This document shows, in pieces, positions 1 through 64,000 of a stretch of DNA of 64,000 bases. Position 1 is the stretch's first letter. Each line of letters opens with the position of its first letter. This DNA is from Catenovulum maritimum (GTDB lineage: Bacteria > Pseudomonadota > Gammaproteobacteria > Enterobacterales > Alteromonadaceae). Made by a program: the position numbers and the translations under genes. Location: positions 62,001 to 126,000 of the forward strand of contig NZ_KQ130484.1 of NCBI RefSeq assembly GCF_001050375.1, read 5' to 3'. A model generated the notes under the pieces. The model did no database searches and was not told where the DNA came from. It was given only the letters and a program-made list of their open reading frames with translations.

Positions 1-1
1 T

Positions 2-727
2 TTACCTGCCGAAAAGTTATTTCACCTGCCTTTTTTGTTAGACGAAATGCCAGAGCCAGCAAGTTGGCAAACTTATGACGACAGGGCTCACTTCGTCACT
101 ATAGGGAATTTTAGACATGAGCCAAATTGGGATGCGGTTTTGTATTTACAGCAAAAGATTTGGCCTTTAATTAGAGCTAAACTTAAACACGCTGAAATGC
201 ATATTTACGGCGCCTATGTGCCGAAAAAGGCAACTCAATTAAACAACCCAAAACAAGGATTTTTAGTAAAGGGCTGGGCAGACGATGCTGAAGCTGTTGT
301 CTCTAGTGCTAGAGTTTGTTTGGCACCGTTAAGATTTGGCGCAGGATTAAAAGGAAAGCTATTTGAAGCCATGCTGGTCGGTACACCAAGTGTAACAACA
401 CCGATTGGCGCAGAGGCTATGCACGCAGATCTTACTTGGCCTGGCGCAATCGCCCAAACAGACGCTGAATTTGCTGAAGCCGCAATAAATTTGTATCAAG
501 ACAAAAGCGTATGGCAGCAAGCACAACAACAAGGAAAAACCTTGTTAGAGACGTTATACTTGGCTGAGCCACATATTAATAGCCTTAAACAAAGTATTAA
601 ATTGATTGAAGAAAACTTAGAAGATTTTAGAAATCGAAATATCATAGGTGCCATGTTGCAGCACCATACAATGAAAAGCACGCAATACATGGCGCAATGG
701 ATTGAAGCGAAAAACAAAAACACCTAA
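2..727 (+). CDS. glycosyltransferase group 1 (GT4-like), C-terminal part only
   Basis: The reading frame is open from the left edge of the window, so the start and the N-terminal acceptor-binding half lie outside. What is visible is the C-terminal Rossmann half of a GT-B glycosyltransferase. It opens with a strand-and-loop segment around GNFRHEPNWDAV and carries the nucleotide-sugar-binding stretch RFGAGLKGKLFEAM, followed by GTPSVTTPIGAEAM, the usual group 1 pattern of a conserved Glu in a Gly-rich loop. Such enzymes transfer a sugar from a nucleotide donor onto a lipid, glycan or protein acceptor, usually at the cytoplasmic face of the membrane. Donor and acceptor cannot be read from this fragment. 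The next gene starts 27 bases downstream on the same strand and may be cotranscribed. Confidence 0.8.
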   Translation, partial: LPAEKLFHLPFLLDEMPEPASWQTYDDRAHFVTIGNFRHEPNWDAVLYLQQKIWPLIRAKLKHAEMHIYGAYVPKKATQLNNPKQGFLVKGWADDAEAVVSSARVCLAPLRFGAGLKGKLFEAMLVGTPSVTTPIGAEAMHADLTWPGAIAQTDAEFAEAAINLYQDKSVWQQAQQQGKTLLETLYLAEPHINSLKQSIKLIEENLEDFRNRNIIGAMLQHHTMKSTQYMAQWIEAKNKNT

Positions 728-754
728 TTCATTTAAAATTAAGAGAAGCATATT

Positions 755-1159
755 TTGCAAACCAATAACCCTGAAAACACAACAGTATCAACAGCTAAAA
801 CCGAAATTGAATTTTACCGTCAAGTTGCGCAAACAGAATCTTTGTTCAGCATAATCGACGACAAAGGTATACCAACTCCTACTGGGGATGATGGCTTAAA
901 AGTAATGCCATTTTGGTCAAGTGAAGCTGCAGCGTTAGACTTTATTCAATCAAACGAAGGTTTTACCCAATTCCAACCTTATCCAATTGAGTGGTCTATT
1001 TTCCAAGACAAATGGATTGAAGGCATTGCCCAAGACGATTTATTGGTTGGTTTAAACTGGCAGAAAATTGATGGCGAAAACTGCGTAACAGAAGTAGAGC
1101 TTATGCTAAAAGGCATAATAGAAATGCTAAAAAACAAACCGATTAAAAAAGCTAAGTAG
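755..1159 (+). CDS. DUF2750 family protein
   Basis: This is a small soluble protein of 134 residues with no signal peptide or membrane segment. The segment EFYRQVAQTESLFSI followed by a short Gly/Asp-rich turn and then MPFWSS...A matches the layout of DUF2750, a family of unknown function. The start is TTG. An AAGAGAAG-type ribosome binding site at 741-748 sits about 6 bases upstream and supports this start over any later one. The C-terminus is Lys-rich. It follows the glycosyltransferase closely but nothing in it suggests a role in glycan synthesis. Confidence 0.72.
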   Translation: MQTNNPENTTVSTAKTEIEFYRQVAQTESLFSIIDDKGIPTPTGDDGLKVMPFWSSEAAALDFIQSNEGFTQFQPYPIEWSIFQDKWIEGIAQDDLLVGLNWQKIDGENCVTEVELMLKGIIEMLKNKPIKKAK

Positions 1160-1217
1160 CTGAATTTCAGTGCTCAGCTACTGCGTTTTAACCTAAATCT
1201 TTGCTTATTACCTAATG

Positions 1218-1262
1218 TAGTACCAGTGTGTAAAATTTGTGTGGTACTACAAGCGGTACTAC
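1218..1262. repeat. repeated GGTACTAC motif with inverted copy
   Basis: GTAGTACC at 1218-1225 and GGTACTAC at 1243-1250 form an 8-bp perfect inverted repeat with a 17-base spacer, and a further direct copy lies at 1255-1262. Extended to CGGTACTACATG (1254-1265), the last copy is identical to 12 bases inside the tmRNA gene at 1537-1548. The rest of the 1160-1451 stretch holds no gene that I can see. The hairpin could terminate the upstream transcription unit, but no T-tract follows it. Confidence 0.45.
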
Positions 1263-1451
1263 ATGAGTTGCTATATTTATTGACTAAAGCGGTAACTTTC
1301 GAGACGCTCATTTTTTAGTAACACGAACTTAGCGACACAAGAGCTTATGTTACTACAAATGTTACTATAAACTTTGTATGTGGCTAAACTCGAAAGGGTT
1401 TTAAAGAGCTTATTGTCAGGCTATGTTGTTGATTTGTTTTATTTTAGGCAT

Positions 1452-1477
1452 AAAAAAAGACATCCTTGGATGTCTTT
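1452..1477 (-). terminator. rho-independent terminator of ssrA
   Basis: Read on the minus strand, the 10-bp stem AAAGACATCC/GGATGTCTTT has a two-base loop and is followed by a run of T. It begins about 12 bases beyond the tmRNA CCA end, the position expected for the ssrA terminator. Confidence 0.85.
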
Positions 1478-1488
1478 AATTAAGTGTT

Positions 1489-1854
1489 TGGTGGAGCCGG
1501 GGGGATTTGAACCCCCGTCCGGAATACCGCCGTCCTCGGTACTACATGCTTAGTTTGTCTTTAATTTCACCCAATTGCTGCGAACAAACACGCCACAGTT
1601 AGGCTATCCTGAATTAGATTTCATGCTTCAACTCTCAGGCGGGAGCATCCACACTATCTTGTTTGGGTTTGAACTTCTGTAATTCCCCGTCTTACAAGCG
1701 GAAGCTAGGGCAGAAGTGCTCTGAGCAGGTTATTAAGCTGCTAGTGCGTAAGTTTCGTCGTTTGCGACTATTTTTTTGCGGCTTTTTACGTGGCCAACCG
1801 CCCCACGACATGCACCTTAGAGTTTGTGTAACCCGTCGAATCCTAATCGACCCC
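1489..1854 (-). ncRNA. ssrA: tmRNA (transfer-messenger RNA)
   Basis: Transfer-messenger RNA rescues stalled ribosomes by trans-translation together with SmpB. On the minus strand the gene starts GGGGTCGATTAGGATTCGACGG, trimmed here to its key part GGATTCGACGG (the conserved 5' tRNA-like segment), and ends with a T-arm and CGGCTCCACCA. The 5' GGGGTCG pairs with the 3' CGGCTCC, with one G-U pair. The tag reading frame lies at 1733-1765: GCA AAC GAC GAA ACT TAC GCA CTA GCA GCT TAA, giving the degradation tag ANDETYALAA. That is one residue from the E. coli tag (ANDENYALAA). The AAGCATGTAGTACCGAGGA segment before the 3' tRNA-like half is also conserved. The length of 366 bases is normal. Confidence 0.97.
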
Positions 1855-1868
1855 GTTGGATATCCAAC
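1855..1868. repeat. 14-bp perfect palindrome abutting the tmRNA 5' end
   Basis: GTTGGATATCCAAC is perfectly self-complementary and ends exactly where the mature tmRNA is predicted to begin. In the precursor RNA it could not form a stable hairpin (no loop), but as DNA it may be a protein site. The region 1855-1912 should also hold the ssrA promoter; I cannot assign boxes with confidence. Confidence 0.4.
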
Positions 1869-1912
1869 TTACTCTGTAGTTGCTGCAAATATACCGCTAA
1901 TACTTAGCTATA

Positions 1913-4441
1913 TCAATCTTTATTACGCTTTGTAAAACGAATCAGCACTAAAGGTAACAGCAAAGTGAATAATACACCGCCACTACCACCGCTGGTTTTT
2001 ATCGTAATGTCTGGTTCTGCTTTAGCTGAAACATTCACTGTGACAGATGCACTGTCAGTGAGTTCGCCGTCAGTAATTTGATAGCTAAATGTTTCTGTAC
2101 CCGAATTAACTCCGGGCATAAAATTGATTTGATTATTAACTATGCTGATCTGCCCTAAACCTTGGTAGTCGGTACTTGAGATTGTTAACGATGAGCTGTC
2201 TATGTCAGCATCGTTACTTAATACATCAATGGTAACCGTTTCACCTTCTTCAACTCGGGCAAAATCAGAACTAGCTGTTGGTTTGTCATTTATGTTTTCA
2301 ACTGTAATGCTGGCATTAAATACTTCGCTGGTGCTGCTGCCGTCCGTCACTGTTATCGGCACACTTAGTTGACCAAAAAAATCGTCTAAAGGCGTAATCG
2401 TGTCACCATTCACTTGATAGTTATCACCGGCTAAAACTTTAAGTTGAAATTGATTACTATCTTGATCTGCTATGGTAAATTGCGACAAGCTAAAAGTGAA
2501 GGCATCTTCTTCTAAAGTCGATAGGGCTTGTTGAGCTGTTATTTCTGGCGGCTGGTTTATGGCTTGTTCATTTATGGTGAAAAAACTAGGAGACAGATTG
2601 AAAAATATATTGTCGTGACAAGCCACCATTATTTTCCCCAAGCTAGTTGTTAAATTAGGTAAGTTCACTTGTGCTGAACCTGAGTTAGCTTGCTGTGTCG
2701 CTATGTTTGTAAAGCTATCAGTACCATCTGTTGAAATAGATATATCGACACTACTACAGATTGATCCTGTGCCTTCTACGTCCCATTCAATCTGTACTAA
2801 GTTACCACCCATGAAAACGCTTGAGTCGTCAGGTTTCGTTACGGTAAACGGACCAAATGCAGAATTCACACTGATAGTGGTTGTATCAATATTAACACCA
2901 CCAACTTGGTCTCGAACCACAAAGTTAAAATTTAGCTCTCTGGTATTGGTTGCTAGTATTTCAGCTGGGGTGCTCCGGCTAAATATTAAATCATTTATAT
3001 CTGGTATATATCTAATTCCTGTGTCTTTGGGTAACCAGTTTCTAAAAATCGGTCCATCGCCATTATTTGCCCAATCAGATTTACTTGAGGTCTTTGTACC
3101 TAAATCGAATTGCTCCCATGAATAACTTAGGGAGTCGTTGTTTAAGTCTGTTGCTGTCCCAGTGAGCTTAAACGGTGTGCCTGCCGGAATCGTATAGTGA
3201 TTTCCTGCATTTGCGGTTGGTATCGCATTTGAGCTGGTTGACTGTGTACCGCAATTTCGGCCCAAGCCAGAGGTGATAAAACTACTCACTTGTTGGATAC
3301 TTTTACTGTGGAAAACCGCTAAGGATGAGTTTCTAACATTTTCTTCACCACATATACCAGCATATCCCATTATGGTAACGCCACTACCGATTTCATAGGC
3401 TGCAGAGTTGTTACGACTGGTTTCACAGTCTGATGCTGTGGCATTAAATGTATGGGTGGCGCCAAACTGGTGGGCAATTTCATGCGATACATAGTCTATG
3501 TTGAATGCGTCTCCGGTTGGTCTTCTTATGCCAGTAAGCCCTTTCGCTTTTGAGCTTCCGCAAACTGCTCCTACTTGGGCTAAACCACCACCTTCTGTCG
3601 TGAATAGATGACCTATGTCGTAATTATTTCTGCCAATTGCATTATCTATTTCTGTTTGTGCTATCGGTAGATCTGCGTCTGGATCATTATTTTCGAAAGG
3701 GTCAGTGTTTGTATCTTCAAAAATGACTAAGTCATTGTTTGCAACTATGCTGAGTCTAATTCCAAAATCTCGTTCAAATATTTCATTGACTCGATTGATG
3801 CTGGTCACTATGCCATTCGCAGCATTGCTTTTACTTCCATAAAAATTTGTGTATTGCCCTGTAGCCGCAACGGCAATTCGATAAGTGATAATAGAGCTTG
3901 TTTGGTTCGCACTACCTAGCGCACCTCTACGAGCTAGATTGGTTTCAATTGTTTGCTGAATCACTCTATCTTGAATGTCACCAGCCTGTTCGTATTGATA
4001 AACTTGGTAACCTGAGTTGTCTTTAATTGGATCTAGATATAGTTTTTTGCCATCTAGGATATAGACCGCATGAAGGCCATTTGGCCCTGTGTCAATTCGG
4101 GCTGTTTGATTCTCGTCATTTAACCTGTGGGCTTTAAAGCTTGCTATGTTTGGATATTTTTGCTGAAAATCTAATTCGTAGACAGGATCATAATGAGCTA
4201 AAAATTTTACGGTTTCACCCGTAAGGTCGGGCAACTCTAATATTACTTTTTCTGTTTGATTGGCTTTTGTTAGTGATAATAGCTTTTGTTGTAATTCATT
4301 TATCTGGCTATTTTGTAAATAAACGGCATTGGTGTTTTCTAACACAATACTGCTATTTTGTGTAGGCTTTGCTTGCAACCAGTTCCCAACCGCAACAAAC
4401 GAAACCCAATAACAGCTCAAAAGTAAGATAAGTTTATTCAT
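1913..4441 (-). CDS. secreted reprolysin-like metalloprotease with GlyGly-CTERM anchor
   Basis: This is a secreted zinc metalloprotease of the metzincin clan. The zinc site HEIAHQFGATH is complete (H320, E321, H324, H330 from the ATG at 4441), and the Met-turn TIMGYAG follows it. Residues 1-25 form a signal peptide, followed by a propeptide of about 150 residues, the catalytic domain (about 180-405), and Ig/cadherin-like domains, one carrying the NDKPTAS...GETVTIDVLSNDAD pattern. The C-terminus is a GGSGG stretch, a hydrophobic helix and a basic tail (RFTKRNKD). That is the GlyGly-CTERM signal, processed by rhombosortase in other Gammaproteobacteria. A TTG start 12 bases upstream is possible, but MNKLILLLS at the ATG is a better signal-peptide start. 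It probably degrades extracellular protein. Its stop lies about 60 bases before the tmRNA start on the same strand. Confidence 0.85.
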   Translation of the reverse strand: MNKLILLLSCYWVSFVAVGNWLQAKPTQNSSIVLENTNAVYLQNSQINELQQKLLSLTKANQTEKVILELPDLTGETVKFLAHYDPVYELDFQQKYPNIASFKAHRLNDENQTARIDTGPNGLHAVYILDGKKLYLDPIKDNSGYQVYQYEQAGDIQDRVIQQTIETNLARRGALGSANQTSSIITYRIAVAATGQYTNFYGSKSNAANGIVTSINRVNEIFERDFGIRLSIVANNDLVIFEDTNTDPFENNDPDADLPIAQTEIDNAIGRNNYDIGHLFTTEGGGLAQVGAVCGSSKAKGLTGIRRPTGDAFNIDYVSHEIAHQFGATHTFNATASDCETSRNNSAAYEIGSGVTIMGYAGICGEENVRNSSLAVFHSKSIQQVSSFITSGLGRNCGTQSTSSNAIPTANAGNHYTIPAGTPFKLTGTATDLNNDSLSYSWEQFDLGTKTSSKSDWANNGDGPIFRNWLPKDTGIRYIPDINDLIFSRSTPAEILATNTRELNFNFVVRDQVGGVNIDTTTISVNSAFGPFTVTKPDDSSVFMGGNLVQIEWDVEGTGSICSSVDISISTDGTDSFTNIATQQANSGSAQVNLPNLTTSLGKIMVACHDNIFFNLSPSFFTINEQAINQPPEITAQQALSTLEEDAFTFSLSQFTIADQDSNQFQLKVLAGDNYQVNGDTITPLDDFFGQLSVPITVTDGSSTSEVFNASITVENINDKPTASSDFARVEEGETVTIDVLSNDADIDSSSLTISSTDYQGLGQISIVNNQINFMPGVNSGTETFSYQITDGELTDSASVTVNVSAKAEPDITIKTSGGSGGVLFTLLLPLVLIRFTKRNKD

Positions 4442-4668
4442 AGTCGCCAGCAATTACGGATTTGGAATCTTATTAATATTAACTTAAGACGAGAATATTG
4501 CACTTTTGGTTGCACGTTTTGTGACTTAATATACGAATGCCCCCATCATTAGTTGTTTCAGTTATTCTACGTTTTGTTATTTTTAATCCAATTCGATTTT
4601 TACATTCAATATCTATTGTTTAGTTACTTTGCTAAAATGCGCGCTGATTTATTGGTTGTGGTGGTGTT

Positions 4669-6840
4669 ATGCAAGCTGAACGCATGCGTGCGGATAAAGA
4701 TTTATTCTCGTATCAAAAATATTGGGCAGAGTGTTTTGAACCTGCGCCTTTTTTACCTATGTCTCGTAAAGAAATGGATAAATTAGGCTGGGATAGCTGC
4801 GACATTATTATTGTAACTGGGGATGCTTATGTTGATCACCCTAGTTTTGGCATGGCTGTTATTGGTCGAATGCTCGAAGCTCAAGGTTTTCGAGTTGGTA
4901 TTATTTCTCAGCCTGATTGGACCAATAAAAATGATTTTATGAAGCTAGGCAAACCCAATTTATTTTTTGGTGTGACAGCTGGCAACATGGACTCTATGAT
5001 CAATCGTTATACGTCTGATCGAAAATTAAGACATGACGACGCCTATACTGCTGGTGATATCGGCGGAAAACGCCCAGACAGAGCCGTAACTGTATACACC
5101 CAAAGATGTAAAGAGGCTTTCAAGGTGCCTGTTGTGATAGGCGGTATTGAGGCGAGTTTACGTAGAATTGCCCATTACGATTATTGGTCCGATAAAGTTA
5201 GACGTTCTGTTTTATTTGATTCTAAAGCTGATTTGCTCATTTACGGTAATGCGGAGCGACCGTTAGCTGAAATTGCACATGGCTTTGCAGCGGGTAAAAC
5301 GGTTGCTGAAATGCAAGATATTCGCGGCACTGCTGTTTTACGTAAAGAAGCATTGCCTGGCTGGTATGGGGTTGATTCAACTCAATTAGATAAATTAGGT
5401 AAAATAGATCCTATACCGAATCCTTATGAGATGATTGATGAAGCAAGCTGCGATTCTAAAAAGGAAGAAGTAGAAGAAGTTAAAGCTGAAGTCGTTCAGA
5501 TTCAGCCCGCCAAAAACCGTCGCCCGTGGGAAATGACTTATGTTAATTTACCACCATACGATGTTGTGCGAGCTGAGAAAGTTCATTACGCTCATACATC
5601 TCGTATTTTACATCAAGAGACTAACCCAGGTTGTGCCCGAGCGCTAGCTCAGCGCCACGGTGATCGTATTGTTTGGGTTAACCCGCCAGCTTTTCCATTA
5701 GAAACGTCAGAGATGGATGCTGTGTTTGGCTTGCCTTACGCTCGTATTCCACATCCTGTTTATGGCAATCAAAAAATACCTGCATATGACATGATTAAAA
5801 CCTCGGTTAATATTATGCGAGGTTGTTTTGGCGGTTGTACTTTTTGCTCTATTACTGAGCATGAAGGGCGTATTATTCAAAGCCGTTCAGAAGATTCAAT
5901 TATTCGTGAAATTGAAGAAATACGAGACAAAGTGCCTGGCTTTACTGGGGTTATATCTGATTTAGGTGGCCCTACGGCTAATATGTATAAACTCAGGTGC
6001 AAACATCCTAAAGCTGAACAAACATGTCGACGCATGTCTTGTGTATGGCCTGATATTTGTGGTCATATGGATACAGATCACACGCCTACGATTAATTTAT
6101 ATCGAAGAGCTCGCAAAATTAAAGGCATTAAGAAGATTCTGATTGCCTCTGGTGTTCGTTACGATTTAGCGGTTAAAGACCCTATGTACGTTAAAGAATT
6201 AGCAGAGCATCATGTGGGCGGGTATTTAAAAATAGCGCCAGAACATACCGAAGAAGGCCCTTTAAACAAAATGATGAAACCAGGTATGGGGACATATTAT
6301 AAGTTTAAAGAGTTGTTTGATAAATACTCTCGCGAAGCAGGTAAAGAGCAATATTTGATACCTTACTTTATATCGTCGCATCCAGGTACGACAGATGAAG
6401 ATATGGTGAATTTAGCAATTTGGCTAAAGACCAATAAATTTAAGCTTGATCAGGTACAAAACTTTTATCCTTCACCTATGGCCAGTGCGACGACTATGTA
6501 TCATAGTGGCGCGAATCCATTACACAAAGTGAATCATAAAAGTGAGAAGGTATTTTCTCCAAAAGGGGATAAACAGCGCCGCTTACACAAAGCTTTGTTG
6601 CGATACCACGATCCTAAAGGCTGGCCACAAATTAGAGATGCATTAAAACAAATGGGTTTATCTAAATTGATAGGTAATGGTGCGAATCACCTGGTGCCAT
6701 TTGGCGACGATAAAAAAGGCAGCAAGCGAGCTAATACGAAAGGCTTTCAAAAAGGCGCGACTCGTTTTAGTAAAGACCAAACCTTTAATAAAGCGGCTAA
6801 GACTTCCTCTACCAAAACATATGCCAAAAAACGAAAGTAA
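4669..6840 (+). CDS. ygiQ: YgiQ family radical SAM protein
   Basis: This is a large radical SAM protein (723 residues) nearly collinear with E. coli YgiQ. The N-terminal half carries [19 protein letters not shown], and the radical SAM core has the iron-sulfur motif C386-x3-C390-x2-C393 in [12 protein letters not shown]. The reaction is not established for the family. The start is the ATG that gives [15 protein letters not shown], equivalent to the E. coli N-terminus, with GGTGGTG just upstream. The C-terminal 60 residues are rich in Lys, Ser and Thr and unstructured, which is common in this family. A strong terminator follows. An upstream overlapping frame beginning at 4553 is not coding. Confidence 0.93.
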
Positions 6841-6897
6841 ATTGAGCGCATAAATCCAACTGGAATTGCGTTAATACGGCGGTAGATATAACGAAAG

Positions 6898-6924
6898 CGG
6901 TAAGCAAAACTTACCGTTTTTTTT
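6898..6924 (+). terminator. rho-independent terminator of ygiQ
   Basis: CGGTAAG (6898-6904) and CTTACCG (6910-6916) form a 7-bp stem with a five-base loop, followed by eight T. It serves the rightward ygiQ transcript. On the other strand no T-run follows, so hemY is not terminated here. Confidence 0.85.
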
Positions 6925-6935
6925 GTGGTTTTGAT

Positions 6936-8168
6936 TTATGTTCTTTCAGTCGCTATTTCAGCTAAGAAAGCATCATTTGATGAATTACCTGAAGGGTTTA
7001 ATGCCATAGCTAAACCATGTTGGTAAGCCGATTTTGCTTGGCTAGCCATGTTCTGTTGTTCATAAATCGCACCCAATAACGCATATTTTTTGGCGGATTT
7101 TTCTACTTTAATACTGGCTTCAATTGCTTGCTGCGCCAATTGCCAATCATAATTTTTGGCCGCACAAATCCCTAATGCAGTTAATAAGTTGTCGTTTTCA
7201 GGGTGTGCTTTAATTTGTTTTTCTAAGTAGCTAATTAACTTGTTAGGTTGTTGCAGTGGTAAGTTGTATAAACTAGCAATAACTTGCTCTGACACATCTG
7301 CCTTTAATATTTTAATTAAAGCTTTCTCTGCACTTTCGTGCTCAGCCGCGGCCACTAGTGAGGCTAGATAATAATTATCTGCGATTGGACTCGTTTTAAC
7401 CCATTTTTTGATTTGTTTATAAAGAGACTCTATCTGAGTTTTATCACGATTCTGACCGGCTTGCTCAAAAGCTGGCTTAAATGAGATGTAAACTAGAGTA
7501 TTAAATTGATTTAAGCTTAAATCTGAGTGCTTTCTTAATTGCGGTAGAAGCGCTCTAAGCTTATCTGCTGAATTTGCTTCCTGATAGACTTGCGCTAGTA
7601 AGTTAAGTACATGAGCATCTTTAGGATGCGCTTGGTGCAGTTCTTCACATAAGCTGATGGCTTTGTCTTGCTTTTCTTCTGTGACTAAGCTTTTTACCAT
7701 AGCCAGTTTTTTCTGCACTTCATCACCATGTGATTCAGCTTTTAACAATAGCTGGGCAACTTTTTCTGGCTGGTTTAAATTTTTATTCGCTTCCGCTGCA
7801 ACTAAGTAATGCGTTGATTCAATCGGGCTTTTGGTTGCATTTTTTAAGCTTAATTTTTCTGCAAGCGCAAAATCATGATTAAACAAAGCTTGTAGTGATT
7901 GTTGTAAGGTTAATAAACTTTTTTGCTTGGCCTTTTTTTCACGCCATTGGCTGAAGTTGCGCTTACTATTAAATATTAATCGCAACATGATTTGGCAGGC
8001 TTTTATCCCTATATATGCAATGAGCAATACAAAGAAAAAACCAAATAAGTTCATTTCCCACGTCCATCCTGAGACGGAAATTAAAACATAGCCTTTTTCT
8101 TCAGCTAGCATAGAACCGAAAGCTAGTAAGCAACAAAGTGCGAAAAATGCTAAAATGAATCTGATCAT
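6936..8168 (-). CDS. hemY: HemY, inner-membrane TPR protein of heme synthesis operon
   Basis: This is HemY of the hemCDXY operon type (410 residues, close to the E. coli length). Two N-terminal membrane segments (about 1-22 and 39-60) are followed by a cytoplasmic or periplasmic array of TPR-like helices. The family is thought to take part in late heme synthesis or assembly of heme enzymes; no catalytic activity is established and none can be read here. It lies 16 bases downstream of hemX and is the last gene of the operon. It is not the protoporphyrinogen oxidase that carries the same name in Gram-positive bacteria. Confidence 0.88.
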   Translation of the reverse strand: MIRFILAFFALCCLLAFGSMLAEEKGYVLISVSGWTWEMNLFGFFFVLLIAYIGIKACQIMLRLIFNSKRNFSQWREKKAKQKSLLTLQQSLQALFNHDFALAEKLSLKNATKSPIESTHYLVAAEANKNLNQPEKVAQLLLKAESHGDEVQKKLAMVKSLVTEEKQDKAISLCEELHQAHPKDAHVLNLLAQVYQEANSADKLRALLPQLRKHSDLSLNQFNTLVYISFKPAFEQAGQNRDKTQIESLYKQIKKWVKTSPIADNYYLASLVAAAEHESAEKALIKILKADVSEQVIASLYNLPLQQPNKLISYLEKQIKAHPENDNLLTALGICAAKNYDWQLAQQAIEASIKVEKSAKKYALLGAIYEQQNMASQAKSAYQHGLAMALNPSGNSSNDAFLAEIATERT

Positions 8169-8184
8169 TTTATCAGCCTAATCT

Positions 8185-9321
8185 TTATTCGTTTAAGTTA
8201 GTATCTGCATTCGAATTATTACTGATACTAACGAGTAATTTCTCTGCTTCAATTAATGAATTTATTTTTAATAAGTTGTAGTTTCGGTTTAGCTCTTGCT
8301 CGTGTAATCCGGCTAGTTGCACCAAAATATTTTTGATTGCAGGATCATCCTTTTGATAATAAAGCGTTATCCAATCTAGAGTTTGTTGAATGCCAACACG
8401 ATACACCTGTTGTTTTCTGTGAAGTGCCGCCCACTGAACCTGATTTAATTTACTAATTAGGTTTTGTCTGATGTTCGCTTCTTGTGCCGGCGTTAGCATA
8501 GCTTCTGCTGTTGCTTCTCGTTTTTTCGGTAAGAAAGACTCTAAAAAATCCTCAAATGAATTAGTCAAATTACTCATACTAGGTGTATCTGTTATTTCTT
8601 TCTGTGCAATTTCTTGTGTTAGTTTTGGCAGTTGAGATTCGTTTAGCGGCAAAAACATGACTTGGCGAATTAACTCTGTGATAGTGAAAAATATTCCTTC
8701 AATATCAGCCTCATTAATTGATTCAACCGTACCTATATCATCGGCAATAATTTGTTTTAACTGGAACCAGCTTGCTGAGCTAATATCGTTTGCCCTTGCT
8801 TGTGCAAGTCTTAATGTTGCTATTGTGCTTTGTTTGTCTTGTTCTATATAAAGCTTTCTAGATGCTAGCGTAATTAAATATTTTACGTCAATTAACACTG
8901 ATTCTTCAGTCGATGTTGATTTCTTTGACGAGATTTGGTCTAGCGCAATTTGTGTGTCTTGGTTACGTTTATCTATGTCGTCATTTAATTTTTGGCTTAA
9001 GGTGTCTAAACGACGAGTGATGTCATGATTGATAGCTTCTTGGCTATTTTCTACAGCATTTAATACTGCTGATTGTCTTTGGTCTAATAGGGCTTCTAAT
9101 TGAGTTTGTTGCCAATATAGCCAACCAGATAAACCAGCTGCGCAAGCTGCTATAAGTAGGGCGAATATGCCACTATAACTGATGCCACTTTCTGGTTTAT
9201 CTTCAACTTCAGGTTTAGCCTGAGCTTCAACCTTTGAATGTGGAATTGTGTTTTCAGATGTTGCTTCGACTCTTAGTTCAACAGGCGCGCTTATTTCTTC
9301 TTTTTTGTCTGTCATAGCCAT
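8185..9321 (-). CDS. hemX: HemX, membrane-anchored uroporphyrinogen-III C-methyltransferase-like protein
   Basis: HemX is the third gene of the hemCDXY operon. The protein is 378 residues with an acidic, Glu/Lys-rich N-terminal tail (1-48), one membrane helix (about 50-69), a coiled coil (about 75-125) and an all-helical C-terminal domain. Database entries often call it uroporphyrinogen-III methyltransferase, but no SAM-binding motif is visible, so the name should not be taken literally. Two ATG codons lie close together (MAMTDKK or MTDKK). The start at 9321 leaves two bases after the hemD stop, so the two genes are probably translationally coupled. Confidence 0.86.
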   Translation of the reverse strand: MAMTDKKEEISAPVELRVEATSENTIPHSKVEAQAKPEVEDKPESGISYSGIFALLIAACAAGLSGWLYWQQTQLEALLDQRQSAVLNAVENSQEAINHDITRRLDTLSQKLNDDIDKRNQDTQIALDQISSKKSTSTEESVLIDVKYLITLASRKLYIEQDKQSTIATLRLAQARANDISSASWFQLKQIIADDIGTVESINEADIEGIFFTITELIRQVMFLPLNESQLPKLTQEIAQKEITDTPSMSNLTNSFEDFLESFLPKKREATAEAMLTPAQEANIRQNLISKLNQVQWAALHRKQQVYRVGIQQTLDWITLYYQKDDPAIKNILVQLAGLHEQELNRNYNLLKINSLIEAEKLLVSISNNSNADTNLNE

Positions 9322-9323
9322 CT

Positions 9324-10049
9324 CTATAAGTAAATTTGATTTAGTGACGTTATTATTGTTTGGTTATTTGCACTATTTATATTTGTAACATTGTTAAGCC
9401 CTAGCTGTTCGAGTTGAGTTTTTACTCTAACTGAAGGCACTAAACATAAAGTGGACTTTAGTTTACCGAACAAGTCGTTATCTAACGAGATAAGTTGCAG
9501 TCCTATTTCACCACTGGTGATTATAAACACATCCGCTTGCTTAATTTTAGCTAATTGTGTGTCAGGTATGGAAATCCAAACACGCTTATACACATTGTAG
9601 GTTTTTAAATTTTTTTTAGCCAGTTTAAAAGCGTTTGCAATTTCATCTCGGCCTGCTTCACCTTTAAATAAAAAAGCTTGGTCAAATTCAATTTGCTGGC
9701 ATAGCTCGATTAAACTTTCTGATATTGCTTGTGTAGGGGTTAATACTTGAGCGAAACCAAAGTTTGCTAGGGCTTGTGAACTGGCTTTGCCGATGCCAAT
9801 TGCTGTGACTTGTGATAAATCTAGGTTTAGTTTAGCAAGTTCAAAATATTGCACTGCAAATTGGCTGGTAAATATATAAATGGTTTTTGAGTTAGTAGAA
9901 ATTGAATTAAGAGCCGTAAAGTGTTCGCCCTTTGTTATGTTAAATAGAGGTTGGTGAATGCTCAGGTAATTATTTTGAATAAGTAAATCGGTGAGGGCTT
10001 CTCCACGCTCACCGACTCTTGGGTTATAAACGCTAGGTTTACTTACCAT
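9324..10049 (-). CDS. hemD: uroporphyrinogen-III synthase
   Basis: Uroporphyrinogen-III synthase closes and isomerises hydroxymethylbilane to uroporphyrinogen III in the cytoplasm. At 241 residues it has the usual length. The N-terminus has the characteristic [15 protein letters not shown] pattern (the family's xxRPxxqaxxL region), and the second lobe carries [14 protein letters not shown], matching the conserved RGxxGR segment. The sequence is divergent, as is normal for HemD, and the placement after hemC is the strongest support. Its ATG overlaps the last 11 bases of hemC, indicating translational coupling. Confidence 0.88.
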
Positions 10050-10965
10050 ACACTTGGTCTAATACTTTTTTGGCGCCCGCATCTAATAATTTTTGGGCAA
10101 CAGACTGTCCGATTTTTTCTGCATTAAGCAGAGAACCAGTCTCCTCATAGAAGAATCTTTCACTACCGTCTACCGCAGCCACTAAACCTCTAAAGTAAAT
10201 TTGATCGCCTTGTAAAATCGCATGTCCAGCAATTGGAACTTGGCAACCACCGTTTAAGTGGGTATTGAATGCTCTTTCAGCTTTTAACCTAATGCTAGTA
10301 TCCTTATCTGCGAGTGGTTTAAGCAAACTTAAAGTTGCTTCATCGTCTAACCTACACTCGATCCCAACTGCACCTTGGCCAACCGCGGGTAACATGGTTT
10401 CTGGCGCGATATATTGCTTAATTCTGTCTTTTTGTTCTAAGCGTATTAAACCTGCAGCGGCTAGAATAATGGCATCAAATTGACCTTCGTCGAGTTTACG
10501 TAATCGGGTTTGAACATTGCCACGTAAACTTTTTATTTGTAAATCTGGGCGTATATTGAGCAATTGACACTGGCGACGTAAGCTCGATGTGCCAACTACA
10601 GCACCTTGAGGGAGTGCTTCGAGTGATGCGTAAGTATTCGATACAAAAGCATCTCTTGGATCTTCACGTTCGCATATCACTGCTAAGCCTAAACCTTGCG
10701 GAAATTCCATCGGAACGTCTTTCATTGAGTGAACGGCAATATCAGCTTCACCGTTTAACATAGCGACTTCTAATTCTTTAACGAACAGGCCTTTGCCACC
10801 AATTTTTGCCAACGGCGTATCTAAAATTTTGTCACCTTGAGTTTTCATTGTGACCAGTGAAACATCTAGGTCTGGGTGTAATTTTTCTAATTCTGTTTTT
10901 ACAAAATTGGCCTGCCATAAAGCAAGTAAACTGTCGCGGGTGGCTATTTTAAGCTGTTTGTTCAT
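10039..10965 (-). CDS. hemC: hydroxymethylbilane synthase (porphobilinogen deaminase)
   Basis: This enzyme joins four porphobilinogen units into hydroxymethylbilane for heme and siroheme synthesis in the cytoplasm. The catalytic Asp is in HSMKD (D83). The cofactor-attachment Cys is C241 in [12 protein letters not shown], and the arginine-rich segment TSSLRRQCQ (128-132) lies between them. The length of 308 residues is standard. It is the first gene of the leftward hemCDXY operon, and its promoter should lie in the 128-base divergent gap up to 11093. With hemL at 34.8 kb, two separate heme loci fall in this window. Confidence 0.97.
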
Positions 10966-11105
10966 ATCAAAGTTTTTTACTATGTAGAATAGGCGGTTAT
11001 ATTAGCTTAATTGGTTGTTATACTCTAGCTTGTCTTTAGCTAAGTGTTGTTATCTATTTATACCTTGTTCTAAATCATTATTTTGCGAGCACAGTGGAGG
11101 TTTTG

Positions 11106-11600
11106 GTGTCTGTATATGAAGTTTTAAATATTGCAGTGCAACTTGGGATGATCTTAATTATCGCGAGTGGTTTTGTATATGCGCGTAAGCAGTTTAATTT
11201 ACATACTAAATCACATGAATGGGAGCGAATGATGCTGACTCAAAATGCGATTGTGGATTTTAGAAAAAACCAAAGTTTAAAAAATATTAGTACTAAGCTA
11301 GGTTATTTAGGTAATGAACATGAATTATCCTTATCAGAAATGAACTCTGCGTTCGAATTAGACTCAGAGCTACGTGCCGATGTTCATATGTATTTAAACC
11401 AAATTGAAATTTTATGTGCAGGTTTACTCAATGGAGTGTACGAAGAAAAACTCATTCAAGATAGCATGGGGAATACAATTGGCTATGCTTTTGATTTTTT
11501 TAAACCATATATAGAACAAAGACGTACAGATCTGACGCCAAACTTGTACGCTAAAACTGAGCAGGTTGTGAACAACTGGAGCCAGTTAAAGGAGAATTAA
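11106..11600 (+). CDS. DUF4760-type membrane protein of unknown function
   Basis: I do not recognise a function. The protein has one N-terminal membrane helix (about residues 5-25, LNIAVQLGMILIIASGF), a short basic turn (YARKQF), then a helical cytoplasmic domain that resembles DUF4760. The upstream GTG at 11094 lies inside a perfect GGAGG ribosome binding site (11096-11100). The GTG at 11106, five bases after that site, is therefore the better start. The next gene begins immediately after its stop codon, so the two are probably one operon. It faces away from hemC. Confidence 0.7.
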   Translation: MSVYEVLNIAVQLGMILIIASGFVYARKQFNLHTKSHEWERMMLTQNAIVDFRKNQSLKNISTKLGYLGNEHELSLSEMNSAFELDSELRADVHMYLNQIEILCAGLLNGVYEEKLIQDSMGNTIGYAFDFFKPYIEQRRTDLTPNLYAKTEQVVNNWSQLKEN

Positions 11601-12443
11601 ATGAAAAAATACTATTGGTTGTTGTTAGTCATACCATTAATCACAAGCTGTAGTATTTCTTTTTATTACAACAAATTAGATTGGCTCGTAAGTTGGTATT
11701 TGGATGATTATGTCGACTTGACTGAATTACAACAAGACGAATTTGACCTCAACTTTTCTAAGTGGCATCAGTGGCATAGAGATACTCAACTCGTTAAATA
11801 CACAGCTCAGTTAAACGAAATTAAAACTTTAGTTGATCAAGAAGTTTCGTCCCAACAAGTCGAACTCCATCTGTATCAGTTAGAGGCTCATTGGCATACT
11901 GTGCTGGATTATATTGCGCCTCAGTTGAGCCAACAAATTGTTACTTTGTCTGCTCAGCAAAAGCAACAATTGCTGGACAATATCGCGCAAACCAATTTAG
12001 AAAAGCGTCAAGATTATTTAGAGTTATCAAGCGAAGAACGGTTAGAAAAAAGCATTAAACGGGCTCATAAGTCGTTTAAAAAATGGTTTGGTGAATTAAG
12101 CCAGATTCAACTAGAGAATATTACTGAATTCACTCGGCAACATAACTCGGACCGAACTGCTTGGTTTGAGTATAGAGACGACTGGCAGCAAGTCTTCTCA
12201 GCAAGTTTACAAAGGGATTCAGTTAGCGATAATAATCAAAGTCAGCTTTCTCAAATTACCAATTTAATTGCTAGGCCTTACCAGTTAAGAAAAGACGTTT
12301 TTCAACAAAGCCTAAACCATAAAAATAAGCAGTTTACTGTGCTTTTGGCGAGATTTATCAATCAAGCGAGCGATGAACAAAAGCAGCATTTTATTGCTGA
12401 GTTGGATGATTACATTGATATTTTTGAGAGCTTGCAACAGTAA
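11601..12443 (+). CDS. DUF6279 family lipoprotein
   Basis: This is a predicted lipoprotein of 280 residues. The signal peptide ends in a lipobox (LITSC, Cys at residue 17), and SISFYYNKLDWL follows as in DUF6279 lipoproteins. The rest is helical, rich in Gln, Trp and His, with no membrane segment. Function is unknown. The ATG abuts the stop of the upstream DUF4760 gene (GAGAATTAAATG), with ribosome binding site AAGGAGAA inside that gene. The tight pairing suggests that the two act together at the envelope. It converges on gppA. Confidence 0.78.
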   Translation: MKKYYWLLLVIPLITSCSISFYYNKLDWLVSWYLDDYVDLTELQQDEFDLNFSKWHQWHRDTQLVKYTAQLNEIKTLVDQEVSSQQVELHLYQLEAHWHTVLDYIAPQLSQQIVTLSAQQKQQLLDNIAQTNLEKRQDYLELSSEERLEKSIKRAHKSFKKWFGELSQIQLENITEFTRQHNSDRTAWFEYRDDWQQVFSASLQRDSVSDNNQSQLSQITNLIARPYQLRKDVFQQSLNHKNKQFTVLLARFINQASDEQKQHFIAELDDYIDIFESLQQ

Positions 12444-12470
12444 AACTAAAAGCTTTGAGGTTGTAATACA

Positions 12471-13964
12471 CTACTCAAATGTTAATTGCCACTTTACTTT
12501 AGCTTGATAGGTATGCTCTTGGCTTAGCTCTGAATCCATCAGAGGATGCTGCGCTAGCCAGTTATCATCAAATTTTAGATGAATATCGTCTAGCCCATGG
12601 CTAATGGCTTTTACGTGCGGTAAAACTTCATCTTTTCTTCGCATTGTTAGCAAAACCGCCAATCTGAGCAGTCGAGTTAATTGACCCGCCAAAATTGGAC
12701 TTGTCATGGTTTGTTGATTGATTTGCATTAGATCTATGTCATCTTTATAGTTTCTAACAATCGATATCAATAGTTTTCGTTGAGCTAGGCTAAATCCAGG
12801 AATTGCGGTATTACTTAAAATGTATTCGCCATGGCGAGCAGCCGATTTAAAATCAATTGCTAAACCGACCTCGTGCAAAACGGCAGCCGCTTCTAAAATC
12901 GCTTTGCTGTCATGTTGGTCGAGTGACCAATGTAATTCAAGTTGATCAAATAACTTTAGAGCTGTGTCTCTAACTCGATAAGCATGTTCTTTATCTAATT
13001 GATAGCGTCCAATAAAACTTAATAAGGTTCTTTGGCGTATATCATGCTGCTGTAGGCAAGGGATCATGCTGTAGATCATGCCTTCTCTTAATGCGCCTCC
13101 CGCAACTACCATATAATTGATATGTAGCGCTTGAAAAATGGCGATTAAGATAGCTAATCCACTCACAAATACTGGGCGCCTTTCTTCTAAAAGTCCCGGC
13201 AAAATTAAATTGTCTATATTGCCGCAATCTATGGCTGCTTGTTTTATTTTGAGCAGCTTCTCGAGCGTTATCATTTCTGATTCGCCACTTGCAATTAATA
13301 TTTCTTGAAGCGCTTGTGGGGTGCCTGATGCACCTAAACAGGCTTGCCAGCCAAAAGATAAGTATGGTTGTAATTTTCCAGATAGAGCCATTTGCGCAGC
13401 TTTGATTGCTTGCTCAAAGTTTCTATGGTTGATTTCGCCATTAATAAAGTAGTTTTGTTTATAAGTGACACAGCCAATGTTTAAGCTATTGACTATTTTG
13501 GGCTCAAACCGTTCACCAGCAACAATTTCTGTGCTGGCGCCACCTATATCTATGACTAATTTTGTGATCGAGGTGCCAGAGGTATGAGCGACACCAACAT
13601 AAATTAGCTTAGCTTCTTCTTCACCACTAATAATATCTATTCTGTGGCCTAAGATCGCTTCTGCTTTCTCTAAGAATACATCGCGATTAGTTGCGATTCT
13701 CAGTGCCGCAGTTCCTACAATTCTGACATTTTTTCGTGGTAAATCTTGTAATCGTTCGGCAAATAAAGATAAGCAGTCTAGACCTCTAGCCATGGCTGCT
13801 TCATCTAACTCACCATTTTCTTGCAAACCTGCGGCAAGTCTTACTTTGCGTTTGATTTTGCCAATTGTCTGAACACTTCCTTCAACAGATCGCACAATTA
13901 ACATGTGAAAGCTGTTTGAACCTAAATCAATCGCTGCGTAAATAGGGTAACTCGGTTCAGACAT
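12471..13964 (-). CDS. gppA: Ppx/GppA phosphatase, probably guanosine pentaphosphatase GppA
   Basis: This is a member of the ASKHA-fold Ppx/GppA family, which removes terminal phosphate from polyphosphate or converts pppGpp to ppGpp. Motifs are DLGSNSFHML (13-22), IGGASTEIVAG, and a C-terminal HD-like helical domain. At 497 residues it matches GppA and long Ppx equally. The position next to rhlB, with trxA and rho beyond, is the E. coli gppA-rhlB-trxA-rho arrangement and favours GppA. It lies 30 bases downstream of rhlB on the same strand and is probably cotranscribed, linking stringent-response metabolism to an RNA helicase. Confidence 0.88.
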   Translation of the reverse strand: MSEPSYPIYAAIDLGSNSFHMLIVRSVEGSVQTIGKIKRKVRLAAGLQENGELDEAAMARGLDCLSLFAERLQDLPRKNVRIVGTAALRIATNRDVFLEKAEAILGHRIDIISGEEEAKLIYVGVAHTSGTSITKLVIDIGGASTEIVAGERFEPKIVNSLNIGCVTYKQNYFINGEINHRNFEQAIKAAQMALSGKLQPYLSFGWQACLGASGTPQALQEILIASGESEMITLEKLLKIKQAAIDCGNIDNLILPGLLEERRPVFVSGLAILIAIFQALHINYMVVAGGALREGMIYSMIPCLQQHDIRQRTLLSFIGRYQLDKEHAYRVRDTALKLFDQLELHWSLDQHDSKAILEAAAVLHEVGLAIDFKSAARHGEYILSNTAIPGFSLAQRKLLISIVRNYKDDIDLMQINQQTMTSPILAGQLTRLLRLAVLLTMRRKDEVLPHVKAISHGLDDIHLKFDDNWLAQHPLMDSELSQEHTYQAKVKWQLTFE

Positions 13965-13994
13965 ACAGGATTTTTTCCTTAACTCTAAATATTC

Positions 13995-15248
13995 TTAACG
14001 TCGGCCTTTATTAGGTCTGTTGCCCTGTCCTCGATTATTTCTGTATTGAGGACGACTAGGAGGCGTTACATCATCTAATAATGCACTTGAATCATAATTG
14101 GTAACCGGAATCGCATGATCTATATAAGTCTCGATACCTGGTAAGTTGTATACGTATTTTTCGCAAGCAAAGCTAATTGCGTGACCACTTTGACCTGCTC
14201 GGCCGGTACGACCAATACGGTGGACATAATCTTCACAGTCGTCAGGTAAATCAAAATTGATTACATGAGTAACTAAAGGAATATGTAAACCACGTGCAGC
14301 AACATCTGTCGCGACTAAAATATCTAAAGTACCTTGGGTAAACTTTTCTAAAATACTTAAGCGTTTTTTCTGCGGGACATCACCAGTTAGTAGGCCAACT
14401 CTGTGTCCGTCTGCTTTTAACCAATTATAGACATTTTCACAGCCGTGCTTAGTGTTTGAGAAAACAATCGCTTTATCTGGCCACTCTTCTTCCAATAAAG
14501 TTAAGAGTAGTAGCATTTTATCTTCATCAGCAGGGTAAAATAACTCTTCAGTTATTCTTGTATTTGTCATTTGCTCAGGTGCGATATGGACATGAGTAGG
14601 GTCATTCATGTGCTCGTAAGCAAGCTCTTGAACCTTATTTGACAAAGTTGCTGAGAACAATAAATTTAATCTTTCTTTAGGCGCAGGCATGCGTCTAAAT
14701 AAATAGCGAATATCTTTGATAAAACCAAGATCAAACATTCTATCGGCTTCATCAAGCACGACAGCTTCTAGTTGACTGATATCAAATAGACCTTGTTTGT
14801 AGTAATCTATAATCCGACCAGTGGTACCTATGATGATGTCTGCACCTGCTTCAAGGTCGGCTTTTTGGCTTTCGTAGCCATCACCACCGTATATTAAGGC
14901 GATTTTTAAACCTGTATATTTAGCAAGTAAAGCCGCATCTTTGTGAATTTGTACTACCAACTCTCTTGTTGGTGCCAATACAATTGCACGGGTCTTATGA
15001 TCTGCTTGATGGTTATCAGGCGTATTGTTTTTTAAATGATTGAAAATAGCGACAAGAAATGCCATTGTTTTGCCAGTCCCGGTTTGGGCTTGGCCAGCAA
15101 CGTCTTTTCCTGCCAATGCGATAGGCAAACTTTCTGCTTGAATTGGAGTACAATATTGATAATTGGCTTCAGCAAGCGCTTGCTTTATTGAATTATGCAT
15201 CTCTAAAGAGGCAAATTCTGTCTGTGATAAGTGAGTTTGTATTGTCAT
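13995..15248 (-). CDS. rhlB: DEAD-box ATP-dependent RNA helicase RhlB
   Basis: RhlB is the DEAD-box helicase of the RNA degradosome in Gammaproteobacteria. It unwinds structured RNA so that RNase E and PNPase can degrade it. All family motifs are present: the Q motif ([10 protein letters not shown]), [13 protein letters not shown], the DEAD box [14 protein letters not shown], and ARGLHIP and [10 protein letters not shown] in the second RecA domain. The C-terminal tail is Arg/Asn/Gly-rich ([16 protein letters not shown]), as expected for RNA contact. The ATG at 15248 gives MTIQTHLS, aligned with E. coli MSKTHL; a start 15 bases upstream is possible. It is divergent from trxA. Confidence 0.94.
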
Positions 15249-15320
15249 AGTATCGCCAAGCATACAGTTTAAGCTTGCAAAAAAAAACTGAATAGATTAA
15301 AAAAACACTCTGAAATTTAT

Positions 15321-15340
15321 TATAATCGGATTTTTCCGAT
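15321..15340 (+). promoter_or_regulatory. -10 box and short inverted repeat upstream of trxA
   Basis: TATAAT at 15321-15326 is a perfect -10 sequence about 33 bases before the trxA start. It runs into the inverted repeat ATCGGA (15325-15330) / TCCGAT (15335-15340). No good -35 box is visible. The repeat covers the expected transcription start, so it could be an operator or a 5' hairpin. The strong ribosome binding site CTGGAGAA lies at 15346-15353. Confidence 0.45.
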
Positions 15341-15358
15341 AAAACTCTGGAGAACTCA

Positions 15359-15688
15359 ATGAGCTCTGATAGCATTTTAACCTTATCTGATGCGGCTTTC
15401 GAAGCCGATGTACTTAATTCTGACAAGCCTGTGCTAGTTGATTTTTGGGCTGAGTGGTGTGGACCATGTAAAATGATCGCGCCAATTTTAGCTGAGGTAG
15501 CAACAGAATATGCAGATAAAGTAACGATTGGTAAATTAAATATAGACCAAAACAATGCTTCACCTGCAAAATACGGTGTTCGTGGTATTCCTACATTGCT
15601 TTTATTTAAAGCGGGTAGTGTTGCAGCGACTAAAGTTGGTGCTTTATCTAAAACTCAGTTAAAACAATGGTTAGACGAAAACCTTTAA
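15359..15688 (+). CDS. trxA: thioredoxin 1
   Basis: Thioredoxin is the general cytoplasmic disulfide reductant. It donates electrons to ribonucleotide reductase, methionine sulfoxide reductase and others, and is reduced by thioredoxin reductase. The active site WCGPC is at residues 33-37, and the cis-proline is P78 in RGIPTLLLF. The length of 109 residues is standard and there is no signal peptide. A TATAAT box and a good ribosome binding site precede it and a strong terminator follows, so it is a single-gene unit between rhlB and rho. Confidence 0.97.
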
Positions 15689-15699
15689 TTGACTGAACG

Positions 15700-15745
15700 C
15701 CAGAAAAAGAAGTTCAAAAAAAGTACTTCTTTTTCTGGATCTATT
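15700..15745 (+). terminator. rho-independent terminator of trxA
   Basis: A 14-bp perfect stem is formed by 15700-15713 (CCAGAAAAAGAAGT) and 15725-15738 (ACTTCTTTTTCTGG), followed by a T-rich stretch. It separates trxA from rho. Confidence 0.85.
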
Positions 15746-15882
15746 TTATCTTAAGTGCTAACTTATCATCTATTAGTTTGCTTAAACCCAAGCTAAATCC
15801 CAATTTTATTAAATCCCTAATTTAACCTAATCAGATATTTTACTGAATCATCCAGTATTAAAAACACAAAGAACCCACCAGT

Positions 15883-17145
15883 ATGAATTTAACCGAACTA
15901 AAAAACAAACCAATTAGTGAACTTGTTCAGCTTGCTGAATCTATGGGCTTAGACAATATGGCTAGGCTACGTAAGCAAGATATTATCTTCTCTATTCTTA
16001 AACGACACGCTAAAAGTGGTGAAGACATTTTTGGTGATGGTGTATTAGAAATATTGCAAGATGGCTTCGGCTTTCTTCGCTCAGCTGACTCTTCGTTCTT
16101 AGCTGGACCAGATGATATCTATGTCTCTCCTTCGCAAATTAGACGTTTTAATTTACGAACAGGCGATTCAATTGCCGGTAAAATTAGACCGCCAAAAGAA
16201 GGCGAAAGATATTTTGCACTATTAAAAATTAACCAAGTTAATTTTGACAAGCCAGAAAATTCACGTAATAAAATCTTATTTGAAAACTTAACCCCGCTTC
16301 ATGCAAATGAAAGAATGGTTATGGAACGTGGTAACGGCAGTAAAGAAGATATAACAGCCCGTGTACTTGATTTAGCCTCTCCAATTGGTAAAGGTCAACG
16401 TGCCTTAGTAGTAGCACCGCCAAAAGCGGGTAAAACAATGTTACTACAAAACATTGCTCAAGCTATCTCAGCAAACCACCCAGAATGTGTTCTTATGGTA
16501 TTGCTAATTGATGAGCGTCCGGAAGAAGTTACAGAGATGCAGCGTCTTGTTAATGGTGAAGTTGTCGCTTCAACTTTTGATGAACCTGCGAGCCGCCACG
16601 TTCAAGTTGCTGAAATGGTCATTGAAAAAGCAAAACGTTTAGTTGAGCATAAAAAAGATGTTGTTATCTTACTAGATTCAATCACTCGTTTAGCACGTGC
16701 ATACAACACAGTTATTCCTTCATCAGGTAAGGTACTAACAGGTGGTGTTGATGCAAACGCATTACATAAACCAAAACGTTTCTTTGGTGCTGCACGTAAC
16801 GTAGAAGAAGGTGGTAGTTTAACGATTATCGCAACTGCGTTAACCGACACTGGCTCTAAGATGGATGAAGTTATCTACGAAGAGTTTAAAGGTACTGGTA
16901 ACATGGAAATCCACTTAAACCGTAAAATTGCGGAAAGACGTGTATTCCCAGCAATAGACTTTAATCGTTCAGGTACTCGTCGTGAAGAATTATTAACGAC
17001 GCCAGATGAATTGCAGAAACTTTGGATCTTGCGTCGAATCGTACATGAGATGACAGAAGTCGATGCGATGGAATTCTTAATTGATAAACTATCAATGACA
17101 AAAACGAATAATGAATTCTTTGACGCTATGCGTCGTCAAAAATAA
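15883..17145 (+). CDS. rho: transcription termination factor Rho
   Basis: Rho is the hexameric RNA-dependent ATPase that terminates transcription. Domains in order are the N-terminal helical subdomain (1-45), the cold-shock-like RNA-binding domain with GFGFLRS (61-67), and the RecA-type motor with Walker A APPKAGKT (178-185) and [10 protein letters not shown]. The length is 420 residues against 419 in E. coli. A long leader of nearly 140 bases precedes it, as in E. coli, where rho is autoregulated; I see no leader peptide. The short spacing after trxA follows the common gammaproteobacterial order. Confidence 0.98.
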
Positions 17146-17165
17146 ATTAGTTTTGTAAATTGATT

Positions 17166-17201
17166 TTTATTTGAGCAGTCAAACAAGACTGTTCAAATAA
17201 A
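17166..17201 (+). terminator. stem-loop downstream of rho
   Basis: Arms 17166-17180 and 17187-17201 pair over 15 bp with one G-U, around a six-base loop. No T-tract follows, so it may stabilise the rho mRNA 3' end rather than terminate on its own. Confidence 0.55.
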
Positions 17202-17295
17202 GCTGGATAATTTAACTTTTATCGTTAAAATCAAAAGCCTGACATCTTGTTTATATTAATGTGTAAATAACTAATCTTTGTCAGGTTTTTTAAAT

Positions 17296-17372
17296 GCGCC
17301 CGTAGCTCAGCTGGATAGAGTAGGTGGCTTCGAACCACTTGGTCGGGAGTTCGAATCTCTCCGGGCGCGCCA
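17296..17372 (+). tRNA. tRNA-Arg (anticodon UCG)
   Basis: This 77-base cloverleaf has a 7-bp acceptor stem GCGCCCG/CGGGCGC, discriminator G and an encoded CCA. The D arm is GCTCAGCTGGATAGAGT, the anticodon stem GGTGG/CCACT encloses the loop CTTCGAA, and the T-loop is GTTCGAATC. The anticodon TCG at loop positions 34-36 reads arginine CGA codons. Immediately downstream lies a T-rich stretch but no strong hairpin. No integrase lies nearby. Confidence 0.96.
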
Positions 17373-17859
17373 TTTCTTTTTGTATCTACCTATATTCTTT
17401 AACTTCGCTACCTTTATTTTGCAATCCTTTGTGCCTTACATTATTTACTTTTGACAGTTCTGCTTATTTAAATTGTTAGTATATCCGCATCTAACACCTT
17501 AGTAATAAATCTCAACTAGGGATAACAACTTGCTTTCTTGAAGGCCTTATTTCCTAATAACTGTGTTGAATACGCTAGTAATCGCCAGCTATTACGTATG
17601 TAAATTCGCCTTGTTCTGAGAAAAAATATCTTTCAAGAAATCAACATTTAATAATATCAATAGCTTCATGAGGTTGGTTAATTTTTTATCTCGAGTTAAG
17701 GTTAATAAATTAATTTGACATAATATGTCTTGCTGGTGCATCATTAGCGAATTGTTGATTAGTTGTAAATTTTGAGTGCTATGTTATGTTGGCTTCTTTT
17801 GAGCGTATAGAAGCTAAATCAGGATTATTAGCAATGGCTAATCATATAAGGAGGTATAG
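17373..17859. other. 487-bp gap between tRNA-Arg and yqiJ
   Basis: I see no gene here. Two features stand out. TTGACA at 17715-17720 overlaps the inverted repeat GACATAATATGTC (17717-17729), which could be an operator or -35 region. The hairpin ATTAGC (17827-17832) / GCTAAT (17837-17842) sits just before a strong ribosome binding site AAGGAGGT ahead of yqiJ. The region is very AT-rich. Confidence 0.5.
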
Positions 17860-18498
17860 ATGTTTACATTTTTCACCGCAGATTTTAATTCTGCCTACAG
17901 TATCGCTTTAGCAATTATGCTAGGGCTAGCAATGCTTGAAGGGGTTGCTATGCTCATTGGCCTAAGTTTACTAAGCGCATTAGATGATTTAATTCCAGCA
18001 GACTTAAGTGTAGATTCAGACGCACAGATAACGACGCCTGGCTTAACCAGTGTTTTAGGTTGGTTAGGTCTTAATCAATTACCCTTGCTGATTTGGCTTG
18101 TGCTGTTTTTAACTAGTTTTGGCTTAACTGGGGTAAGTGTTAATTATATTAGTCTCTCTACTCTAGATATGTTGTTCCCAAGTAGCATACTTTTCGGCTT
18201 CTCTTTTATTTTTGCTGTTATTTTCAGTAAATTTTGGGGGCGCCGCTTAGCTAAAATATTTCCTAAGAACGAGTCAACCGCCATTTCATCACTCGACATG
18301 CAAGGACTTGAGGCAAGAATAACGGTAGGCGTGGCTAAATTAAACAGCTCAGCAGAAGCCACTTGTGTCGATAATTATGGCCAAAGGCATTATGTCATGG
18401 TGCAGCCGATTGAAGAAAATCAGGAATTTACAGCGGGTACTAATGTTGTATTAATAGAGAAACAAACTAACTATTGGTTAGTCGCAAAATTAAACTAG
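17860..18498 (+). CDS. yqiJ: YqiJ-like membrane protein with OB-fold tail (flotillin partner)
   Basis: This is an inner-membrane protein with three or four hydrophobic segments (about 11-40, 70-92 and 104-126) and a soluble C-terminal domain of about 65 residues that fits the OB-fold domain of the YqiJ/NfeD-like group. In other Gammaproteobacteria it is encoded directly before the flotillin YqiK, and that arrangement is seen here with a 21-base gap. It probably organises membrane microdomains together with YqiK. An AAGGAGGT ribosome binding site 7 bases before the ATG fixes the start. Confidence 0.82.
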   Translation: MFTFFTADFNSAYSIALAIMLGLAMLEGVAMLIGLSLLSALDDLIPADLSVDSDAQITTPGLTSVLGWLGLNQLPLLIWLVLFLTSFGLTGVSVNYISLSTLDMLFPSSILFGFSFIFAVIFSKFWGRRLAKIFPKNESTAISSLDMQGLEARITVGVAKLNSSAEATCVDNYGQRHYVMVQPIEENQEFTAGTNVVLIEKQTNYWLVAKLN

Positions 18499-18519
18499 AA
18501 ACTTAAAAGGAAAAAACAT

Positions 18520-20271
18520 ATGGAATCTTTAGGATTAGATAGCAATATTACATTTATTTTGACCTCAGCAGGCTTAGTACTGATTGCCTTACTGACGATA
18601 GGTCTTATTTTTGCCAAATTATATACTCGGGCAACCAAAGAAATTGCTTTTGTTAGGACAGGATTAGGCGGCGAAAAAGTAGTTAAGGATGGTGGCGCTG
18701 TGGTTTTACCCGTGGTGCACGAGACTATTCCAGTAAATATGAATACGTTACGCATTGAAGTTGAAAAAACACAAAAAGATGCACTTATTACCAAAGATAG
18801 AATGCGTGTCGACGTTAAAGCTGATTTCTATTTGAGAGTTGCACCTAATGTCGAAGGGATCTCTATGGCAGCTCAAACCCTTGGTACTAGAACCATGCGA
18901 GTTGAAGAGTTAAAAAAATTAGTCGAGTCGAAATTTGTTGACGTATTGCGAGCGGTAGCTGCAGAAATGTCGATGACAGAAATGCATGAGCAAAGATCGG
19001 AATTCGTACAGAAAGTTCAGCAAAATGTGATGAACGATTTAGAAAAAAATGGTCTAGAGCTAGAATCTGTATCTCTAACTGGCTTTGATCAAACGGACCT
19101 TCAGTATTTTAATGAAAACAATGCTTTCGATGCCGAAGGGCGAGCCAGATTAACTAAAATAATTGAACAAAAGCGTAAAGAAACAAATGATATCCAACAA
19201 GAAAACCGCGTTTTGATTGAGCAAAGAAACTTGGAAGCAGAAAAGCAATCTATGTTGGTTAAAAAGGAAGAGGAAGAAGCTAAGCTCAGTCAGGAACAAG
19301 AGTTAGAGTTTAAACGAGCCGAACAAAAAGCAGAAGTTGCAAAGCATAGAGAGCAAAAAGAAAGAGAAGAACGCGAAGCTGAGATCGCTAAGCAAAAAGC
19401 GTTAGAGGTAGCTGAACTTGAGAAATCAAAAGAAATAGAGACTCGAGAAATTGAGAAAAGAAAAGCACTTGAACAAGCTAGAATTCAGCAACAAAAAGAT
19501 TTAGAAGTTGCAGAGCAAGATAAACACATAGCCATAGCACAAAAATCAGAAGAAGAATCAGCAGCTCAGGCTAGAGCCGCTGAAGCAGAAAAAGAGAAAG
19601 TTGAAAAAAGTGAAGCCGTAATAACGGCCAAGCAAATAGCAGAAGCCAATCGTCGTAAAGAGATTGAAGTGATTGATGCTAAAAAAGAAGCAGAACGTGA
19701 AGCGGTTGGGGTTAAAGTGCAAGCTGAGGCGGAAAAAATAGCTGCGGAAGATAAAGCATCTGCTATTTTGATTGAAGCGAAAGCTGAATCCGATGCGAAA
19801 AAACTAAAAGCCGAAGCTGATGAAAAAGTTTACGCGGTAGAAGCAGCTGGTAAACAAGCAATGTATGACGCTGAAAATACTTTAAGAGATGAGCAAGTTG
19901 AACTTCAAAAATCGCTCGCGATATTGAAAGTATTACCAGAGCTAATTGCGAATGCAGTTAAGCCACTGGAAAGCATTGAAGGTATTAAAATATTGCAAGG
20001 CTACGGAAGTATGACTTCAGCTGGCGATTCTGCTTCAAATGCTGATTCAGCTGGCATTGCAGAGCAAGTAACTAAAGCTGCGCTTAATTATAGAGCCAAT
20101 GCGCCTGTGGTTGATGCTATGCTCAAAGAAGTAGGTTTAGTAGATAAAGATACGGGATCATTAGTTGATTTAGTCACGGGTAATAGTTCAATTGTAGCTG
20201 ACGCAATTAACGTTACAGCTGCTTCAGAATCGCCAAAGCATAATGGTGCAGGTGTTAAGAACACTCAGTAG
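18520..20271 (+). CDS. yqiK: flotillin family protein YqiK
   Basis: This is an SPFH/Band-7 protein of the flotillin type, 583 residues. An N-terminal membrane segment (about 9-32) is followed by the SPFH domain (about 45-200), a very long charged coiled coil rich in Glu, Lys and Ala (about 205-455), and a C-terminal flotillin domain with a Ser/Ala-rich end. Flotillins scaffold detergent-resistant membrane domains and affect fluidity; the partner is the adjacent YqiJ. The ribosome binding site AAAAGGA lies 9 bases upstream of the ATG. The coiled coil has low complexity, so repeat-length differences between strains are likely. Confidence 0.92.
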   Translation: MESLGLDSNITFILTSAGLVLIALLTIGLIFAKLYTRATKEIAFVRTGLGGEKVVKDGGAVVLPVVHETIPVNMNTLRIEVEKTQKDALITKDRMRVDVKADFYLRVAPNVEGISMAAQTLGTRTMRVEELKKLVESKFVDVLRAVAAEMSMTEMHEQRSEFVQKVQQNVMNDLEKNGLELESVSLTGFDQTDLQYFNENNAFDAEGRARLTKIIEQKRKETNDIQQENRVLIEQRNLEAEKQSMLVKKEEEEAKLSQEQELEFKRAEQKAEVAKHREQKEREEREAEIAKQKALEVAELEKSKEIETREIEKRKALEQARIQQQKDLEVAEQDKHIAIAQKSEEESAAQARAAEAEKEKVEKSEAVITAKQIAEANRRKEIEVIDAKKEAEREAVGVKVQAEAEKIAAEDKASAILIEAKAESDAKKLKAEADEKVYAVEAAGKQAMYDAENTLRDEQVELQKSLAILKVLPELIANAVKPLESIEGIKILQGYGSMTSAGDSASNADSAGIAEQVTKAALNYRANAPVVDAMLKEVGLVDKDTGSLVDLVTGNSSIVADAINVTAASESPKHNGAGVKNTQ

Positions 20272-20288
20272 TATCACATAAGTAAAAC

Positions 20289-20319
20289 AAGCTAACTGTA
20301 TTTAGTATGCGGTTAGCTT
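20289..20319 (+). terminator. stem-loop between yqiK and the diguanylate cyclase
   Basis: AAGCTAAC (20289-20296) pairs with GTTAGCTT (20312-20319). The downstream T content is modest. It overlaps the stop codon of the converging diguanylate cyclase gene and may serve yqiK. Confidence 0.5.
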
Positions 20320-21878
20320 TCTTGCCAATCAAAAACAGAGTAGTTGTTTTTGCCTTGTTTTTTAACCTGGTACATGGCGAAGTCGGCATTGTCGAATAGC
20401 TTTTCAAATGAATTTGCCGATGCTGGGAACATGGCAACGCCTATACTCGAGCCTAAATTAACGCTGACTTCAGCATTGAGAGGGATGGCCATTTGGGTGG
20501 CTATTACTATCTTTTCAGCTATAGATTCAACTTGGCTTTGATTTGCGTTATTTAAAGCGACTACAAACTCATCACCGCCCCAGCGAGCAACTAAGTCTGA
20601 TTTACGAGTTAGCTTTTTAATCCGGTTTGCCAGCTCAATTAATACTAAATCGCCCGCATCATGGCCGTATGTATCATTAACTGCTTTAAAGCCATCTAAA
20701 TCAATCACAAGTAAGCCTAACTCTGAGCTCATATCTTTGTTGGCTATATATTGTTCAATGATGCGTCTTGCCGAACGACGATTTTTTAAGTGAGTTAATG
20801 TGTCATGGTCGGCTTCAAATTCAGTTTGAAGTAGTTTTTTACGTTGCTGAGTCACATCATTTAAGAAAATAAAAGTATTTAATTCGCCAAACATGTTTTC
20901 GGCTTTGGTATAAGTTAGATTAAACCACTGCTGTTCTGATTCTGGGTGAGCTGAGTTTATAATTTCAATTTCAACTGTATGCGGATGGTTGAGCTCGGTA
21001 CAGCTTATAATTTCTTGTTTAACTTCATCAATTTCATAACACATTCGCTCAAGCCAAAGGTCATCTAAGATTATCTCATTCAAACCGCTATTTTTTTGCC
21101 ATAGCTCTTTAAATTTTGGGTTGTAAGATTTAAGGACAAGATCTTGATCGGTTACCGCTAGCGCATTAGTGGAGAGCTCACAGATCATTTTGAAATTGTT
21201 AGAAAGCATTTGGGTCTGCATTGCTAACGTGCGCTCTTTATTTATTCTCTCATCTAGTTTGGTTAGCAATTCATTGACTCTGTGACGAATAATACCTATT
21301 TCGTCGTTTCTTAGGCTTTCTTTTAAGTGACTGGGATGATCACTGTTTAAGTCAACTTTGGCAAGTTCTTGAGTTAAGTTTTCAATCGGATGAGAGACTA
21401 GTAAGTAGGTAACTACCCAAGCAACTATAGAGCTGATAATGACAATCCAGCTACTGCCTATAATTTCTGATTTAGCTAGGTTCTGAGCTTTTTCTTTGAC
21501 GAGTAATTCATTTTTATAAATGATGATTTCACCAATACTTTCTTGTTCATCGAAAGGCGAAATAAGCTGCTCTTTATATTGCTCCGTATTACATATTTGA
21601 CCAAGTTGGTTACTGATTTCTTCGGTTTTTATACTGGCACACAGTACGATATTATTCTTAAGTAGACCGTTTACAACATCATCTGCCAGTGATTGGTTAT
21701 TTAGATAGGCGGCGACAGCTGCAGCATCATAAACAGTCGCGACAAGTGACTTTATCGCTGTATTAGATTCACTTTGACTATTATTTAAAATACGTTGGTA
21801 TGAAGAATAAGAAATAATTAGCATGGCAAAAATGGCCATTGAGGCGACATATATAGCTAATTTTAAGTTTATTTTCAT
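20313..21878 (-). CDS. membrane-bound diguanylate cyclase (HAMP-PAS-GGDEF)
   Basis: This diguanylate cyclase makes the second messenger cyclic di-GMP from two GTP. Domain order is a membrane helix (about 7-25), a periplasmic sensor region of about 110 residues with two Cys, a second helix (about 140-163), HAMP, PAS (about 235-345), and GGDEF. The active site WGGDEF is intact. An RxxD inhibitory site (RKSD) lies five residues before it, so product feedback inhibition is expected. It therefore should sense an envelope signal and set cyclic di-GMP. It follows djlA by 62 bases on the same strand and may or may not belong to that operon. Confidence 0.92.
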   Translation of the reverse strand: MKINLKLAIYVASMAIFAMLIISYSSYQRILNNSQSESNTAIKSLVATVYDAAAVAAYLNNQSLADDVVNGLLKNNIVLCASIKTEEISNQLGQICNTEQYKEQLISPFDEQESIGEIIIYKNELLVKEKAQNLAKSEIIGSSWIVIISSIVAWVVTYLLVSHPIENLTQELAKVDLNSDHPSHLKESLRNDEIGIIRHRVNELLTKLDERINKERTLAMQTQMLSNNFKMICELSTNALAVTDQDLVLKSYNPKFKELWQKNSGLNEIILDDLWLERMCYEIDEVKQEIISCTELNHPHTVEIEIINSAHPESEQQWFNLTYTKAENMFGELNTFIFLNDVTQQRKKLLQTEFEADHDTLTHLKNRRSARRIIEQYIANKDMSSELGLLVIDLDGFKAVNDTYGHDAGDLVLIELANRIKKLTRKSDLVARWGGDEFVVALNNANQSQVESIAEKIVIATQMAIPLNAEVSVNLGSSIGVAMFPASANSFEKLFDNADFAMYQVKKQGKNNYSVFDWQES

Positions 21879-21940
21879 AAATGAATCATAGATCTTAAAG
21901 TGAATACTAATAGTATAGTTTGAATCGAAAAAACTTCTGA

Positions 21941-22747
21941 TTATTTCTTACTAGTTGAAATAGCTTCATATGCCGCTTGTATGTCCTGCGCCTTTTCTTT
22001 TGCTAAATCAATTGCTTGCTCAGGTAAGCCTTGAGCAGATAGTTTGTCTGGATGATGCTGAGCCATCAACCTTTTATATGCTTTTTTGATCGTTTTTACA
22101 TCGTCAGTCGGTTTCACACCTAAAATATTGTAGGCATTGTTAATATCAACTTTGCTGTTTGCAGATTGATTTTGTTGATGGTGTTTTACACTTGCTGCTA
22201 CTTGACTTAATAAAGCGTTAAACGTTGAGTCGTCTATACCTAACTCTTTTGCTACTTTTTTTAGCACTGCCTTGGCATTGGGATGTAGTTGTCCATTGGC
22301 GTAAGCCGCTTGGGTTTGGATTTCTAAATAAACCAGCATGAAATCACGGCGGCTAAAGCAATATAGTTTAAATTCTTCCAGTGTTTCTTTAATTGGAAAA
22401 TCAGTTTGTTTGCCTTCTCGGTATGCGGCTTGAGCTTCTTTTCTGATATCTCCTTTTAGTCCCATTTTATCCATAAAAGCAGTCGCTAGGGCGATATCAG
22501 ACTCTGTTACTCTGCCTGAAGATTTGGCGATGTGGCCCATAATTGAGAATAAGGTATGAAAAAAGATAGCTCGACTGGCGAGCGGGGCTTGGCCTTTTAT
22601 TAAACTGGATAAACCGCCGCTATCTGCCAAAGCTTTGGCGTAGGCTTTATCAAAATAGTGGCCAATGAGTACGCCCATAATGGCACCAGGCCAGCGGAAA
22701 AACATAAATCCAAAAATTAAACCTAGTATTTTTCCCCAACTATTCAT
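21941..22747 (-). CDS. djlA: DjlA membrane-anchored DnaJ-like co-chaperone
   Basis: DjlA is an inner-membrane J-domain protein that stimulates the ATPase of DnaK at the membrane. The N-terminus has a single membrane helix with the Gly-rich dimerising face (about 8-28, LGLIFGFMFFRWPGAIMGVLIG), a TerB-like middle domain, and a C-terminal J domain (about 205-268) with the essential HPD in AQHHPDKL. At 268 residues it matches E. coli DjlA. It lies 10 bases downstream of murU and shares that operon. The family is linked to envelope stress and capsule regulation. Confidence 0.93.
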   Translation of the reverse strand: MNSWGKILGLIFGFMFFRWPGAIMGVLIGHYFDKAYAKALADSGGLSSLIKGQAPLASRAIFFHTLFSIMGHIAKSSGRVTESDIALATAFMDKMGLKGDIRKEAQAAYREGKQTDFPIKETLEEFKLYCFSRRDFMLVYLEIQTQAAYANGQLHPNAKAVLKKVAKELGIDDSTFNALLSQVAASVKHHQQNQSANSKVDINNAYNILGVKPTDDVKTIKKAYKRLMAQHHPDKLSAQGLPEQAIDLAKEKAQDIQAAYEAISTSKK

Positions 22748-22757
22748 TCATGCCGCC

Positions 22758-23420
22758 TTATGCTTGTTGTTCTTGTATTTTTCTTAATCTTTCTGGTGTG
22801 CCAATATCAGACCACTGACCTTGGTAAATCTCTGCAGTTACTTGTTTTTTATCAATTTCTTGCTTTAGCAGTTTACCTAAACCTAACGGGAGTTCAAATT
22901 CTTCTTGGAAAAACTTACTCGAATAAAGTCCAATTCCTGAGAAAGTATATTTTTGCTTAGAAACTAATTCTGCATGAGAACCTTGTATCCCAAAATCACC
23001 ATCAAGGTTATGTTCTGGATTATTAACGAGTACTATATGTGCTAGGTGTGTTAGCTTTTGCTGTTTCAATTTGGCAAAATCAAAGTCAGTCCAAACATCA
23101 CCGTTGACTACAATGAAAGGTTCATCACCTAGCAAGGGTAGAGCTTTTATTATGCCCCCAGCAGTTTCAAATGCGCCAACTGGTTCAGGGCTATATTGTA
23201 TTGAACAGCCATATTTTGAACCGTCACCCAATTTTTTAGGAATTTGCTCACCTAACCATGCATGGTTAATAACTATCTGGCTGATACCCGCTTTAACTAG
23301 AGCTTCAATATGATATTCAATTAAACATTTATTATTGACGTTTAATAAAGGTTTTGGCGTTATATCCGTTAAAGGTTTCATTCTTTCACCGCGACCAGCG
23401 GCTAAAATCATAGCTTTCAT
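22758..23420 (-). CDS. murU: N-acetylmuramate alpha-1-phosphate uridylyltransferase
   Basis: MurU converts MurNAc-1-phosphate and UTP to UDP-MurNAc in the cell-wall recycling route that bypasses early MurA/MurB steps and gives intrinsic fosfomycin tolerance where known. The nucleotidyltransferase signature LAAGRGERMKPLTDITPKPL is at the N-terminus, and VNGDVWTDFDF carries the metal-binding Asp. The length of 220 residues fits the family. The first four bases overlap the end of amgK, so the two are translationally coupled. General nucleotidyltransferase names are possible but the neighbour makes MurU the best call. Confidence 0.9.
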   Translation of the reverse strand: MKAMILAAGRGERMKPLTDITPKPLLNVNNKCLIEYHIEALVKAGISQIVINHAWLGEQIPKKLGDGSKYGCSIQYSPEPVGAFETAGGIIKALPLLGDEPFIVVNGDVWTDFDFAKLKQQKLTHLAHIVLVNNPEHNLDGDFGIQGSHAELVSKQKYTFSGIGLYSSKFFQEEFELPLGLGKLLKQEIDKKQVTAEIYQGQWSDIGTPERLRKIQEQQA

Positions 23421-24412
23421 TTAGTGTTACTTCCTAGTTGTAACTTACTCTCGATTAACTTCGCAAATTCGGTTAATTCTGGGTATTTAATGCAAACTTG
23501 ATAAATGTAGTTCATGACATCTGGAATATGTTTAAGGTAATTGGGTTTATCGTCCCTAATTGCAAGGCGAGAAAAAATACCGGCGCATTTTATGTGGCGT
23601 TGTAGCCCAGTTAAATCAAACCACTTATGCCATGCTTCTTTGGTTATATTAGCTTGGTATGTTTGACGAAACGTTTCTGCTAGCTCAGTAACTTTATCTT
23701 GCGGCCAAATTAGGTAGCAATCTTTAAGTAAAGAAACGAGATCATAGGTAATAGGTCCAATTAAAGCACCTTGAAAATCAATTAAACCGAGTTGGTTTAT
23801 ATCTCCGCCGGCAAACATAATGTTGCGGCTATGGAAGTCTCTGTGTACTAAAACTTGAGGCTGCTGTTGGAACTGATTTGAGATGAATTCAAAGGCAGAA
23901 TTTAGCATCTCATGTTCTTTTGTATTTAATTTTAGCCCTAAATGTTGCTCGACGAACCAGTCATTGAATAAGCTCATCTCAAACTGGACCAAGTTGCTAG
24001 AATATTTATCAACTAAATCAAATTCACTTGTTGGCAATTGCTGTAACTGATTTAAAGTGGGAAAAATATTTTGGTATAAACTTGGGTAATTTTTTGACGA
24101 AATTAAATTGGCAAGATGAATATCACCAAAATCGCTTAACAACATAAAGCCCATTTCAAAATCAGTGGCAATAACTTCCGGTGTATTTAAGCCGGCTTGC
24201 TTGAGTTTTTTTGCTAGATTTACAAACAGCGGGTTGTTTTCTTGCGCTGGTGGCGAATTAACCGCAATTAGACTTTTATCAGCTAATTCTACTCGGTAAT
24301 ATTTTCTAAAACTGGCATCGCCTGAGATTAAATTTATATTAAATGCTAAGTTTGGTAGTTGAAGATTAACCCAATTTTGTAATTGTTCACTTGGTGAAAT
24401 AGACGAATTCAT
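23417..24412 (-). CDS. amgK: N-acetylmuramate/N-acetylglucosamine kinase
   Basis: AmgK phosphorylates the anomeric carbon of MurNAc (and GlcNAc) recovered from peptidoglycan turnover, giving the substrate of MurU. It has the aminoglycoside-phosphotransferase kinase fold: catalytic loop LVHRDFHSRNIMF and metal-binding LGLIDFQGALIGP. At 331 residues it is full length. The operon amgK-murU-djlA divergent from lptD is the arrangement known in pseudomonads and many marine Gammaproteobacteria. The 201-base divergent gap to lptD must hold both promoters. Confidence 0.92.
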   Translation of the reverse strand: MNSSISPSEQLQNWVNLQLPNLAFNINLISGDASFRKYYRVELADKSLIAVNSPPAQENNPLFVNLAKKLKQAGLNTPEVIATDFEMGFMLLSDFGDIHLANLISSKNYPSLYQNIFPTLNQLQQLPTSEFDLVDKYSSNLVQFEMSLFNDWFVEQHLGLKLNTKEHEMLNSAFEFISNQFQQQPQVLVHRDFHSRNIMFAGGDINQLGLIDFQGALIGPITYDLVSLLKDCYLIWPQDKVTELAETFRQTYQANITKEAWHKWFDLTGLQRHIKCAGIFSRLAIRDDKPNYLKHIPDVMNYIYQVCIKYPELTEFAKLIESKLQLGSNTK

Positions 24413-24613
24413 TTATTTGACTTAATTATTGGCGTTAAAGACTAAAAAATGACTAAGAATTGCAGCTTAAACTCACAAGAAATAGCCCTAAGATTTATTT
24501 TGCTTTATCATAACGCTTTCATTGTATTTAGGTAAGACGCTTTCGTTTTTATTGTCTTTTAATTAGCGCGCTAAATTTTTATCCTAAGTTTATTTATACT
24601 GGTTCAATCACAC

Positions 24614-26932
24614 GTGATTCGTATTTTATTAGTTTCGGTTTTTTTCTTTAGTAGCTGTCTTGCTGCTGATGAATTGCAATGTTATGTCAACGCCAGTGTT
24701 AGTAAGGCTGATGAGCCAGCCTCAACTCAAACGCTAGAAACAGACCCTAACTTACCTATTATTATCGAAGCAGATAAAACCGAAGTTAGCAAAGAAAGCG
24801 CAGCTAAATTTATTGGAGACGTTAGCATTCGCCAAGGTAATAATTCTATTCGGGCGAATACAGCAAACATTTCGAGTAACAGAGACAGAATTATAGCCTC
24901 AGGCGGCATTGAATTTAGTAACCAATTTTTCCAAGCTCATAGTGATGTACTTGAAGCTGATTTTAATAAATCGCAGCTCAGCCTGACAAAAACAAAATAC
25001 CAGTTAGATAACTTTGCTGGACATGGACAAGCAGGTGTTTTTCTAATCGATGAAAAAAATCAAAAATTAGAATTATCCGATGCTACTTTTACTAACTGCC
25101 CGCCACAAGCAGCACCCGATTGGCAGCTTAAATCAGAAAAAATAACCTTATCTATGCAAGATGAGTGGGGCGAAGCTTGGCATAGTCGAATTGAGTTGTT
25201 TGAAGTGCCCGTTATTTACCTGCCTTATTTGTCTTTCCCGTTAACGGATAAGCGAAAGAGCGGTTGGTTATACCCTAGCATTGAAACCTCAACCCAAAGC
25301 GGTTTGGATGTATCTGCACCTTATTACTGGAACATTTCGCAGCAAATGGATGCGACTTTTACCCCTAGGCTATTATCTAAACGTGGTTTGCAACTTGGTA
25401 CTGAATATAGATATTTAACGAAAAACTCAGAAGGCGAAATCTACTTTGAGATTATGTCGAGTGATAGTGAGTTTGTTGCTGATGATATCGCCGGTTCAGG
25501 CATTCAAAGTCGAAATGCGATTAATTGGCTACATACAGCACAGTTAAATGAATTTTGGGATACATCAGTCGATTTGATTTTAATTAGTGATGATAGCTAT
25601 GTATCCGATTTAGGCTTTAAAGATTTGAATGAAGTTGATACGCATGTACAGCGACGTGTTTCTTTTAACCGAATTGATAAAAATTGGGATTTGTCGATTA
25701 ATTTACGTGACTTTGAAGTTTTTGGTAGCCATAGTCGACCTTACCGAACTTTACCCGAAATAAGCCTAAACTATTCAGGTTACACCCAGCCAGAAGGGTG
25801 GTCGCTTGAGCTACCTGCTGAGTTTGCTTGGTTTCATTCCGAAGAAAAGTCATTACCTAATGCAATTAGGTTACATACAGAACCTAAATTAAGCTGGTCT
25901 ATTTACCGCCCTGCTTGGGAGTTAAGTATAGCCAGCTCGTTAGCTTCGACTGCTTATCATCAACAGAATATTACAGAAGTAGGTGAAGTCGATGGCTATG
26001 ATACAATAACCCGAACTTTACCTAGGTTTAGAGTGAATGGCCGACTGATTCTTGAACGGCCCGTTGATTGGTTTGATAAAAGTATGCGTCAAACCTTAGA
26101 GCCTAGGTTCCAATATTTAAGAGTTGGTTATAAAAGCCAGCAAAACATTGGTTTATATGACTCTGTATTACTACAAGATGACTTCATCGGTTTATTTAGA
26201 GAGAACCGATTTAGCGGAATTGATAGAATCCCAGAAGCAAACCAGTTAACCTTAGGGGTAACAACTCGATTGTTTAATCGCTTTAATCGAGAAAAATTGC
26301 GTCTGAGTATAGGTCAAATCCTTTATTTAAAAGAATCTAGAACCGATTTTAGTGATTTTAATTTCAATGATAATGAGCAATTAATTCAGGATATTAATGA
26401 AAGAGGCGAGTCTGCACTTGCGTTAGAGCTAGATTTAGATATTCGAAAAGTCTGGTTTTTGCATTATGGCTTGCAGTTTGATGCACAACAAGGCGAAACC
26501 AGAAAAAGTCAGGTTACAATTGATTATCGCCGAGACGAAGACCACTTATTGCAATTCAGCCATAGATATCTTAAAAATATCGCTAACAATGGGATCCAGC
26601 AATTGGGCTTAACCTCATTTTGGCGGATTAATTCCCAGTGGCAGACTTTTGCAAGTTTTCACCAAGATTTACGATTAAATCGAACTGTCGAGGCTCAAGC
26701 TGGTCTGTTATATCAATCTTGTTGTTGGGAGCTTAGCTTAGGTTGGCAAACTAAGGTTCAATCTAACTTAGCCGCGAATGATAGTCAGACTTCGGTCGCG
26801 ACCGACGAAAGAGATTCGGGTCTTATGTTATCATTTACGATAAGAGGTTTTGGTCAAAGTAGCCGAGCTGCTCGTAAGATACTTAATCGTGGTTTATTTA
26901 AATATAGAGAACCACACTTTTTAAATCAGTGA
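24614..26932 (+). CDS. lptD: LPS-assembly outer-membrane protein LptD
   Basis: LptD is the outer-membrane beta-barrel that inserts lipopolysaccharide into the outer leaflet with LptE as plug. A signal peptide (1-17) is followed by an N-terminal jellyroll (PIIIEADKTEV onward, about 48-190) and a 26-strand barrel. One Cys early in the mature protein (C23) and a Cys pair near the C-terminus (QSCCWEL) are the residues expected for the inter-domain disulfides. The start is GTG with no strong ribosome binding site. It opens the operon lptD-surA-pdxA-rsmA-apaG-apaH. Confidence 0.95.
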   Translation: MIRILLVSVFFFSSCLAADELQCYVNASVSKADEPASTQTLETDPNLPIIIEADKTEVSKESAAKFIGDVSIRQGNNSIRANTANISSNRDRIIASGGIEFSNQFFQAHSDVLEADFNKSQLSLTKTKYQLDNFAGHGQAGVFLIDEKNQKLELSDATFTNCPPQAAPDWQLKSEKITLSMQDEWGEAWHSRIELFEVPVIYLPYLSFPLTDKRKSGWLYPSIETSTQSGLDVSAPYYWNISQQMDATFTPRLLSKRGLQLGTEYRYLTKNSEGEIYFEIMSSDSEFVADDIAGSGIQSRNAINWLHTAQLNEFWDTSVDLILISDDSYVSDLGFKDLNEVDTHVQRRVSFNRIDKNWDLSINLRDFEVFGSHSRPYRTLPEISLNYSGYTQPEGWSLELPAEFAWFHSEEKSLPNAIRLHTEPKLSWSIYRPAWELSIASSLASTAYHQQNITEVGEVDGYDTITRTLPRFRVNGRLILERPVDWFDKSMRQTLEPRFQYLRVGYKSQQNIGLYDSVLLQDDFIGLFRENRFSGIDRIPEANQLTLGVTTRLFNRFNREKLRLSIGQILYLKESRTDFSDFNFNDNEQLIQDINERGESALALELDLDIRKVWFLHYGLQFDAQQGETRKSQVTIDYRRDEDHLLQFSHRYLKNIANNGIQQLGLTSFWRINSQWQTFASFHQDLRLNRTVEAQAGLLYQSCCWELSLGWQTKVQSNLAANDSQTSVATDERDSGLMLSFTIRGFGQSSRAARKILNRGLFKYREPHFLNQ

Positions 26933-26940
26933 GTTTAAGA

Positions 26941-28242
26941 ATGAAACTAACAAAAATAATCAGTTTAATAATTTTATTGTGCGCCAATGTCGGCACAATT
27001 CGCTCACTTAGTGCTGCTGAATTACTAGATAAAGTTGCGGTAGTTGTCAATCAAGGCGTTATTTTAGAAAACGAAATAACGGGAATGATGTTGCAGTTAC
27101 AAGCTGAAGCTAAAAAATCCGGCCAAGCTTTACCTTCTGATAAAGCATTAAAAGTTCAGGTAACAGAAAGGCTTATTGCAAACGAATTACAACTGCAGTT
27201 TGCGGAAAGAATCGGTTTGCAAATTAGTGATGCCCAAGTACAACAACAAGTGCAGCAACTCGCCTTACAACAAAACTTAACTTTAGAGAAGTTTCGCCAA
27301 AATGTAATCGCTTCGGGGATGGATTATGAAACGTTTCTAGAACGCTTACGTCAAGACATTACTTCGCAAGAAGTCAGGCAAGCTGTTGTTTCTCGTAGAG
27401 TTTATGTGTCGCCACAAGAAATAGATGGCTTAGTCGCATTATTGAAAGAAAGAGGAAAGCAAACTGAGGAATATAATCTAGGTCATATCTTGGTTGGTTT
27501 AGCTCCGAGTGCGAGTGCAGATGAAATTGAAAGCACACAAGAACGCGCGAATAAAATCATTAAGTTATTAAATTCAGGCAGCGACTTTAAAAAAATTGCG
27601 ATTGGTTCTTCATCAGGTGCAAAAGCATTGGATGGTGGTGATCTGGGGTGGATGAATGTAAACGAAATGCCTACCTTGTTTGCTGAAGCGGTTGTGAATC
27701 AGAAAAAAGACGACATTATCGGTCCAATTCGAAGTGGTGCAGGTTTTCATATTTTAAAAATTACGGATATCAGAGGGCGCCAGACAGTTGAAGTTAAAGA
27801 GGCGAACGCACGTCATATTTTAATCAAACCAACCATTATTTTAAGCGATGAAAAAGCGAAAAATATGTTGAATGATTTCTTAGTTAAAGTTCAAGCCGGT
27901 GAATTAGACTTTTCCGAGTTAGCAAAAGAGCACTCAGCAGATCCAGGCTCTGCAACTAAAGGTGGTGAGCTAGGTTGGGCTGATCCAAGCATGTATGTAC
28001 CAGAGTTTAAAGATGCATTAGCACGTTTAAACCCGGGTGAATATGCTCAGCCATTTAAAACGGTTCACGGTTGGCACTTAGTACAATTAATCGATCGTCG
28101 CGTTAAAGATGCGACAGAGAACGCGTATCAAGATCATGCTTATAGAATGATTTTTAATCGTAAATTTAATGAAGAAGTAGAAGCTTGGGTTCGTGAAATT
28201 AGAGACCAAGCTTTTGTTGAAATTGTAGGTGATGCAAGTTAA
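26941..28242 (+). CDS. surA: periplasmic chaperone / peptidyl-prolyl isomerase SurA
   Basis: SurA escorts outer-membrane proteins through the periplasm to the BAM complex. A signal peptide (about 1-25, cleaved near SLSAAELL), the N-terminal chaperone domain, two parvulin domains (about 170-280 and 285-390, each with the xHIL start and GGDLGW or GGELGW motif) and a short C-terminal helix are all present. An in-frame GTG at 26929 overlaps the lptD stop. The ATG at 26941 gives the more typical signal peptide [11 protein letters not shown] and is used here. LptD is itself a major SurA client, so the operon pairs chaperone and substrate. Confidence 0.96.
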
Positions 28243-29234
28243 TGACTATACGTATTGCAATTACACCGGGCGAGCCAGCTGGTATCGGCCCTGATCTAGT
28301 ATTACAACTGGCGCAACAAGATTGGCCTGCGCAGCTTATTACAATTGCTTCGCCTGAATTACTCAAAGACAGAGCAAAAAAGCTTAATTTACCAATTGAA
28401 TTAATTCCTTACGACGAGACAGTACCAGCGACACCTCAAGCTAAAGGCACGCTAACTATATTGCCTGTTGAATTAGCTGAAGAAGTCAAATGTGGTGAGT
28501 TGAATGCCAAAAATGGTCTTTATGTTGTAGAAAGCATGAGAGTTGCGTGTGAAAAAAATATTTCAGGCGAGTTTGATGCAATTGTAACTGGCCCTGTTAA
28601 TAAAGGCATAATTAACGATTCTGGTATTTCTTTTAGTGGCCACACTGAGTTTTTCGCGACAGAGTCTAATACGGCTGACGTCGTTATGATGCTTGCGACA
28701 GAAGGCTTGCGAGTTGCATTAGTAACAACTCATATTCCGCTAGCCTATGTATCAAAAGCCGTTACTTACGAGCGCGTGATTAATGTGACTGAGATACTGC
28801 ACTCTGAGCTTATTTCAAAATTTGGCATAGATGATCCAACTATATATGTTTGTGGTTTAAACCCACATGCAGGTGAAGATGGTCATTTAGGCACAGAAGA
28901 AATGACAACGATTACGCCTGCGTTAGATGAGTTGCGTGGTCGAGGAATGAATATAGTCGGCCCTTTACCTGCTGACACTTTATTTCAAGATAAATACCTA
29001 CAACATGCAGATGCTGTGTTGTCTATGTATCACGACCAAGGCCTAACTGTTTTAAAATATAAAGGTTTCGGCAAAGCGGTTAACATTACTTTAGGTTTAC
29101 CTTTTATTAGAACCTCAGTGGATCATGGTACTGCATTAGATTTAGCCGGTACTGGTGAAGCTGAAGTTGGTAGCTTTACTGTGGCATTAAACGAAGCGAT
29201 AAACTTAGCGAATAGGTCCAAAAAACATGGCTAA
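28242..29234 (+). CDS. pdxA: 4-hydroxythreonine-4-phosphate dehydrogenase
   Basis: PdxA oxidises 4-phosphohydroxy-L-threonine with NAD in vitamin B6 synthesis (DXP-dependent route). The metal-binding histidines fall in [17 protein letters not shown] and SMYHDQGL. The substrate-binding GPVNKG and the N-terminal [12 protein letters not shown] are typical, and the length is 330 residues. Its ATG shares one base with the surA stop (TAATG). PdxH, the last enzyme of the pathway, is encoded at 38.3 kb in this window. Confidence 0.96.
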
Positions 29235-30030
29235 TGATGTACATTTAGGTCACAAAGCTCGTAAGCGATTTGGTCAAAATTTCTTAAATGACGATTTTAT
29301 TATTGGCCAAATTGTTGATGCAATCGATCCGGATGATGACCATATTTTGGTCGAAATTGGTCCAGGTTTAGGAGCGATTACTTTCCCTGTACTTGATAGG
29401 GTAAAACATCTAAACGTGGTTGAACTAGATCGTGATTTAGTGCAAAGGTTTGAAGAAGATCAGTTACTAAAACGCAGATTAACTGTTTATCAAGCTGATG
29501 CGATGAAGTTTGACTTTGCGAGCTTGATTTCGGATGAGAAGAAATTAAAAGTATTCGGCAACTTACCTTATAACATTTCGACCCCTTTGCTATTCCATTT
29601 ATTCAATTTTTGTGAGCAAATTGCAGACATGCACTTTATGCTACAAAAAGAAGTGGTAGATCGCATGTGCGCCGAGCCAGGTAGCAAAACCTTTGGCAAA
29701 TTAAGTGTTATGACGCAATATTATTGCGATGCTTATCCTGTGGTACGAGTTGGCCCTGAATGTTTTACACCACCACCTAAAGTTGAGTCTTCGGTTGTGC
29801 GTCTAATTCCAAAAGCTAGCCGAGCTGATGTGAGCCCCAAAGTGTTAGAAAAGGTCGCAGCCGCCGCGTTTAATCAAAGACGTAAAACCATACGCAATAG
29901 TTTAAAAGATATAGTTTCAGCTGATGAAATTACTGAGTTAGGTTTAGATCCAACAATCAGAGCTGAGTACTTATCCTTAAATGATTTCGTTAAGATTGCT
30001 CAGTATGTTGAAGCAAAAGATAATAAGTAG
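29227..30030 (+). CDS. rsmA: 16S rRNA dimethyladenosine transferase RsmA (KsgA)
   Basis: RsmA dimethylates A1518 and A1519 of 16S rRNA (E. coli numbering), a late check on 30S assembly. Loss gives kasugamycin resistance. The SAM site [11 protein letters not shown] and motif IV NLPYNIS are intact, and FGQNFL near the N-terminus is the usual opening. The length of 267 residues is standard. It overlaps the end of pdxA by 8 bases, so it is translationally coupled. Confidence 0.97.
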
Positions 30031-30045
30031 TAAAGGAAAGTGACA

Positions 30046-30435
30046 TTGAGCCAGAATAATCTTGGAGATAAAGTTTTAGTTTCAGTCAGTACTCAGTACG
30101 TAGATGATCAGTCTGATCCTGCTGAAGAAAGGTTTGTCTTCACTTATAGCATTACGATTCATAATACCAGTGACATTGCGGTTAAGCTAAAAAGTCGTTA
30201 TTGGCTAATAACAGATAGTAATGGTAAAAAGGTCGAAGTGCAGGGGGATGGCGTTATTGGCCAACAACCTATACTTAAGCCGGATGCGAAATTTCATTAC
30301 ACGAGTGGTGCCGTTGTCGAAACTCCAGTTGCGACTATGGAAGGCTATTACGTTATGATCAATAAGCTTGATGAAACAGAGTTTCACGCACCAATTAATG
30401 TCTTTAGACTCGCTCAACCTAACATTTTAAATTAA
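30046..30435 (+). CDS. apaG: ApaG domain protein
   Basis: ApaG (Co2+/Mg2+ efflux protein by older naming) is a small Ig-like beta-sandwich with a GxGxxG-like loop (here QGDGVIGQQP), encoded between rsmA and apaH in most Gammaproteobacteria. Its role is uncertain; it is linked genetically to Ap4A metabolism and metal tolerance. A GTG at 30040 sits only two or three bases after the ribosome binding site AAAGGA. The TTG at 30046, with about eight bases spacing and giving MSQNNLGDKV, is the better start. Confidence 0.92.
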   Translation: MSQNNLGDKVLVSVSTQYVDDQSDPAEERFVFTYSITIHNTSDIAVKLKSRYWLITDSNGKKVEVQGDGVIGQQPILKPDAKFHYTSGAVVETPVATMEGYYVMINKLDETEFHAPINVFRLAQPNILN

Positions 30436-30444
30436 GCGGTTTTT

Positions 30445-31257
30445 ATGGCTCATTACTTTGTCGGTGACATACAAGGTTGTTATAGCGAGTTAATGAGCTT
30501 GCTAGATAGAGTTAACTTTGAGCCGTCTACAGATACGCTCGTACCTGTCGGCGATTTAGTCGCAAGAGGTCCAGAATCTGAGTTAGTCGCCAGTTTAATG
30601 TTGAAACTGGGTGATGCGGTTAAGCCTGTATTGGGTAACCACGATTTACATTTATTATCTATTTACTCAGGCCTATATTCAGCGAAAAAAAACGATAAGC
30701 TTGAAGCATTATTAAATGCAGAGTTTATCGAAGATTATATAGATTGGCTTAGATTTCAGCCTTTAATTAGGTGTTTCCCCGAATTCAATTTAGTGACTTC
30801 TCATGCTGGTTTACACCCTGACTTATCACTCGATTTACATTTAAGCCTAGCTGACTCTGCACAACAAAAATTACGAGCGGATAACTATCAAGATTGGCTT
30901 AAAAAAATGTATGGCAATAAGCCAGATTGTTACAGCCAAGACTTATCTGATACTGATAAATTCAGATTAATCGTTAATATTACCACCAGAATGCGCTATT
31001 TAGATAAACGCAATCGTTTAGATTTTAAAGCCAAAATGCCAGTTGGTGAATCCCCTAAGTCTTTAACCCCTTGGTTTGAATGTTATGCAGAAAACACTAT
31101 GATGCCCAAAGTCATATTTGGTCATTGGGCTTCTTTGTTAGGGCAAACCAACCGTCAGTCAGTGATTGCTCTGGATACAGGCTGTGTTTGGGGAAATGAA
31201 CTCACTATGTATTGCGCTGAAAATCAAACTTATTATCGCAAAAGCGCATTAGCATAG
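30445..31257 (+). CDS. apaH: bis(5'-nucleosyl)-tetraphosphatase, symmetrical
   Basis: ApaH cleaves Ap4A and other dinucleoside polyphosphates into two ADP, and in E. coli removes Np4 caps from RNA. The metallophosphoesterase motifs GDIQGCY, GDLVARGPES and LGNHD are all present, as are downstream His residues (TSHAG, FGHWA). The length is 270 residues. It is the last gene of the lptD operon, 9 bases after apaG. The following sulfatase gene converges on it. Confidence 0.96.
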   Translation: MAHYFVGDIQGCYSELMSLLDRVNFEPSTDTLVPVGDLVARGPESELVASLMLKLGDAVKPVLGNHDLHLLSIYSGLYSAKKNDKLEALLNAEFIEDYIDWLRFQPLIRCFPEFNLVTSHAGLHPDLSLDLHLSLADSAQQKLRADNYQDWLKKMYGNKPDCYSQDLSDTDKFRLIVNITTRMRYLDKRNRLDFKAKMPVGESPKSLTPWFECYAENTMMPKVIFGHWASLLGQTNRQSVIALDTGCVWGNELTMYCAENQTYYRKSALA

Positions 31258-31287
31258 CGGTAATATTTGAATTATAAACGGCTGAAG

Positions 31288-32736
31288 TTAGTTAATGTCA
31301 GCTTCAATTGTTTTAATTTTCGCTTCTAGTTGATTCACTATATCTGGGTGCTTACTTATCAAGTTAACTTGTTCTGCTTCATCATAGGCTAAATTAAATA
31401 AATAAGCTTGATTGTTGCTCTTATGCTTACGTAAATTGACACCGCCTTTACGGATATATTTCCAATCACCTTCTCGAATACCTGCAATCATTTTAGACGA
31501 ACTATATATTATGCTGCGTTCAATTGACTCTTTAGGGTTTAGCAAATGTGGCGCTAGGTTTATACCATCTATTTTCACATTCGGTAATTCTGCTTTTGCA
31601 AAGTAAGCTAATGTTGGCATGAGATCTAAACTGCTGGCAAGTTGCTGACTGTTTGAATTTGGCTTTATCCTGTTTGGCCAGTAAAAAATGCCAGGGACTC
31701 GAACGCCACCTTCAAAGTTAGTAAATTTACCATCGCGTAAATGACCTGCTGAACCAGCATGATCTTTGTATCCAAGCCATGGACCGTTATCTGAAGCAAA
31801 TATAATGAGCGTGTTGTCAGCTAAGTTATTTCTTTCTAAATGTTTAGTTAAGCGGCCCATGTGCCAATCAATTTCTTCAATTACATCTCCATATAACCCC
31901 CGTGCACTTTTACCTTTAAATTGCTCAGAGGTAAACAAAGGCACGTGTGGCATTGCGGGTGTTAAGTAAATAAAGAAAGGCTTCTCATCTTGCTGCTCAA
32001 TAAATGAGATTGCTCTATCAAAAAAACGCTGGGTTAAACTTGATTGCTCAGCAGGGTATTCAACAATTAGGTTGCCTTCCATCAAAGGAACTAACTCTTT
32101 AATGCCTGCTTTCTTGATATTTGCCCGCTTTTTACGATTTTTCTCGACAAAGACTTGATCCGATTTTATTTTTTCTAAATTGTAATTTAGGTTTAGTTTT
32201 ATATTTTCAGCAAGTTTTTGTTTCGAACCTATATACATGTCATTGCTGTACGGCACGCCAAAATATTCATCAAAACCTTGGGCTATTGGTAAAGACGCTT
32301 CTAAATCACCTAAATGCCACTTGCCGTACATAGCTGTACTGTAACCAGATTTTTTAAGCATTTCAGCTAAGGTGATTTCATCTGGATTTAAGCCTTTGCT
32401 ATCGGGAAAATAAACGCCTGTTGTGCCATTTCGAGCACCTAGCCGGCCTGTTAGCAATGAAGCTCGAGAAGCGCTGCAAACAGATGATGCGACATAAAAA
32501 TTGTTAAAGCGGGCGCCTTGTTTCGCCATTCTATCCAAATTAGGCGTTTTAATTAATGGCGAACCGTAGCTAGATAAATCTTGGAAGCCTTGATCATCGG
32601 TGAAAACAATAATGATATTAGGCTTTTGAGCTGCATGATTTACTTGTGTTTTAGTTGTTTGATTTGTATTTAATGTGCCGCATGCAGACAAGAAAATAGT
32701 AAAAATGAGGCTGATTTTTTTAAGTGTATTTATCAT
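31288..32736 (-). CDS. type I sulfatase lipoprotein (S1 family)
   Basis: This sulfatase hydrolyses sulfate esters, most likely of marine polysaccharides. The formylglycine precursor is C87 in C-S-A-S-R91 followed by ASLLTGR. The calcium ligands D47-D48 (FTDDQG) and the FASDNGPW segment complete the site. The pentapeptide has Ala where most family members have Pro. The signal peptide ends in the lipobox LSAC (C19), so it is probably attached to a membrane and faces the periplasm or outside. The cysteine type needs a maturase (anSME or FGE); none is in the window. The target glycan cannot be read. It stands alone, convergent with apaH. Confidence 0.9.
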   Translation of the reverse strand: MINTLKKISLIFTIFLSACGTLNTNQTTKTQVNHAAQKPNIIIVFTDDQGFQDLSSYGSPLIKTPNLDRMAKQGARFNNFYVASSVCSASRASLLTGRLGARNGTTGVYFPDSKGLNPDEITLAEMLKKSGYSTAMYGKWHLGDLEASLPIAQGFDEYFGVPYSNDMYIGSKQKLAENIKLNLNYNLEKIKSDQVFVEKNRKKRANIKKAGIKELVPLMEGNLIVEYPAEQSSLTQRFFDRAISFIEQQDEKPFFIYLTPAMPHVPLFTSEQFKGKSARGLYGDVIEEIDWHMGRLTKHLERNNLADNTLIIFASDNGPWLGYKDHAGSAGHLRDGKFTNFEGGVRVPGIFYWPNRIKPNSNSQQLASSLDLMPTLAYFAKAELPNVKIDGINLAPHLLNPKESIERSIIYSSSKMIAGIREGDWKYIRKGGVNLRKHKSNNQAYLFNLAYDEAEQVNLISKHPDIVNQLEAKIKTIEADIN

Positions 32737-32976
32737 AGCTAGCTAACCATTTTGAGGTTTTTAAGACTTTTTAGGATAGCGTTAAAGACAAGGTTTAAAA
32801 ATGACAATATATCTCATTTTACTGGCACTTTTGGTCAGTATGATTAAAGAAACGTTAAGTAGTGCTTATTAAACATAATGATGCTTAAATATTAGAGAGG
32901 CAGCTTAATTTAGCGCGAATAACTTATTTTATAACTCAATTACTAGCTTAGTCGATTGAGCTATTACAGATAGTCC

Positions 32977-33000
32977 GCTCCAACTTAAAGAGGTTGGAGC
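32977..33000. repeat. perfect hairpin GCTCCAAC/GTTGGAGC
   Basis: GCTCCAAC (32977-32984) and GTTGGAGC (32993-33000) form an 8-bp stem with an eight-base loop, just beyond the stop codon of the small lipoprotein read leftward. A modest T-run (CCTTTTG) follows on the plus strand only. It may terminate transcription, but the direction is unclear. The rest of 32737-33026 shows nothing. Confidence 0.5.
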
Positions 33001-33026
33001 GCCTTTTGTTCGTTTATAACTAATCG

Positions 33027-33338
33027 CTATTTTGTTACTCTATCTTGGATAAATTTATCTATTTTTGGTTTTTGATTTTTCATTCTTTTGCCGCAGTCAT
33101 CATAGGATGATTCAGTATTTACAATTGCTGCAGCCGTTACTATTGCTAAGCCTAACTCTTCATTTTTGCTTGAGTCTACATCTTCAAGCCTTGAGTTTTT
33201 GTCTTTGGGCATTTTATAGCAATTGTGGAGTGGTGAATCTAATTCAGGTGTACCCTCAGAAACATAATTTACACTCGGCTTTTTAGCGCAAGCAGTTAGT
33301 GTTAATAACAGGCAAGTTGTCGTTAGGTAGTGTTTCAT
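33027..33338 (-). CDS. small lipoprotein of unknown function
   Basis: This 103-residue protein has a signal peptide (MKHYLTTTCLLLTLTAC) ending in a lipobox, LTAC with Cys at 17. The mature part is short and charged, with two further Cys (HNCYKMP and YDDCGKR) that could form a disulfide, and an Ala/Val-rich central stretch. I do not recognise a family. It stands alone upstream of the pyrB promoter region and diverges from it. Confidence 0.7.
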   Translation of the reverse strand: MKHYLTTTCLLLTLTACAKKPSVNYVSEGTPELDSPLHNCYKMPKDKNSRLEDVDSSKNEELGLAIVTAAAIVNTESSYDDCGKRMKNQKPKIDKFIQDRVTK

Positions 33339-33756
33339 TAATTTCCTTTATCCTTCATTTTTGATCTTCTATCCGTGTGCTGATTAAGTATTATCCTAGC
33401 TCAGTTCGGAAAAATTCGATAAATTAGTGATGCCTAATGTGACAGGTTTTGAATCAATTCGTTCCTTTTTGTTTGACGGTTTATTAATATTTCACCAGGG
33501 CTTTGGATAAGAAATTAGGTCATTTATCATGATATAAATCATCAACAAGCTACAGCATTTAAAATCAAATATGGTAACATAAGCCGCCTGTTTACTTGGT
33601 GGCAGTATGTGCGAATTATAAAGTTAATGGATGCACATTTTGACAAGCCAAATAAATCCAGTCTAATGATTTACTTAGTCCATACTGAGTTTAATTATCT
33701 ACAGATTCAGGCATATATTTTTCAGTCTAGTTTTTCGCAGCGATAAGGTGATTTTT
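33339..33756. other. 418-bp gap upstream of pyrB, with a candidate promoter
   Basis: I see no gene here. TTGACA (33640-33645) and TAATGA (33664-33669) with an 18-base spacer make a candidate pyrB promoter about 80 bases before the start. I see no leader peptide with a pyrimidine-rich terminator of the E. coli pyrL type. An imperfect palindrome around 33522-33540 (TTATCATGATATAA core) is of unknown meaning. Confidence 0.45.
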
Positions 33757-34779
33757 ATGTTTAAATTTGAAGGCGCTAATATTCTTTCGGTCAACCAATT
33801 TGATCGTGAAAGTATTGAATACATATTTAGAATAGCCGATACCATGCAGCCTTATGCTCACAGACAAAAACAAACCCGAGTATTAGACGGTGCCATTTTA
33901 GGTAACCTTTTCTTTGAAGCGAGCACAAGAACTCGAGTTAGCTTTGGTACTTCTTTTAACCTTTTAGGCGGCCATGTTCGAGAAACTGCAGGTGCAGGTA
34001 CTTCAGCGTTATCTAAAGGTGAATCTTTATTTGATACGGCTCGTGTTTTAAGTAGTTATAGTGATGTGATTGCAATGCGTCACCCTGATATAGGCTCAGT
34101 AGCCGAATTTGCAACAGGTAGCCGAGTGCCTGTTATTAATGGCGGTGACGGCGCCAACGAGCATCCAACTCAAGCTTTACTTGATTTATATACGATTAAA
34201 AAAGAACAACAAGCACACGGTGCGTCAATTGATGGCATGCATATCGCTATGGTCGGTGATTTAAAGCACGGTCGAACGGTTCATTCTTTATCTAAATTAC
34301 TTTGCTTACACAAAAATATAAAATTCACATTTATCGCACCTAAAGAGTTAGCAATGCCGACTGATATAGTCGATAAAATTGTTAGTGCAGGTCATGAGTG
34401 TGTTATTTCAGAGCAATTAGAAGGCCACTTAGATGCGGATATCGTTTATCAAACCCGTATCCAACAAGAGCGATTCCCAACAGAAGCTGAAGCAAACTTG
34501 TATCGTGGTCGTTTCCGTTTAAATCAAGCTATCTACACTCAGCACTGTAAATCTAACACTATTATAATGCATCCATTGCCACGTGATTCGCGTGCCGATG
34601 CGAACGAACTAGATAACGATTTAAATCTAAACCCTAACCTAGCTATTTTCCGTCAAGCCGATAATGGCGTATTAGTCAGAATGGCATTATTTGCGCTGAC
34701 ATTGGGTGTACAAGATGTGGTTAGTAAATACGAAACGCCAGTTCACTGGTATAGCAATAAAGGCAACACGGTAATTTAA
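33757..34779 (+). CDS. pyrB: aspartate carbamoyltransferase
   Basis: PyrB makes carbamoyl aspartate, the first committed step of pyrimidine synthesis. The carbamoyl-phosphate site STRTRVSFG and the segment [16 protein letters not shown] are intact. The C-terminal region (HPLPRDSR...[17 protein letters not shown]) matches aspartate rather than ornithine transcarbamylases. The ATG at 33757 has AAGG seven bases upstream; an in-frame GTG at 33748 overlaps that site and is less likely. No pyrI regulatory subunit follows. Instead hemL starts one base after the stop codon, an unusual pairing. Confidence 0.93.
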
Positions 34780-34780
34780 T

Positions 34781-36067
34781 ATGACAATTTCAGAACAATT
34801 ATTTGCGCAAGCGCAGCAGCACATTCCGGGTGGCGTTAATTCTCCAGTTAGAGCTTTTAAAGGAGTTGGTGGCGATCCTATTTTTATTGATAAAGCAGAC
34901 GGTGCTTATTTATTTGATGTCGATGGCAAAAAATACATAGATTATGTTGGTTCTTGGGGACCTATGATTTTAGGTCATAACCATGCTGAAATTCGTCAAG
35001 CTGTTCATGAAGCGGTAGATAAAGGCTTAAGCTATGGCGCACCAACTCAAGCTGAAATCACTATGGCTGAGTTAGTAAAAAAAATTGTACCTTCAATGGA
35101 AAAAGTTCGTATGGTGAACTCAGGTACAGAAGCAACTATGACTGCTATTCGCCTTGCTCGTGGTTATACCGGCCGTAATAAATTATTGAAATTTGAAGGT
35201 TGTTACCATGGCCATGCGGATAGCTTATTAGTAAAAGCTGGTTCAGGTGCTTTAACCTTAGGTGTGCCTAACTCTCCGGGCGTACCTGCTGATTTCGCTA
35301 AACACACATTAACCGCTCAATTTAACGATTTAGACTCAGTTAGAGCATTATTCTCCGAATGTGGTGACGATATTGCTTGTATTATTGTTGAGCCTGTTGC
35401 CGGTAATATGAACTGTATCCCACCAAATGAAGGCTTTTTAGAAGGCTTACGTCAAATTTGTGATGAATCAGGTTCTGTACTTATTTTTGATGAAGTCATG
35501 ACTGGTTTTCGTGTGTCATTAAGTGGCGCGCAAGGTTATTACAATATCACGCCAGATTTAACTACTTTAGGTAAAGTCATTGGTGGTGGTATGCCAGTTG
35601 GTGCATTTGGCGGTAAAGCTGAAATCATGAACCATATCGCACCAGACGGTCCTGTTTATCAAGCGGGTACGCTTTCTGGAAACCCAATCGCTATGGCGGC
35701 AGGGATAAAAGCATTAACCTTATTAGCGGATAATGCTGAAGCTGTATATAGCAATATTACTGCACAAGCTGAGCAATTAGTAAAAGGTTTTAAAGCAGCT
35801 GCCGACTCTGCTGGTATTGCGTTAACCACAAATCAGGTTGGCGGTATGTTTGGTTTTTTCTTTACTGATGCAGAGCAAGTTACTAGCTATCAACAAGCAA
35901 CAGAATGCAATATTGAGCGTTTTCAGAAGTTTTATCACTTAATGTTAGATCAAGGTGTTTACCTAGCGCCTTCTGCGTTTGAAGCTGGCTTTACTTCTAC
36001 TGCGCATACACAAGCTGATATTGAAGCTACAATTAAAGCCGCTGAAATCGCATTCAGACAGCTTTAA
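34781..36067 (+). CDS. hemL: glutamate-1-semialdehyde 2,1-aminomutase
   Basis: HemL is the PLP enzyme that turns glutamate-1-semialdehyde into 5-aminolevulinate in the C5 heme route. The N-terminal [17 protein letters not shown], the PLP-Asp segment [10 protein letters not shown] and the Lys in [18 protein letters not shown] are all present. The length is 428 residues. It supplies the substrate that the porphobilinogen-to-porphyrinogen enzymes encoded at 9-11 kb later use. It is one base from pyrB, so the two are almost certainly cotranscribed, and a terminator follows. Confidence 0.97.
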
Positions 36068-36090
36068 TCTGTACTAAACCGATAAAAAAT

Positions 36091-36135
36091 AAAACCTTGA
36101 GCATGTAAGGATTAACGGCTCAAGGTTTAGTTTTC
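36091..36135 (+). terminator. rho-independent terminator after hemL
   Basis: AAACCTTGAGC and GCTCAAGGTTT pair over 11 bp (about 36092-36102 and 36118-36128) with a 15-base loop, followed by AGTTTTC. It closes the pyrB-hemL unit. Confidence 0.7.
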
Positions 36136-36334
36136 TGAATTTTTCATTTAAAAAACTATATGGTTATGCGAGCGTGCATAGCAGCTAAATATAGCTTCAT
36201 TGATCATGCCTTTTAGCGTATTTTCAACTTCCCTATTTGATTGTATCAGCTAATATTTCCTAGCACTTAAATTAAAAATACTATGCCAATAAATACTTAC
36301 AAATTAAAAGGGTAAAGCTAAATTGATTTACTGC

Positions 36335-36348
36335 TTGATGTGGGTCAA
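36335..36348. promoter_or_regulatory. candidate FNR-type site upstream of nrdD
   Basis: TTGATGTGGGTCAA matches the FNR/Anr consensus TTGAT-N4-ATCAA with one mismatch in the second half. It lies 97 bases before the nrdD start and 26 bases before the first NrdR box. Anaerobic activation of a class III ribonucleotide reductase by an oxygen-sensing regulator makes functional sense. Confidence 0.6.
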
Positions 36349-36374
36349 GTGAGATTCTGTTGTCGATTGTTGCT

Positions 36375-36419
36375 TACTAGATATAGTGATTAACTCTATA
36401 AAAAATACTATATCTAGTA
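36375..36419. promoter_or_regulatory. tandem NrdR boxes upstream of nrdD
   Basis: Box 1 TACTAGATATAGT (36375-36387) and box 2 ACTATATCTAGTA (36407-36419) are exact reverse complements of each other and match the NrdR box pattern. Their centres are 32 bp apart, about three helical turns, the spacing known for cooperative NrdR binding. Box 2 ends 12 bases before the nrdD ATG, so bound NrdR would block the promoter. NrdR represses ribonucleotide reductase genes in response to nucleotide state. Confidence 0.8.
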
Positions 36420-36431
36420 ATAGGGGCGCTA

Positions 36432-38252
36432 ATGCAACATATATCACCATCACTGATCCAACATAAAACTCAATTTATTAAGCAATATGTGCAAGCAGAG
36501 AATGCGGCAGATGGCTCTAAATACGATGCTAATGCCAATGTAAATTGTAAGAATATTGCAACTCTAGAAAGCGAATTAAATAAGGACATCAATATAGCGG
36601 TAAATCGAGCATTATTGGTCGATAAAATTAATTCGGTCTTTGGCCAAGAGATGGCGGAGAGTTATCTTGCTGATTTAGAACAGCACTTAATATATTGTCA
36701 TGATGAGAGCTCGCTCAAGCCTTACTGTGTTAGTTTAACCTTGTATCCATTGTTGCTGGATGGTTTAACTCAACTCGGTGGTGAATCTAAAGCGCCCAAG
36801 CACTTAGAGTCTTTCTGTGGCTCGTTTATTAATTTAGTCTTTGCAGTGAGTGCGCAATTTGCTGGGGCTGTGGCAACGGTCGAATTTTTAACTTATTTTG
36901 ATTATTTTGCTCGTAAAGATTACGGTGAAAATTACCTAGAGCAGCATACGAAAACGATTATTGCGCACCTACAACATGTGGTTTATAGCTTAAATCAACC
37001 AGCTGCAGCACGTGGTTATCAGTCGGTTTTTTGGAATATAAGCTTGTTTTCTCGCACATTCGGCGAAGCCATGTTCGATAATTTTGTCTTTCCTTATGAT
37101 GAATCTAGCTCCTCAAAGACAAGCAATCACTGCCCAGATTGGACAAGTATACAAGCATTACAGGCTTTTTTTATGACTTGGTTTAATCAAGAAAGAACCA
37201 AAGCATTGTTAACTTACCCTGTCGTGACAGCTGCTATGTTGACAAATAACGGCGAAGTTGCGGATACCGAATTTGCTGATTTTTGCGCGGACCAAAATGC
37301 CCAAGGCAATAGCTTTTTTGTTTATATGTCGGATAGTCCTGATTCGTTAGCTTCATGTTGCCGCTTAAGGAATGAAGTACAAGATAACACATTTTCTTAT
37401 TCACTCGGAGCGGGTGGGGTTGCAACTGGCTCTATTAACGTAATGACGCTAAATATTAACCGTTTGACTCAATTAGGCTTAGATTTAACAGAGCAGGTTA
37501 ATAAAATTCATTGTTATCAGGTCGCTTACCGACAGTTAATTGAAGACTATCAAGCACATGGTTTGATGCCTGTATATGACGCTGGCTTTATTCAACTAGA
37601 TAAGCAATTTTTAACTATAGGTATAAATGGCATGGTTGAAGCTGCAGAGTCAGAAGGCATAGTCGCAGATAACAATGCGCGATACATAGATTTTGTCTCT
37701 GAAAAACTCCAAACCATATATCAGCAAAATAGACTGGCAAGTCGCAAGTGGGGTTATAAGTTCAACACAGAGTTTGTCCCAGCTGAGAATTTAGGGGTTA
37801 AAAATGCAAAATGGGATAAAGCCGATGGGTTAAAGGTTAATCGAGATTGCTACAACTCGTATTTTTATGCAGTTGAAGATGAAGATATTAATATGCTGGA
37901 TAAGTTTATTTTACATGGCAAAAAGTTAAATCGATTTTTAGATGGCGGTTCAGCCTTGCATTTAAATTTGGATGATTATCCAGATAAAGCACAATACCTC
38001 AAAATTTATCAAATCGCCGCCAGAACAGGATGTAATTATTGGACAACTAACATCAAGGTGACAGTATGTAATGACTGTCATTACATTGATAAGAGAACAG
38101 AATATGCCTGCACTCAATGTGGTTCAAAACAGATAACTTGGGCAACCCGTGTTATTGGCTATTTAAAGAAGGTATCTAGCTTTAGTTCGCCTAGGCAGCA
38201 GGAACACAAGTTAAGGCATTATCATATACAGCCGGTGAAACGAGCAAGCTAA
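36432..38252 (+). CDS. nrdD: anaerobic (class III) ribonucleoside-triphosphate reductase
   Basis: NrdD reduces ribonucleotides to deoxyribonucleotides without oxygen using a glycyl radical. The radical Gly is G576 in RVIGYL, active-site Cys candidates are C99 (KPYC) and C309/C310 (SCCRLRN), and a C-terminal zinc site is formed by C546-x2-C549 and C560-x2-C563. At 606 residues it is about 100 shorter than E. coli NrdD. The N-terminus does not look like an ATP-cone, so dATP feedback by that route is not expected. Upstream lie two NrdR boxes and an FNR-like site. Its activase NrdG is not adjacent; pdxH lies between on the other strand. Whether it uses formate or a redoxin as reductant cannot be read. 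Confidence 0.93.
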   Translation: MQHISPSLIQHKTQFIKQYVQAENAADGSKYDANANVNCKNIATLESELNKDINIAVNRALLVDKINSVFGQEMAESYLADLEQHLIYCHDESSLKPYCVSLTLYPLLLDGLTQLGGESKAPKHLESFCGSFINLVFAVSAQFAGAVATVEFLTYFDYFARKDYGENYLEQHTKTIIAHLQHVVYSLNQPAAARGYQSVFWNISLFSRTFGEAMFDNFVFPYDESSSSKTSNHCPDWTSIQALQAFFMTWFNQERTKALLTYPVVTAAMLTNNGEVADTEFADFCADQNAQGNSFFVYMSDSPDSLASCCRLRNEVQDNTFSYSLGAGGVATGSINVMTLNINRLTQLGLDLTEQVNKIHCYQVAYRQLIEDYQAHGLMPVYDAGFIQLDKQFLTIGINGMVEAAESEGIVADNNARYIDFVSEKLQTIYQQNRLASRKWGYKFNTEFVPAENLGVKNAKWDKADGLKVNRDCYNSYFYAVEDEDINMLDKFILHGKKLNRFLDGGSALHLNLDDYPDKAQYLKIYQIAARTGCNYWTTNIKVTVCNDCHYIDKRTEYACTQCGSKQITWATRVIGYLKKVSSFSSPRQQEHKLRHYHIQPVKRAS

Positions 38253-38267
38253 CAAAAACAACAGAAG

Positions 38268-38903
38268 CTAGACTAAACGGCTAATTTTCCAACCTGTTTT
38301 AGCGCAAAGTTGGTAACAAAGACGATCGTGTAACCTAGCTTCACCACCTTGCCAAAATTCAAAATAATGGGGCTTGATGATATACCCGCCCCAGTTATCA
38401 GGCATAGGAATTTGTTGGTTTAAAAACTTTTGTTTCATGTATTGGTATTGGTGCTTTAGGTACTGTTTAGAATCTGCAATTAAGCTGGTTGAATTAACCC
38501 AAGCGGTAAGCTGACTATTTCTTGGTCGAGTTTGGAAATACAGCTTTGCAAAATGAGTTGGTATTGGTTCGGCTATGCCTTTAATTCGAACTTGCCTGTC
38601 TAATGCGAGCCAAGGAAATAGCACAGACACCTTATTACTAAAACGTATATCTTGCGCCTTCTCACTATTCAAACTAGTGAAAAAAGTTAAGCCAGTTTGA
38701 TCTATTTGTTTGAGTAACACAACCCTAGCGCTTATTTCTAGTTCTGGGTTTAGAGTAGATAGCACCATAGCGTTTGCATCTTGAATCGGAAGTTCAATTG
38801 CTTGGTTTAACCAAGTGTCTAGTTGTTTTATCGGGTCAGGGGTGAGTTGGTTTTCGTTGAGTTGAGCAAATTGGTATTCACGCCTATCAGTAAATTGTTT
38901 CAT
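38268..38903 (-). CDS. pdxH: pyridoxamine/pyridoxine 5'-phosphate oxidase
   Basis: PdxH oxidises pyridoxine or pyridoxamine phosphate to pyridoxal phosphate with FMN. The C-terminal signature FWQGGEARLHDR is close to the family pattern FWQGGxxRLHDR, and ARVVLLKQID and KARDIRF-like segments form the FMN site. The length is 211 residues. It converges on nrdD with 15 bases between stops, and diverges from nrdG. Its promoter must lie in the 98-base gap to nrdG. Confidence 0.95.
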   Translation of the reverse strand: MKQFTDRREYQFAQLNENQLTPDPIKQLDTWLNQAIELPIQDANAMVLSTLNPELEISARVVLLKQIDQTGLTFFTSLNSEKAQDIRFSNKVSVLFPWLALDRQVRIKGIAEPIPTHFAKLYFQTRPRNSQLTAWVNSTSLIADSKQYLKHQYQYMKQKFLNQQIPMPDNWGGYIIKPHYFEFWQGGEARLHDRLCYQLCAKTGWKISRLV

Positions 38904-39001
38904 CGAATTAGTCCAGCATTTAAGGTGTGGTTAAGGCTAACTAAGCCAACGATTTACTGTGTTGATATAGAATAATGACTTGCGTTTATATAGGAATTTT
39001 T

Positions 39002-39454
39002 ATGTTTAATTATATATCGCCACCCCAGATTGTTTTGCAAGAAGTGCCAAGTGAAATCAGTTTATTATTCACTATTACAGGCTGTCGGTTAAATTGCCTT
39101 GGCTGCCATAGTCCAGAAATTCAAAATGCAAAATTTGGTACACCATTAAGCTGCGAGATATTTACTCAATGGATTGACAAATATCAGGCATTAATTAGTT
39201 GTGTCGTTTTTTTTGGTGGAGAGTGGCAGAGCCAAAGATTAATTGAGCTACTCAAAATTAGCCAAGGATATAAATTGAAAACCTGTTTATATACAGGCAA
39301 AGAAAAAGTAAGCCAAGCTATCATAGCACACTTGGATTACCTTAAATTGGGTCCTTGGGTTGAGAGTTTGGGCGGGTTGGAAAGCTCAAACACAAATCAA
39401 CGCATGTTCAACGTTAAAACCGGTGAGTTACTTAATGTTAGATTTTTGCGATAA
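39002..39454 (+). CDS. nrdG: anaerobic ribonucleotide reductase activating protein
   Basis: NrdG is the small radical SAM activase that generates the glycyl radical on NrdD. The iron-sulfur motif is C28-x3-C32-x2-C35 (GCRLNCLGCHSPE). The length is 150 residues from the ATG at 39002. An upstream ATG at 38975 has no ribosome binding site, while TAGGA lies six bases before 39002, so the shorter form is preferred. It has the size of known NrdG proteins and only one 4Fe-4S cluster motif. It is separated from nrdD by pdxH but is almost certainly its partner. Confidence 0.9.
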   Translation: MFNYISPPQIVLQEVPSEISLLFTITGCRLNCLGCHSPEIQNAKFGTPLSCEIFTQWIDKYQALISCVVFFGGEWQSQRLIELLKISQGYKLKTCLYTGKEKVSQAIIAHLDYLKLGPWVESLGGLESSNTNQRMFNVKTGELLNVRFLR

Positions 39455-39675
39455 AGAGAGAGATTTTTCATGCTTTGATATCGCAAGGCGGCCAGTCATG
39501 TCAGTTAGCGATATTATTAATCAAACAAACAAGGAAGTAGATAATTGGCAATGAGTTTAAGTTATTGAAATGCTGCTTTTTAGGTGTAACTTTCTGCACC
39601 TTTCAATCTTATAGCGAGACCTCTACTAAACAGCTTCCTACTATGTGGCACGTAACTGGATTTTAGTTCTGGTAT

Positions 39676-39703
39676 GCCCATGCTTGAGAAAGCAAGTATG
39701 GGC
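39676..39703. terminator. strong stem-loop downstream of the SF1 helicase gene
   Basis: GCCCATGCTTG (39676-39686) pairs with CAAGTATGGGC (39693-39703) with one G-U and a six-base loop. It lies just past the stop of the leftward helicase gene. No T-run follows on the minus strand, so termination efficiency is unclear. The stretch from nrdG to here (39455-39675) shows no gene. Confidence 0.5.
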
Positions 39704-39707
39704 TAGA

Positions 39708-42449
39708 TTATCTTTTATGATGCTCATTAATTTTTAACAGAGTGACAATTTTATTTAAACAGGCTGTAGGGTTAACCACCCATAATCCGTAGCTGATGGG
39801 CAATACATTGATTTTAGCGCGTTTAAGTAATTTGTAAGTATTCAGCTCAAAATAATCAGACCATGGTCCTGGGTAGCCTATTAAATCAAGTGCTAAATAC
39901 TGGCCTTGATAACGGCACAATATATCGAGTTCGGTATTGGCCAGCATATATCCCGGCCACGTTTCAATGTCTAGTTTATTGAGTGCGGCTATTATTTCGG
40001 TTTGAAAGTGACCTAGTTGAGAGGCGACATGGTGTGTTGCGTTAAATTGATTAATGCTATTTAAATACTGCTTCAACAGGTTGCTTTCAGGCAGTTGCTG
40101 TTCATCTATCGACAAAAATAAAATTTGCTTTTGCTTAGCGCGAGTAATGGTTACATTAAATACATCGGGTTTGTTTAAATAGGCAGCCGCTCTTTTGGCT
40201 TGGTTATCAATCGCAAATGAGATCAACATAATATCGCGCTCTTCGCCTTGAAAGCCGAACGGGCTCGCTGCGCGTAATTTATGGTCATTGATCTGTTGTG
40301 GCGTAAATGCAGACTCGATCGCTTGTGCAATGAACTCAGCTTGATGTCTAAAAGGCGAGATAACGCCAATAGTGTGTTGGTGACCTGTGATTGAATCGTT
40401 GGCTATTTCCTCACGGATTGCATTTATAACCTGTTCAGTCTCAATTTGATTAACACCGGCTTTATTTCGTTCGCCCTCAACGCGTTGCACATGTAAAAAA
40501 CCGGCTCGTGTGCAAGGGCGATGCTGCATAATTTTTAGTTTGTTTTGATAAAAGTGTTGATTACTAAAATGGATCAGCTCAGGTTTGCTTCTAAAATGTT
40601 CATCTAAAAAAGCCAGTTGGTCGGTACTGCTCAACGTGCCTAATGTTAAGTCGAGTATCGAGTTGTCGCGATAACTAACAATAGCATGATGGCTTGTTGA
40701 GACCGCATTTTTAACCATGAGTTGCGACTCTTTGCGTTTAGCTAAAAATGAATAATGGCGCAGCTGTTTGGTATCGCCTACGATCAAGGCGCGCTTAGCG
40801 CGATATAAAGCCGGTAAACAGCTGGCTATATTACATTGCGTGGCTTCATCAATAATGACTAAGTCGAACATTTCTGTTTTTAAGGGTAATACACGGTAAA
40901 GGCTGTTTAAGTTAACTAACCAAATAGGAAATGCCGACAACAAGGCCGGATATTCGATGTTATCGAACAATTCAAACTGCCTTTTTGATGTACGGCTTCT
41001 AATTGCTTTATTAAAAGCCTGCAAAGAAGAGCGATGATTGTCGACTAAGGTTTTTAAATTTTTATTTTTCAGTGCGCTTAAATATTGGCTCGCGAGTGTT
41101 TCACGTTGCGCGTGTTGCTTGTTTATTGCGTCTAATGCGTGCCATTGGTCCACTAGTTTGTTTATGCGACGATGAGCAAAAGTTAAATAAAGTTTATAAA
41201 GCCAAGGTGACTGTCGCTGTGCTAGTTTTTTTAGTCGCAGGCCTCTTTTTATGGCTTGTTTGCAAAAACGTAAAAATTGAGACTCAAGCGTTTTTAGCTG
41301 TTTGTTGATCGACTTTAATTGCGCTTCACAGGCATCAGGTTGTTGCTTTAACGTATCGTTAAAATAACCCGAAAGTAAATCGGCTAAGTAGTTTTTAAAT
41401 TGCTTTAAAAATATTTTTTGCCCCGTACGAATAGACACGTCACTTAATGCAAAATTCTCATCTAGTTTTTGACCTATGACTTCTAATGCGGCATCGTTGT
41501 TTGCAACAATTAAAACTGACTCGCCCCGTGCCATATGCTCAGCGGCGATCGCAGCAATGGTATAACTTTTTCCGGTACCGGGTGGGCCCGATGCACACCC
41601 TAATGGCTCGTGTGCAGCAATTGAAATGAGTTTCTGCTGTGGTATAGACAGTAATCCTGGCAAATAATCATATTTTAATTTTTTTAGTGTGTTTATTGGC
41701 GGTTGGGGATTAATTAATTGGGCTAACGGTGCTGAAAATGATTGGCTTGTACTAATGGTTTCAAGCTCGTGTAATACGCCTCGACTACTGCTTGAACGTT
41801 CGATAAACACCAACATAGACACGGGGAGCAGTGATGCCACCTTTTTTTTGAGTGCCGTTTTTATACTATCTGCGTGTGAAAGTGTAGGGAAGTTAAGCAG
41901 CTCAAGTGTATCAATGTTTGTCTCGCTGTGCTTAAGTAGTGCAGTCCAAAATGTGGGCGAGCGTACATCGGCTTGATTCAACGCATTTACCACCTCTGGT
42001 TCGTTAGCTTGTTCTGCTAATAATATATCAACTAAGGCGCTATTGATTTCAGGTTCGTTTTGATCGATGGAGCAATAATAATAATCGTTATGGCCCCCAT
42101 TATTGGCTAGGTTATGCTCATCGTGTTTATGAGTCAGGCTTGCGTCATTAAAAATCAAAGGCGAAACGACCGATTTTATTTCGCCTTTGATTTCTATTTT
42201 TCCGACAAATAAAAAGCTTACATATAACAAGACACGTTCGCGTTGATAGATGTCTATCCGTTTGTGCATGGGTTCGGCAAAATCACGAGGGATCGGTAAT
42301 TGCGTTAAAAAACCACTGCCGAGATCGTCTTGCCCTGAGAGTATAAATCTGTCTTCAGCTTTTAGCTTATTCAAGTGCCATAAATTTAAATCGGCGCTGT
42401 CTTCTTTGTAACAATCACGGTAATAAGAAAACATATTTTGTTGTTTCAA
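39708..42449 (-). CDS. SF1 UPF1/DNA2-type helicase with C-terminal restriction-endonuclease-like domain
   Basis: This 913-residue superfamily 1 helicase has a Q-type motif near 271, Walker A GPPGTGKS (288-295), Walker B DLVIIDEAT (529-537), motif III GDTKQL, motif IV-V FQGEERDIMLIS and motif VI NVTITRAK (765-772). An insertion of about 180 mostly helical residues (360-520) splits the first motor domain, as in COG1112/DNA2-like enzymes. Residues 815-905 resemble the Vsr/MTES_1575-like nuclease fold found at the end of many such helicases. However, the usual (I/V)E-x-DG element reads ALDLIG, so catalysis is doubtful. It starts 51 bases after nrtR on the same strand. Role unknown; helicases of this type often belong to defence systems. 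Confidence 0.82.
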   Translation of the reverse strand: MKQQNMFSYYRDCYKEDSADLNLWHLNKLKAEDRFILSGQDDLGSGFLTQLPIPRDFAEPMHKRIDIYQRERVLLYVSFLFVGKIEIKGEIKSVVSPLIFNDASLTHKHDEHNLANNGGHNDYYYCSIDQNEPEINSALVDILLAEQANEPEVVNALNQADVRSPTFWTALLKHSETNIDTLELLNFPTLSHADSIKTALKKKVASLLPVSMLVFIERSSSSRGVLHELETISTSQSFSAPLAQLINPQPPINTLKKLKYDYLPGLLSIPQQKLISIAAHEPLGCASGPPGTGKSYTIAAIAAEHMARGESVLIVANNDAALEVIGQKLDENFALSDVSIRTGQKIFLKQFKNYLADLLSGYFNDTLKQQPDACEAQLKSINKQLKTLESQFLRFCKQAIKRGLRLKKLAQRQSPWLYKLYLTFAHRRINKLVDQWHALDAINKQHAQRETLASQYLSALKNKNLKTLVDNHRSSLQAFNKAIRSRTSKRQFELFDNIEYPALLSAFPIWLVNLNSLYRVLPLKTEMFDLVIIDEATQCNIASCLPALYRAKRALIVGDTKQLRHYSFLAKRKESQLMVKNAVSTSHHAIVSYRDNSILDLTLGTLSSTDQLAFLDEHFRSKPELIHFSNQHFYQNKLKIMQHRPCTRAGFLHVQRVEGERNKAGVNQIETEQVINAIREEIANDSITGHQHTIGVISPFRHQAEFIAQAIESAFTPQQINDHKLRAASPFGFQGEERDIMLISFAIDNQAKRAAAYLNKPDVFNVTITRAKQKQILFLSIDEQQLPESNLLKQYLNSINQFNATHHVASQLGHFQTEIIAALNKLDIETWPGYMLANTELDILCRYQGQYLALDLIGYPGPWSDYFELNTYKLLKRAKINVLPISYGLWVVNPTACLNKIVTLLKINEHHKR

Positions 42450-42500
42450 GTCATCATCCTTTGCTTTTATTATTGTTTTGAATGTTCATTCACACCACAT

Positions 42501-43199
42501 TCAAATAGATAGGTTACGCTCAAAATTGACGATATCAACACCCGGTTTTATTTTATAAACTTGTGCTAACCGGCCACCAGATTTGACTTTTTTATCAATG
42601 GTTTCAAACATATCTGAAGCCTCAATACGCCGAATGAGGGTTTTACGCTGTATGGTTTTTTCAATAATGGCTTCAATTACCTGCTTGAATTGTCCGATGG
42701 TAAAACACGGTGGTAAGCAATAAACCGGCGTCATTGAATACAAGGCTTTTTGTTGTAAACGTGTTTTAGCTTGTTGGATGATGTAGGCATGATCAAACGC
42801 AATCGACAGTGTGTTTAAGCTATTCACCTCAATCCATTTAACATCATCTACGGTTTCGATATGGGTTGATACGGCTTGCTCGGGTACTAACGCAAAATAG
42901 ACTAAAGTGACACTAAAACCTCTTGGATCACGCTCGTGACCCGAGTAGCTTTCTAATTGCTCAAGGTAGAGAGGGCTGACATTTGTTTTTTCCTTTAATT
43001 TTCGTAATGCGGTTTGGTCAGTCGATGTGTCTTTATTAATATCAACAAAACCACCGGGTAAACCCCAATGGTCGATAAAGGGTTGGTTGGCTCGTTTAAC
43101 CAGTAATACATTAAGTGCATTATTTTTGATAGTAAATAACACACTATCAACGGTAAAAAGTGGGTTTTGGTAGTCGTTGATATTATACGGTGTGGTCAT
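42501..43199 (-). CDS. nrtR: NrtR-type Nudix-related transcriptional regulator of NAD metabolism
   Basis: NrtR is a repressor of NAD synthesis or salvage genes that senses ADP-ribose or NAD-related ligands. The N-terminal Nudix fold (about 10-145) has GLPGGFVD, but the catalytic Nudix box is degraded (ALRKLKEKTNV in place of REUxEExGU), which is the hallmark of NrtR and means no hydrolase activity. The C-terminal winged helix (about 160-225) has RKTLIRRIEAS and a basic wing. A matching operator-like repeat lies 38 bases before its start and two more before the divergent prs-like gene. It leads the operon that contains the helicase. Confidence 0.9.
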   Translation of the reverse strand: MTTPYNINDYQNPLFTVDSVLFTIKNNALNVLLVKRANQPFIDHWGLPGGFVDINKDTSTDQTALRKLKEKTNVSPLYLEQLESYSGHERDPRGFSVTLVYFALVPEQAVSTHIETVDDVKWIEVNSLNTLSIAFDHAYIIQQAKTRLQQKALYSMTPVYCLPPCFTIGQFKQVIEAIIEKTIQRKTLIRRIEASDMFETIDKKVKSGGRLAQVYKIKPGVDIVNFERNLSI

Positions 43200-43236
43200 T
43201 TGATGATGCTCAGTTGTTTAAACGGTTATTTACTTC

Positions 43237-43251
43237 ATGTCTATACGACAC
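43237..43251. promoter_or_regulatory. candidate NrtR operator 1 (nrtR side)
   Basis: ATGTCTATACGACAC has the inverted repeat TGTC-N5-GACA, the same geometry as the two sites next to the prs-like gene. It lies 38 bases upstream of the nrtR start codon and suggests autoregulation. Confidence 0.6.
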
Positions 43252-43322
43252 ATTTGATTCCGCTACATTAGTTTATTCATCATTTTATTTCAATACGCTT
43301 TAATGACGAAAAAAGTTTAATT

Positions 43323-43337
43323 GTGTCTTAGTGACAC
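43323..43337. promoter_or_regulatory. candidate NrtR operator 2
   Basis: GTGTCTTAGTGACAC is an inverted repeat GTGTC-N5-GACAC lying 6 bases before the -35 box of the prs-like promoter. It is part of a 27-base near-identical direct repeat (43312-43338 and 43368-43394, one difference). Confidence 0.75.
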
Positions 43338-43343
43338 TTTTTC

Positions 43344-43372
43344 TTGACGTTCAAAAAAATGATTGCTAAAGT
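43344..43372 (+). promoter_or_regulatory. promoter of the prs-nadV-like operon
   Basis: TTGACG (43344-43349) and TAAAGT (43367-43372) with a 17-base spacer make a plausible sigma-70 promoter. Operator 2 lies just upstream and operator 3 covers the likely transcription start, so a repressor bound at both would shut it. Confidence 0.6.
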
Positions 43373-43378
43373 TTAATT

Positions 43379-43393
43379 GTGTCTTAGGGACAC
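43379..43393. promoter_or_regulatory. candidate NrtR operator 3
   Basis: GTGTCTTAGGGACAC repeats operator 2 with one base changed. It begins 6 bases after the -10 box and ends 22 bases before the ATG of the prs-like gene. Confidence 0.75.
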
Positions 43394-43415
43394 TAAAAAA
43401 GAAAAGGGGATTTAA

Positions 43416-44291
43416 ATGCGTGTATATAGCCATCAAAGTAATCAAATAAAAAGTTTATTAAATTTTGAATGTTTCACATTTTCGGGCGGTGAGGAGCATA
43501 TTCGTTTTGATGCAACTCAGTTGAACTCAATATTGGATAATTCGAATTGCGTTATTAAATTTGAAATTGTTGAACGATTAACTTGCTCAGCTAAATTGAT
43601 TCGATTAATGCTGGCGGTTGATGCATTAAAGCGTTTAACACATAACAATGTACCTATTGAATTGGTTATTCCGTATTTTCCCTATGCGCGTCAAGATCGA
43701 GTGTGTGTTGAAGGTGAAGCGTTAGGGGCTGCGGTGATGGCAACATTTATTAATCAATTAAATTTTGCCAAAGTCACCATTTGGGACGCACACAGTGATG
43801 TAACCCCCGCGTTAATTAATAATGTGGTGAATGTACCGCAAGTTACTTTGTTAAAACAAAATGCACAATTGAGCGCGTTATTAAGCGCAGGCGAGTTGAC
43901 TTTGATTTCGCCAGATGCTGGCGCGACTAAAAAAACCATGAAGATTGCCGAGTCATTTAACGGTGACCCCGACGTTGTTCAAGCACAAAAAGTACGCAAT
44001 TTAAAAACGGGTGAAATTGACAAAACCGAAATTTTAGGTGATGTAAAAGGTAAAAAAGTACTCATAGCCGATGATATTTGCGATGGCGGGCGAACCTTTA
44101 TTGAACTTGCAAAAGTGTTGAAAAATCAGGGTGCCTCTACGGTTTCATTGTTTATTACGCATGGCATATTTTCAAAAGGTTTAGGGGTATTTGAAGGATT
44201 AATTGATCACATTTACACCACTGACTCATTTAAAGCCAAGAATGAATTTGTTGTTGATTCAGCGATTAACTTAACCATTATTGAATTATAG
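43416..44291 (+). CDS. ribose-phosphate pyrophosphokinase-like protein (PRPP or ADPR-PP synthetase)
   Basis: This protein of the Prs fold has 291 residues, slightly shorter than housekeeping Prs (about 315). It has IPYFPYARQDR (85-95), WDAHSD (123-128, where Prs has DLHADQ), SPDAGA (165-170) and the PRPP loop LIADDICDGGRT (216-227). In standard Prs the flexible loop and the segment after DLH differ markedly, so this is not the housekeeping enzyme. It sits 9 bases before a nicotinamide phosphoribosyltransferase-like gene. Two roles fit: making PRPP for NMN synthesis, or, as in the phage NARP1 pathway, pyrophosphorylating ADP-ribose. Ribosome binding site AAAAGGGG precedes the ATG. NrtR control is strongly suggested by two operators. 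Confidence 0.8.
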   Translation: MRVYSHQSNQIKSLLNFECFTFSGGEEHIRFDATQLNSILDNSNCVIKFEIVERLTCSAKLIRLMLAVDALKRLTHNNVPIELVIPYFPYARQDRVCVEGEALGAAVMATFINQLNFAKVTIWDAHSDVTPALINNVVNVPQVTLLKQNAQLSALLSAGELTLISPDAGATKKTMKIAESFNGDPDVVQAQKVRNLKTGEIDKTEILGDVKGKKVLIADDICDGGRTFIELAKVLKNQGASTVSLFITHGIFSKGLGVFEGLIDHIYTTDSFKAKNEFVVDSAINLTIIEL

Positions 44292-44300
44292 GAGAAGGAC

Positions 44301-45941
44301 ATGACTATTATCGCCGCAAGTATGCAAAAAGATGTTTATAAAGAGTTTCATAGCCGCGCTTATCACCCTGATGTGAGTGAAGTTTATGCTAATTTTACTT
44401 CACGTAGTGGTAAGTTAAGTAATGTTGAAAATAACGATAAAGTGGCTTTTGTCGGATTACAGTATTTTATTAAGAGTTATTTACAAGACGAATGGGCTGC
44501 TTTTTTTAAGCAAGACAAAGCGAGTGCTGTCGCTAACCATAAACGCATAATGAGTGCCATGCTGGGTTATTCGGTAGATGTAAAATATTTAGAAGATTTG
44601 CATGATTTAGGCTATTTGCCACTTAAAATTAAAGCTTTACCAGAAGGAACGCTTGTACCTTATTTAGTCCCCCCTATGACGGTGGTCAACACCAAGGCGG
44701 GCTTTCAATGGTTAACAAATATGATAGAAACGGTATTAAGCTGCGAAAACTGGCCTATTCAAACCAGTACCACAACGTCGGTTGCTTATTTAAAAGTGTT
44801 CAAAGAGTTTGCCGCTAAAACCGGATTACCAAGTGATTTTGTACCATTTCAAGGGCATGACTTCAGTTTTAGAGGCATGTTTGGTAAGCAGGCTGCTGCG
44901 ATGAGTGGTTTTGGCCATTTAGCTTCGGGGTTAGTCGGTACCGATACTATTCCAGCCGTTTTATTTGCTGAGCAGTATTACGGGGCTAATGTCGAGAATG
45001 AATTGGTTGGGTGCTCTGTAGATGCTACCGAGCATTCAGTAACGTGCTCTTGGATCCTGGAAGGTGAAATTGAGTTTTTTAAATATTTAATGGAAACCCA
45101 ATCACCTAAAGGTATCTTGAGTGTTGTGTCAGATACATGGGATTTTTGGACGCTAGTCACTGATTATTTACCGCAGCTAAAAGAAACGATTATGCAGCGC
45201 GAAGGCACTTTGGTTATTCGACCTGATTCAGGCGACCCAGTGAAAATTTTAACCGGTTATACCTTAGATAATACAACGGATTTTAGCCATAATAAATCGC
45301 TGTTTCAAAATCAAATAAGTGCAGCAGAGTATGCTCGAGTTAACGGTTTTGAAGCCTATCGCTGGCAGGGGCAATATTTTGCTATAGATGCGGAATCATT
45401 AAACAGCGGCGGTAAAATTGAAAGTATTGAAGCGCACACTGTATTAATGCCGTGCGAAGTAAAGGGATTAATTGAATGTCTATGGGATATTTTTGGCGGA
45501 ACCATAACCGATAAAGGTTTTAAATTATTGGATGAGCACATCGGTGCTATTTATGGCGATGCGATCACGTTGCAACGTCAACGTCAAATATTGCAACGTT
45601 TAATGGATAAAGGCTTTGCATCAAAAGTCGTGCTGGGCATTGGTTCATATAGCTATCAATATGTGACTCGTGACACACATGGTTCGGCTGTTAAAGCCAC
45701 CAGTGTGGTAAAAAATAATCAACGCTTAGCTATTTTTAAAGATCCTAAAACCGACACTAAGAAAAAGTCAGCTAAAGGTTTACTTAAAATAGAGCGTGTT
45801 AACGGAGAGTTAACGTTATTTGATAACGTGAGCGAGCAAGAGGAGCAGGCGGGATTGTTAGAAGTCGTATTTGAAAATGGCCAGTTACTTAAAGAGACTA
45901 CGTTAGCAGACATCCGAGCGTTGATTGCTCAGCAAATTTGA
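44301..45941 (+). CDS. nadV: nicotinamide phosphoribosyltransferase-like protein (NadV / Namat)
   Basis: This enzyme belongs to the NAMPT/NadV family, which joins nicotinamide to PRPP to give NMN, or in phage NARP1 joins nicotinamide to ADPR-pyrophosphate to give NAD directly. The length is 546 residues. Catalytic positions equivalent to human NAMPT are D215 (GTDTIP), H245 (ATEHSV) and R307 (IRPDSGDP). The nicotinamide pocket is HDFSFRG (186-192, F188 and R191). Human NAMPT has GYRGVSS where this protein has SFRGMFG. GGAGAAGG lies 5 bases before the ATG. It is coupled to the prs-like gene. No nicotinamide-nucleotide adenylyltransferase follows, which matters for choosing between the two roles. 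Confidence 0.85.
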   Translation: MTIIAASMQKDVYKEFHSRAYHPDVSEVYANFTSRSGKLSNVENNDKVAFVGLQYFIKSYLQDEWAAFFKQDKASAVANHKRIMSAMLGYSVDVKYLEDLHDLGYLPLKIKALPEGTLVPYLVPPMTVVNTKAGFQWLTNMIETVLSCENWPIQTSTTTSVAYLKVFKEFAAKTGLPSDFVPFQGHDFSFRGMFGKQAAAMSGFGHLASGLVGTDTIPAVLFAEQYYGANVENELVGCSVDATEHSVTCSWILEGEIEFFKYLMETQSPKGILSVVSDTWDFWTLVTDYLPQLKETIMQREGTLVIRPDSGDPVKILTGYTLDNTTDFSHNKSLFQNQISAAEYARVNGFEAYRWQGQYFAIDAESLNSGGKIESIEAHTVLMPCEVKGLIECLWDIFGGTITDKGFKLLDEHIGAIYGDAITLQRQRQILQRLMDKGFASKVVLGIGSYSYQYVTRDTHGSAVKATSVVKNNQRLAIFKDPKTDTKKKSAKGLLKIERVNGELTLFDNVSEQEEQAGLLEVVFENGQLLKETTLADIRALIAQQI

Positions 45942-46024
45942 GCATCAACGGGGGGAATTTTATAGCCCGCTTAAATTAAGTTGTCTCATTGTAAAATGAT
46001 TTAGGAGAATTGCTCAGTTTGTAT

Positions 46025-46059
46025 CTGACAGTTATCGGTTTTGAAGCGGCAACTGTCAG
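46025..46059. repeat. perfect inverted repeat downstream of nadV-like gene
   Basis: CTGACAGTT (46025-46033) pairs with AACTGTCAG (46051-46059) over 9 bp, with further partial pairing (ATCG/CGGC) inside. No T-run follows, so it is a possible but weak terminator. It lies between the nadV-like gene and the decayed gene. Confidence 0.5.
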
Positions 46060-46074
46060 AACGTTCTTTGAAGA

Positions 46075-46351
46075 TTATTTCTTAATCGTATTAATGAAAC
46101 GTGCGGCTTCGGCGGTTTAATTTTTTCTGCCTTGTTTTCTTTAATCCACGACTGAGGGATGCAGCCTGTTTCATATTATTTCCCATAATATAGTAATCAT
46201 TGATTAGTTTAGTGGGGGGAACGCTTTTGCTTTAATAAATGATGTTTCACTGGCAAATCCCTCTAAGCTTTCGACACCAAAGGGCGGAACAACTTCGAAT
46301 CCTCCATCACTAATGCCTATCCACTTATTTATATCTTGAGGTCCAATGTAT
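46075..46351 (-). pseudogene. decayed DUF4384-like gene, 3' remnant
   Basis: No intact frame exists, but minus-strand coding is recognisable in three frames. From 46351 leftward one frame gives LVLYIGPQDINKWIGISDGG and then FEVVPPFGVESLEGFASE, ending at a TAA near 46213. A second frame gives KQAASLSRGLKKTRQKK (about 46175-46120). A third gives TAEAARFINTIKK and a stop at 46075. The order PPFG-x-E-x-L...AS, then SRGLK, then AEA near the end is that of DUF4384 domains that close caspase-like and related proteins. At least two indels and loss of the 5' part are needed. The remnant stops exactly at the left edge of the MITE-like element, so that insertion may have truncated it. Confidence 0.5.
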
Positions 46352-46514
46352 AATACCAATCCATCCTAATTATTGCTCAATTTTAAGGGTTAAAAAGCAC
46401 GTAAACTGCGTTATGAATTTTGCTATTAGTTTACTAGTAGCGGCAATTCATGCCTTGTTAGCGCACTTTTTTCTACGTAAAATATAGATCAAAAGTTTAG
46501 GTGAACTGGTATAA
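46351..46514. mobile_element. MITE-like element with terminal inverted repeats and long internal hairpin
   Basis: The left end TAATACCAATCCATCC (from 46351) and the reverse complement of the right end TTATACCAGTTCACCT (to 46514) agree at most positions over 25 bases. Inside, the two halves are also imperfectly self-complementary, for example ATGAATT on both arms and AAAAAG/CTTTTT, so the 164 bases can fold into one long hairpin. There is no coding sequence. A clear target duplication is not visible. Similar ATACCA-ended short repeats are common in marine Gammaproteobacteria. Confidence 0.55.
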
Positions 46515-46543
46515 CTCGAATACATACGGTGTTATTTCACCGC

Positions 46544-47803
46544 TTAGTCTAAACAAAACGTTTCCGTATCGCTTACTAATTCTGGTTGCGGTGAGTTAAT
46601 GACAGAGTAAATTAGACCTGTGTTTATGTCTTCGATAATTAGGATATAAGGGCGCCAGTGGGTATCAAAGGTTTGCCAGTTGCCACAAAGTGAAATTTTA
46701 AACACAATAGTTTCAGTCGTAATATTACTCGATAGCGTGGTGTCCGCATCTGCGACATATTTTAGAGCAGAATAATGGTGTGAGTTGGTTTGTGTTAATG
46801 ATAAAACGCCGTCATCAGCAAAATTTATTGCGCTAGCTTGTGAGGTTTCTAACTTAAATTTCTCGAGCGTATTTATCGCTGAAAAGTCTTGCCCCTCTGG
46901 ATCGAAAATTTCAGATATGTCTTGTTGCGCAAGCCAAGCCGAAAAGTCAATGGAAGTTAGCACGTGATCAAAATATGGAATAATAGCGCTAGTGAGTTCT
47001 GTTTTTTCTACTTGTTTAAATTGACTCAGCAGGCTTGAAAAATTATTCATCACATAGCTAGTTTGGCTAAATACGGGCTGAATAAAATGTAGTTGATAAG
47101 TCCCGCTTGGTTCCATTATGCTCAGGTAATCTGCGTATTCATTTGATGCAGCTTCTATTTGACCGCTAACCTTTATGGCATTTGCATATTGAAGTGCAGA
47201 GTCGCTACTCGATTGATAATGTATAGTTTCAATAGCTGTGACTGCTAATGAAATATCCAATTGCCAATGATAGTTCGCGTTTAGGCGCCAGAGGTTTGAG
47301 GTTAAATCGATTGATTTAGCAGCAAAATTTGCTTGGTAATATTTTTGATACTTGTGTAGTAAACTTTTATTAAGTAACCAATTAGAGGCAACATCTATTT
47401 GTAAACTTGAAGTTGGGGTCGCTTTTTCTTGGTGGCAAATTACATCATGCCAGTCATAATCGGTTGTAAATTCAACTAAATCAATTTTTGCTAATTCTGC
47501 TAGGGAATGGTTTTTAGCCGTTAAGCTAATTAAGCTTGCATTGTATAAATTAGCGAAAGCATTATATACCTCATGCTCGTTAATTTTAGATGCTTGATTC
47601 AGTGTATGTTGATTGAGTTGAGCTATTTTATCGGTCCAATCAAATATTTCATCCTGTCTACATATCGCAGAGTTAGAGTTCGTTTTAGATGACTCAAATG
47701 ACGAAATGCTAGTTGTTTCTGTATCTTCTATGTTATCTGTAAAGCTGAGGTCACATCCTGTTAGCGTCAAGGACAATACTGCAATCTTGAGTAATACTTT
47801 CAT
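46544..47803 (-). CDS. divergent serpin-like lipoprotein
   Basis: This 419-residue lipoprotein (lipobox LTGC, C17) has a body that follows the serpin layout. Around 75-105, NAFANLYNASLISLTAK resembles the serpin 'SPLSI' helix region. At 135-165, DVASNWLLNKS...KYQKYYQANF matches the ASRLYV...YYxA segment. At 270-315, SAIIPYFDHVLTSIDFSAWL with IFDPEGQDFSAI matches the 'LPKF...L..LGMxDxFxPxxADFSGI' segment. At 383-402, RPYILIIEDINTGLIYSVI matches 'RPFLFLIRDNxTGxILFxG'. The hinge before the reactive loop reads NFADDGVLSLTQ, not the Glu/Ala-rich hinge of inhibitors, so protease inhibition is doubtful. It is the last gene of the leftward sugar-acid cluster but need not belong to it. Confidence 0.6.
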   Translation of the reverse strand: MKVLLKIAVLSLTLTGCDLSFTDNIEDTETTSISSFESSKTNSNSAICRQDEIFDWTDKIAQLNQHTLNQASKINEHEVYNAFANLYNASLISLTAKNHSLAELAKIDLVEFTTDYDWHDVICHQEKATPTSSLQIDVASNWLLNKSLLHKYQKYYQANFAAKSIDLTSNLWRLNANYHWQLDISLAVTAIETIHYQSSSDSALQYANAIKVSGQIEAASNEYADYLSIMEPSGTYQLHFIQPVFSQTSYVMNNFSSLLSQFKQVEKTELTSAIIPYFDHVLTSIDFSAWLAQQDISEIFDPEGQDFSAINTLEKFKLETSQASAINFADDGVLSLTQTNSHHYSALKYVADADTTLSSNITTETIVFKISLCGNWQTFDTHWRPYILIIEDINTGLIYSVINSPQPELVSDTETFCLD

Positions 47804-47883
47804 TTTTATATTAATTCCTTTAAAACCGATTTTTTAATATTGAATCGTTCACTATTCCCATCAGTTTGAGTATTTTGCTAGGC

Positions 47884-48825
47884 TCATAAATCTATACTTG
47901 CAAGATAGATAGCACACTTTCTATTGCTATGTTGCGAGTAGTAGCTGACGTAAAGTTTACCCTGTTTTTCTATCATAGCAGGATAACTATTATCACCAGC
48001 GGATTCTAGCTCGAGTAGAGGAATTAATTTTTTATTATCGAGATCGAGTTCAAATATCCAAGTTGTTAATTGTTTTTTGAGTCTATTTGCTATCCAGCGT
48101 CTTCCGGCCACAATGATTTTTCCATTGCTTAATCTGAGCATGGCGGGGCCACCCACATATTCAGCTAGGTCGTACCATTGCCAATTTTGATAGCCTAATT
48201 TTGCAATGCCGAGTTGGGCGCTAAAGCTATCAGCATCACGGCGTAAAATACAAATGGCGGTGCCATCCTCTGTGAATAGAATATCGCTTTCGTTTGGGTA
48301 GCCTTTTCCATGACTGGATAAGCTAAATAGAGGATCTTTTACTTTATGAAAGCTTGCCAGCGGGTCGCCTTGATATAAATGAACTGTGTTTTGGCTACGA
48401 TTATAAGCAATGGCTAAGCCTGTATTTTGATAAAAGCGATAGCGCCAAAGCCACCAGTTATTTTCACCGAGCACTTTAGGTTGAGACCATGAAATCGCTG
48501 TTGTTGAAAAGCTGACACAGTTTTCATTGGCTATGCATTGCCCTGCTGGCGTAAAGCGTTTTCTATAATAGGTTAGGAGTAATTTTCCACTAGGATGTAT
48601 CGTGAGCTTAGGATCGCGCAAGTCGGCTAAATGATAGCTTTCGGTTGAAATAAGCTGCCAGTTTTCAAGATCATCCGATACTAAAATTCGAACGATGCCA
48701 TCTTTACTTACATGATTTGTCGCTTGTCGGAAACAGCAAAAATAGCGGCCTTGGTATTCAACAAGATCGGTAAAGGCATTGTGTTGGTTGTTTTGCCAAA
48801 TCGATTGTGTAGATATGAGTTTCAT
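47884..48825 (-). CDS. sialidase-fold (BNR-like) protein
   Basis: This 313-residue protein has a beta-propeller of the sialidase/BNR superfamily. The opening SIWQNNQHNAFTDLVEYQGRYF and CFRQATNHVSKDG is the pattern of the cytoplasmic or exported 'exo-alpha-sialidase-like' group. LVSDDLENWQLIS is a BNR-type repeat, and DLRDPKL and NESDILF carry acidic residues that could bind metal or substrate. No signal peptide is present, so it is probably cytoplasmic and acts on an imported oligosaccharide or sugar acid. True sialidase activity is unlikely to be deducible; the name denotes the fold. It overlaps the preceding dehydrogenase gene by four bases. Confidence 0.72.
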   Translation of the reverse strand: MKLISTQSIWQNNQHNAFTDLVEYQGRYFCCFRQATNHVSKDGIVRILVSDDLENWQLISTESYHLADLRDPKLTIHPSGKLLLTYYRKRFTPAGQCIANENCVSFSTTAISWSQPKVLGENNWWLWRYRFYQNTGLAIAYNRSQNTVHLYQGDPLASFHKVKDPLFSLSSHGKGYPNESDILFTEDGTAICILRRDADSFSAQLGIAKLGYQNWQWYDLAEYVGGPAMLRLSNGKIIVAGRRWIANRLKKQLTTWIFELDLDNKKLIPLLELESAGDNSYPAMIEKQGKLYVSYYSQHSNRKCAIYLASIDL

Positions 48826-49784
48826 GGCTCTAGACCTATTCTATTTCTTGGCTCATTGGCAATAAAAGCTTGAATGTTGTTAGCGATTTCATCGATTAAT
48901 ACCTGTCTTGCTTCTTGACTCGCCCAAGCTGTATGCGGCGTGATAATTAGGTTTGGTAATTTATTTTTAATTAAAATATGCTCATGAGGAGCTGGTTCAA
49001 CAGATAAACCATCTAATAAAGCCGCTTGTATTTGCTGTTTTGATAAAGCGTTATATAGCGCTTCTTCGTTAATTAAACCACCGCGAGCGGTGTTGACTAA
49101 AATGCAACTTGGTTTTAGTTGTTGGAAAAACTCTGTATTAATAAAGTTTGCATTTTCTGCCGTGAGTGGACAATGCAAACTGATGATATCGGCTTGGGCT
49201 AGTACAGTCTTGTATTCTGTTCTATCTGGTCGTAAATCAGTCGCGTTTTCACGCTCGGCAATCAGTACTTTCATCCCAAAAGCTTTGGCGATTTCAGCAA
49301 CTTTTTGGCCTGATGCTCCGTAGCCAATAATACCTAGGGTTTTACCTGCTAATTCAAAGATCGGGAAGTCGAGTAAACAGAAAAATTGGCTGCGTTGCCA
49401 AGTACCATCAACACTTGCTTGGTGATACTGTTTTATTTGGTTTGCCCAGCTTAAGAGTAATGCAAATACGTGTTGTGCAACAGTATTTGTCGCGTAATTC
49501 GTGACATTACACACGACTACTTGGTGCTTTTCACAAGCCGTTAAGTCAATAATATTGTAGCCAGTAGCCGCTACGCAGATAAGTTTTAAATTGGGTGCTA
49601 GTTTGAGTCTGTCTTCATTTATTACGACTTTATTGGTAATGATGACTTCAATATCGGCTAAAATGGCTTCTGAGTTTTGTTCAAACTCGGCTTTAGTGTA
49701 TCGAGCAAAGTCTCCAGTTACTTGTTGTATCTGACTAAAATCGACATCACCGACAGTATCCACATCTAAAAAAGCACACTTCAT
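48822..49784 (-). CDS. D-2-hydroxyacid dehydrogenase (glycerate/hydroxypyruvate type)
   Basis: This is an NAD(P)-dependent D-2-hydroxyacid dehydrogenase of 320 residues. The dinucleotide fold is GIIGYGASGQKVAEIAKAFG. The catalytic Arg lies in NTARGGLINEEAL, the Glu in the DGLSVEPAP segment, and the His in TPHTAWAS. The pattern is closest to glycerate dehydrogenase/hydroxypyruvate reductase. Encoded with a lactonase-like protein and an oxidoreductase, it probably reduces a hydroxy-keto acid from sugar-acid breakdown. It overlaps the downstream gene (48825) by 4 bases, indicating coupling. Confidence 0.85.
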   Translation of the reverse strand: MKCAFLDVDTVGDVDFSQIQQVTGDFARYTKAEFEQNSEAILADIEVIITNKVVINEDRLKLAPNLKLICVAATGYNIIDLTACEKHQVVVCNVTNYATNTVAQHVFALLLSWANQIKQYHQASVDGTWQRSQFFCLLDFPIFELAGKTLGIIGYGASGQKVAEIAKAFGMKVLIAERENATDLRPDRTEYKTVLAQADIISLHCPLTAENANFINTEFFQQLKPSCILVNTARGGLINEEALYNALSKQQIQAALLDGLSVEPAPHEHILIKNKLPNLIITPHTAWASQEARQVLIDEIANNIQAFIANEPRNRIGLEP

Positions 49785-49853
49785 AATAGGCTCAACTTCA
49801 AATTTATATTTCCAATTGTCTTGGATATCTAAGGTATAAGCCTGATTGTAACG

Positions 49854-50822
49854 TTAAAAGTACCAGTGTGCAGGTTTTACGCCGTTAAATTCGGTATCGA
49901 GTTGATAAATTTGTTGGTCTAACAAACAGCCGAGCAAAATTTGATTGAGCTTTTCGCCGGCAAAGGCTAACGAAGAGATGTTTTTGAGTGGTGCAGGGTT
50001 ATTATCTAGGTGTGGTCGACCCATGATTTCGGTTTGAAATGCAATTTCTGTTTTATTGATATGTTGGTCGTTACTTATTTCGAGCATGATTTCTTGCTCG
50101 CCATCAGGCGTAATTTTTATCACTCGATTGCTAACAATACTGGTTACCCAAAAATTGCCTTGAACATCTCGAGTGAGGCCATCCGGAAAGGTGCCAGCGC
50201 CAAATTTAGTAACTAGGCTTTGATTGGATAAGTCGCCGTTATTATGTATGTTATATTTGAGTAATTCTCGGCTAAAGGTCGCGTTGACATATAATTCTGT
50301 TCCCTCTGGATTAACCCAGCATTCATTGGTATAGCCAATGCCTTCAGCGACGACTCTCGCGCCGCTTTGATCCACTAGTATAATAAAACCATCGTTACAG
50401 CTAGCTTTATAGGCGTCGGCTCTCGGTAGGATCTGAGTACTAACGGTTATCCAAATTCGCCCTTGGTGATCAAGGTAAACAAAATTACTCGGAGGCAAGG
50501 GCTTACCATTTATCTCAAGCAGAAAAGGGGTGATTCTATTGTCTCGAGTTAATTTGAAAATGCCGCCTTTGTCTTGCCCTAAATGGGCAATTAAAAAGCT
50601 ACCATCAGCTAACATGGCAAAGCCATTGGTTTGCAGAACCCCAAAACCTGGGTATTCACCGCCATAGAACGCTTGGCTGCCATTTGACTTGATTTGTGTG
50701 ACACCGCCTCCAAAATCCGAGACGTAAACTTCTCCCTTAGCGTTGGTTAGCACACATTCGGGTCTGGTTAGCTGAACGCCAATTCTTTTGATTGCTTGGT
50801 TAAATTGGTTAATTTCGCTCAT
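49854..50822 (-). CDS. SMP-30/gluconolactonase family protein
   Basis: This six-bladed beta-propeller lactonase-like protein has 322 residues and no signal peptide. RPECVLTNAKGEVYVSDFGG has the metal-ligand Glu of SMP-30, and GYTNECWVNPEGTELYV and FPDGLTRDVQGNFWVTS hold the Asn and Asp that complete the calcium/zinc site. Such enzymes open sugar lactones to acids. It is in the middle of the leftward cluster between the Gfo/Idh/MocA oxidoreductase and the hydroxyacid dehydrogenase, consistent with oxidation of a sugar to a lactone, opening it, then further reduction or oxidation. The actual sugar is unknown. Confidence 0.83.
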   Translation of the reverse strand: MSEINQFNQAIKRIGVQLTRPECVLTNAKGEVYVSDFGGGVTQIKSNGSQAFYGGEYPGFGVLQTNGFAMLADGSFLIAHLGQDKGGIFKLTRDNRITPFLLEINGKPLPPSNFVYLDHQGRIWITVSTQILPRADAYKASCNDGFIILVDQSGARVVAEGIGYTNECWVNPEGTELYVNATFSRELLKYNIHNNGDLSNQSLVTKFGAGTFPDGLTRDVQGNFWVTSIVSNRVIKITPDGEQEIMLEISNDQHINKTEIAFQTEIMGRPHLDNNPAPLKNISSLAFAGEKLNQILLGCLLDQQIYQLDTEFNGVKPAHWYF

Positions 50823-50872
50823 CCGATTATCTCTTGGTATTTACTTGAACAACTTTATTTTGATAGGGATAT

Positions 50873-51904
50873 TCACACAGTTATGACACGTTTATCTTTA
50901 CTCGATTTATAGACTGCATCTTCAATTTTGATATTCTTTAGGTACTCAAAGCCGTTATTTTCCAATTTAGTCCCATTTATAAAGTGCTGACAAATGTGCT
51001 CTATGGTTAGGTAAACACAGTCACCACCAAAGCCAATATCTTGCCAAGCGTAATCAATTTGTTTTTCTTCTATTTGCTGGAATTCTCTGTGCCAAATTCT
51101 GGCTTCGCCATCTAAACGTAAACAGCCTTTAGTACCTTCAATCCACATTTCACCCATAGTTCGTCTATGGTTGCTCGCCGCGTGATCTAAACATCGGTTG
51201 CCATCAAATAAACCGCTCATACCCTTTTTAAACGCAAAGCTGATTAAAGCAGAGTCTTCGCCGTTAATGACAGGATTACACTGACGTAATTGAGCGCTTA
51301 CTTCTGAGATTTCGCCAAACAGATATCTAAATACATCAATAATGTGAATTGCCGTTTCATGAACTAAAAATTTAGGCATTTTTTGAAAATAAGGTTGGCG
51401 TTCTAAGTAGGCTTCTTTACCTTGCCCATCACCCGGACGAAATTTAAAACTGGTATTTAACACGTCACCAATCAAGTTTTGACTAAGTAGTTCTTTTAAT
51501 TTTCTATGCCAAGGCATAAATCTGAAATTTTCGTGAATGACTAAGGTTTGATTTTTCTGTTTAGCTAAATCCACCATATTTTTAGCTTGTTTATAATTTT
51601 CGCAAAAAGGTTTCTGGCAGATTATATTTGCATCTAACTCTAGTGCCTGTTTAATCAAGGTTTGGTGACTTTGAGGTGGGGTAATAATATCGATTAAATC
51701 GACTTGAATAAAATCAAGTTCTTTTAATGAACTAAACGCAAAGGGGATCCTAAATTCGGCAGCTGTTTTTTCTGCTTTCGCTATGTCTTTATCGATAACA
51801 GCGACAAGTTCAATTGGTAAAGTTTTGCTCAGTTTTTGCCAAGCTTGGTAATGAAATTGAGCAAAATATCCTGTGCCAATACAAGCTACTTTTAATGGCG
51901 TCAT
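50873..51904 (-). CDS. Gfo/Idh/MocA family oxidoreductase
   Basis: This NAD(P)-dependent sugar oxidoreductase has 343 residues. The Rossmann site is CIGTGYFAQFHY at the N-terminus. The catalytic-lysine motif of the family, usually EKP, reads QKPFCEN here. ETAIHIIDVFRYLFG carries the His-Asp pair of the active site (H-x-x-D). Members oxidise or epimerise sugars and inositols. It is the first enzyme of the cluster downstream of the FadR-type regulator. The 219 bases between them (51905-52123) hold only a doubtful short frame. Confidence 0.86.
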   Translation of the reverse strand: MTPLKVACIGTGYFAQFHYQAWQKLSKTLPIELVAVIDKDIAKAEKTAAEFRIPFAFSSLKELDFIQVDLIDIITPPQSHQTLIKQALELDANIICQKPFCENYKQAKNMVDLAKQKNQTLVIHENFRFMPWHRKLKELLSQNLIGDVLNTSFKFRPGDGQGKEAYLERQPYFQKMPKFLVHETAIHIIDVFRYLFGEISEVSAQLRQCNPVINGEDSALISFAFKKGMSGLFDGNRCLDHAASNHRRTMGEMWIEGTKGCLRLDGEARIWHREFQQIEEKQIDYAWQDIGFGGDCVYLTIEHICQHFINGTKLENNGFEYLKNIKIEDAVYKSSKDKRVITV

Positions 51905-52123
51905 GCGTTATTATTCCTAGAATTTTTTGAGTGGTTGAGTACATTTTTGGCTATTTTGTTAAACCAGGGGAATTGCTGAGTACAACAATCACGATAATAG
52001 ACAATAAGATAACCGAAACTTGCTTTGAAAGCATAGGGAATAAATCCGCTTCTGTCCTCACTCATCCTTTTTGAAAAACAGCTATATTCAGTTAAGATTG
52101 ATTTAATGAGCAGAAATAATAGA

Positions 52124-52801
52124 TTAGAGCTGCACGAATCTATACTTATCAAGTAGTTTTAATAAGTTTTCTTTACCCTCTATTCGGTGATTTCTGTGGA
52201 TGCTTGCTGCTAGTTCAGAGTTACCTGCTTTTATCGCATTGACTAAATCTATATGATCTTGGGTTGAACCAGTTGGCTTGTCACGCAGATGTAAGGTGAA
52301 GTATCTAACTCTATGAGCTTGTCCCCAAAACTGTAGGACAACTTGTTTTAATCTTTGGTTACCTGACAGCTCTACTAATGCTAAATGGAAAGCCTCATCC
52401 GCTTCAGCCCAAGCTTCGAGATCGTTTTTAGCGAGTGCTTTTTCCATGGCCGTCGTTGGTGTGACTAATTTTTTTAAATCAGCTGCTTTGAGGTTTTGTG
52501 TCGCTAACTTTCTCGCTGCTTCAGATTCAAGGGCTGTAAGTATTTCGTATATTTCCGCCATGTCTTCAAGTGAAATAGGTTTAACTCTAATTCCATGACG
52601 AGGTTTAATTTCTATTAAACCTTCTTTTTCTAACCTAACGCAGGCTTCCCTCACAGGCGTTCGGCTTATTGCTAGCGTCTCGACTAGAGTCTTCTCTAAT
52701 ATTTGCTCTCCAGCTCTATAGCTATTATTGAGAATTTGTTCCCGAATTACTTGATAAGCTTTTTCAGCAAGTGGGATATTCGTTGTTATCGTTTTAGTCA
52801 T
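52124..52801 (-). CDS. FadR-type GntR regulator (FCD domain)
   Basis: This transcription factor has an N-terminal GntR winged helix (about 10-75, with SRTPVREACVRLEKEGLIEI) and a C-terminal FCD domain whose metal or ligand site is seen as ADEAFHLAL, DHIDLVNAI and HRNHRIEG. FCD regulators usually sense sugar acids or other carboxylates, matching the genes downstream. The ATG at 52801 (MTKTITTN) is preferred; the frame stays open 12 codons further upstream without a ribosome binding site. It is the first gene of the leftward cluster and probably controls it; its operator would be in 52802-53173 but I cannot identify one. Confidence 0.88.
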   Translation of the reverse strand: MTKTITTNIPLAEKAYQVIREQILNNSYRAGEQILEKTLVETLAISRTPVREACVRLEKEGLIEIKPRHGIRVKPISLEDMAEIYEILTALESEAARKLATQNLKAADLKKLVTPTTAMEKALAKNDLEAWAEADEAFHLALVELSGNQRLKQVVLQFWGQAHRVRYFTLHLRDKPTGSTQDHIDLVNAIKAGNSELAASIHRNHRIEGKENLLKLLDKYRFVQL

Positions 52802-52837
52802 TAATAGCTCTAAGAGTCCGTACGTTAATGTATACAT

Positions 52838-53173
52838 TGGTTTATTGCCAGTCTATACTGAGTTTTATTGAATTTCCAACTTAATTTTAAAGCGACAAAA
52901 TAATCCCCTTCAAGGGGCCTCTTGGATGCTAGCTATTTATTACAGACACTAGAAGTGGGACTTAATTGCATTATAATCAGGCAATTTGAATGGGTATCTC
53001 AGTGCAGCACTTGCCGTATGGTTTTATATTCCTTCCTGAACTGGTTAAGAATAAAGCAAGTCTGCTTGAAGCTCTAATTATGACGACTAGTTATAGTGTT
53101 TTTCTATCCAGCGATAGCTAAATTACGGCTATAAGAGCTGCTAGAAGCATGAGTACGCCAAGTGTGCAGTTTA
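52838..53173. other. 336-bp region between the regulator and an aldolase remnant
   Basis: A short self-complementary run CCCCTTCAAGGGG lies at 52905-52917. A 43-codon frame (52990-53121, MGISVQHLPYGF...) has no recognised match and may be decayed coding sequence. Just before the aldolase remnant the frame VRQVCSLMANHGP is cut by a TGA near 53150. The region looks like eroded coding DNA rather than a simple promoter. Confidence 0.45.
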
Positions 53174-53338
53174 ATGGCTAATCATGGTCCGATAGTTGCT
53201 GGTAAATATTTAATAACAACCATGTATAATATGGAAGCGTTAGCAGAAAGTGCCAAGTTAATGATGTTATTAGACGGTAAGAATACGAATCCGTTAAGTG
53301 AATTAGACTGGCAAGAATTATTATCACGATTTGGATAA
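53174..53338 (+). pseudogene. 3' remnant of a class II aldolase/OtnC-like gene
   Basis: The 54 codons MANHGPIVAGKYLITTMYNM...LLSRFG match the C-terminus of class II aldolases of the OtnC (3-oxo-tetronate 4-phosphate decarboxylase) group: ANHGP-x-VAG, then helix segments with 'ESAKLMMLLDG'. These enzymes are normally about 210 residues. The N-terminal two-thirds, including the metal-binding His pairs, are missing, and an in-frame stop lies a few codons upstream. It is a truncated gene unless an upstream frameshift explains the loss. The next gene starts 11 bases later, as in intact tetronate clusters. Confidence 0.7.
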
Positions 53339-53349
53339 GGTTTATATAT

Positions 53350-53634
53350 ATGTATGTAGTAACGGTTGAATTTGTTATAAAGCCGAGTCATTTAGTTGCG
53401 TTTTTAGATGCTATCTTGGAAAACGCTGAGTCGTCTCTAAAAGAAGAACCTGATTGTGTCCACTTTGATGTTTGCCAAAGCCATGAACAACCTACCCATT
53501 TCTTTTTATATGAGTTGTACAATAGCGAAATGGCTTTCCAAGAACATTTAGAAAGTAAGCATTACCTCGAATTTATTCAAACAGTGGGTGATTGGGTTGA
53601 ATCAAAAGAAGTGAAAGTTTGGCAGCGCTGCTAA
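53350..53634 (+). CDS. ABM-domain monooxygenase (YgiN/LsrG-like)
   Basis: This 94-residue protein has a single ABM (antibiotic biosynthesis monooxygenase) ferredoxin-like fold. It starts MYVVTVEFVIKPSHLVAFLDA and contains EPDCVHFDVCQ and FLYELYNSEMAFQEHLES, the typical sequence of the family. Such proteins are cofactor-free oxygenases or small isomerases that act on quinols, signal molecules or sugar acids. Its tight placement after the aldolase remnant suggests that it once formed an operon with a sugar-acid aldolase. AAGG lies 9 bases before the ATG. Confidence 0.85.
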   Translation: MYVVTVEFVIKPSHLVAFLDAILENAESSLKEEPDCVHFDVCQSHEQPTHFFLYELYNSEMAFQEHLESKHYLEFIQTVGDWVESKEVKVWQRC

Positions 53635-53722
53635 ATTTTCACCTAAATCTAGCTTTTTAATGAAATCGATTAATTTCACTGTATTATGTAGCTAATTTAT
53701 ATTTATAACTTATTTGCTATTT

Positions 53723-56494
53723 ATGTTTAATAAACGACCTCTGGCTATTGCTTTAAGTGCGACTCTATTTGCAGCAGTGGCAATAGCTGAAACTTCATCA
53801 GAATATTACGAAAATGCCCTTCAATTTCATCACAAAGGTGAAAGCAAAGCCGCGGTTATCGAACTTAAAAACGCATTGCAGCAGGATTATAATAATGTCT
53901 CTGCCCGAATCTTGTTAGGAAAAATATATTTAGCTAATGGTGAAGCGGAAGCAGCTGTGAAAGAGTTTAGTTTGGTTAAAGCTTCTAGGGTTGATTTAAG
54001 TTTATTTGCGATTGAGTATGGTAACGCTTTGCTATCTGTCGCAGATTACACGAGAATAATTAAAGAGATTAAACCAACTCGACAGGATGAACAGCTGGAC
54101 GCAAGTATCTATGTATTAAGAGGGAATGCCTACCAGAAATTAGGTAAAAAAACGCTTTCTAAAGATGCATTTGAACAAGCTAAAAAGTTGGTTCCCTTTC
54201 ATGAAGGCGCTATTTTAAGTGAGATTAGCTTACTTATGGACATGCAGCAATTTGATAAGGCTCAATCTGAATTAGAAGCTATATTGCTAGATTCTCCAAA
54301 CAATGCTCAAGCATGGTTTTTATTAGCTGAAATATCTAAAATAAAGGGTGATCTAAAAGTAGCAATTGCCAAATATATTAAAGCAATTCAACTCAATCCC
54401 AAACACCAAATAGCAAGACATACTTTGATTGAGATTTATTTACAACAATCAGAACTAAATTTAGCTTTCGAACAAGTTAATCAATTGAAGCAGATCTGGC
54501 CGAACGACCCTTTAAATGATTATTATCAAGCAATATTACTTTTAAGACAAAATAAAAATGCTGAAGCGCATAGTATATTGGCTGAATTAAGTGACAAAAT
54601 ATCAGCTTTGGACTCAAAGCAAGTTGCTTTAAATCACCAACTCAGCATGATAAATGCAATTAGTTACTTTTTACTCGGCCAGTCAGAAAATGCAAGAAGT
54701 TATATAAACCAATTGTTGCTTAAAAATCCATATAGCCTTGATTTAGCGTTAATGATGGCTCAAATCGAGTTAGATGACGGCGATTATTATGCGGCTCAAT
54801 CATTGTTAGATAAATGGCAAGCCAATCAAGTGAAGAATATTCGATACTATCAGGTAATGGGGAGTGCATTAGCTAAACAGAAACAATACCTTCGAGCTGA
54901 AACTATACTTAATCGAGGCCTTTCGCTATACCCTAACGATGTAGTTTTAAATCGTTTACTTGCTGTTACTTATGCTCATCAAGGGAAACAGGAGCAAGCT
55001 ATTCAGAAGCTAAAAAAACTTCAATCGGCAGGCGGAGTTGAGTTACTTCTGGGTTATATTTATTTAGAAGAAGGAATGAAGCAAGAAGCTTTGGCTTTAG
55101 CAAGACGCTTAATTGATACTAACCAAGAGGTTAGCGTTTCTGTAAAAAATTTTTACGCAGCGTGTCTAATGAGCAACTCTTTTATCCAAGAAGCTAAAAG
55201 AGAATTTGAGCAAATTTTACAGAAAGAGCCTGGTTACAAACCAGCAGCTATCAACCTAGCCCGAATCTATGTGTTAACCAAAGATACGAACTCAGCAAAA
55301 GAATTGTTAGAGACTTTAATTGAGTTGAATGGGTTTGACTATTCAGCCAATGAACTCTTAGTTGAAATTCATTTGAACGAAGGTTCTTATTTTAAAGCGA
55401 ATCAAAGACTGGAAGAGGCATTAACAAAGTCTTCTGGTGACGATATTTCGATTTTAAAACGTCTAATAAATACGAATTTAATCTCGAATAATTTTGATGC
55501 TGTTGAAAAGTACACAGAACTTTTAAATGAGAAGTCACCTCTAAACGCTTTCGTCATCGAAGCTAGAATTAAAATTGATATAGATTCTGGTAACTTAAAC
55601 TCGGCTAGAAGAGGGGCTGGAGTGTTGTATGGTTTAAGCTTAAATAACCCTGAAAAGTTATCTAGAGTATTAGAGTATCAAGTTTTTATTGAGGATTTAG
55701 AAGGGGCAGAGAAAACTCTAAATCGATTGGTTTTTTTAAAGGCAGAACCAGCACAATATGCTGATTCGCAGATACAGTACTTGTTGCGTAAAGCGGGTAG
55801 TCGAGCAGCATTGAAAGAGTTACATAAAAAAGGAAACTTGCTAACTGATATGCACAGGCTGGAATTGGAGAAAAGTATTAACTTACACTCCGGAAACTTT
55901 TCAACCGCATTGAGTTTAGTGGAATCTCAAATAAAGAAAAAGAATACAGATCTATTATCGAAACAAAAGATAAGCTTATTAAGAAAGTTAGGGCAATATA
56001 ACCAAGCGTTAGATTATGTTACTGCTATTATACAAAATAACCCTAAAAAGATGGATTACCAGAGTATAAAGGCCGATATCTTATTGGAAATAGGAAGAAA
56101 TAAAGATGCTGTTTCTATTCTTCAGCGCCTACTTGTCAATGATCCTACGAACCCAAGATTGTTGAATAATCTTGCTTCTTCATTGGCTGAAATAGATCCG
56201 AACCAAGCTCTGGTGTATATTGAAAGAGCTAAATTATCCAATGAGTCTGCAATATTGTTAGACACATTTGGCTGGGTACTTGCTAATCTAGGTAAGTATG
56301 AGGATGCTCTTATTCAACTGAGAGCTGCTTATTTAAAGGCTCCAAGGCAAGCTGATGTTAATTATCATCTAGCATTTGTGCTCAATAAATTAAATCGTGT
56401 AAATGAGGCAAAAAGTTATTTAAGTAAAGCTAGTCAGTACAACCCTTCAGAAGGTTTAAAGACTAAAATTTCAGCATTGGCTGGAAGCATCTAG
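53723..56494 (+). CDS. prsT: XrtA/PEP-CTERM system TPR-repeat protein PrsT
   Basis: This exported protein is built almost entirely of TPR repeats. A signal peptide (MFNKRPLAIALSATLFAAVAIA) is followed by about 20 helical pairs with the usual W/L-G-Y-A-F-A-P pattern, for example WFLLAEISKIKGDLKVAIAK. The length (about 920 residues) and the TPR layout match PrsT, which accompanies exosortase XrtA and exopolysaccharide loci. The ATG at 53723 is used; a TTG at 53714 is possible. A PEP-CTERM protein is encoded opposite across a shared terminator, which supports the call. The exosortase itself is not in the window. Confidence 0.87.
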   Translation: MFNKRPLAIALSATLFAAVAIAETSSEYYENALQFHHKGESKAAVIELKNALQQDYNNVSARILLGKIYLANGEAEAAVKEFSLVKASRVDLSLFAIEYGNALLSVADYTRIIKEIKPTRQDEQLDASIYVLRGNAYQKLGKKTLSKDAFEQAKKLVPFHEGAILSEISLLMDMQQFDKAQSELEAILLDSPNNAQAWFLLAEISKIKGDLKVAIAKYIKAIQLNPKHQIARHTLIEIYLQQSELNLAFEQVNQLKQIWPNDPLNDYYQAILLLRQNKNAEAHSILAELSDKISALDSKQVALNHQLSMINAISYFLLGQSENARSYINQLLLKNPYSLDLALMMAQIELDDGDYYAAQSLLDKWQANQVKNIRYYQVMGSALAKQKQYLRAETILNRGLSLYPNDVVLNRLLAVTYAHQGKQEQAIQKLKKLQSAGGVELLLGYIYLEEGMKQEALALARRLIDTNQEVSVSVKNFYAACLMSNSFIQEAKREFEQILQKEPGYKPAAINLARIYVLTKDTNSAKELLETLIELNGFDYSANELLVEIHLNEGSYFKANQRLEEALTKSSGDDISILKRLINTNLISNNFDAVEKYTELLNEKSPLNAFVIEARIKIDIDSGNLNSARRGAGVLYGLSLNNPEKLSRVLEYQVFIEDLEGAEKTLNRLVFLKAEPAQYADSQIQYLLRKAGSRAALKELHKKGNLLTDMHRLELEKSINLHSGNFSTALSLVESQIKKKNTDLLSKQKISLLRKLGQYNQALDYVTAIIQNNPKKMDYQSIKADILLEIGRNKDAVSILQRLLVNDPTNPRLLNNLASSLAEIDPNQALVYIERAKLSNESAILLDTFGWVLANLGKYEDALIQLRAAYLKAPRQADVNYHLAFVLNKLNRVNEAKSYLSKASQYNPSEGLKTKISALAGSI

Positions 56495-56596
56495 TTGTTT
56501 AATGTTTTTGAAACAAATCTTGTATAAGGTTTGATAATGAGCAAAATTAATATATGTAAATTATCAAGCAAGTGTATAACCTAGAGTTCAAAACAA

Positions 56597-56623
56597 AAAA
56601 ACCGATGAGTACATCGGTTTTTA
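56597..56623. terminator. bidirectional terminator between prsT and the PEP-CTERM gene
   Basis: ACCGATG (56601-56607) and CATCGGT (56612-56618) form a stem flanked by A-rich sequence on the left and T-rich on the right, so a T-run follows in both directions. Confidence 0.85.
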
Positions 56624-56648
56624 TTTACAAAATAACTTTACAAAGATA

Positions 56649-57461
56649 TTAGATGAGAGACTTTCGTCTATAAGCGATTAAGCCTAAGCCCATAATTAAT
56701 ACTAAAATAGTATGAGGCTCAGAAACTTGAGTCGCAATCTTACTTAGTTTTAGATCACTAAAAGCACCTGAACCACCTAAATAAATTGCAATTCTATTTG
56801 CAGCGTATTGGGTTAAGTCAATTGCACCCCAGTTATTATTCCCCATTTCTGGAACTGTAAATACTTTACTTGTATTGGCGTCATCATTGTAAGCAGTAAT
56901 GAAAGTCGGCTTCTCTTCAATATCAAAGAAATTGATTGACTCTAGAGTAACTAAGCTATTAAATGCAATAAATACTTGGCCTCCAGGTTGACTACCTTCA
57001 TCATCGACGTCTGTACAATATTCTGAGCCACATGTTCCTGTGCTACCGTCTTCTTGAATGATTAGGATATTATCTCTTTCGCCACTAGCATTGTACTGGT
57101 TAGCAGAACCAGTTTGATAGTGATTAAACGCTGCTTTTAAATCGCTGTCGTGAGAGGTTGCTTCACCAGCTATATCTGCCCCAGTGTTGAAAGCAACCGC
57201 TATATCATCATCGCTATTTGGATTTTCTACAGTTATTGTAGCACCAACGCCCACATTAACTACTTGGCCAGATACTTCATCAAAAACATAACCTGATGAG
57301 TACTCGTCATCAATAATTTGTCCTGATTTAATATATTGTTCATTGCCTGAGTTATCGTAGTATTTGTCGAAATCCATAGTCCATTCCCAAGCAGAAGCTT
57401 GGAAACTCAAGCCCAAAATTGCAGAAGCAAGAAAGCTTTTTGAAATTTTCTTAAGCATCAT
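56649..57461 (-). CDS. PEP-CTERM sorting-domain protein
   Basis: This exported protein has a signal peptide (MMLKKISKSFLASAILGLSFQASA) and a C-terminal sorting signal: VSEPHT, a hydrophobic helix (ILVLIMGLGLIAY) and the basic tail RRKSLI. This is a PEP-CTERM domain with SEP in place of PEP, used by exosortase for processing at the membrane. The body is acidic, rich in Asn, Asp and Ser, with few Cys (GTCGSEYCTD, probably disulfide-linked). Function is unknown. A GTG codon opens the frame 30 bases upstream, but AGGAAGAG directly before the ATG pair fixes the start at 57461 or 57458. Confidence 0.85.
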   Translation of the reverse strand: MMLKKISKSFLASAILGLSFQASAWEWTMDFDKYYDNSGNEQYIKSGQIIDDEYSSGYVFDEVSGQVVNVGVGATITVENPNSDDDIAVAFNTGADIAGEATSHDSDLKAAFNHYQTGSANQYNASGERDNILIIQEDGSTGTCGSEYCTDVDDEGSQPGGQVFIAFNSLVTLESINFFDIEEKPTFITAYNDDANTSKVFTVPEMGNNNWGAIDLTQYAANRIAIYLGGSGAFSDLKLSKIATQVSEPHTILVLIMGLGLIAYRRKSLI

Positions 57462-57716
57462 TATTCTCTTCCTAAAATTTCCTGATTGCACTAAGGCTCA
57501 GGATATCTAATTAAAATTTTTTCTAATTAACAATAAGCAAAAAACGATCCATTTTTAATTTTGTCTTTAAAATCAAATTATTGCTTCATTTCTTTGCTTG
57601 TTGAATTCTCTGGTGTTAAGGATCCTGACACTTAGCTATGGTTTAGTTGCTAAGGAAAGCCAGTTCTGTAAACTGCAATTAGATTTAAAAAGCTAATTAT
57701 ATCAATAGAGGTATGA

Positions 57717-58523
57717 ATGAGAAAAGTATCATTATTAGGTGCAGGTTGGTTGGGGCTAGCATTAGCAACTCAGCTTAAACGAGAGTTTTACACTGTGAGT
57801 GTTAGTAAAACGTCTCAATTAGGGGTTAATAATTGTAAAAATATGGGGTTATCTACATATTTGCTTGACCTAGATGCATTGAACGATGATGAGCGAGTTA
57901 ATGATTTTTTTCACTGTGATATTCTCATTGTTACCATCCCACCTCAATTTCGGCAGCAGAAAGGCCATTTATATTTAACTCGATGGCAAAAAATAATCAA
58001 AATAGCGAATTTATTAGGTGTAAAAAAACTTGTCATGACAAGCTCTACTGCTGTTTACCCCGAGCATATTTCAGTTGCCTATGAAGGTGATGCCAGCCGA
58101 CATAATGATAAAGCTGAAATTTTATTGGATGCTGAGGAGCACCTGAGAAAAGAATTTAAAGGTGATTGGTTAATTTGTCGTTTAGGGGGCTTGTTTAATG
58201 AAGAGCGTCATCCTAGTCGTTTTATCGCTAAGATGAAAAGTGTCAGTAAATCTGCGCCCGCAAATATGCTGCATCAAACGGATGCGGTTGAGGCAATTCA
58301 GCATTTAATAAGCTTTGAAAGCAAAGATAGCTGGAATCAAATTTATAATATTGTTAGTCCTCAGCGGATAACTAAATTAGATTTCTATCAAGCTGCGGCA
58401 AATACTAAAAATATGGTGTTTAACAACACAATAAGCGATCTTACAGGTAAGCAGGTCAAATCTGACAAATTAATTGCGGCTGGGTATTCATTTGTTTTTA
58501 ATTGTGCTGCGGATGCTTTATAG
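57717..58523 (+). CDS. NAD(P)-binding protein, YeeZ-like (SDR fold)
   Basis: This 268-residue protein has an N-terminal Rossmann motif LGAGWLGLALATQL, the same opening as YeeZ-type proteins. The short-chain dehydrogenase-like active site appears as TSSTAVYP (Ser and Tyr of the catalytic triad) and the RLGGLFNEERHPSRF segment is characteristic of the group. The substrate is unknown; related proteins act on nucleotide sugars or modify lipid carriers. No signal peptide is present. AGAGG lies five bases before the ATG at 57717. The next gene follows 44 bases downstream. Confidence 0.8.
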   Translation: MRKVSLLGAGWLGLALATQLKREFYTVSVSKTSQLGVNNCKNMGLSTYLLDLDALNDDERVNDFFHCDILIVTIPPQFRQQKGHLYLTRWQKIIKIANLLGVKKLVMTSSTAVYPEHISVAYEGDASRHNDKAEILLDAEEHLRKEFKGDWLICRLGGLFNEERHPSRFIAKMKSVSKSAPANMLHQTDAVEAIQHLISFESKDSWNQIYNIVSPQRITKLDFYQAAANTKNMVFNNTISDLTGKQVKSDKLIAAGYSFVFNCAADAL

Positions 58524-58567
58524 TTTGTTTTTGATAAAAAGGTTGTGGACCTTATTTAAGGAATTCG

Positions 58568-59080
58568 ATGAAATTAATTAAATCATTCGTGTGCACTGTT
58601 ACTTGCTTAGTCTTACTTTCTTGCGCTTCGAAAAAGCCAGGTGAAGTTATTTGGGTAACAGAGCAATTCGTAAAAGTAAGTGTGAGTGATGGTGTAAATA
58701 GTTTGTTTGAAGACGAGTATCCTTGTACTGGTGAATATAAATTAAGGTATGGTTCGGAATTAACGGATTCATCTAAAGCCTATCAAAACTATTTTGCTAA
58801 GTTTGTTTCGGGTTCAATCAATATTTCCGCTCACCTAGATAACAAGCAGCAGTGTTTTGCTCGCATTAATGCTAATGCTGAGTTATTTGAAAGCGTGACA
58901 AAAACTAGCATAGTGAATGGCGCGCCAAGTTATCAGGGAAATTATATTCAGTCTTATGCTATGACGCCTATTTCGCTTGAACCGGAACAACAAAAGCGCA
59001 GTAACATGCTCGCTTCTTCTTTTATTGTTTTTGCGTCTGTCATTGAAAAAGAAGTCGAAAAAGTCGTTGTTAGAGAGTAA
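58568..59080 (+). CDS. lipoprotein of unknown function
   Basis: This 170-residue predicted lipoprotein has the signal peptide MKLIKSFVCTVTCLVLLSC ending in the lipobox LLSC (Cys 19). Two later Cys (EYPCTGEY, KQQCFARI) may form a disulfide. The rest is beta-strand-rich and polar. I do not recognise a family. GAATTCG with GGAATT lies 8 bases upstream as a weak ribosome binding site. It lies between a NAD-binding protein and a large GH30 lipoprotein, but nothing ties it to either. Confidence 0.72.
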   Translation: MKLIKSFVCTVTCLVLLSCASKKPGEVIWVTEQFVKVSVSDGVNSLFEDEYPCTGEYKLRYGSELTDSSKAYQNYFAKFVSGSINISAHLDNKQQCFARINANAELFESVTKTSIVNGAPSYQGNYIQSYAMTPISLEPEQQKRSNMLASSFIVFASVIEKEVEKVVVRE

Positions 59081-59286
59081 GCGAAGCTTTAATGTCTGAA
59101 TAGGCTATTTTATTAACCATGCAGAAGGTTATGGATAGCCAGCTCGGCTTTAGTCTAAATTTTGCTTTATCTGCTCTATTCCCACGGCAGTAAACAAAGA
59201 TAAACGGATCCTAAGTCAATTTTGGCACTAAGCTTGACTAGAATAAAACTAATCATTGCATTTTTTCGTTTTAGTTGGAGTTTCGT

Positions 59287-62200
59287 GTGGTTCGACTCTT
59301 TGCTCTCTTTATTATTCTCTTTAGCCTAGCGGCCTGTGGTGGTGGCGATAGTACTGCTAATACCGGAGAACCTAGTGATCCTGATACTGGCAAGATCACG
59401 CCGGTATTAAACTCTAATTTAAATTTTGATGGCAATTTATTGCCTGATATCTGTCAGTTCGAACAAAACCAGCTGTTTAATTTTTCAGAATGTAGCTTAG
59501 AATTTTCTATTTCACTGACTCAAGGCAGTGTACAAGACGCGAGTTTTGTTGGACAATTTTCGACTAATTCGGGTAATACTTGGCAGAACCTAACGACAAC
59601 AGCAGCGCAAACTTTTACGCTAGATATTAGCAGTATTGAGCTAGATTCGGTTGCGGTTAGAGCAAGTATGATTTTTGAGGGGCAGGCTAGTTTCACCGAT
59701 AGCTTAGAGTTTAGTCTTAAGAATTATGAACTGAACATGCTGAACCCTGGCGATTTCGCGCAAGATCAAGCTTTGTATATTTCTGATTCGGGTTTAGGCA
59801 TTAGCTTGCCTAGTTGTAGTAATAATTTAGGCTTATCTAATCTAGTTAAGATTTACAAAAATGGCTTACTGTTATCAGAGCAAAATTCAGGTGCTGTCGT
59901 TAATATTATTAATAATGGCATTTATAAAGAAGGCGATATTTTATCTGCGAGTTGTAAAGGGGTAAATAATCAAAATAATCTAAGTGCACCGGGCAATATT
60001 AAAGTTACCTTTAACCCTAACACCTCAGCTAATTTAGCGCCTATTGCTGTATTTAATAATTTACCGACAGGTACTTTGTATCACTTATCTAAAATACGTG
60101 ATTTTCAGCTTATCTCATTTTGTGTCACAGCAATCGATCCAGAAAAAGAAGCTTTAACTTACCAATTTAGTGCCGAGATCGCGGGGGTAAGCACTCCAAT
60201 AGCTTCTCAATTAAATTGTGCGGAGTTAGATACAAGTAATTTGGGTAACCAAACGGTTACCTTGATTGCCGATGTTTCTGATGGCGAAAATACAGTCCGC
60301 GCTAGGCGAGAGCTTGGCATGATTCATCAAGATAATTTGTCAGTTGCTCAAGCAGAAAATTCAACTTGTATTATTGGTAGTGGTGAGCAAAATATTAGTA
60401 TTTCAGTTGCTCGAGATACAGAATTTGATAGCTATCAAGTTAGTGCAATCAATACAGCTGATTTATCTGTACTAAAAGAGTTTGGACAAGTCACAACGGC
60501 TAACTTGAGTTTGCCATGCGACCAAATAGGCCAACTCAATTATAAGCTAGTCACGACAAGTAGGACACAAACGATTGAGAGTATTAGCTATAGCCATTCG
60601 GTCACTGAAATACCCAATCAAGCTCCAAGTATTGAACTGACAATAGCGCAAACACCTTTAGCTAATTTGAGGTATAGAGATAATATTGTTTTAGACATTT
60701 GCGCAAATGCACAAGATGTTGATGGAGATCAGCCAGAATTTGTAACTCAAGCTGATTGGCTTGCAGGTGCAGCTCCGGCTTATTATGTTGAATATCAGTG
60801 GGATAATAACACTAAAGAGTTTTTAACCTTTACCAATGATTGCGCGCAAATTGACACTAAAGGGCGTGGCGGACAGCAGCTAAGGCTATATTCAGATGTT
60901 CGTGACGTATTTACCAATGTCAGTCAGGTAACGGATCTAGGCTTTATACATGCAGATACAATTCAATTTGCGACTACGCTTGATGGCAACTGTACCGAAG
61001 GCGATCCTGCGTTAACTTATACTGTTTCTATTAGTCCAGATACAGAAGGAGATGAGCACTATATTCAGGTACTGGATGCGACCACAAACCAGTTGATTGC
61101 GGGTGGTGATCTAGGCTCTGTGACTACAGCTAATTTTAACCTTGCCTGCGACCAAATTGGTCAAACTCAATTTAGGCTTAAAAATGAAAGTCGTGGTTTG
61201 ACTGTATTTTCTAGAAGCTTTAATCACAATGTCACGCCTGCACCTAATTTACCTCCCAAAGTAGAGTACAGTTTAACTGGGACTCAAATTAATTTAACTG
61301 ATGGTGACTTCCCATTATTTAGAGATAAGCAATTACTTGAGATTTGTTTTACGGTATCCGATCCTGAAGGCGAAGCTGTTAATTTAACGGGGCGTTATCA
61401 ATTTGAACAACAAAGTCCTGTAGATTTTGTTTTAGATTCTAATTTATGTAGCCAAATTGATTTGGTTAATAAAGGCAACCAAGGCTTATCTATTGATATG
61501 CAGGCATCCGATGGTGAAACCACTCAAGCTTTGGTGCAAAAAATTGCAGATATAGACCAAGATCAAATCCAAATCGCTCAAACTAGCTCGAATCAATGTT
61601 TACAAGGGAGTGGCAGTTTAGAGTATTTAGTCACAACCGCAGATGATCCTGAAGGTGATGACAGTGATTTAACCGTCGTTTTCATTAATAGTTTAACCCC
61701 AGAGCGAAGTTTAGGCCTAACTTCTGGTCAATCCGCATTTAGTTTATCTTGTCAAAATTTAGGTTCTGAAAGCTTTTATATAAAAAACGAAAGTAGAGGT
61801 TTAACGACATTTTCACTTGTGTATCAGCACCAAGTTGTCGCACCAGATAATAACCCTCCCACTGTGAGTTTTGAGTTAACCGATCCAGTTAGATACACAG
61901 ATTTGATTCGTGATAATCAAAGTTTTAATGTCTGTTTAACCGCGAGTGATTTAGATGGGGATAACTTATCTTCTAGTATTGAAATTCAATTCGATAATGA
62001 AGCAACTCAAACACTTGCATTAAATAATAGTTGTGGGGTTATCAATACGGATAATCAAGGCGGGAAAATATTAACTGTCACAGCGACGACGTCAGATGGA
62101 GAAGACACGGCAACAGCAACAGGTACCTATAGCATTCATCAAGATACAGTGCAGCTCGCATATAGTCAAAATCAAAATTGTCGAATTGGCGATGCCGACA

Positions 62201-64000
62201 GGACTTACGATATTAGTGTTGCCGCTGATATCGAAGGCGATATAAATCAGCTTGAAGTTTACAATGTCGCAACGAACGCTCTGATACGAAGTTTTGCCGC
62301 AGGCCAAACTCAAGGCAGTTTTTCTTTACCTTGTAATACCAATGGTCGAACCGAATTTGTGGTGAGGAATACCGCAAGAGGTATTTCGACTCAATCTCTA
62401 ATTTATGCCCATGTGGTTGCCAACGAAAATAATACAAGGCCAACCATCACGCTTGCAGTTAATAATACACCAGAGAGATTCAACGGCTTATTGAGAGATG
62501 AGCAAAGCGTTGAAATTTGTGCAACGGTTAATGATGCAGATGGTGAAGACTTAGTGACTCAGCTTTTTTACCGATTCGATAATCAAGCTCTGCAAACTCT
62601 AACCTTAACTAATTTATGTGGCACGATAGATTTAACTGGTCAAGGTTCGCATAGTTTAGTGGTTCAAGGTTTTACCACAGATGGCACCGCAACGGGGGCT
62701 GATACACTCGATTTAGGCTTTATTCATGAAGATACAATCCAAACTGCTATTAGCGGTAGTGGCAGTTGTAGAGCCGGCGACAGCGAAAGTGTTTTCTCGG
62801 TCAATGTCGCAGCCGATGCTGAAGGGGATATTTATAGCATTGATGCAGTAGATGCTATCACTTCTGAAGTTTTAGCATCTATGGGACAAATCACAGTAGG
62901 AACTTTTAGTTTATCTTGTGGTTCCGTTAAAGCTGTCGATTTTGTGATTAGAACGACGAGTCGAAACTTAGTGCAAAACTCATTAGTTTACAGTCATGTT
63001 GTTGCTGATACACTAAATTCGAAACCCGTTTTAACGATAAATACCTTCGATATTGAACAATATGACAATCAAGTGAGAGATGGGCAAGATTTACAAGTCT
63101 GCTTATCAGGCACAGATTCAGACGGCGATGCATTAACTTACCGAGCTGCCTATCAATTTTCATCCTCTGGTTTTAAAACACTCGATTTGGCGACGAATGC
63201 TTGCGGACTTATTAGCACGTCTGGTAAGGGCGAGCAAAGCCTAATTATTCAAGGATTTGTTGATGACGGTTTTGTTGAATCTACTCAAATTCTGGATTTA
63301 GGGGAGATTCATCTTGATACATTAGCGACGCCTGAGACTGTTTCTGGCAGCTGCGCCTTGGGTGAACAATCTATTATTTATACTATAGAGCTTGAGCAAG
63401 ATGCTGAGGCCGATAACAGAAGTATCACAGTTGCTAATGCATCGGGTAGTTTAATTGCTCAACTGGAAGAAGGGGATGCATTCGAGTTTAGTATGCCATG
63501 TAATCAAGTTGGGCAAACTGAATTTAACCTAACCGCAACTAGCAGAGAGCTAGTTAGAGTGTCTGAAACTTATACCCACACAATCAACCCCAGCTTAGTC
63601 AATACCGCTAGAGTTTGGTTAACTACAGCAGACAAAAATGCTTTATTGGCAGAGCAAGAAGAATCTGAACTGAGAGTTGGTTTAGGCACGGCAACAAATC
63701 AAATCGACATTAGCGATACCAATACTTATCAAGAAATAAAAGGCTTTGGTGCTGCGCTAACTGACAGTGCTGCAAGCTTAATTAATGCGTCAGCAAGTCA
63801 AGAGCAAATCTTGACTCAATTGTTTGATCAGGAAACTGGGATTGGGCTGAAATACTTGCGCCTACCTGTTGCAGGATTAGGTGAATTTGTTGCGCGAGCG
63901 GCAACCAGTTACAACGACAGACCAGAACCTTTAACCGATCCGACCTTAGACTTGTTTTCGATAGACAATGATCTCGATTATTTGATACCTAGCATTAAAG
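59287..64000 (+). CDS. large lipoprotein with six repeated two-module domains and N-terminal part of a GH30 glycosidase (3' partial)
   Basis: The frame is open for 1,571 codons to the right edge, so the C-terminus is missing. GTG start at 59287; GGAG lies 6 bases upstream, and the signal peptide ends in lipobox LAAC (C17), so it is a lipoprotein. Residues from about 250 to 1435 are six copies of a pair of modules: a cadherin-like one with DxDGD and Asn/Pro-rich starts (NxxPxxxxxL), and a second with C-x-(A/E)GD openings and a C-x-Q-x-G... segment. Each module keeps two Cys, probably one disulfide each. From about 1437 the GH30 domain begins (EIKGFGAALTDSAA, LKYLRLPV, DNDLDYLIP). It should cleave beta-glucans or related marine glycans outside the cell. 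The catalytic Glu residues lie beyond the window. Confidence 0.88.
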   Translation, partial: MVRLFALFIILFSLAACGGGDSTANTGEPSDPDTGKITPVLNSNLNFDGNLLPDICQFEQNQLFNFSECSLEFSISLTQGSVQDASFVGQFSTNSGNTWQNLTTTAAQTFTLDISSIELDSVAVRASMIFEGQASFTDSLEFSLKNYELNMLNPGDFAQDQALYISDSGLGISLPSCSNNLGLSNLVKIYKNGLLLSEQNSGAVVNIINNGIYKEGDILSASCKGVNNQNNLSAPGNIKVTFNPNTSANLAPIAVFNNLPTGTLYHLSKIRDFQLISFCVTAIDPEKEALTYQFSAEIAGVSTPIASQLNCAELDTSNLGNQTVTLIADVSDGENTVRARRELGMIHQDNLSVAQAENSTCIIGSGEQNISISVARDTEFDSYQVSAINTADLSVLKEFGQVTTANLSLPCDQIGQLNYKLVTTSRTQTIESISYSHSVTEIPNQAPSIELTIAQTPLANLRYRDNIVLDICANAQDVDGDQPEFVTQADWLAGAAPAYYVEYQWDNNTKEFLTFTNDCAQIDTKGRGGQQLRLYSDVRDVFTNVSQVTDLGFIHADTIQFATTLDGNCTEGDPALTYTVSISPDTEGDEHYIQVLDATTNQLIAGGDLGSVTTANFNLACDQIGQTQFRLKNESRGLTVFSRSFNHNVTPAPNLPPKVEYSLTGTQINLTDGDFPLFRDKQLLEICFTVSDPEGEAVNLTGRYQFEQQSPVDFVLDSNLCSQIDLVNKGNQGLSIDMQASDGETTQALVQKIADIDQDQIQIAQTSSNQCLQGSGSLEYLVTTADDPEGDDSDLTVVFINSLTPERSLGLTSGQSAFSLSCQNLGSESFYIKNESRGLTTFSLVYQHQVVAPDNNPPTVSFELTDPVRYTDLIRDNQSFNVCLTASDLDGDNLSSSIEIQFDNEATQTLALNNSCGVINTDNQGGKILTVTATTSDGEDTATATGTYSIHQDTVQLAYSQNQNCRIGDADRTYDISVAADIEGDINQLEVYNVATNALIRSFAAGQTQGSFSLPCNTNGRTEFVVRNTARGISTQSLIYAHVVANENNTRPTITLAVNNTPERFNGLLRDEQSVEICATVNDADGEDLVTQLFYRFDNQALQTLTLTNLCGTIDLTGQGSHSLVVQGFTTDGTATGADTLDLGFIHEDTIQTAISGSGSCRAGDSESVFSVNVAADAEGDIYSIDAVDAITSEVLASMGQITVGTFSLSCGSVKAVDFVIRTTSRNLVQNSLVYSHVVADTLNSKPVLTINTFDIEQYDNQVRDGQDLQVCLSGTDSDGDALTYRAAYQFSSSGFKTLDLATNACGLISTSGKGEQSLIIQGFVDDGFVESTQILDLGEIHLDTLATPETVSGSCALGEQSIIYTIELEQDAEADNRSITVANASGSLIAQLEEGDAFEFSMPCNQVGQTEFNLTATSRELVRVSETYTHTINPSLVNTARVWLTTADKNALLAEQEESELRVGLGTATNQIDISDTNTYQEIKGFGAALTDSAASLINASASQEQILTQLFDQETGIGLKYLRLPVAGLGEFVARAATSYNDRPEPLTDPTLDLFSIDNDLDYLIPSIK

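Follow-up and report, generated by a model that had tools for sequence, protein, structure and literature searches.

The adps-namat gene pair of Catenovulum maritimum is best read as a chromosomal NARP1 module, probably under a dedicated ADP-ribose-sensing NrtR repressor

NARP1 is said to have been discovered by Osterman in 2024. The older reading of prs-nadV gene pairs is ordinary nicotinamide salvage, prs and nadV were reportedly listed among the targets of NrtR by Rodionov in 2008, and the enzyme paired with NadV at the Shewanella oneidensis NrtR locus is known as a PRPP synthetase. The Paenibacillus foliorum NARP1 is active in vitro, in vivo and against SPARSA (PMC12774641), the route described for S. 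oneidensis runs through NadV and then PncC (PMC6128845), its 'NadV' led to higher NMN levels in E. coli (PMC6095924) and its NrtR (SoNrtR) is reported to be ADP-ribose (ADPR)-responsive and released from DNA by this compound (PMC4666351). The enzymes alone are not new, bacterial NARP1 being already published; the name NrtR has 0 occurrences in PMC12774641, and our literature search returned no description of the regulation of bacterial NARP1 by NrtR or ADP-ribose.

The window, a stretch of 64,000 nt of the Catenovulum maritimum contig NZ_KQ130484.1 to whose positions all coordinates refer (Table 1), had been predicted to contain a Prs-like gene coupled to a NAMPT-like gene, with no NMN adenylyltransferase beside them. 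ORF and Pfam analyses returned both genes in place and separated by a gap of 9 bp, no adjacent gene encodes an NMN adenylyltransferase, and nrtR lies divergent from the pair. PMC12774641 takes as bacterial Namat those with adps no more than 10 genes away; in the window the two genes are adjacent. The two enzyme families, the gene order and the clamp-helix motif are all as in phage NARP1 (SPbetaL1 and others), whereas the window pair is part of a bacterial genome and comes with a dedicated NrtR and palindromes, NrtR being matched in 1 of 80 viral loci (the best 80 of 515). P. foliorum likewise has a bacterial Adps-Namat pair, with identities to the SPbetaL1 pair of 53.6% and 71.9% (PMC12774641) against 34% and 48% for the window proteins. 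In a Shewanella genome, a protein that matches the crystallised SoNrtR chain (PDB 3gz5/3gz6/3gz8) with 100% identity across 236 residues is encoded directly upstream of Adps-Namat, in the order NrtR, palindrome (the same GTGTC-N5-GACAC), Adps and Namat; SoNrtR is 44% identical to window NrtR, and its locus is same-strand whereas that of the window is divergent. The Novosphingobium plasmid NadM-NadV operon (L021) resembles the window in that a nicotinamide-salvage operon faces a divergent gene with a NUDIX domain, but it encodes an NMN adenylyltransferase together with a NadV that lacks the clamp.

Table 1. Features of the locus, in positions of the window.
Feature	Position	Strand	Basis
SF1 helicase-like protein (AAA_11/AAA_12), 913 aa	39708..42449	-	domain search
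NrtR, 232 aa, Nudix sensor domain and winged-helix DNA-binding domain	42501..43199	-	domain search
ATGTC-TATAC-GACAC, one-mismatch copy near nrtR start, putative autoregulatory operator	43237..43251	.	
Palindrome GTGTC-TTAGT-GACAC, putative NrtR operator	43323..43337	.	
Sigma-70-like promoter candidate TTGACG-17-TAAAGT, weak, between the two exact palindromes	43344..43372	+	
Palindrome GTGTC-TTAGG-GACAC, putative operator of NrtR, ending 22 bp before the Adps ATG	43379..43393	.	
Adps-like ADP-ribose pyrophosphokinase, predicted (PRPP-synthetase fold), 291 aa	43416..44291	+	Pfam, tree, AlphaFold model
WDAHSD motif, residues 123-128 of Adps	43782..43799	+	sequence readout
Namat-like nicotinamide ADP-ribose transferase, predicted (NAMPT fold), 546 aa	44301..45941	+	Pfam, PDB matches, column readout, tree
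Selectivity-clamp helix GSYSYQYVTRD, residues 448-458 of Namat	45642..45674	+	column readout, consensus of PMC12774641

The first protein of the pair is a divergent member of the PRPP-synthetase family (Pfam Pribosyltran_N/Pribosyltran) with PHROG 619 as its best PHROG match, and it passes the cut-off of TIGR01251, the broad Prs subfamily of NCBIfam (149 against 113 bits). The AlphaFold model (pLDDT 94.7) confirmed the Prs fold but does not discriminate between ADPR and ribose-5-phosphate. The original prediction had WDAHSD replacing DLHADQ, of which the first motif is present and the second had to be amended, as the separate housekeeping Prs encoded in the genome has DLHAEQ. The stretch HSDVTPALINN, starting inside WDAHSD, is common to window Adps and SPbetaL1 Adps, and its position is occupied by HAEQIQGFF in the genome's own Prs, to which the window protein is 28% identical as against 34% to SPbetaL1 Adps. 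The core is intact: DDIC.GG.TF and ARQDR do not vary among 47 Adps rows, that of the window among them. In the tree, which was built without 20 near-identical bacterial rows and in which the phage rows sit on long branches, one branch (support 100/98) splits 66 Adps-type rows (the window, 60 bacterial loci and 5 phage/plasmid rows) from 29 PRPP synthetases, and the 291-aa protein groups with phage and bacterial Adps, including the experimentally used SPbetaL1 Adps. Without the DLHA-Q motif and apart from the 29 Prs, the first gene is not of the housekeeping type, as had been claimed.

The second protein belongs to the NAMPT/NadV family (Pfam) and passes the NCBIfam cut-off of a nicotinate phosphoribosyltransferase model; its best PDB matches, 9w5x/9w5w, are the SPbetaL1 protein. 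D215, H245 and R307 are present with exactly the numbering first given. Of the NMN-site residues listed in PMC12774641 (SPbetaL1 numbering), a column readout showed that F189, S190, R192, D215, A242, R306, D308, G360, D361, A362, G390, S391 and the catalytic His are kept. The same source gives GSX-Phi-X-Phi-X-Phi-TRD as the consensus of the clamp helix, an adenine clamp that marks Namat, and the aromatics at positions 3 and 7 are both present in the window protein. Across the best 80 of at least 547 bacterial relatives, Y or F occupies both positions in 67 loci, position 7 is His in 3 and Gly in 1, the helix is NadV-type in 7 and it was unread in 2. The clamp loop is described in PMC12774641 as Arg, or as Lys/Tyr with a residue stacking on adenine behind it; the window has Lys38-Leu39, where the Lys is present and the Leu is incapable of pi-stacking, and the 27 loci L034-L060 show KL in 24, RL in 2 and KN in 1. 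In a tree obtained by a quick search, with SH-aLRT as its sole support measure and without L061 and the 20 near-identical bacterial rows omitted from the Adps tree, the window protein groups with Namat, together with the phage ICP1 and Slickus01 rows, and outside the NadV controls (RB16, D483, Novosphingobium), which have GGGLLQ.. at the clamp helix and are placed elsewhere.

Clustering with PRPP synthetase and NadV had been named as the sequence part of a refuting outcome, and both proteins fall outside those groups. Their clustering with Adps and Namat and the presence of the clamp helix support the suggested NARP1-type module; a Prs/NadV identity was rejected on trees and motifs, and the pair is best read, on sequence grounds, as a chromosomal NARP1.

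Window NrtR, whose Nudix box is degenerate when read by eye, consists of Nudix and NrtR_WHD domains (Pfam) and lies below the NCBIfam cut-off for the NtrR equivalog (195 of 400 bits). A direct repeat of 27 bp contains, in its copies, the two exact palindromes, and the extended form TGTGTC-N5-GACAC occurs twice genome-wide, both times in the nrtR-adps interval. The regulatory intervals, 31,160 bp in total, hold 36 exact GTGTC-N5-GACAC sites, compared with 1 in the 754,950 bp outside them; the sites were found in 25 of the 78 NrtR-bearing bacterial loci (best 80 of at least 547), the remainder of which must use other operators, and in none of the 80 viral loci (best 80 of 515). Promoter-like matches in the region amounted to 10, not above shuffles (mean 13.5).

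An NrtR-type Nudix repressor was found, using window NrtR as query, at 78 of 80 bacterial Adps-Namat loci (the best 80 of at least 547 Adps relatives, a sample that, like the best 80 of 515 viral loci, leans towards the window's kin; L114 and L115, on the contigs of L044 and L055, stand outside the counts). A model built from these matches returned 78 of the same 80, which is no independent count as it was trained on them, whereas its single viral match is independent. Within this bacterial sample a Namat-type clamp helix could be read in 71 loci, and NrtR accompanies 70 of them. The association is not wholly specific, because seven Bacteroidota loci pairing an Adps-like protein with a NadV-type helix also carry NrtR-like proteins, which there and in L073 have an intact Nudix box (8/78). 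Genes handling ADP-ribose (NADAR, KptA, macro, ADP-ribosylglycohydrolase) occur in at least 10 of the best 80 of at least 547 bacterial loci. The neighbour set comprised 83 proteins hand-picked from the first 150 of 230 listed (from 54 loci, after omission of 11 near-duplicates and 15 loci of Achromobacter) plus 8 already flagged by family, without which the counts were NADAR 4, NT5C 4, ADP_ribosyl_GH 4, KptA 3 and Macro 3. The control of the pair by NrtR, suggested at the outset, is thus made more credible by the palindromes and the regular association.

The helicase gene is the next after nrtR on the same strand, with a 51-bp gap, and is possibly co-transcribed with it. Homologues come after nrtR in L039 and L043 (split there), one gene beyond it in L034 and near it in L038; PADLOC matches of the helicase are partial and do not place it in a named system.

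As a whole, we think it likely that the locus is a self-switching NARP1 operon of a bacterium, controlled by an NrtR repressor that is dedicated to it and senses ADP-ribose. NrtR bound to the palindromes between the divergent genes would keep the operon off; cleavage of NAD by NADases, ADP-ribosyltransferases or their reversal enzymes would raise ADP-ribose and nicotinamide, and ADP-ribose would release NrtR, so that the operon probably switches itself on once NAD is destroyed. A search of the genome for a TIR-type NADase as a partner returned none, which speaks against this reading. Adps would then convert ADP-ribose and ATP to ADP-ribose pyrophosphate (ADPR-PP) and Namat would join ADPR-PP and nicotinamide to give NAD, a two-step route that bypasses PRPP, NMN and an adenylyltransferase. 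ADP-ribose would be both inducer and substrate, and the operon would therefore shut off after its consumption. We infer recovery from NAD depletion as the role.

It is conceivable, though we think it doubtful, that Namat takes PRPP as well as ADPR-PP and serves as a general nicotinamide sink, with the ADP-ribose arm used mainly under stress, a reading compatible with the preferred one and overlapping it in probability. Namat itself is able to make NMN from PRPP (PMC12774641), the reported NMN increase with SoNadV points the same way, and the window clamp loop is weaker than that of SPbetaL1; against this, the regular partner is Adps and not Prs, since in 77 of 78 NrtR-bearing loci (best 80 of at least 547) Namat starts behind Adps at a distance within 500 bp, a count partly built in as the loci were fetched by Adps.

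Ordinary nicotinamide salvage, in which a second PRPP synthetase feeds NadV, NMN passes to PncC, NadD and NadE, and NrtR senses NAD turnover, appears improbable. The Pfam and NCBIfam labels are still Prs and NadV-type, and both the NadV-PncC route described for S. oneidensis and the NMN made by SoNadV in E. coli agree with it. PF01467 matched four places in the draft genome (CoaD, NadD, RibF and a 483-aa protein that we took for HldE from its sequence), this search returning no NadM/NadR-type enzyme; the missing NMN adenylyltransferase is compatible with ordinary salvage because the genome has a gene of the NMN-deamidase family (PncC/CinA), and NMN could be processed further through the products of the PncC-family gene and NadD. 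There is also no PncB in the genome, since window Namat is the only PF04095 place. However, the window proteins lie outside the Prs and NadV clusters, the clamp helix is present, the housekeeping Prs makes an extra PRPP source unneeded, and related loci have ADP-ribose-processing neighbours. Recent capture of a phage anti-defence module without bacterial function is very unlikely: the patchy distribution (a NAMPT-like match in 0 of 7 congeners) and the grouping of Namat with phage rows are outweighed by NrtR and the palindromes as bacterial features in the best-80 samples, by the nearest Adps relatives among the matches listed, on genome contigs of Pseudoalteromonas and Colwellia, and by the domain searches, which found no phage character in the three flanking genes scanned, with nadD on the same 273-kb contig.

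The structural paper of 2026 leaves open why bacteria carry NARP1 (PMC12774641). With somewhat better than even confidence, we propose that NARP1 in bacteria is as a rule a regulon that recycles ADP-ribose and switches itself, with NrtR as dedicated sensor, that the textbook S. oneidensis NrtR operon is NARP1, that phages hold the enzymes without the switch and that the sensor of the window clade may also control the helicase. If NrtR is the regular partner and ADP-ribose serves as inducer as well as substrate, the bacterial role would be directly testable in the laboratory organism S. oneidensis, for whose NrtR crystal structures exist. In several phyla, prs-nadV pairs beside NrtR would need a correction of their PRPP/NMN annotation, and a sequence rule (clamp helix, Adps partner and NrtR) would separate NAD reconstitution from nicotinamide salvage. 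Should the sensor control the helicase as well, ADP-ribose set free by NAD-cleaving immunity would trigger repair of the NAD pool together with a second response, the helicase arm.

Residue readout of the window confirmed the motifs named in the original prediction, namely WDAHSD in the first enzyme (residues 123-128) and D215, H245 and R307 in the NAMPT-like protein, and the two ORFs are separated by a gap of 9 bp.

Features of the window and of other fetched loci (L numbers)
Locus	Feature	Position	Strand	Remark
Window	SF1 helicase-like gene	39708-42449	-	Directly after nrtR, same strand
Window	NrtR	42501-43199	-	Nudix and NrtR_WHD domains
Window	Adps-like enzyme, 291 aa	43416-44291	+	PRPP-synthetase domains
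Window	Namat-like enzyme, 546 aa	44301-45941	+	NAMPT/NAPRTase family
Window	Insertion in Namat	45258-45455		Residues about 320-385
L019	H. ducreyi pNAD1 nadV	2456-3943
L171	Viral contig with NrtR beside Adps-Namat	4092-4835
L037	Gene run			Namat-NADAR-KptA-macro
L044	Gene run			Namat-NADAR-KptA-DUF4291
L044	DUF4291 protein	8647-9285
L046	Gene run			Namat-DUF4291-NADAR-ADP-ribosylglycohydrolase-NADAR
L046	DUF4291 protein	7532-8137
L048	Gene run			Namat-ADP-ribosylglycohydrolase-KptA
L067	macro gene			Adps on one side, Namat on other
L068, L073, L097, L109, L112	Further ADP-ribose-handling genes

The Adps-like protein scored above the cut-off of the broad NCBIfam Prs subfamily TIGR01251 (149 vs 113 bits), far below the Prs equivalog cut-offs, and at 293 bits against the phage family phrog_619; a separate housekeeping Prs was found elsewhere in the genome (406 bits). 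A tree of 95 rows was built from 29 Prs and 66 Adps-type sequences, the latter comprising the window protein, 60 bacterial loci, four phages and one B. subtilis plasmid. A single branch parted the two sets (support 100/98; 100% of 200 bootstrap trees), with the order of phage rows inside Adps unsure because several lie on long branches. The window protein fell on the Adps side, bearing out the proposal that it is not of the housekeeping type. Its raw identity was 34% to the Adps of phage SPbetaL1 and 28% to its own genome's Prs, and the stretch HSDVTPALINN is identical in the SPbetaL1 enzyme, the Prs reading HAEQIQGFFDV there. An AlphaFold model built from 47 aligned Adps (pLDDT 94.7) predicted a fold of the Prs type, with a TM of 0.76 to the E. 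coli enzyme, which speaks to fold and not to substrate.

The top PDB matches of the Namat-like protein were 9w5x/9w5w, whose printed stretch is 100% identical to the SPbetaL1 gene product. Using the residue roles given in its structure paper (PMC12774641) and SPbetaL1 numbering, we found the NMN-site residues F189, S190, R192, D215, A242, R306, D308, G360, D361, A362, G390 and S391 kept, together with the catalytic His. The clamp helix, GSYSYQYVTRD, agrees with the Namat consensus in that same paper, while the NadV controls read GGGLLQEVTRD, GGGLLQQSDRD and GGGLLQQVNRD. The clamp loop, SGKLSN, has Lys in the third place but Leu where the adenine-stacking residue is expected, and this KL is common to 24 of the 27 loci L034-L060. 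In the Namat tree the 11 rows lacking the aromatic helix (NadV controls and Bacteroidota rows) formed one side of a branch with an SH-aLRT of 99, and the window protein fell opposite. Relative to SPbetaL1 Namat it carries an insertion of about 60 residues; inserts occur at the matching place in phages Slickus01, HJ01 and adrianh, and none in ICP1. The NMN-forming NadV of H. ducreyi pNAD1 (L019) and L026 nested beside SPbetaL1 Namat. It has the clamp region GAQTYQRNTRD, with both clamp aromatics gone, and no Adps partner annotated within the fetched stretch; by sequence it looks like a Namat reverted to NadV.

The window NrtR is 44% identical (103/232) to S. oneidensis NrtR (SoNrtR) and scored 195 bits against the NCBIfam NtrR equivalog, below the cut-off of 400. 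Its Nudix box, read by eye, is degenerate as in SoNrtR, and the protein should therefore sense rather than cleave. PMC4666351 states for SoNrtR that ADP-ribose suppresses DNA binding and that structures were solved for the apo form and with ADPR or 27-bp DNA. The nrtR-Adps intergenic region holds a 27-bp direct repeat with GTGTC-N5-GACAC inside each copy, and a one-mismatch copy of the palindrome lies near the nrtR start. The whole genome (4.55 Mb) contains two TGTGTC-N5-GACAC sites, each of them at this locus (reversed control pattern, once). We infer that the palindromes are bound by NrtR.

Among the best 80 of at least 547 bacterial Adps loci, from Pseudomonadota, Bacteroidota, Verrucomicrobiota, Cyanobacteriota, Planctomycetota and Bdellovibrionota, NrtR was present in 78, both with the window NrtR alone as query and with a model built from those matches, whose winged-helix part was reached; none was found in L061 and L108. 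For 72 of the 78, at most 500 bp separate it from the operon; over all 78 it is divergent in 27, upstream on the same strand in 28 and downstream in 23. The regulatory intervals, 31,160 bp in all, held 36 exact GTGTC-N5-GACAC sites vs one in 754,950 bp elsewhere; the palindrome is carried by 25 of these 78 loci, the remainder being without it. Among the best 80 of 515 viral loci, the same model found NrtR in one, though 79 carry a Namat-like ORF; none of the 80 has the palindrome. The Adps of that sole viral contig is 50% identical to the window's; the contig may be bacterial or hybrid because the locus runs to its end. Seven Bacteroidota loci (L075, L079, L089, L091, L093, L094 and L096) are exceptions, in which an Adps-like partner goes with a clamp helix of NadV type and with an NrtR-like protein whose Nudix box is intact; they perhaps follow a different substrate logic. 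In L073 the Nudix box is intact, yet a Namat-type helix lies alongside.

At least 10 of the 80 bacterial loci fetched carry genes for handling ADP-ribose, which suggests that their theme is ADP-ribose and not PRPP. NADAR numbered 11 in 60 whole relative genomes, including a copy adjoining Namat in genome G008, but reached seven copies, in six loci, within the 0.81 Mb of fetched loci; none was found in the window genome, and no ADP-ribose-handling gene was seen adjoining the window pair. The DUF4291 proteins sit among such genes, a hint that this domain has a role linked to ADP-ribose. Two genes form a cassette upstream of Adps in L034, L035, L040, L041 and L070; one encodes an SPFH/Band 7 protein, the other a product of 308-311 aa weakly similar to NAD kinase. 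In L034, L035, L040 and L041 this cassette separates NrtR from Adps, and it is common to Colwellia/Pseudoalteromonas and a distant MAG. The window helicase has homologues of 892-893 aa beside or close to nrtR in two Pseudoalteromonas loci (L038, L039), and L034 and L043 hold partial or split copies. The window helicase is partially similar to the defence proteins PDC-S37, Mokosh, Hhe and ProA, and its conserved C-terminal tail looks nuclease-like by eye, as a candidate only.

The Adps-Namat pair is rare and patchy. A NAMPT-like match was found in none of seven congeners and in 15 of 369 sampled genomes of the class; of these, the window's own genome, G008 and G235 combine the Namat-type helix with Adps, one match is of H. 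ducreyi type and 11 are of NadV type.

One protein encoded in a genome of Shewanella, the genus of the L062 organism, matches the SoNrtR chain with 100% identity across 236 residues; the genome is presumably that of S. oneidensis. Directly 3' of the gene for this protein lie a 301-aa Adps (FDPHSDVTAALLD) and a 490-aa Namat, and the NrtR-Adps interval holds the palindrome, so that the structurally solved, ADP-ribose-responsive repressor is encoded beside a NARP1-type pair. The Namat clamp helix is GSFTYQHVTRD, with His at position 7, and the loop carries Arg (by eye). The S. oneidensis literature takes the enzyme as a NadV feeding PncC, and reports that overexpression of nadV and pncC, single or combined, barely changed voltage output (PMC6128845); the lack of an Adps step would fit this result, though the result does not demonstrate it. 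SoNadV increased NMN in E. coli according to another study (PMC6095924), and PRPP use is therefore possible.

Bacterial NARP1 itself was previously known, and the activity, induction and role of the window pair are predicted. A literature search, beyond whose reach some key papers lay, found no paper that deals with NrtR and also with NARP1, Namat or Adps. As far as that search shows, the new part is the pairing of NARP1 with an ADP-ribose-sensing repressor, palindromes and ADP-ribose-processing neighbours.
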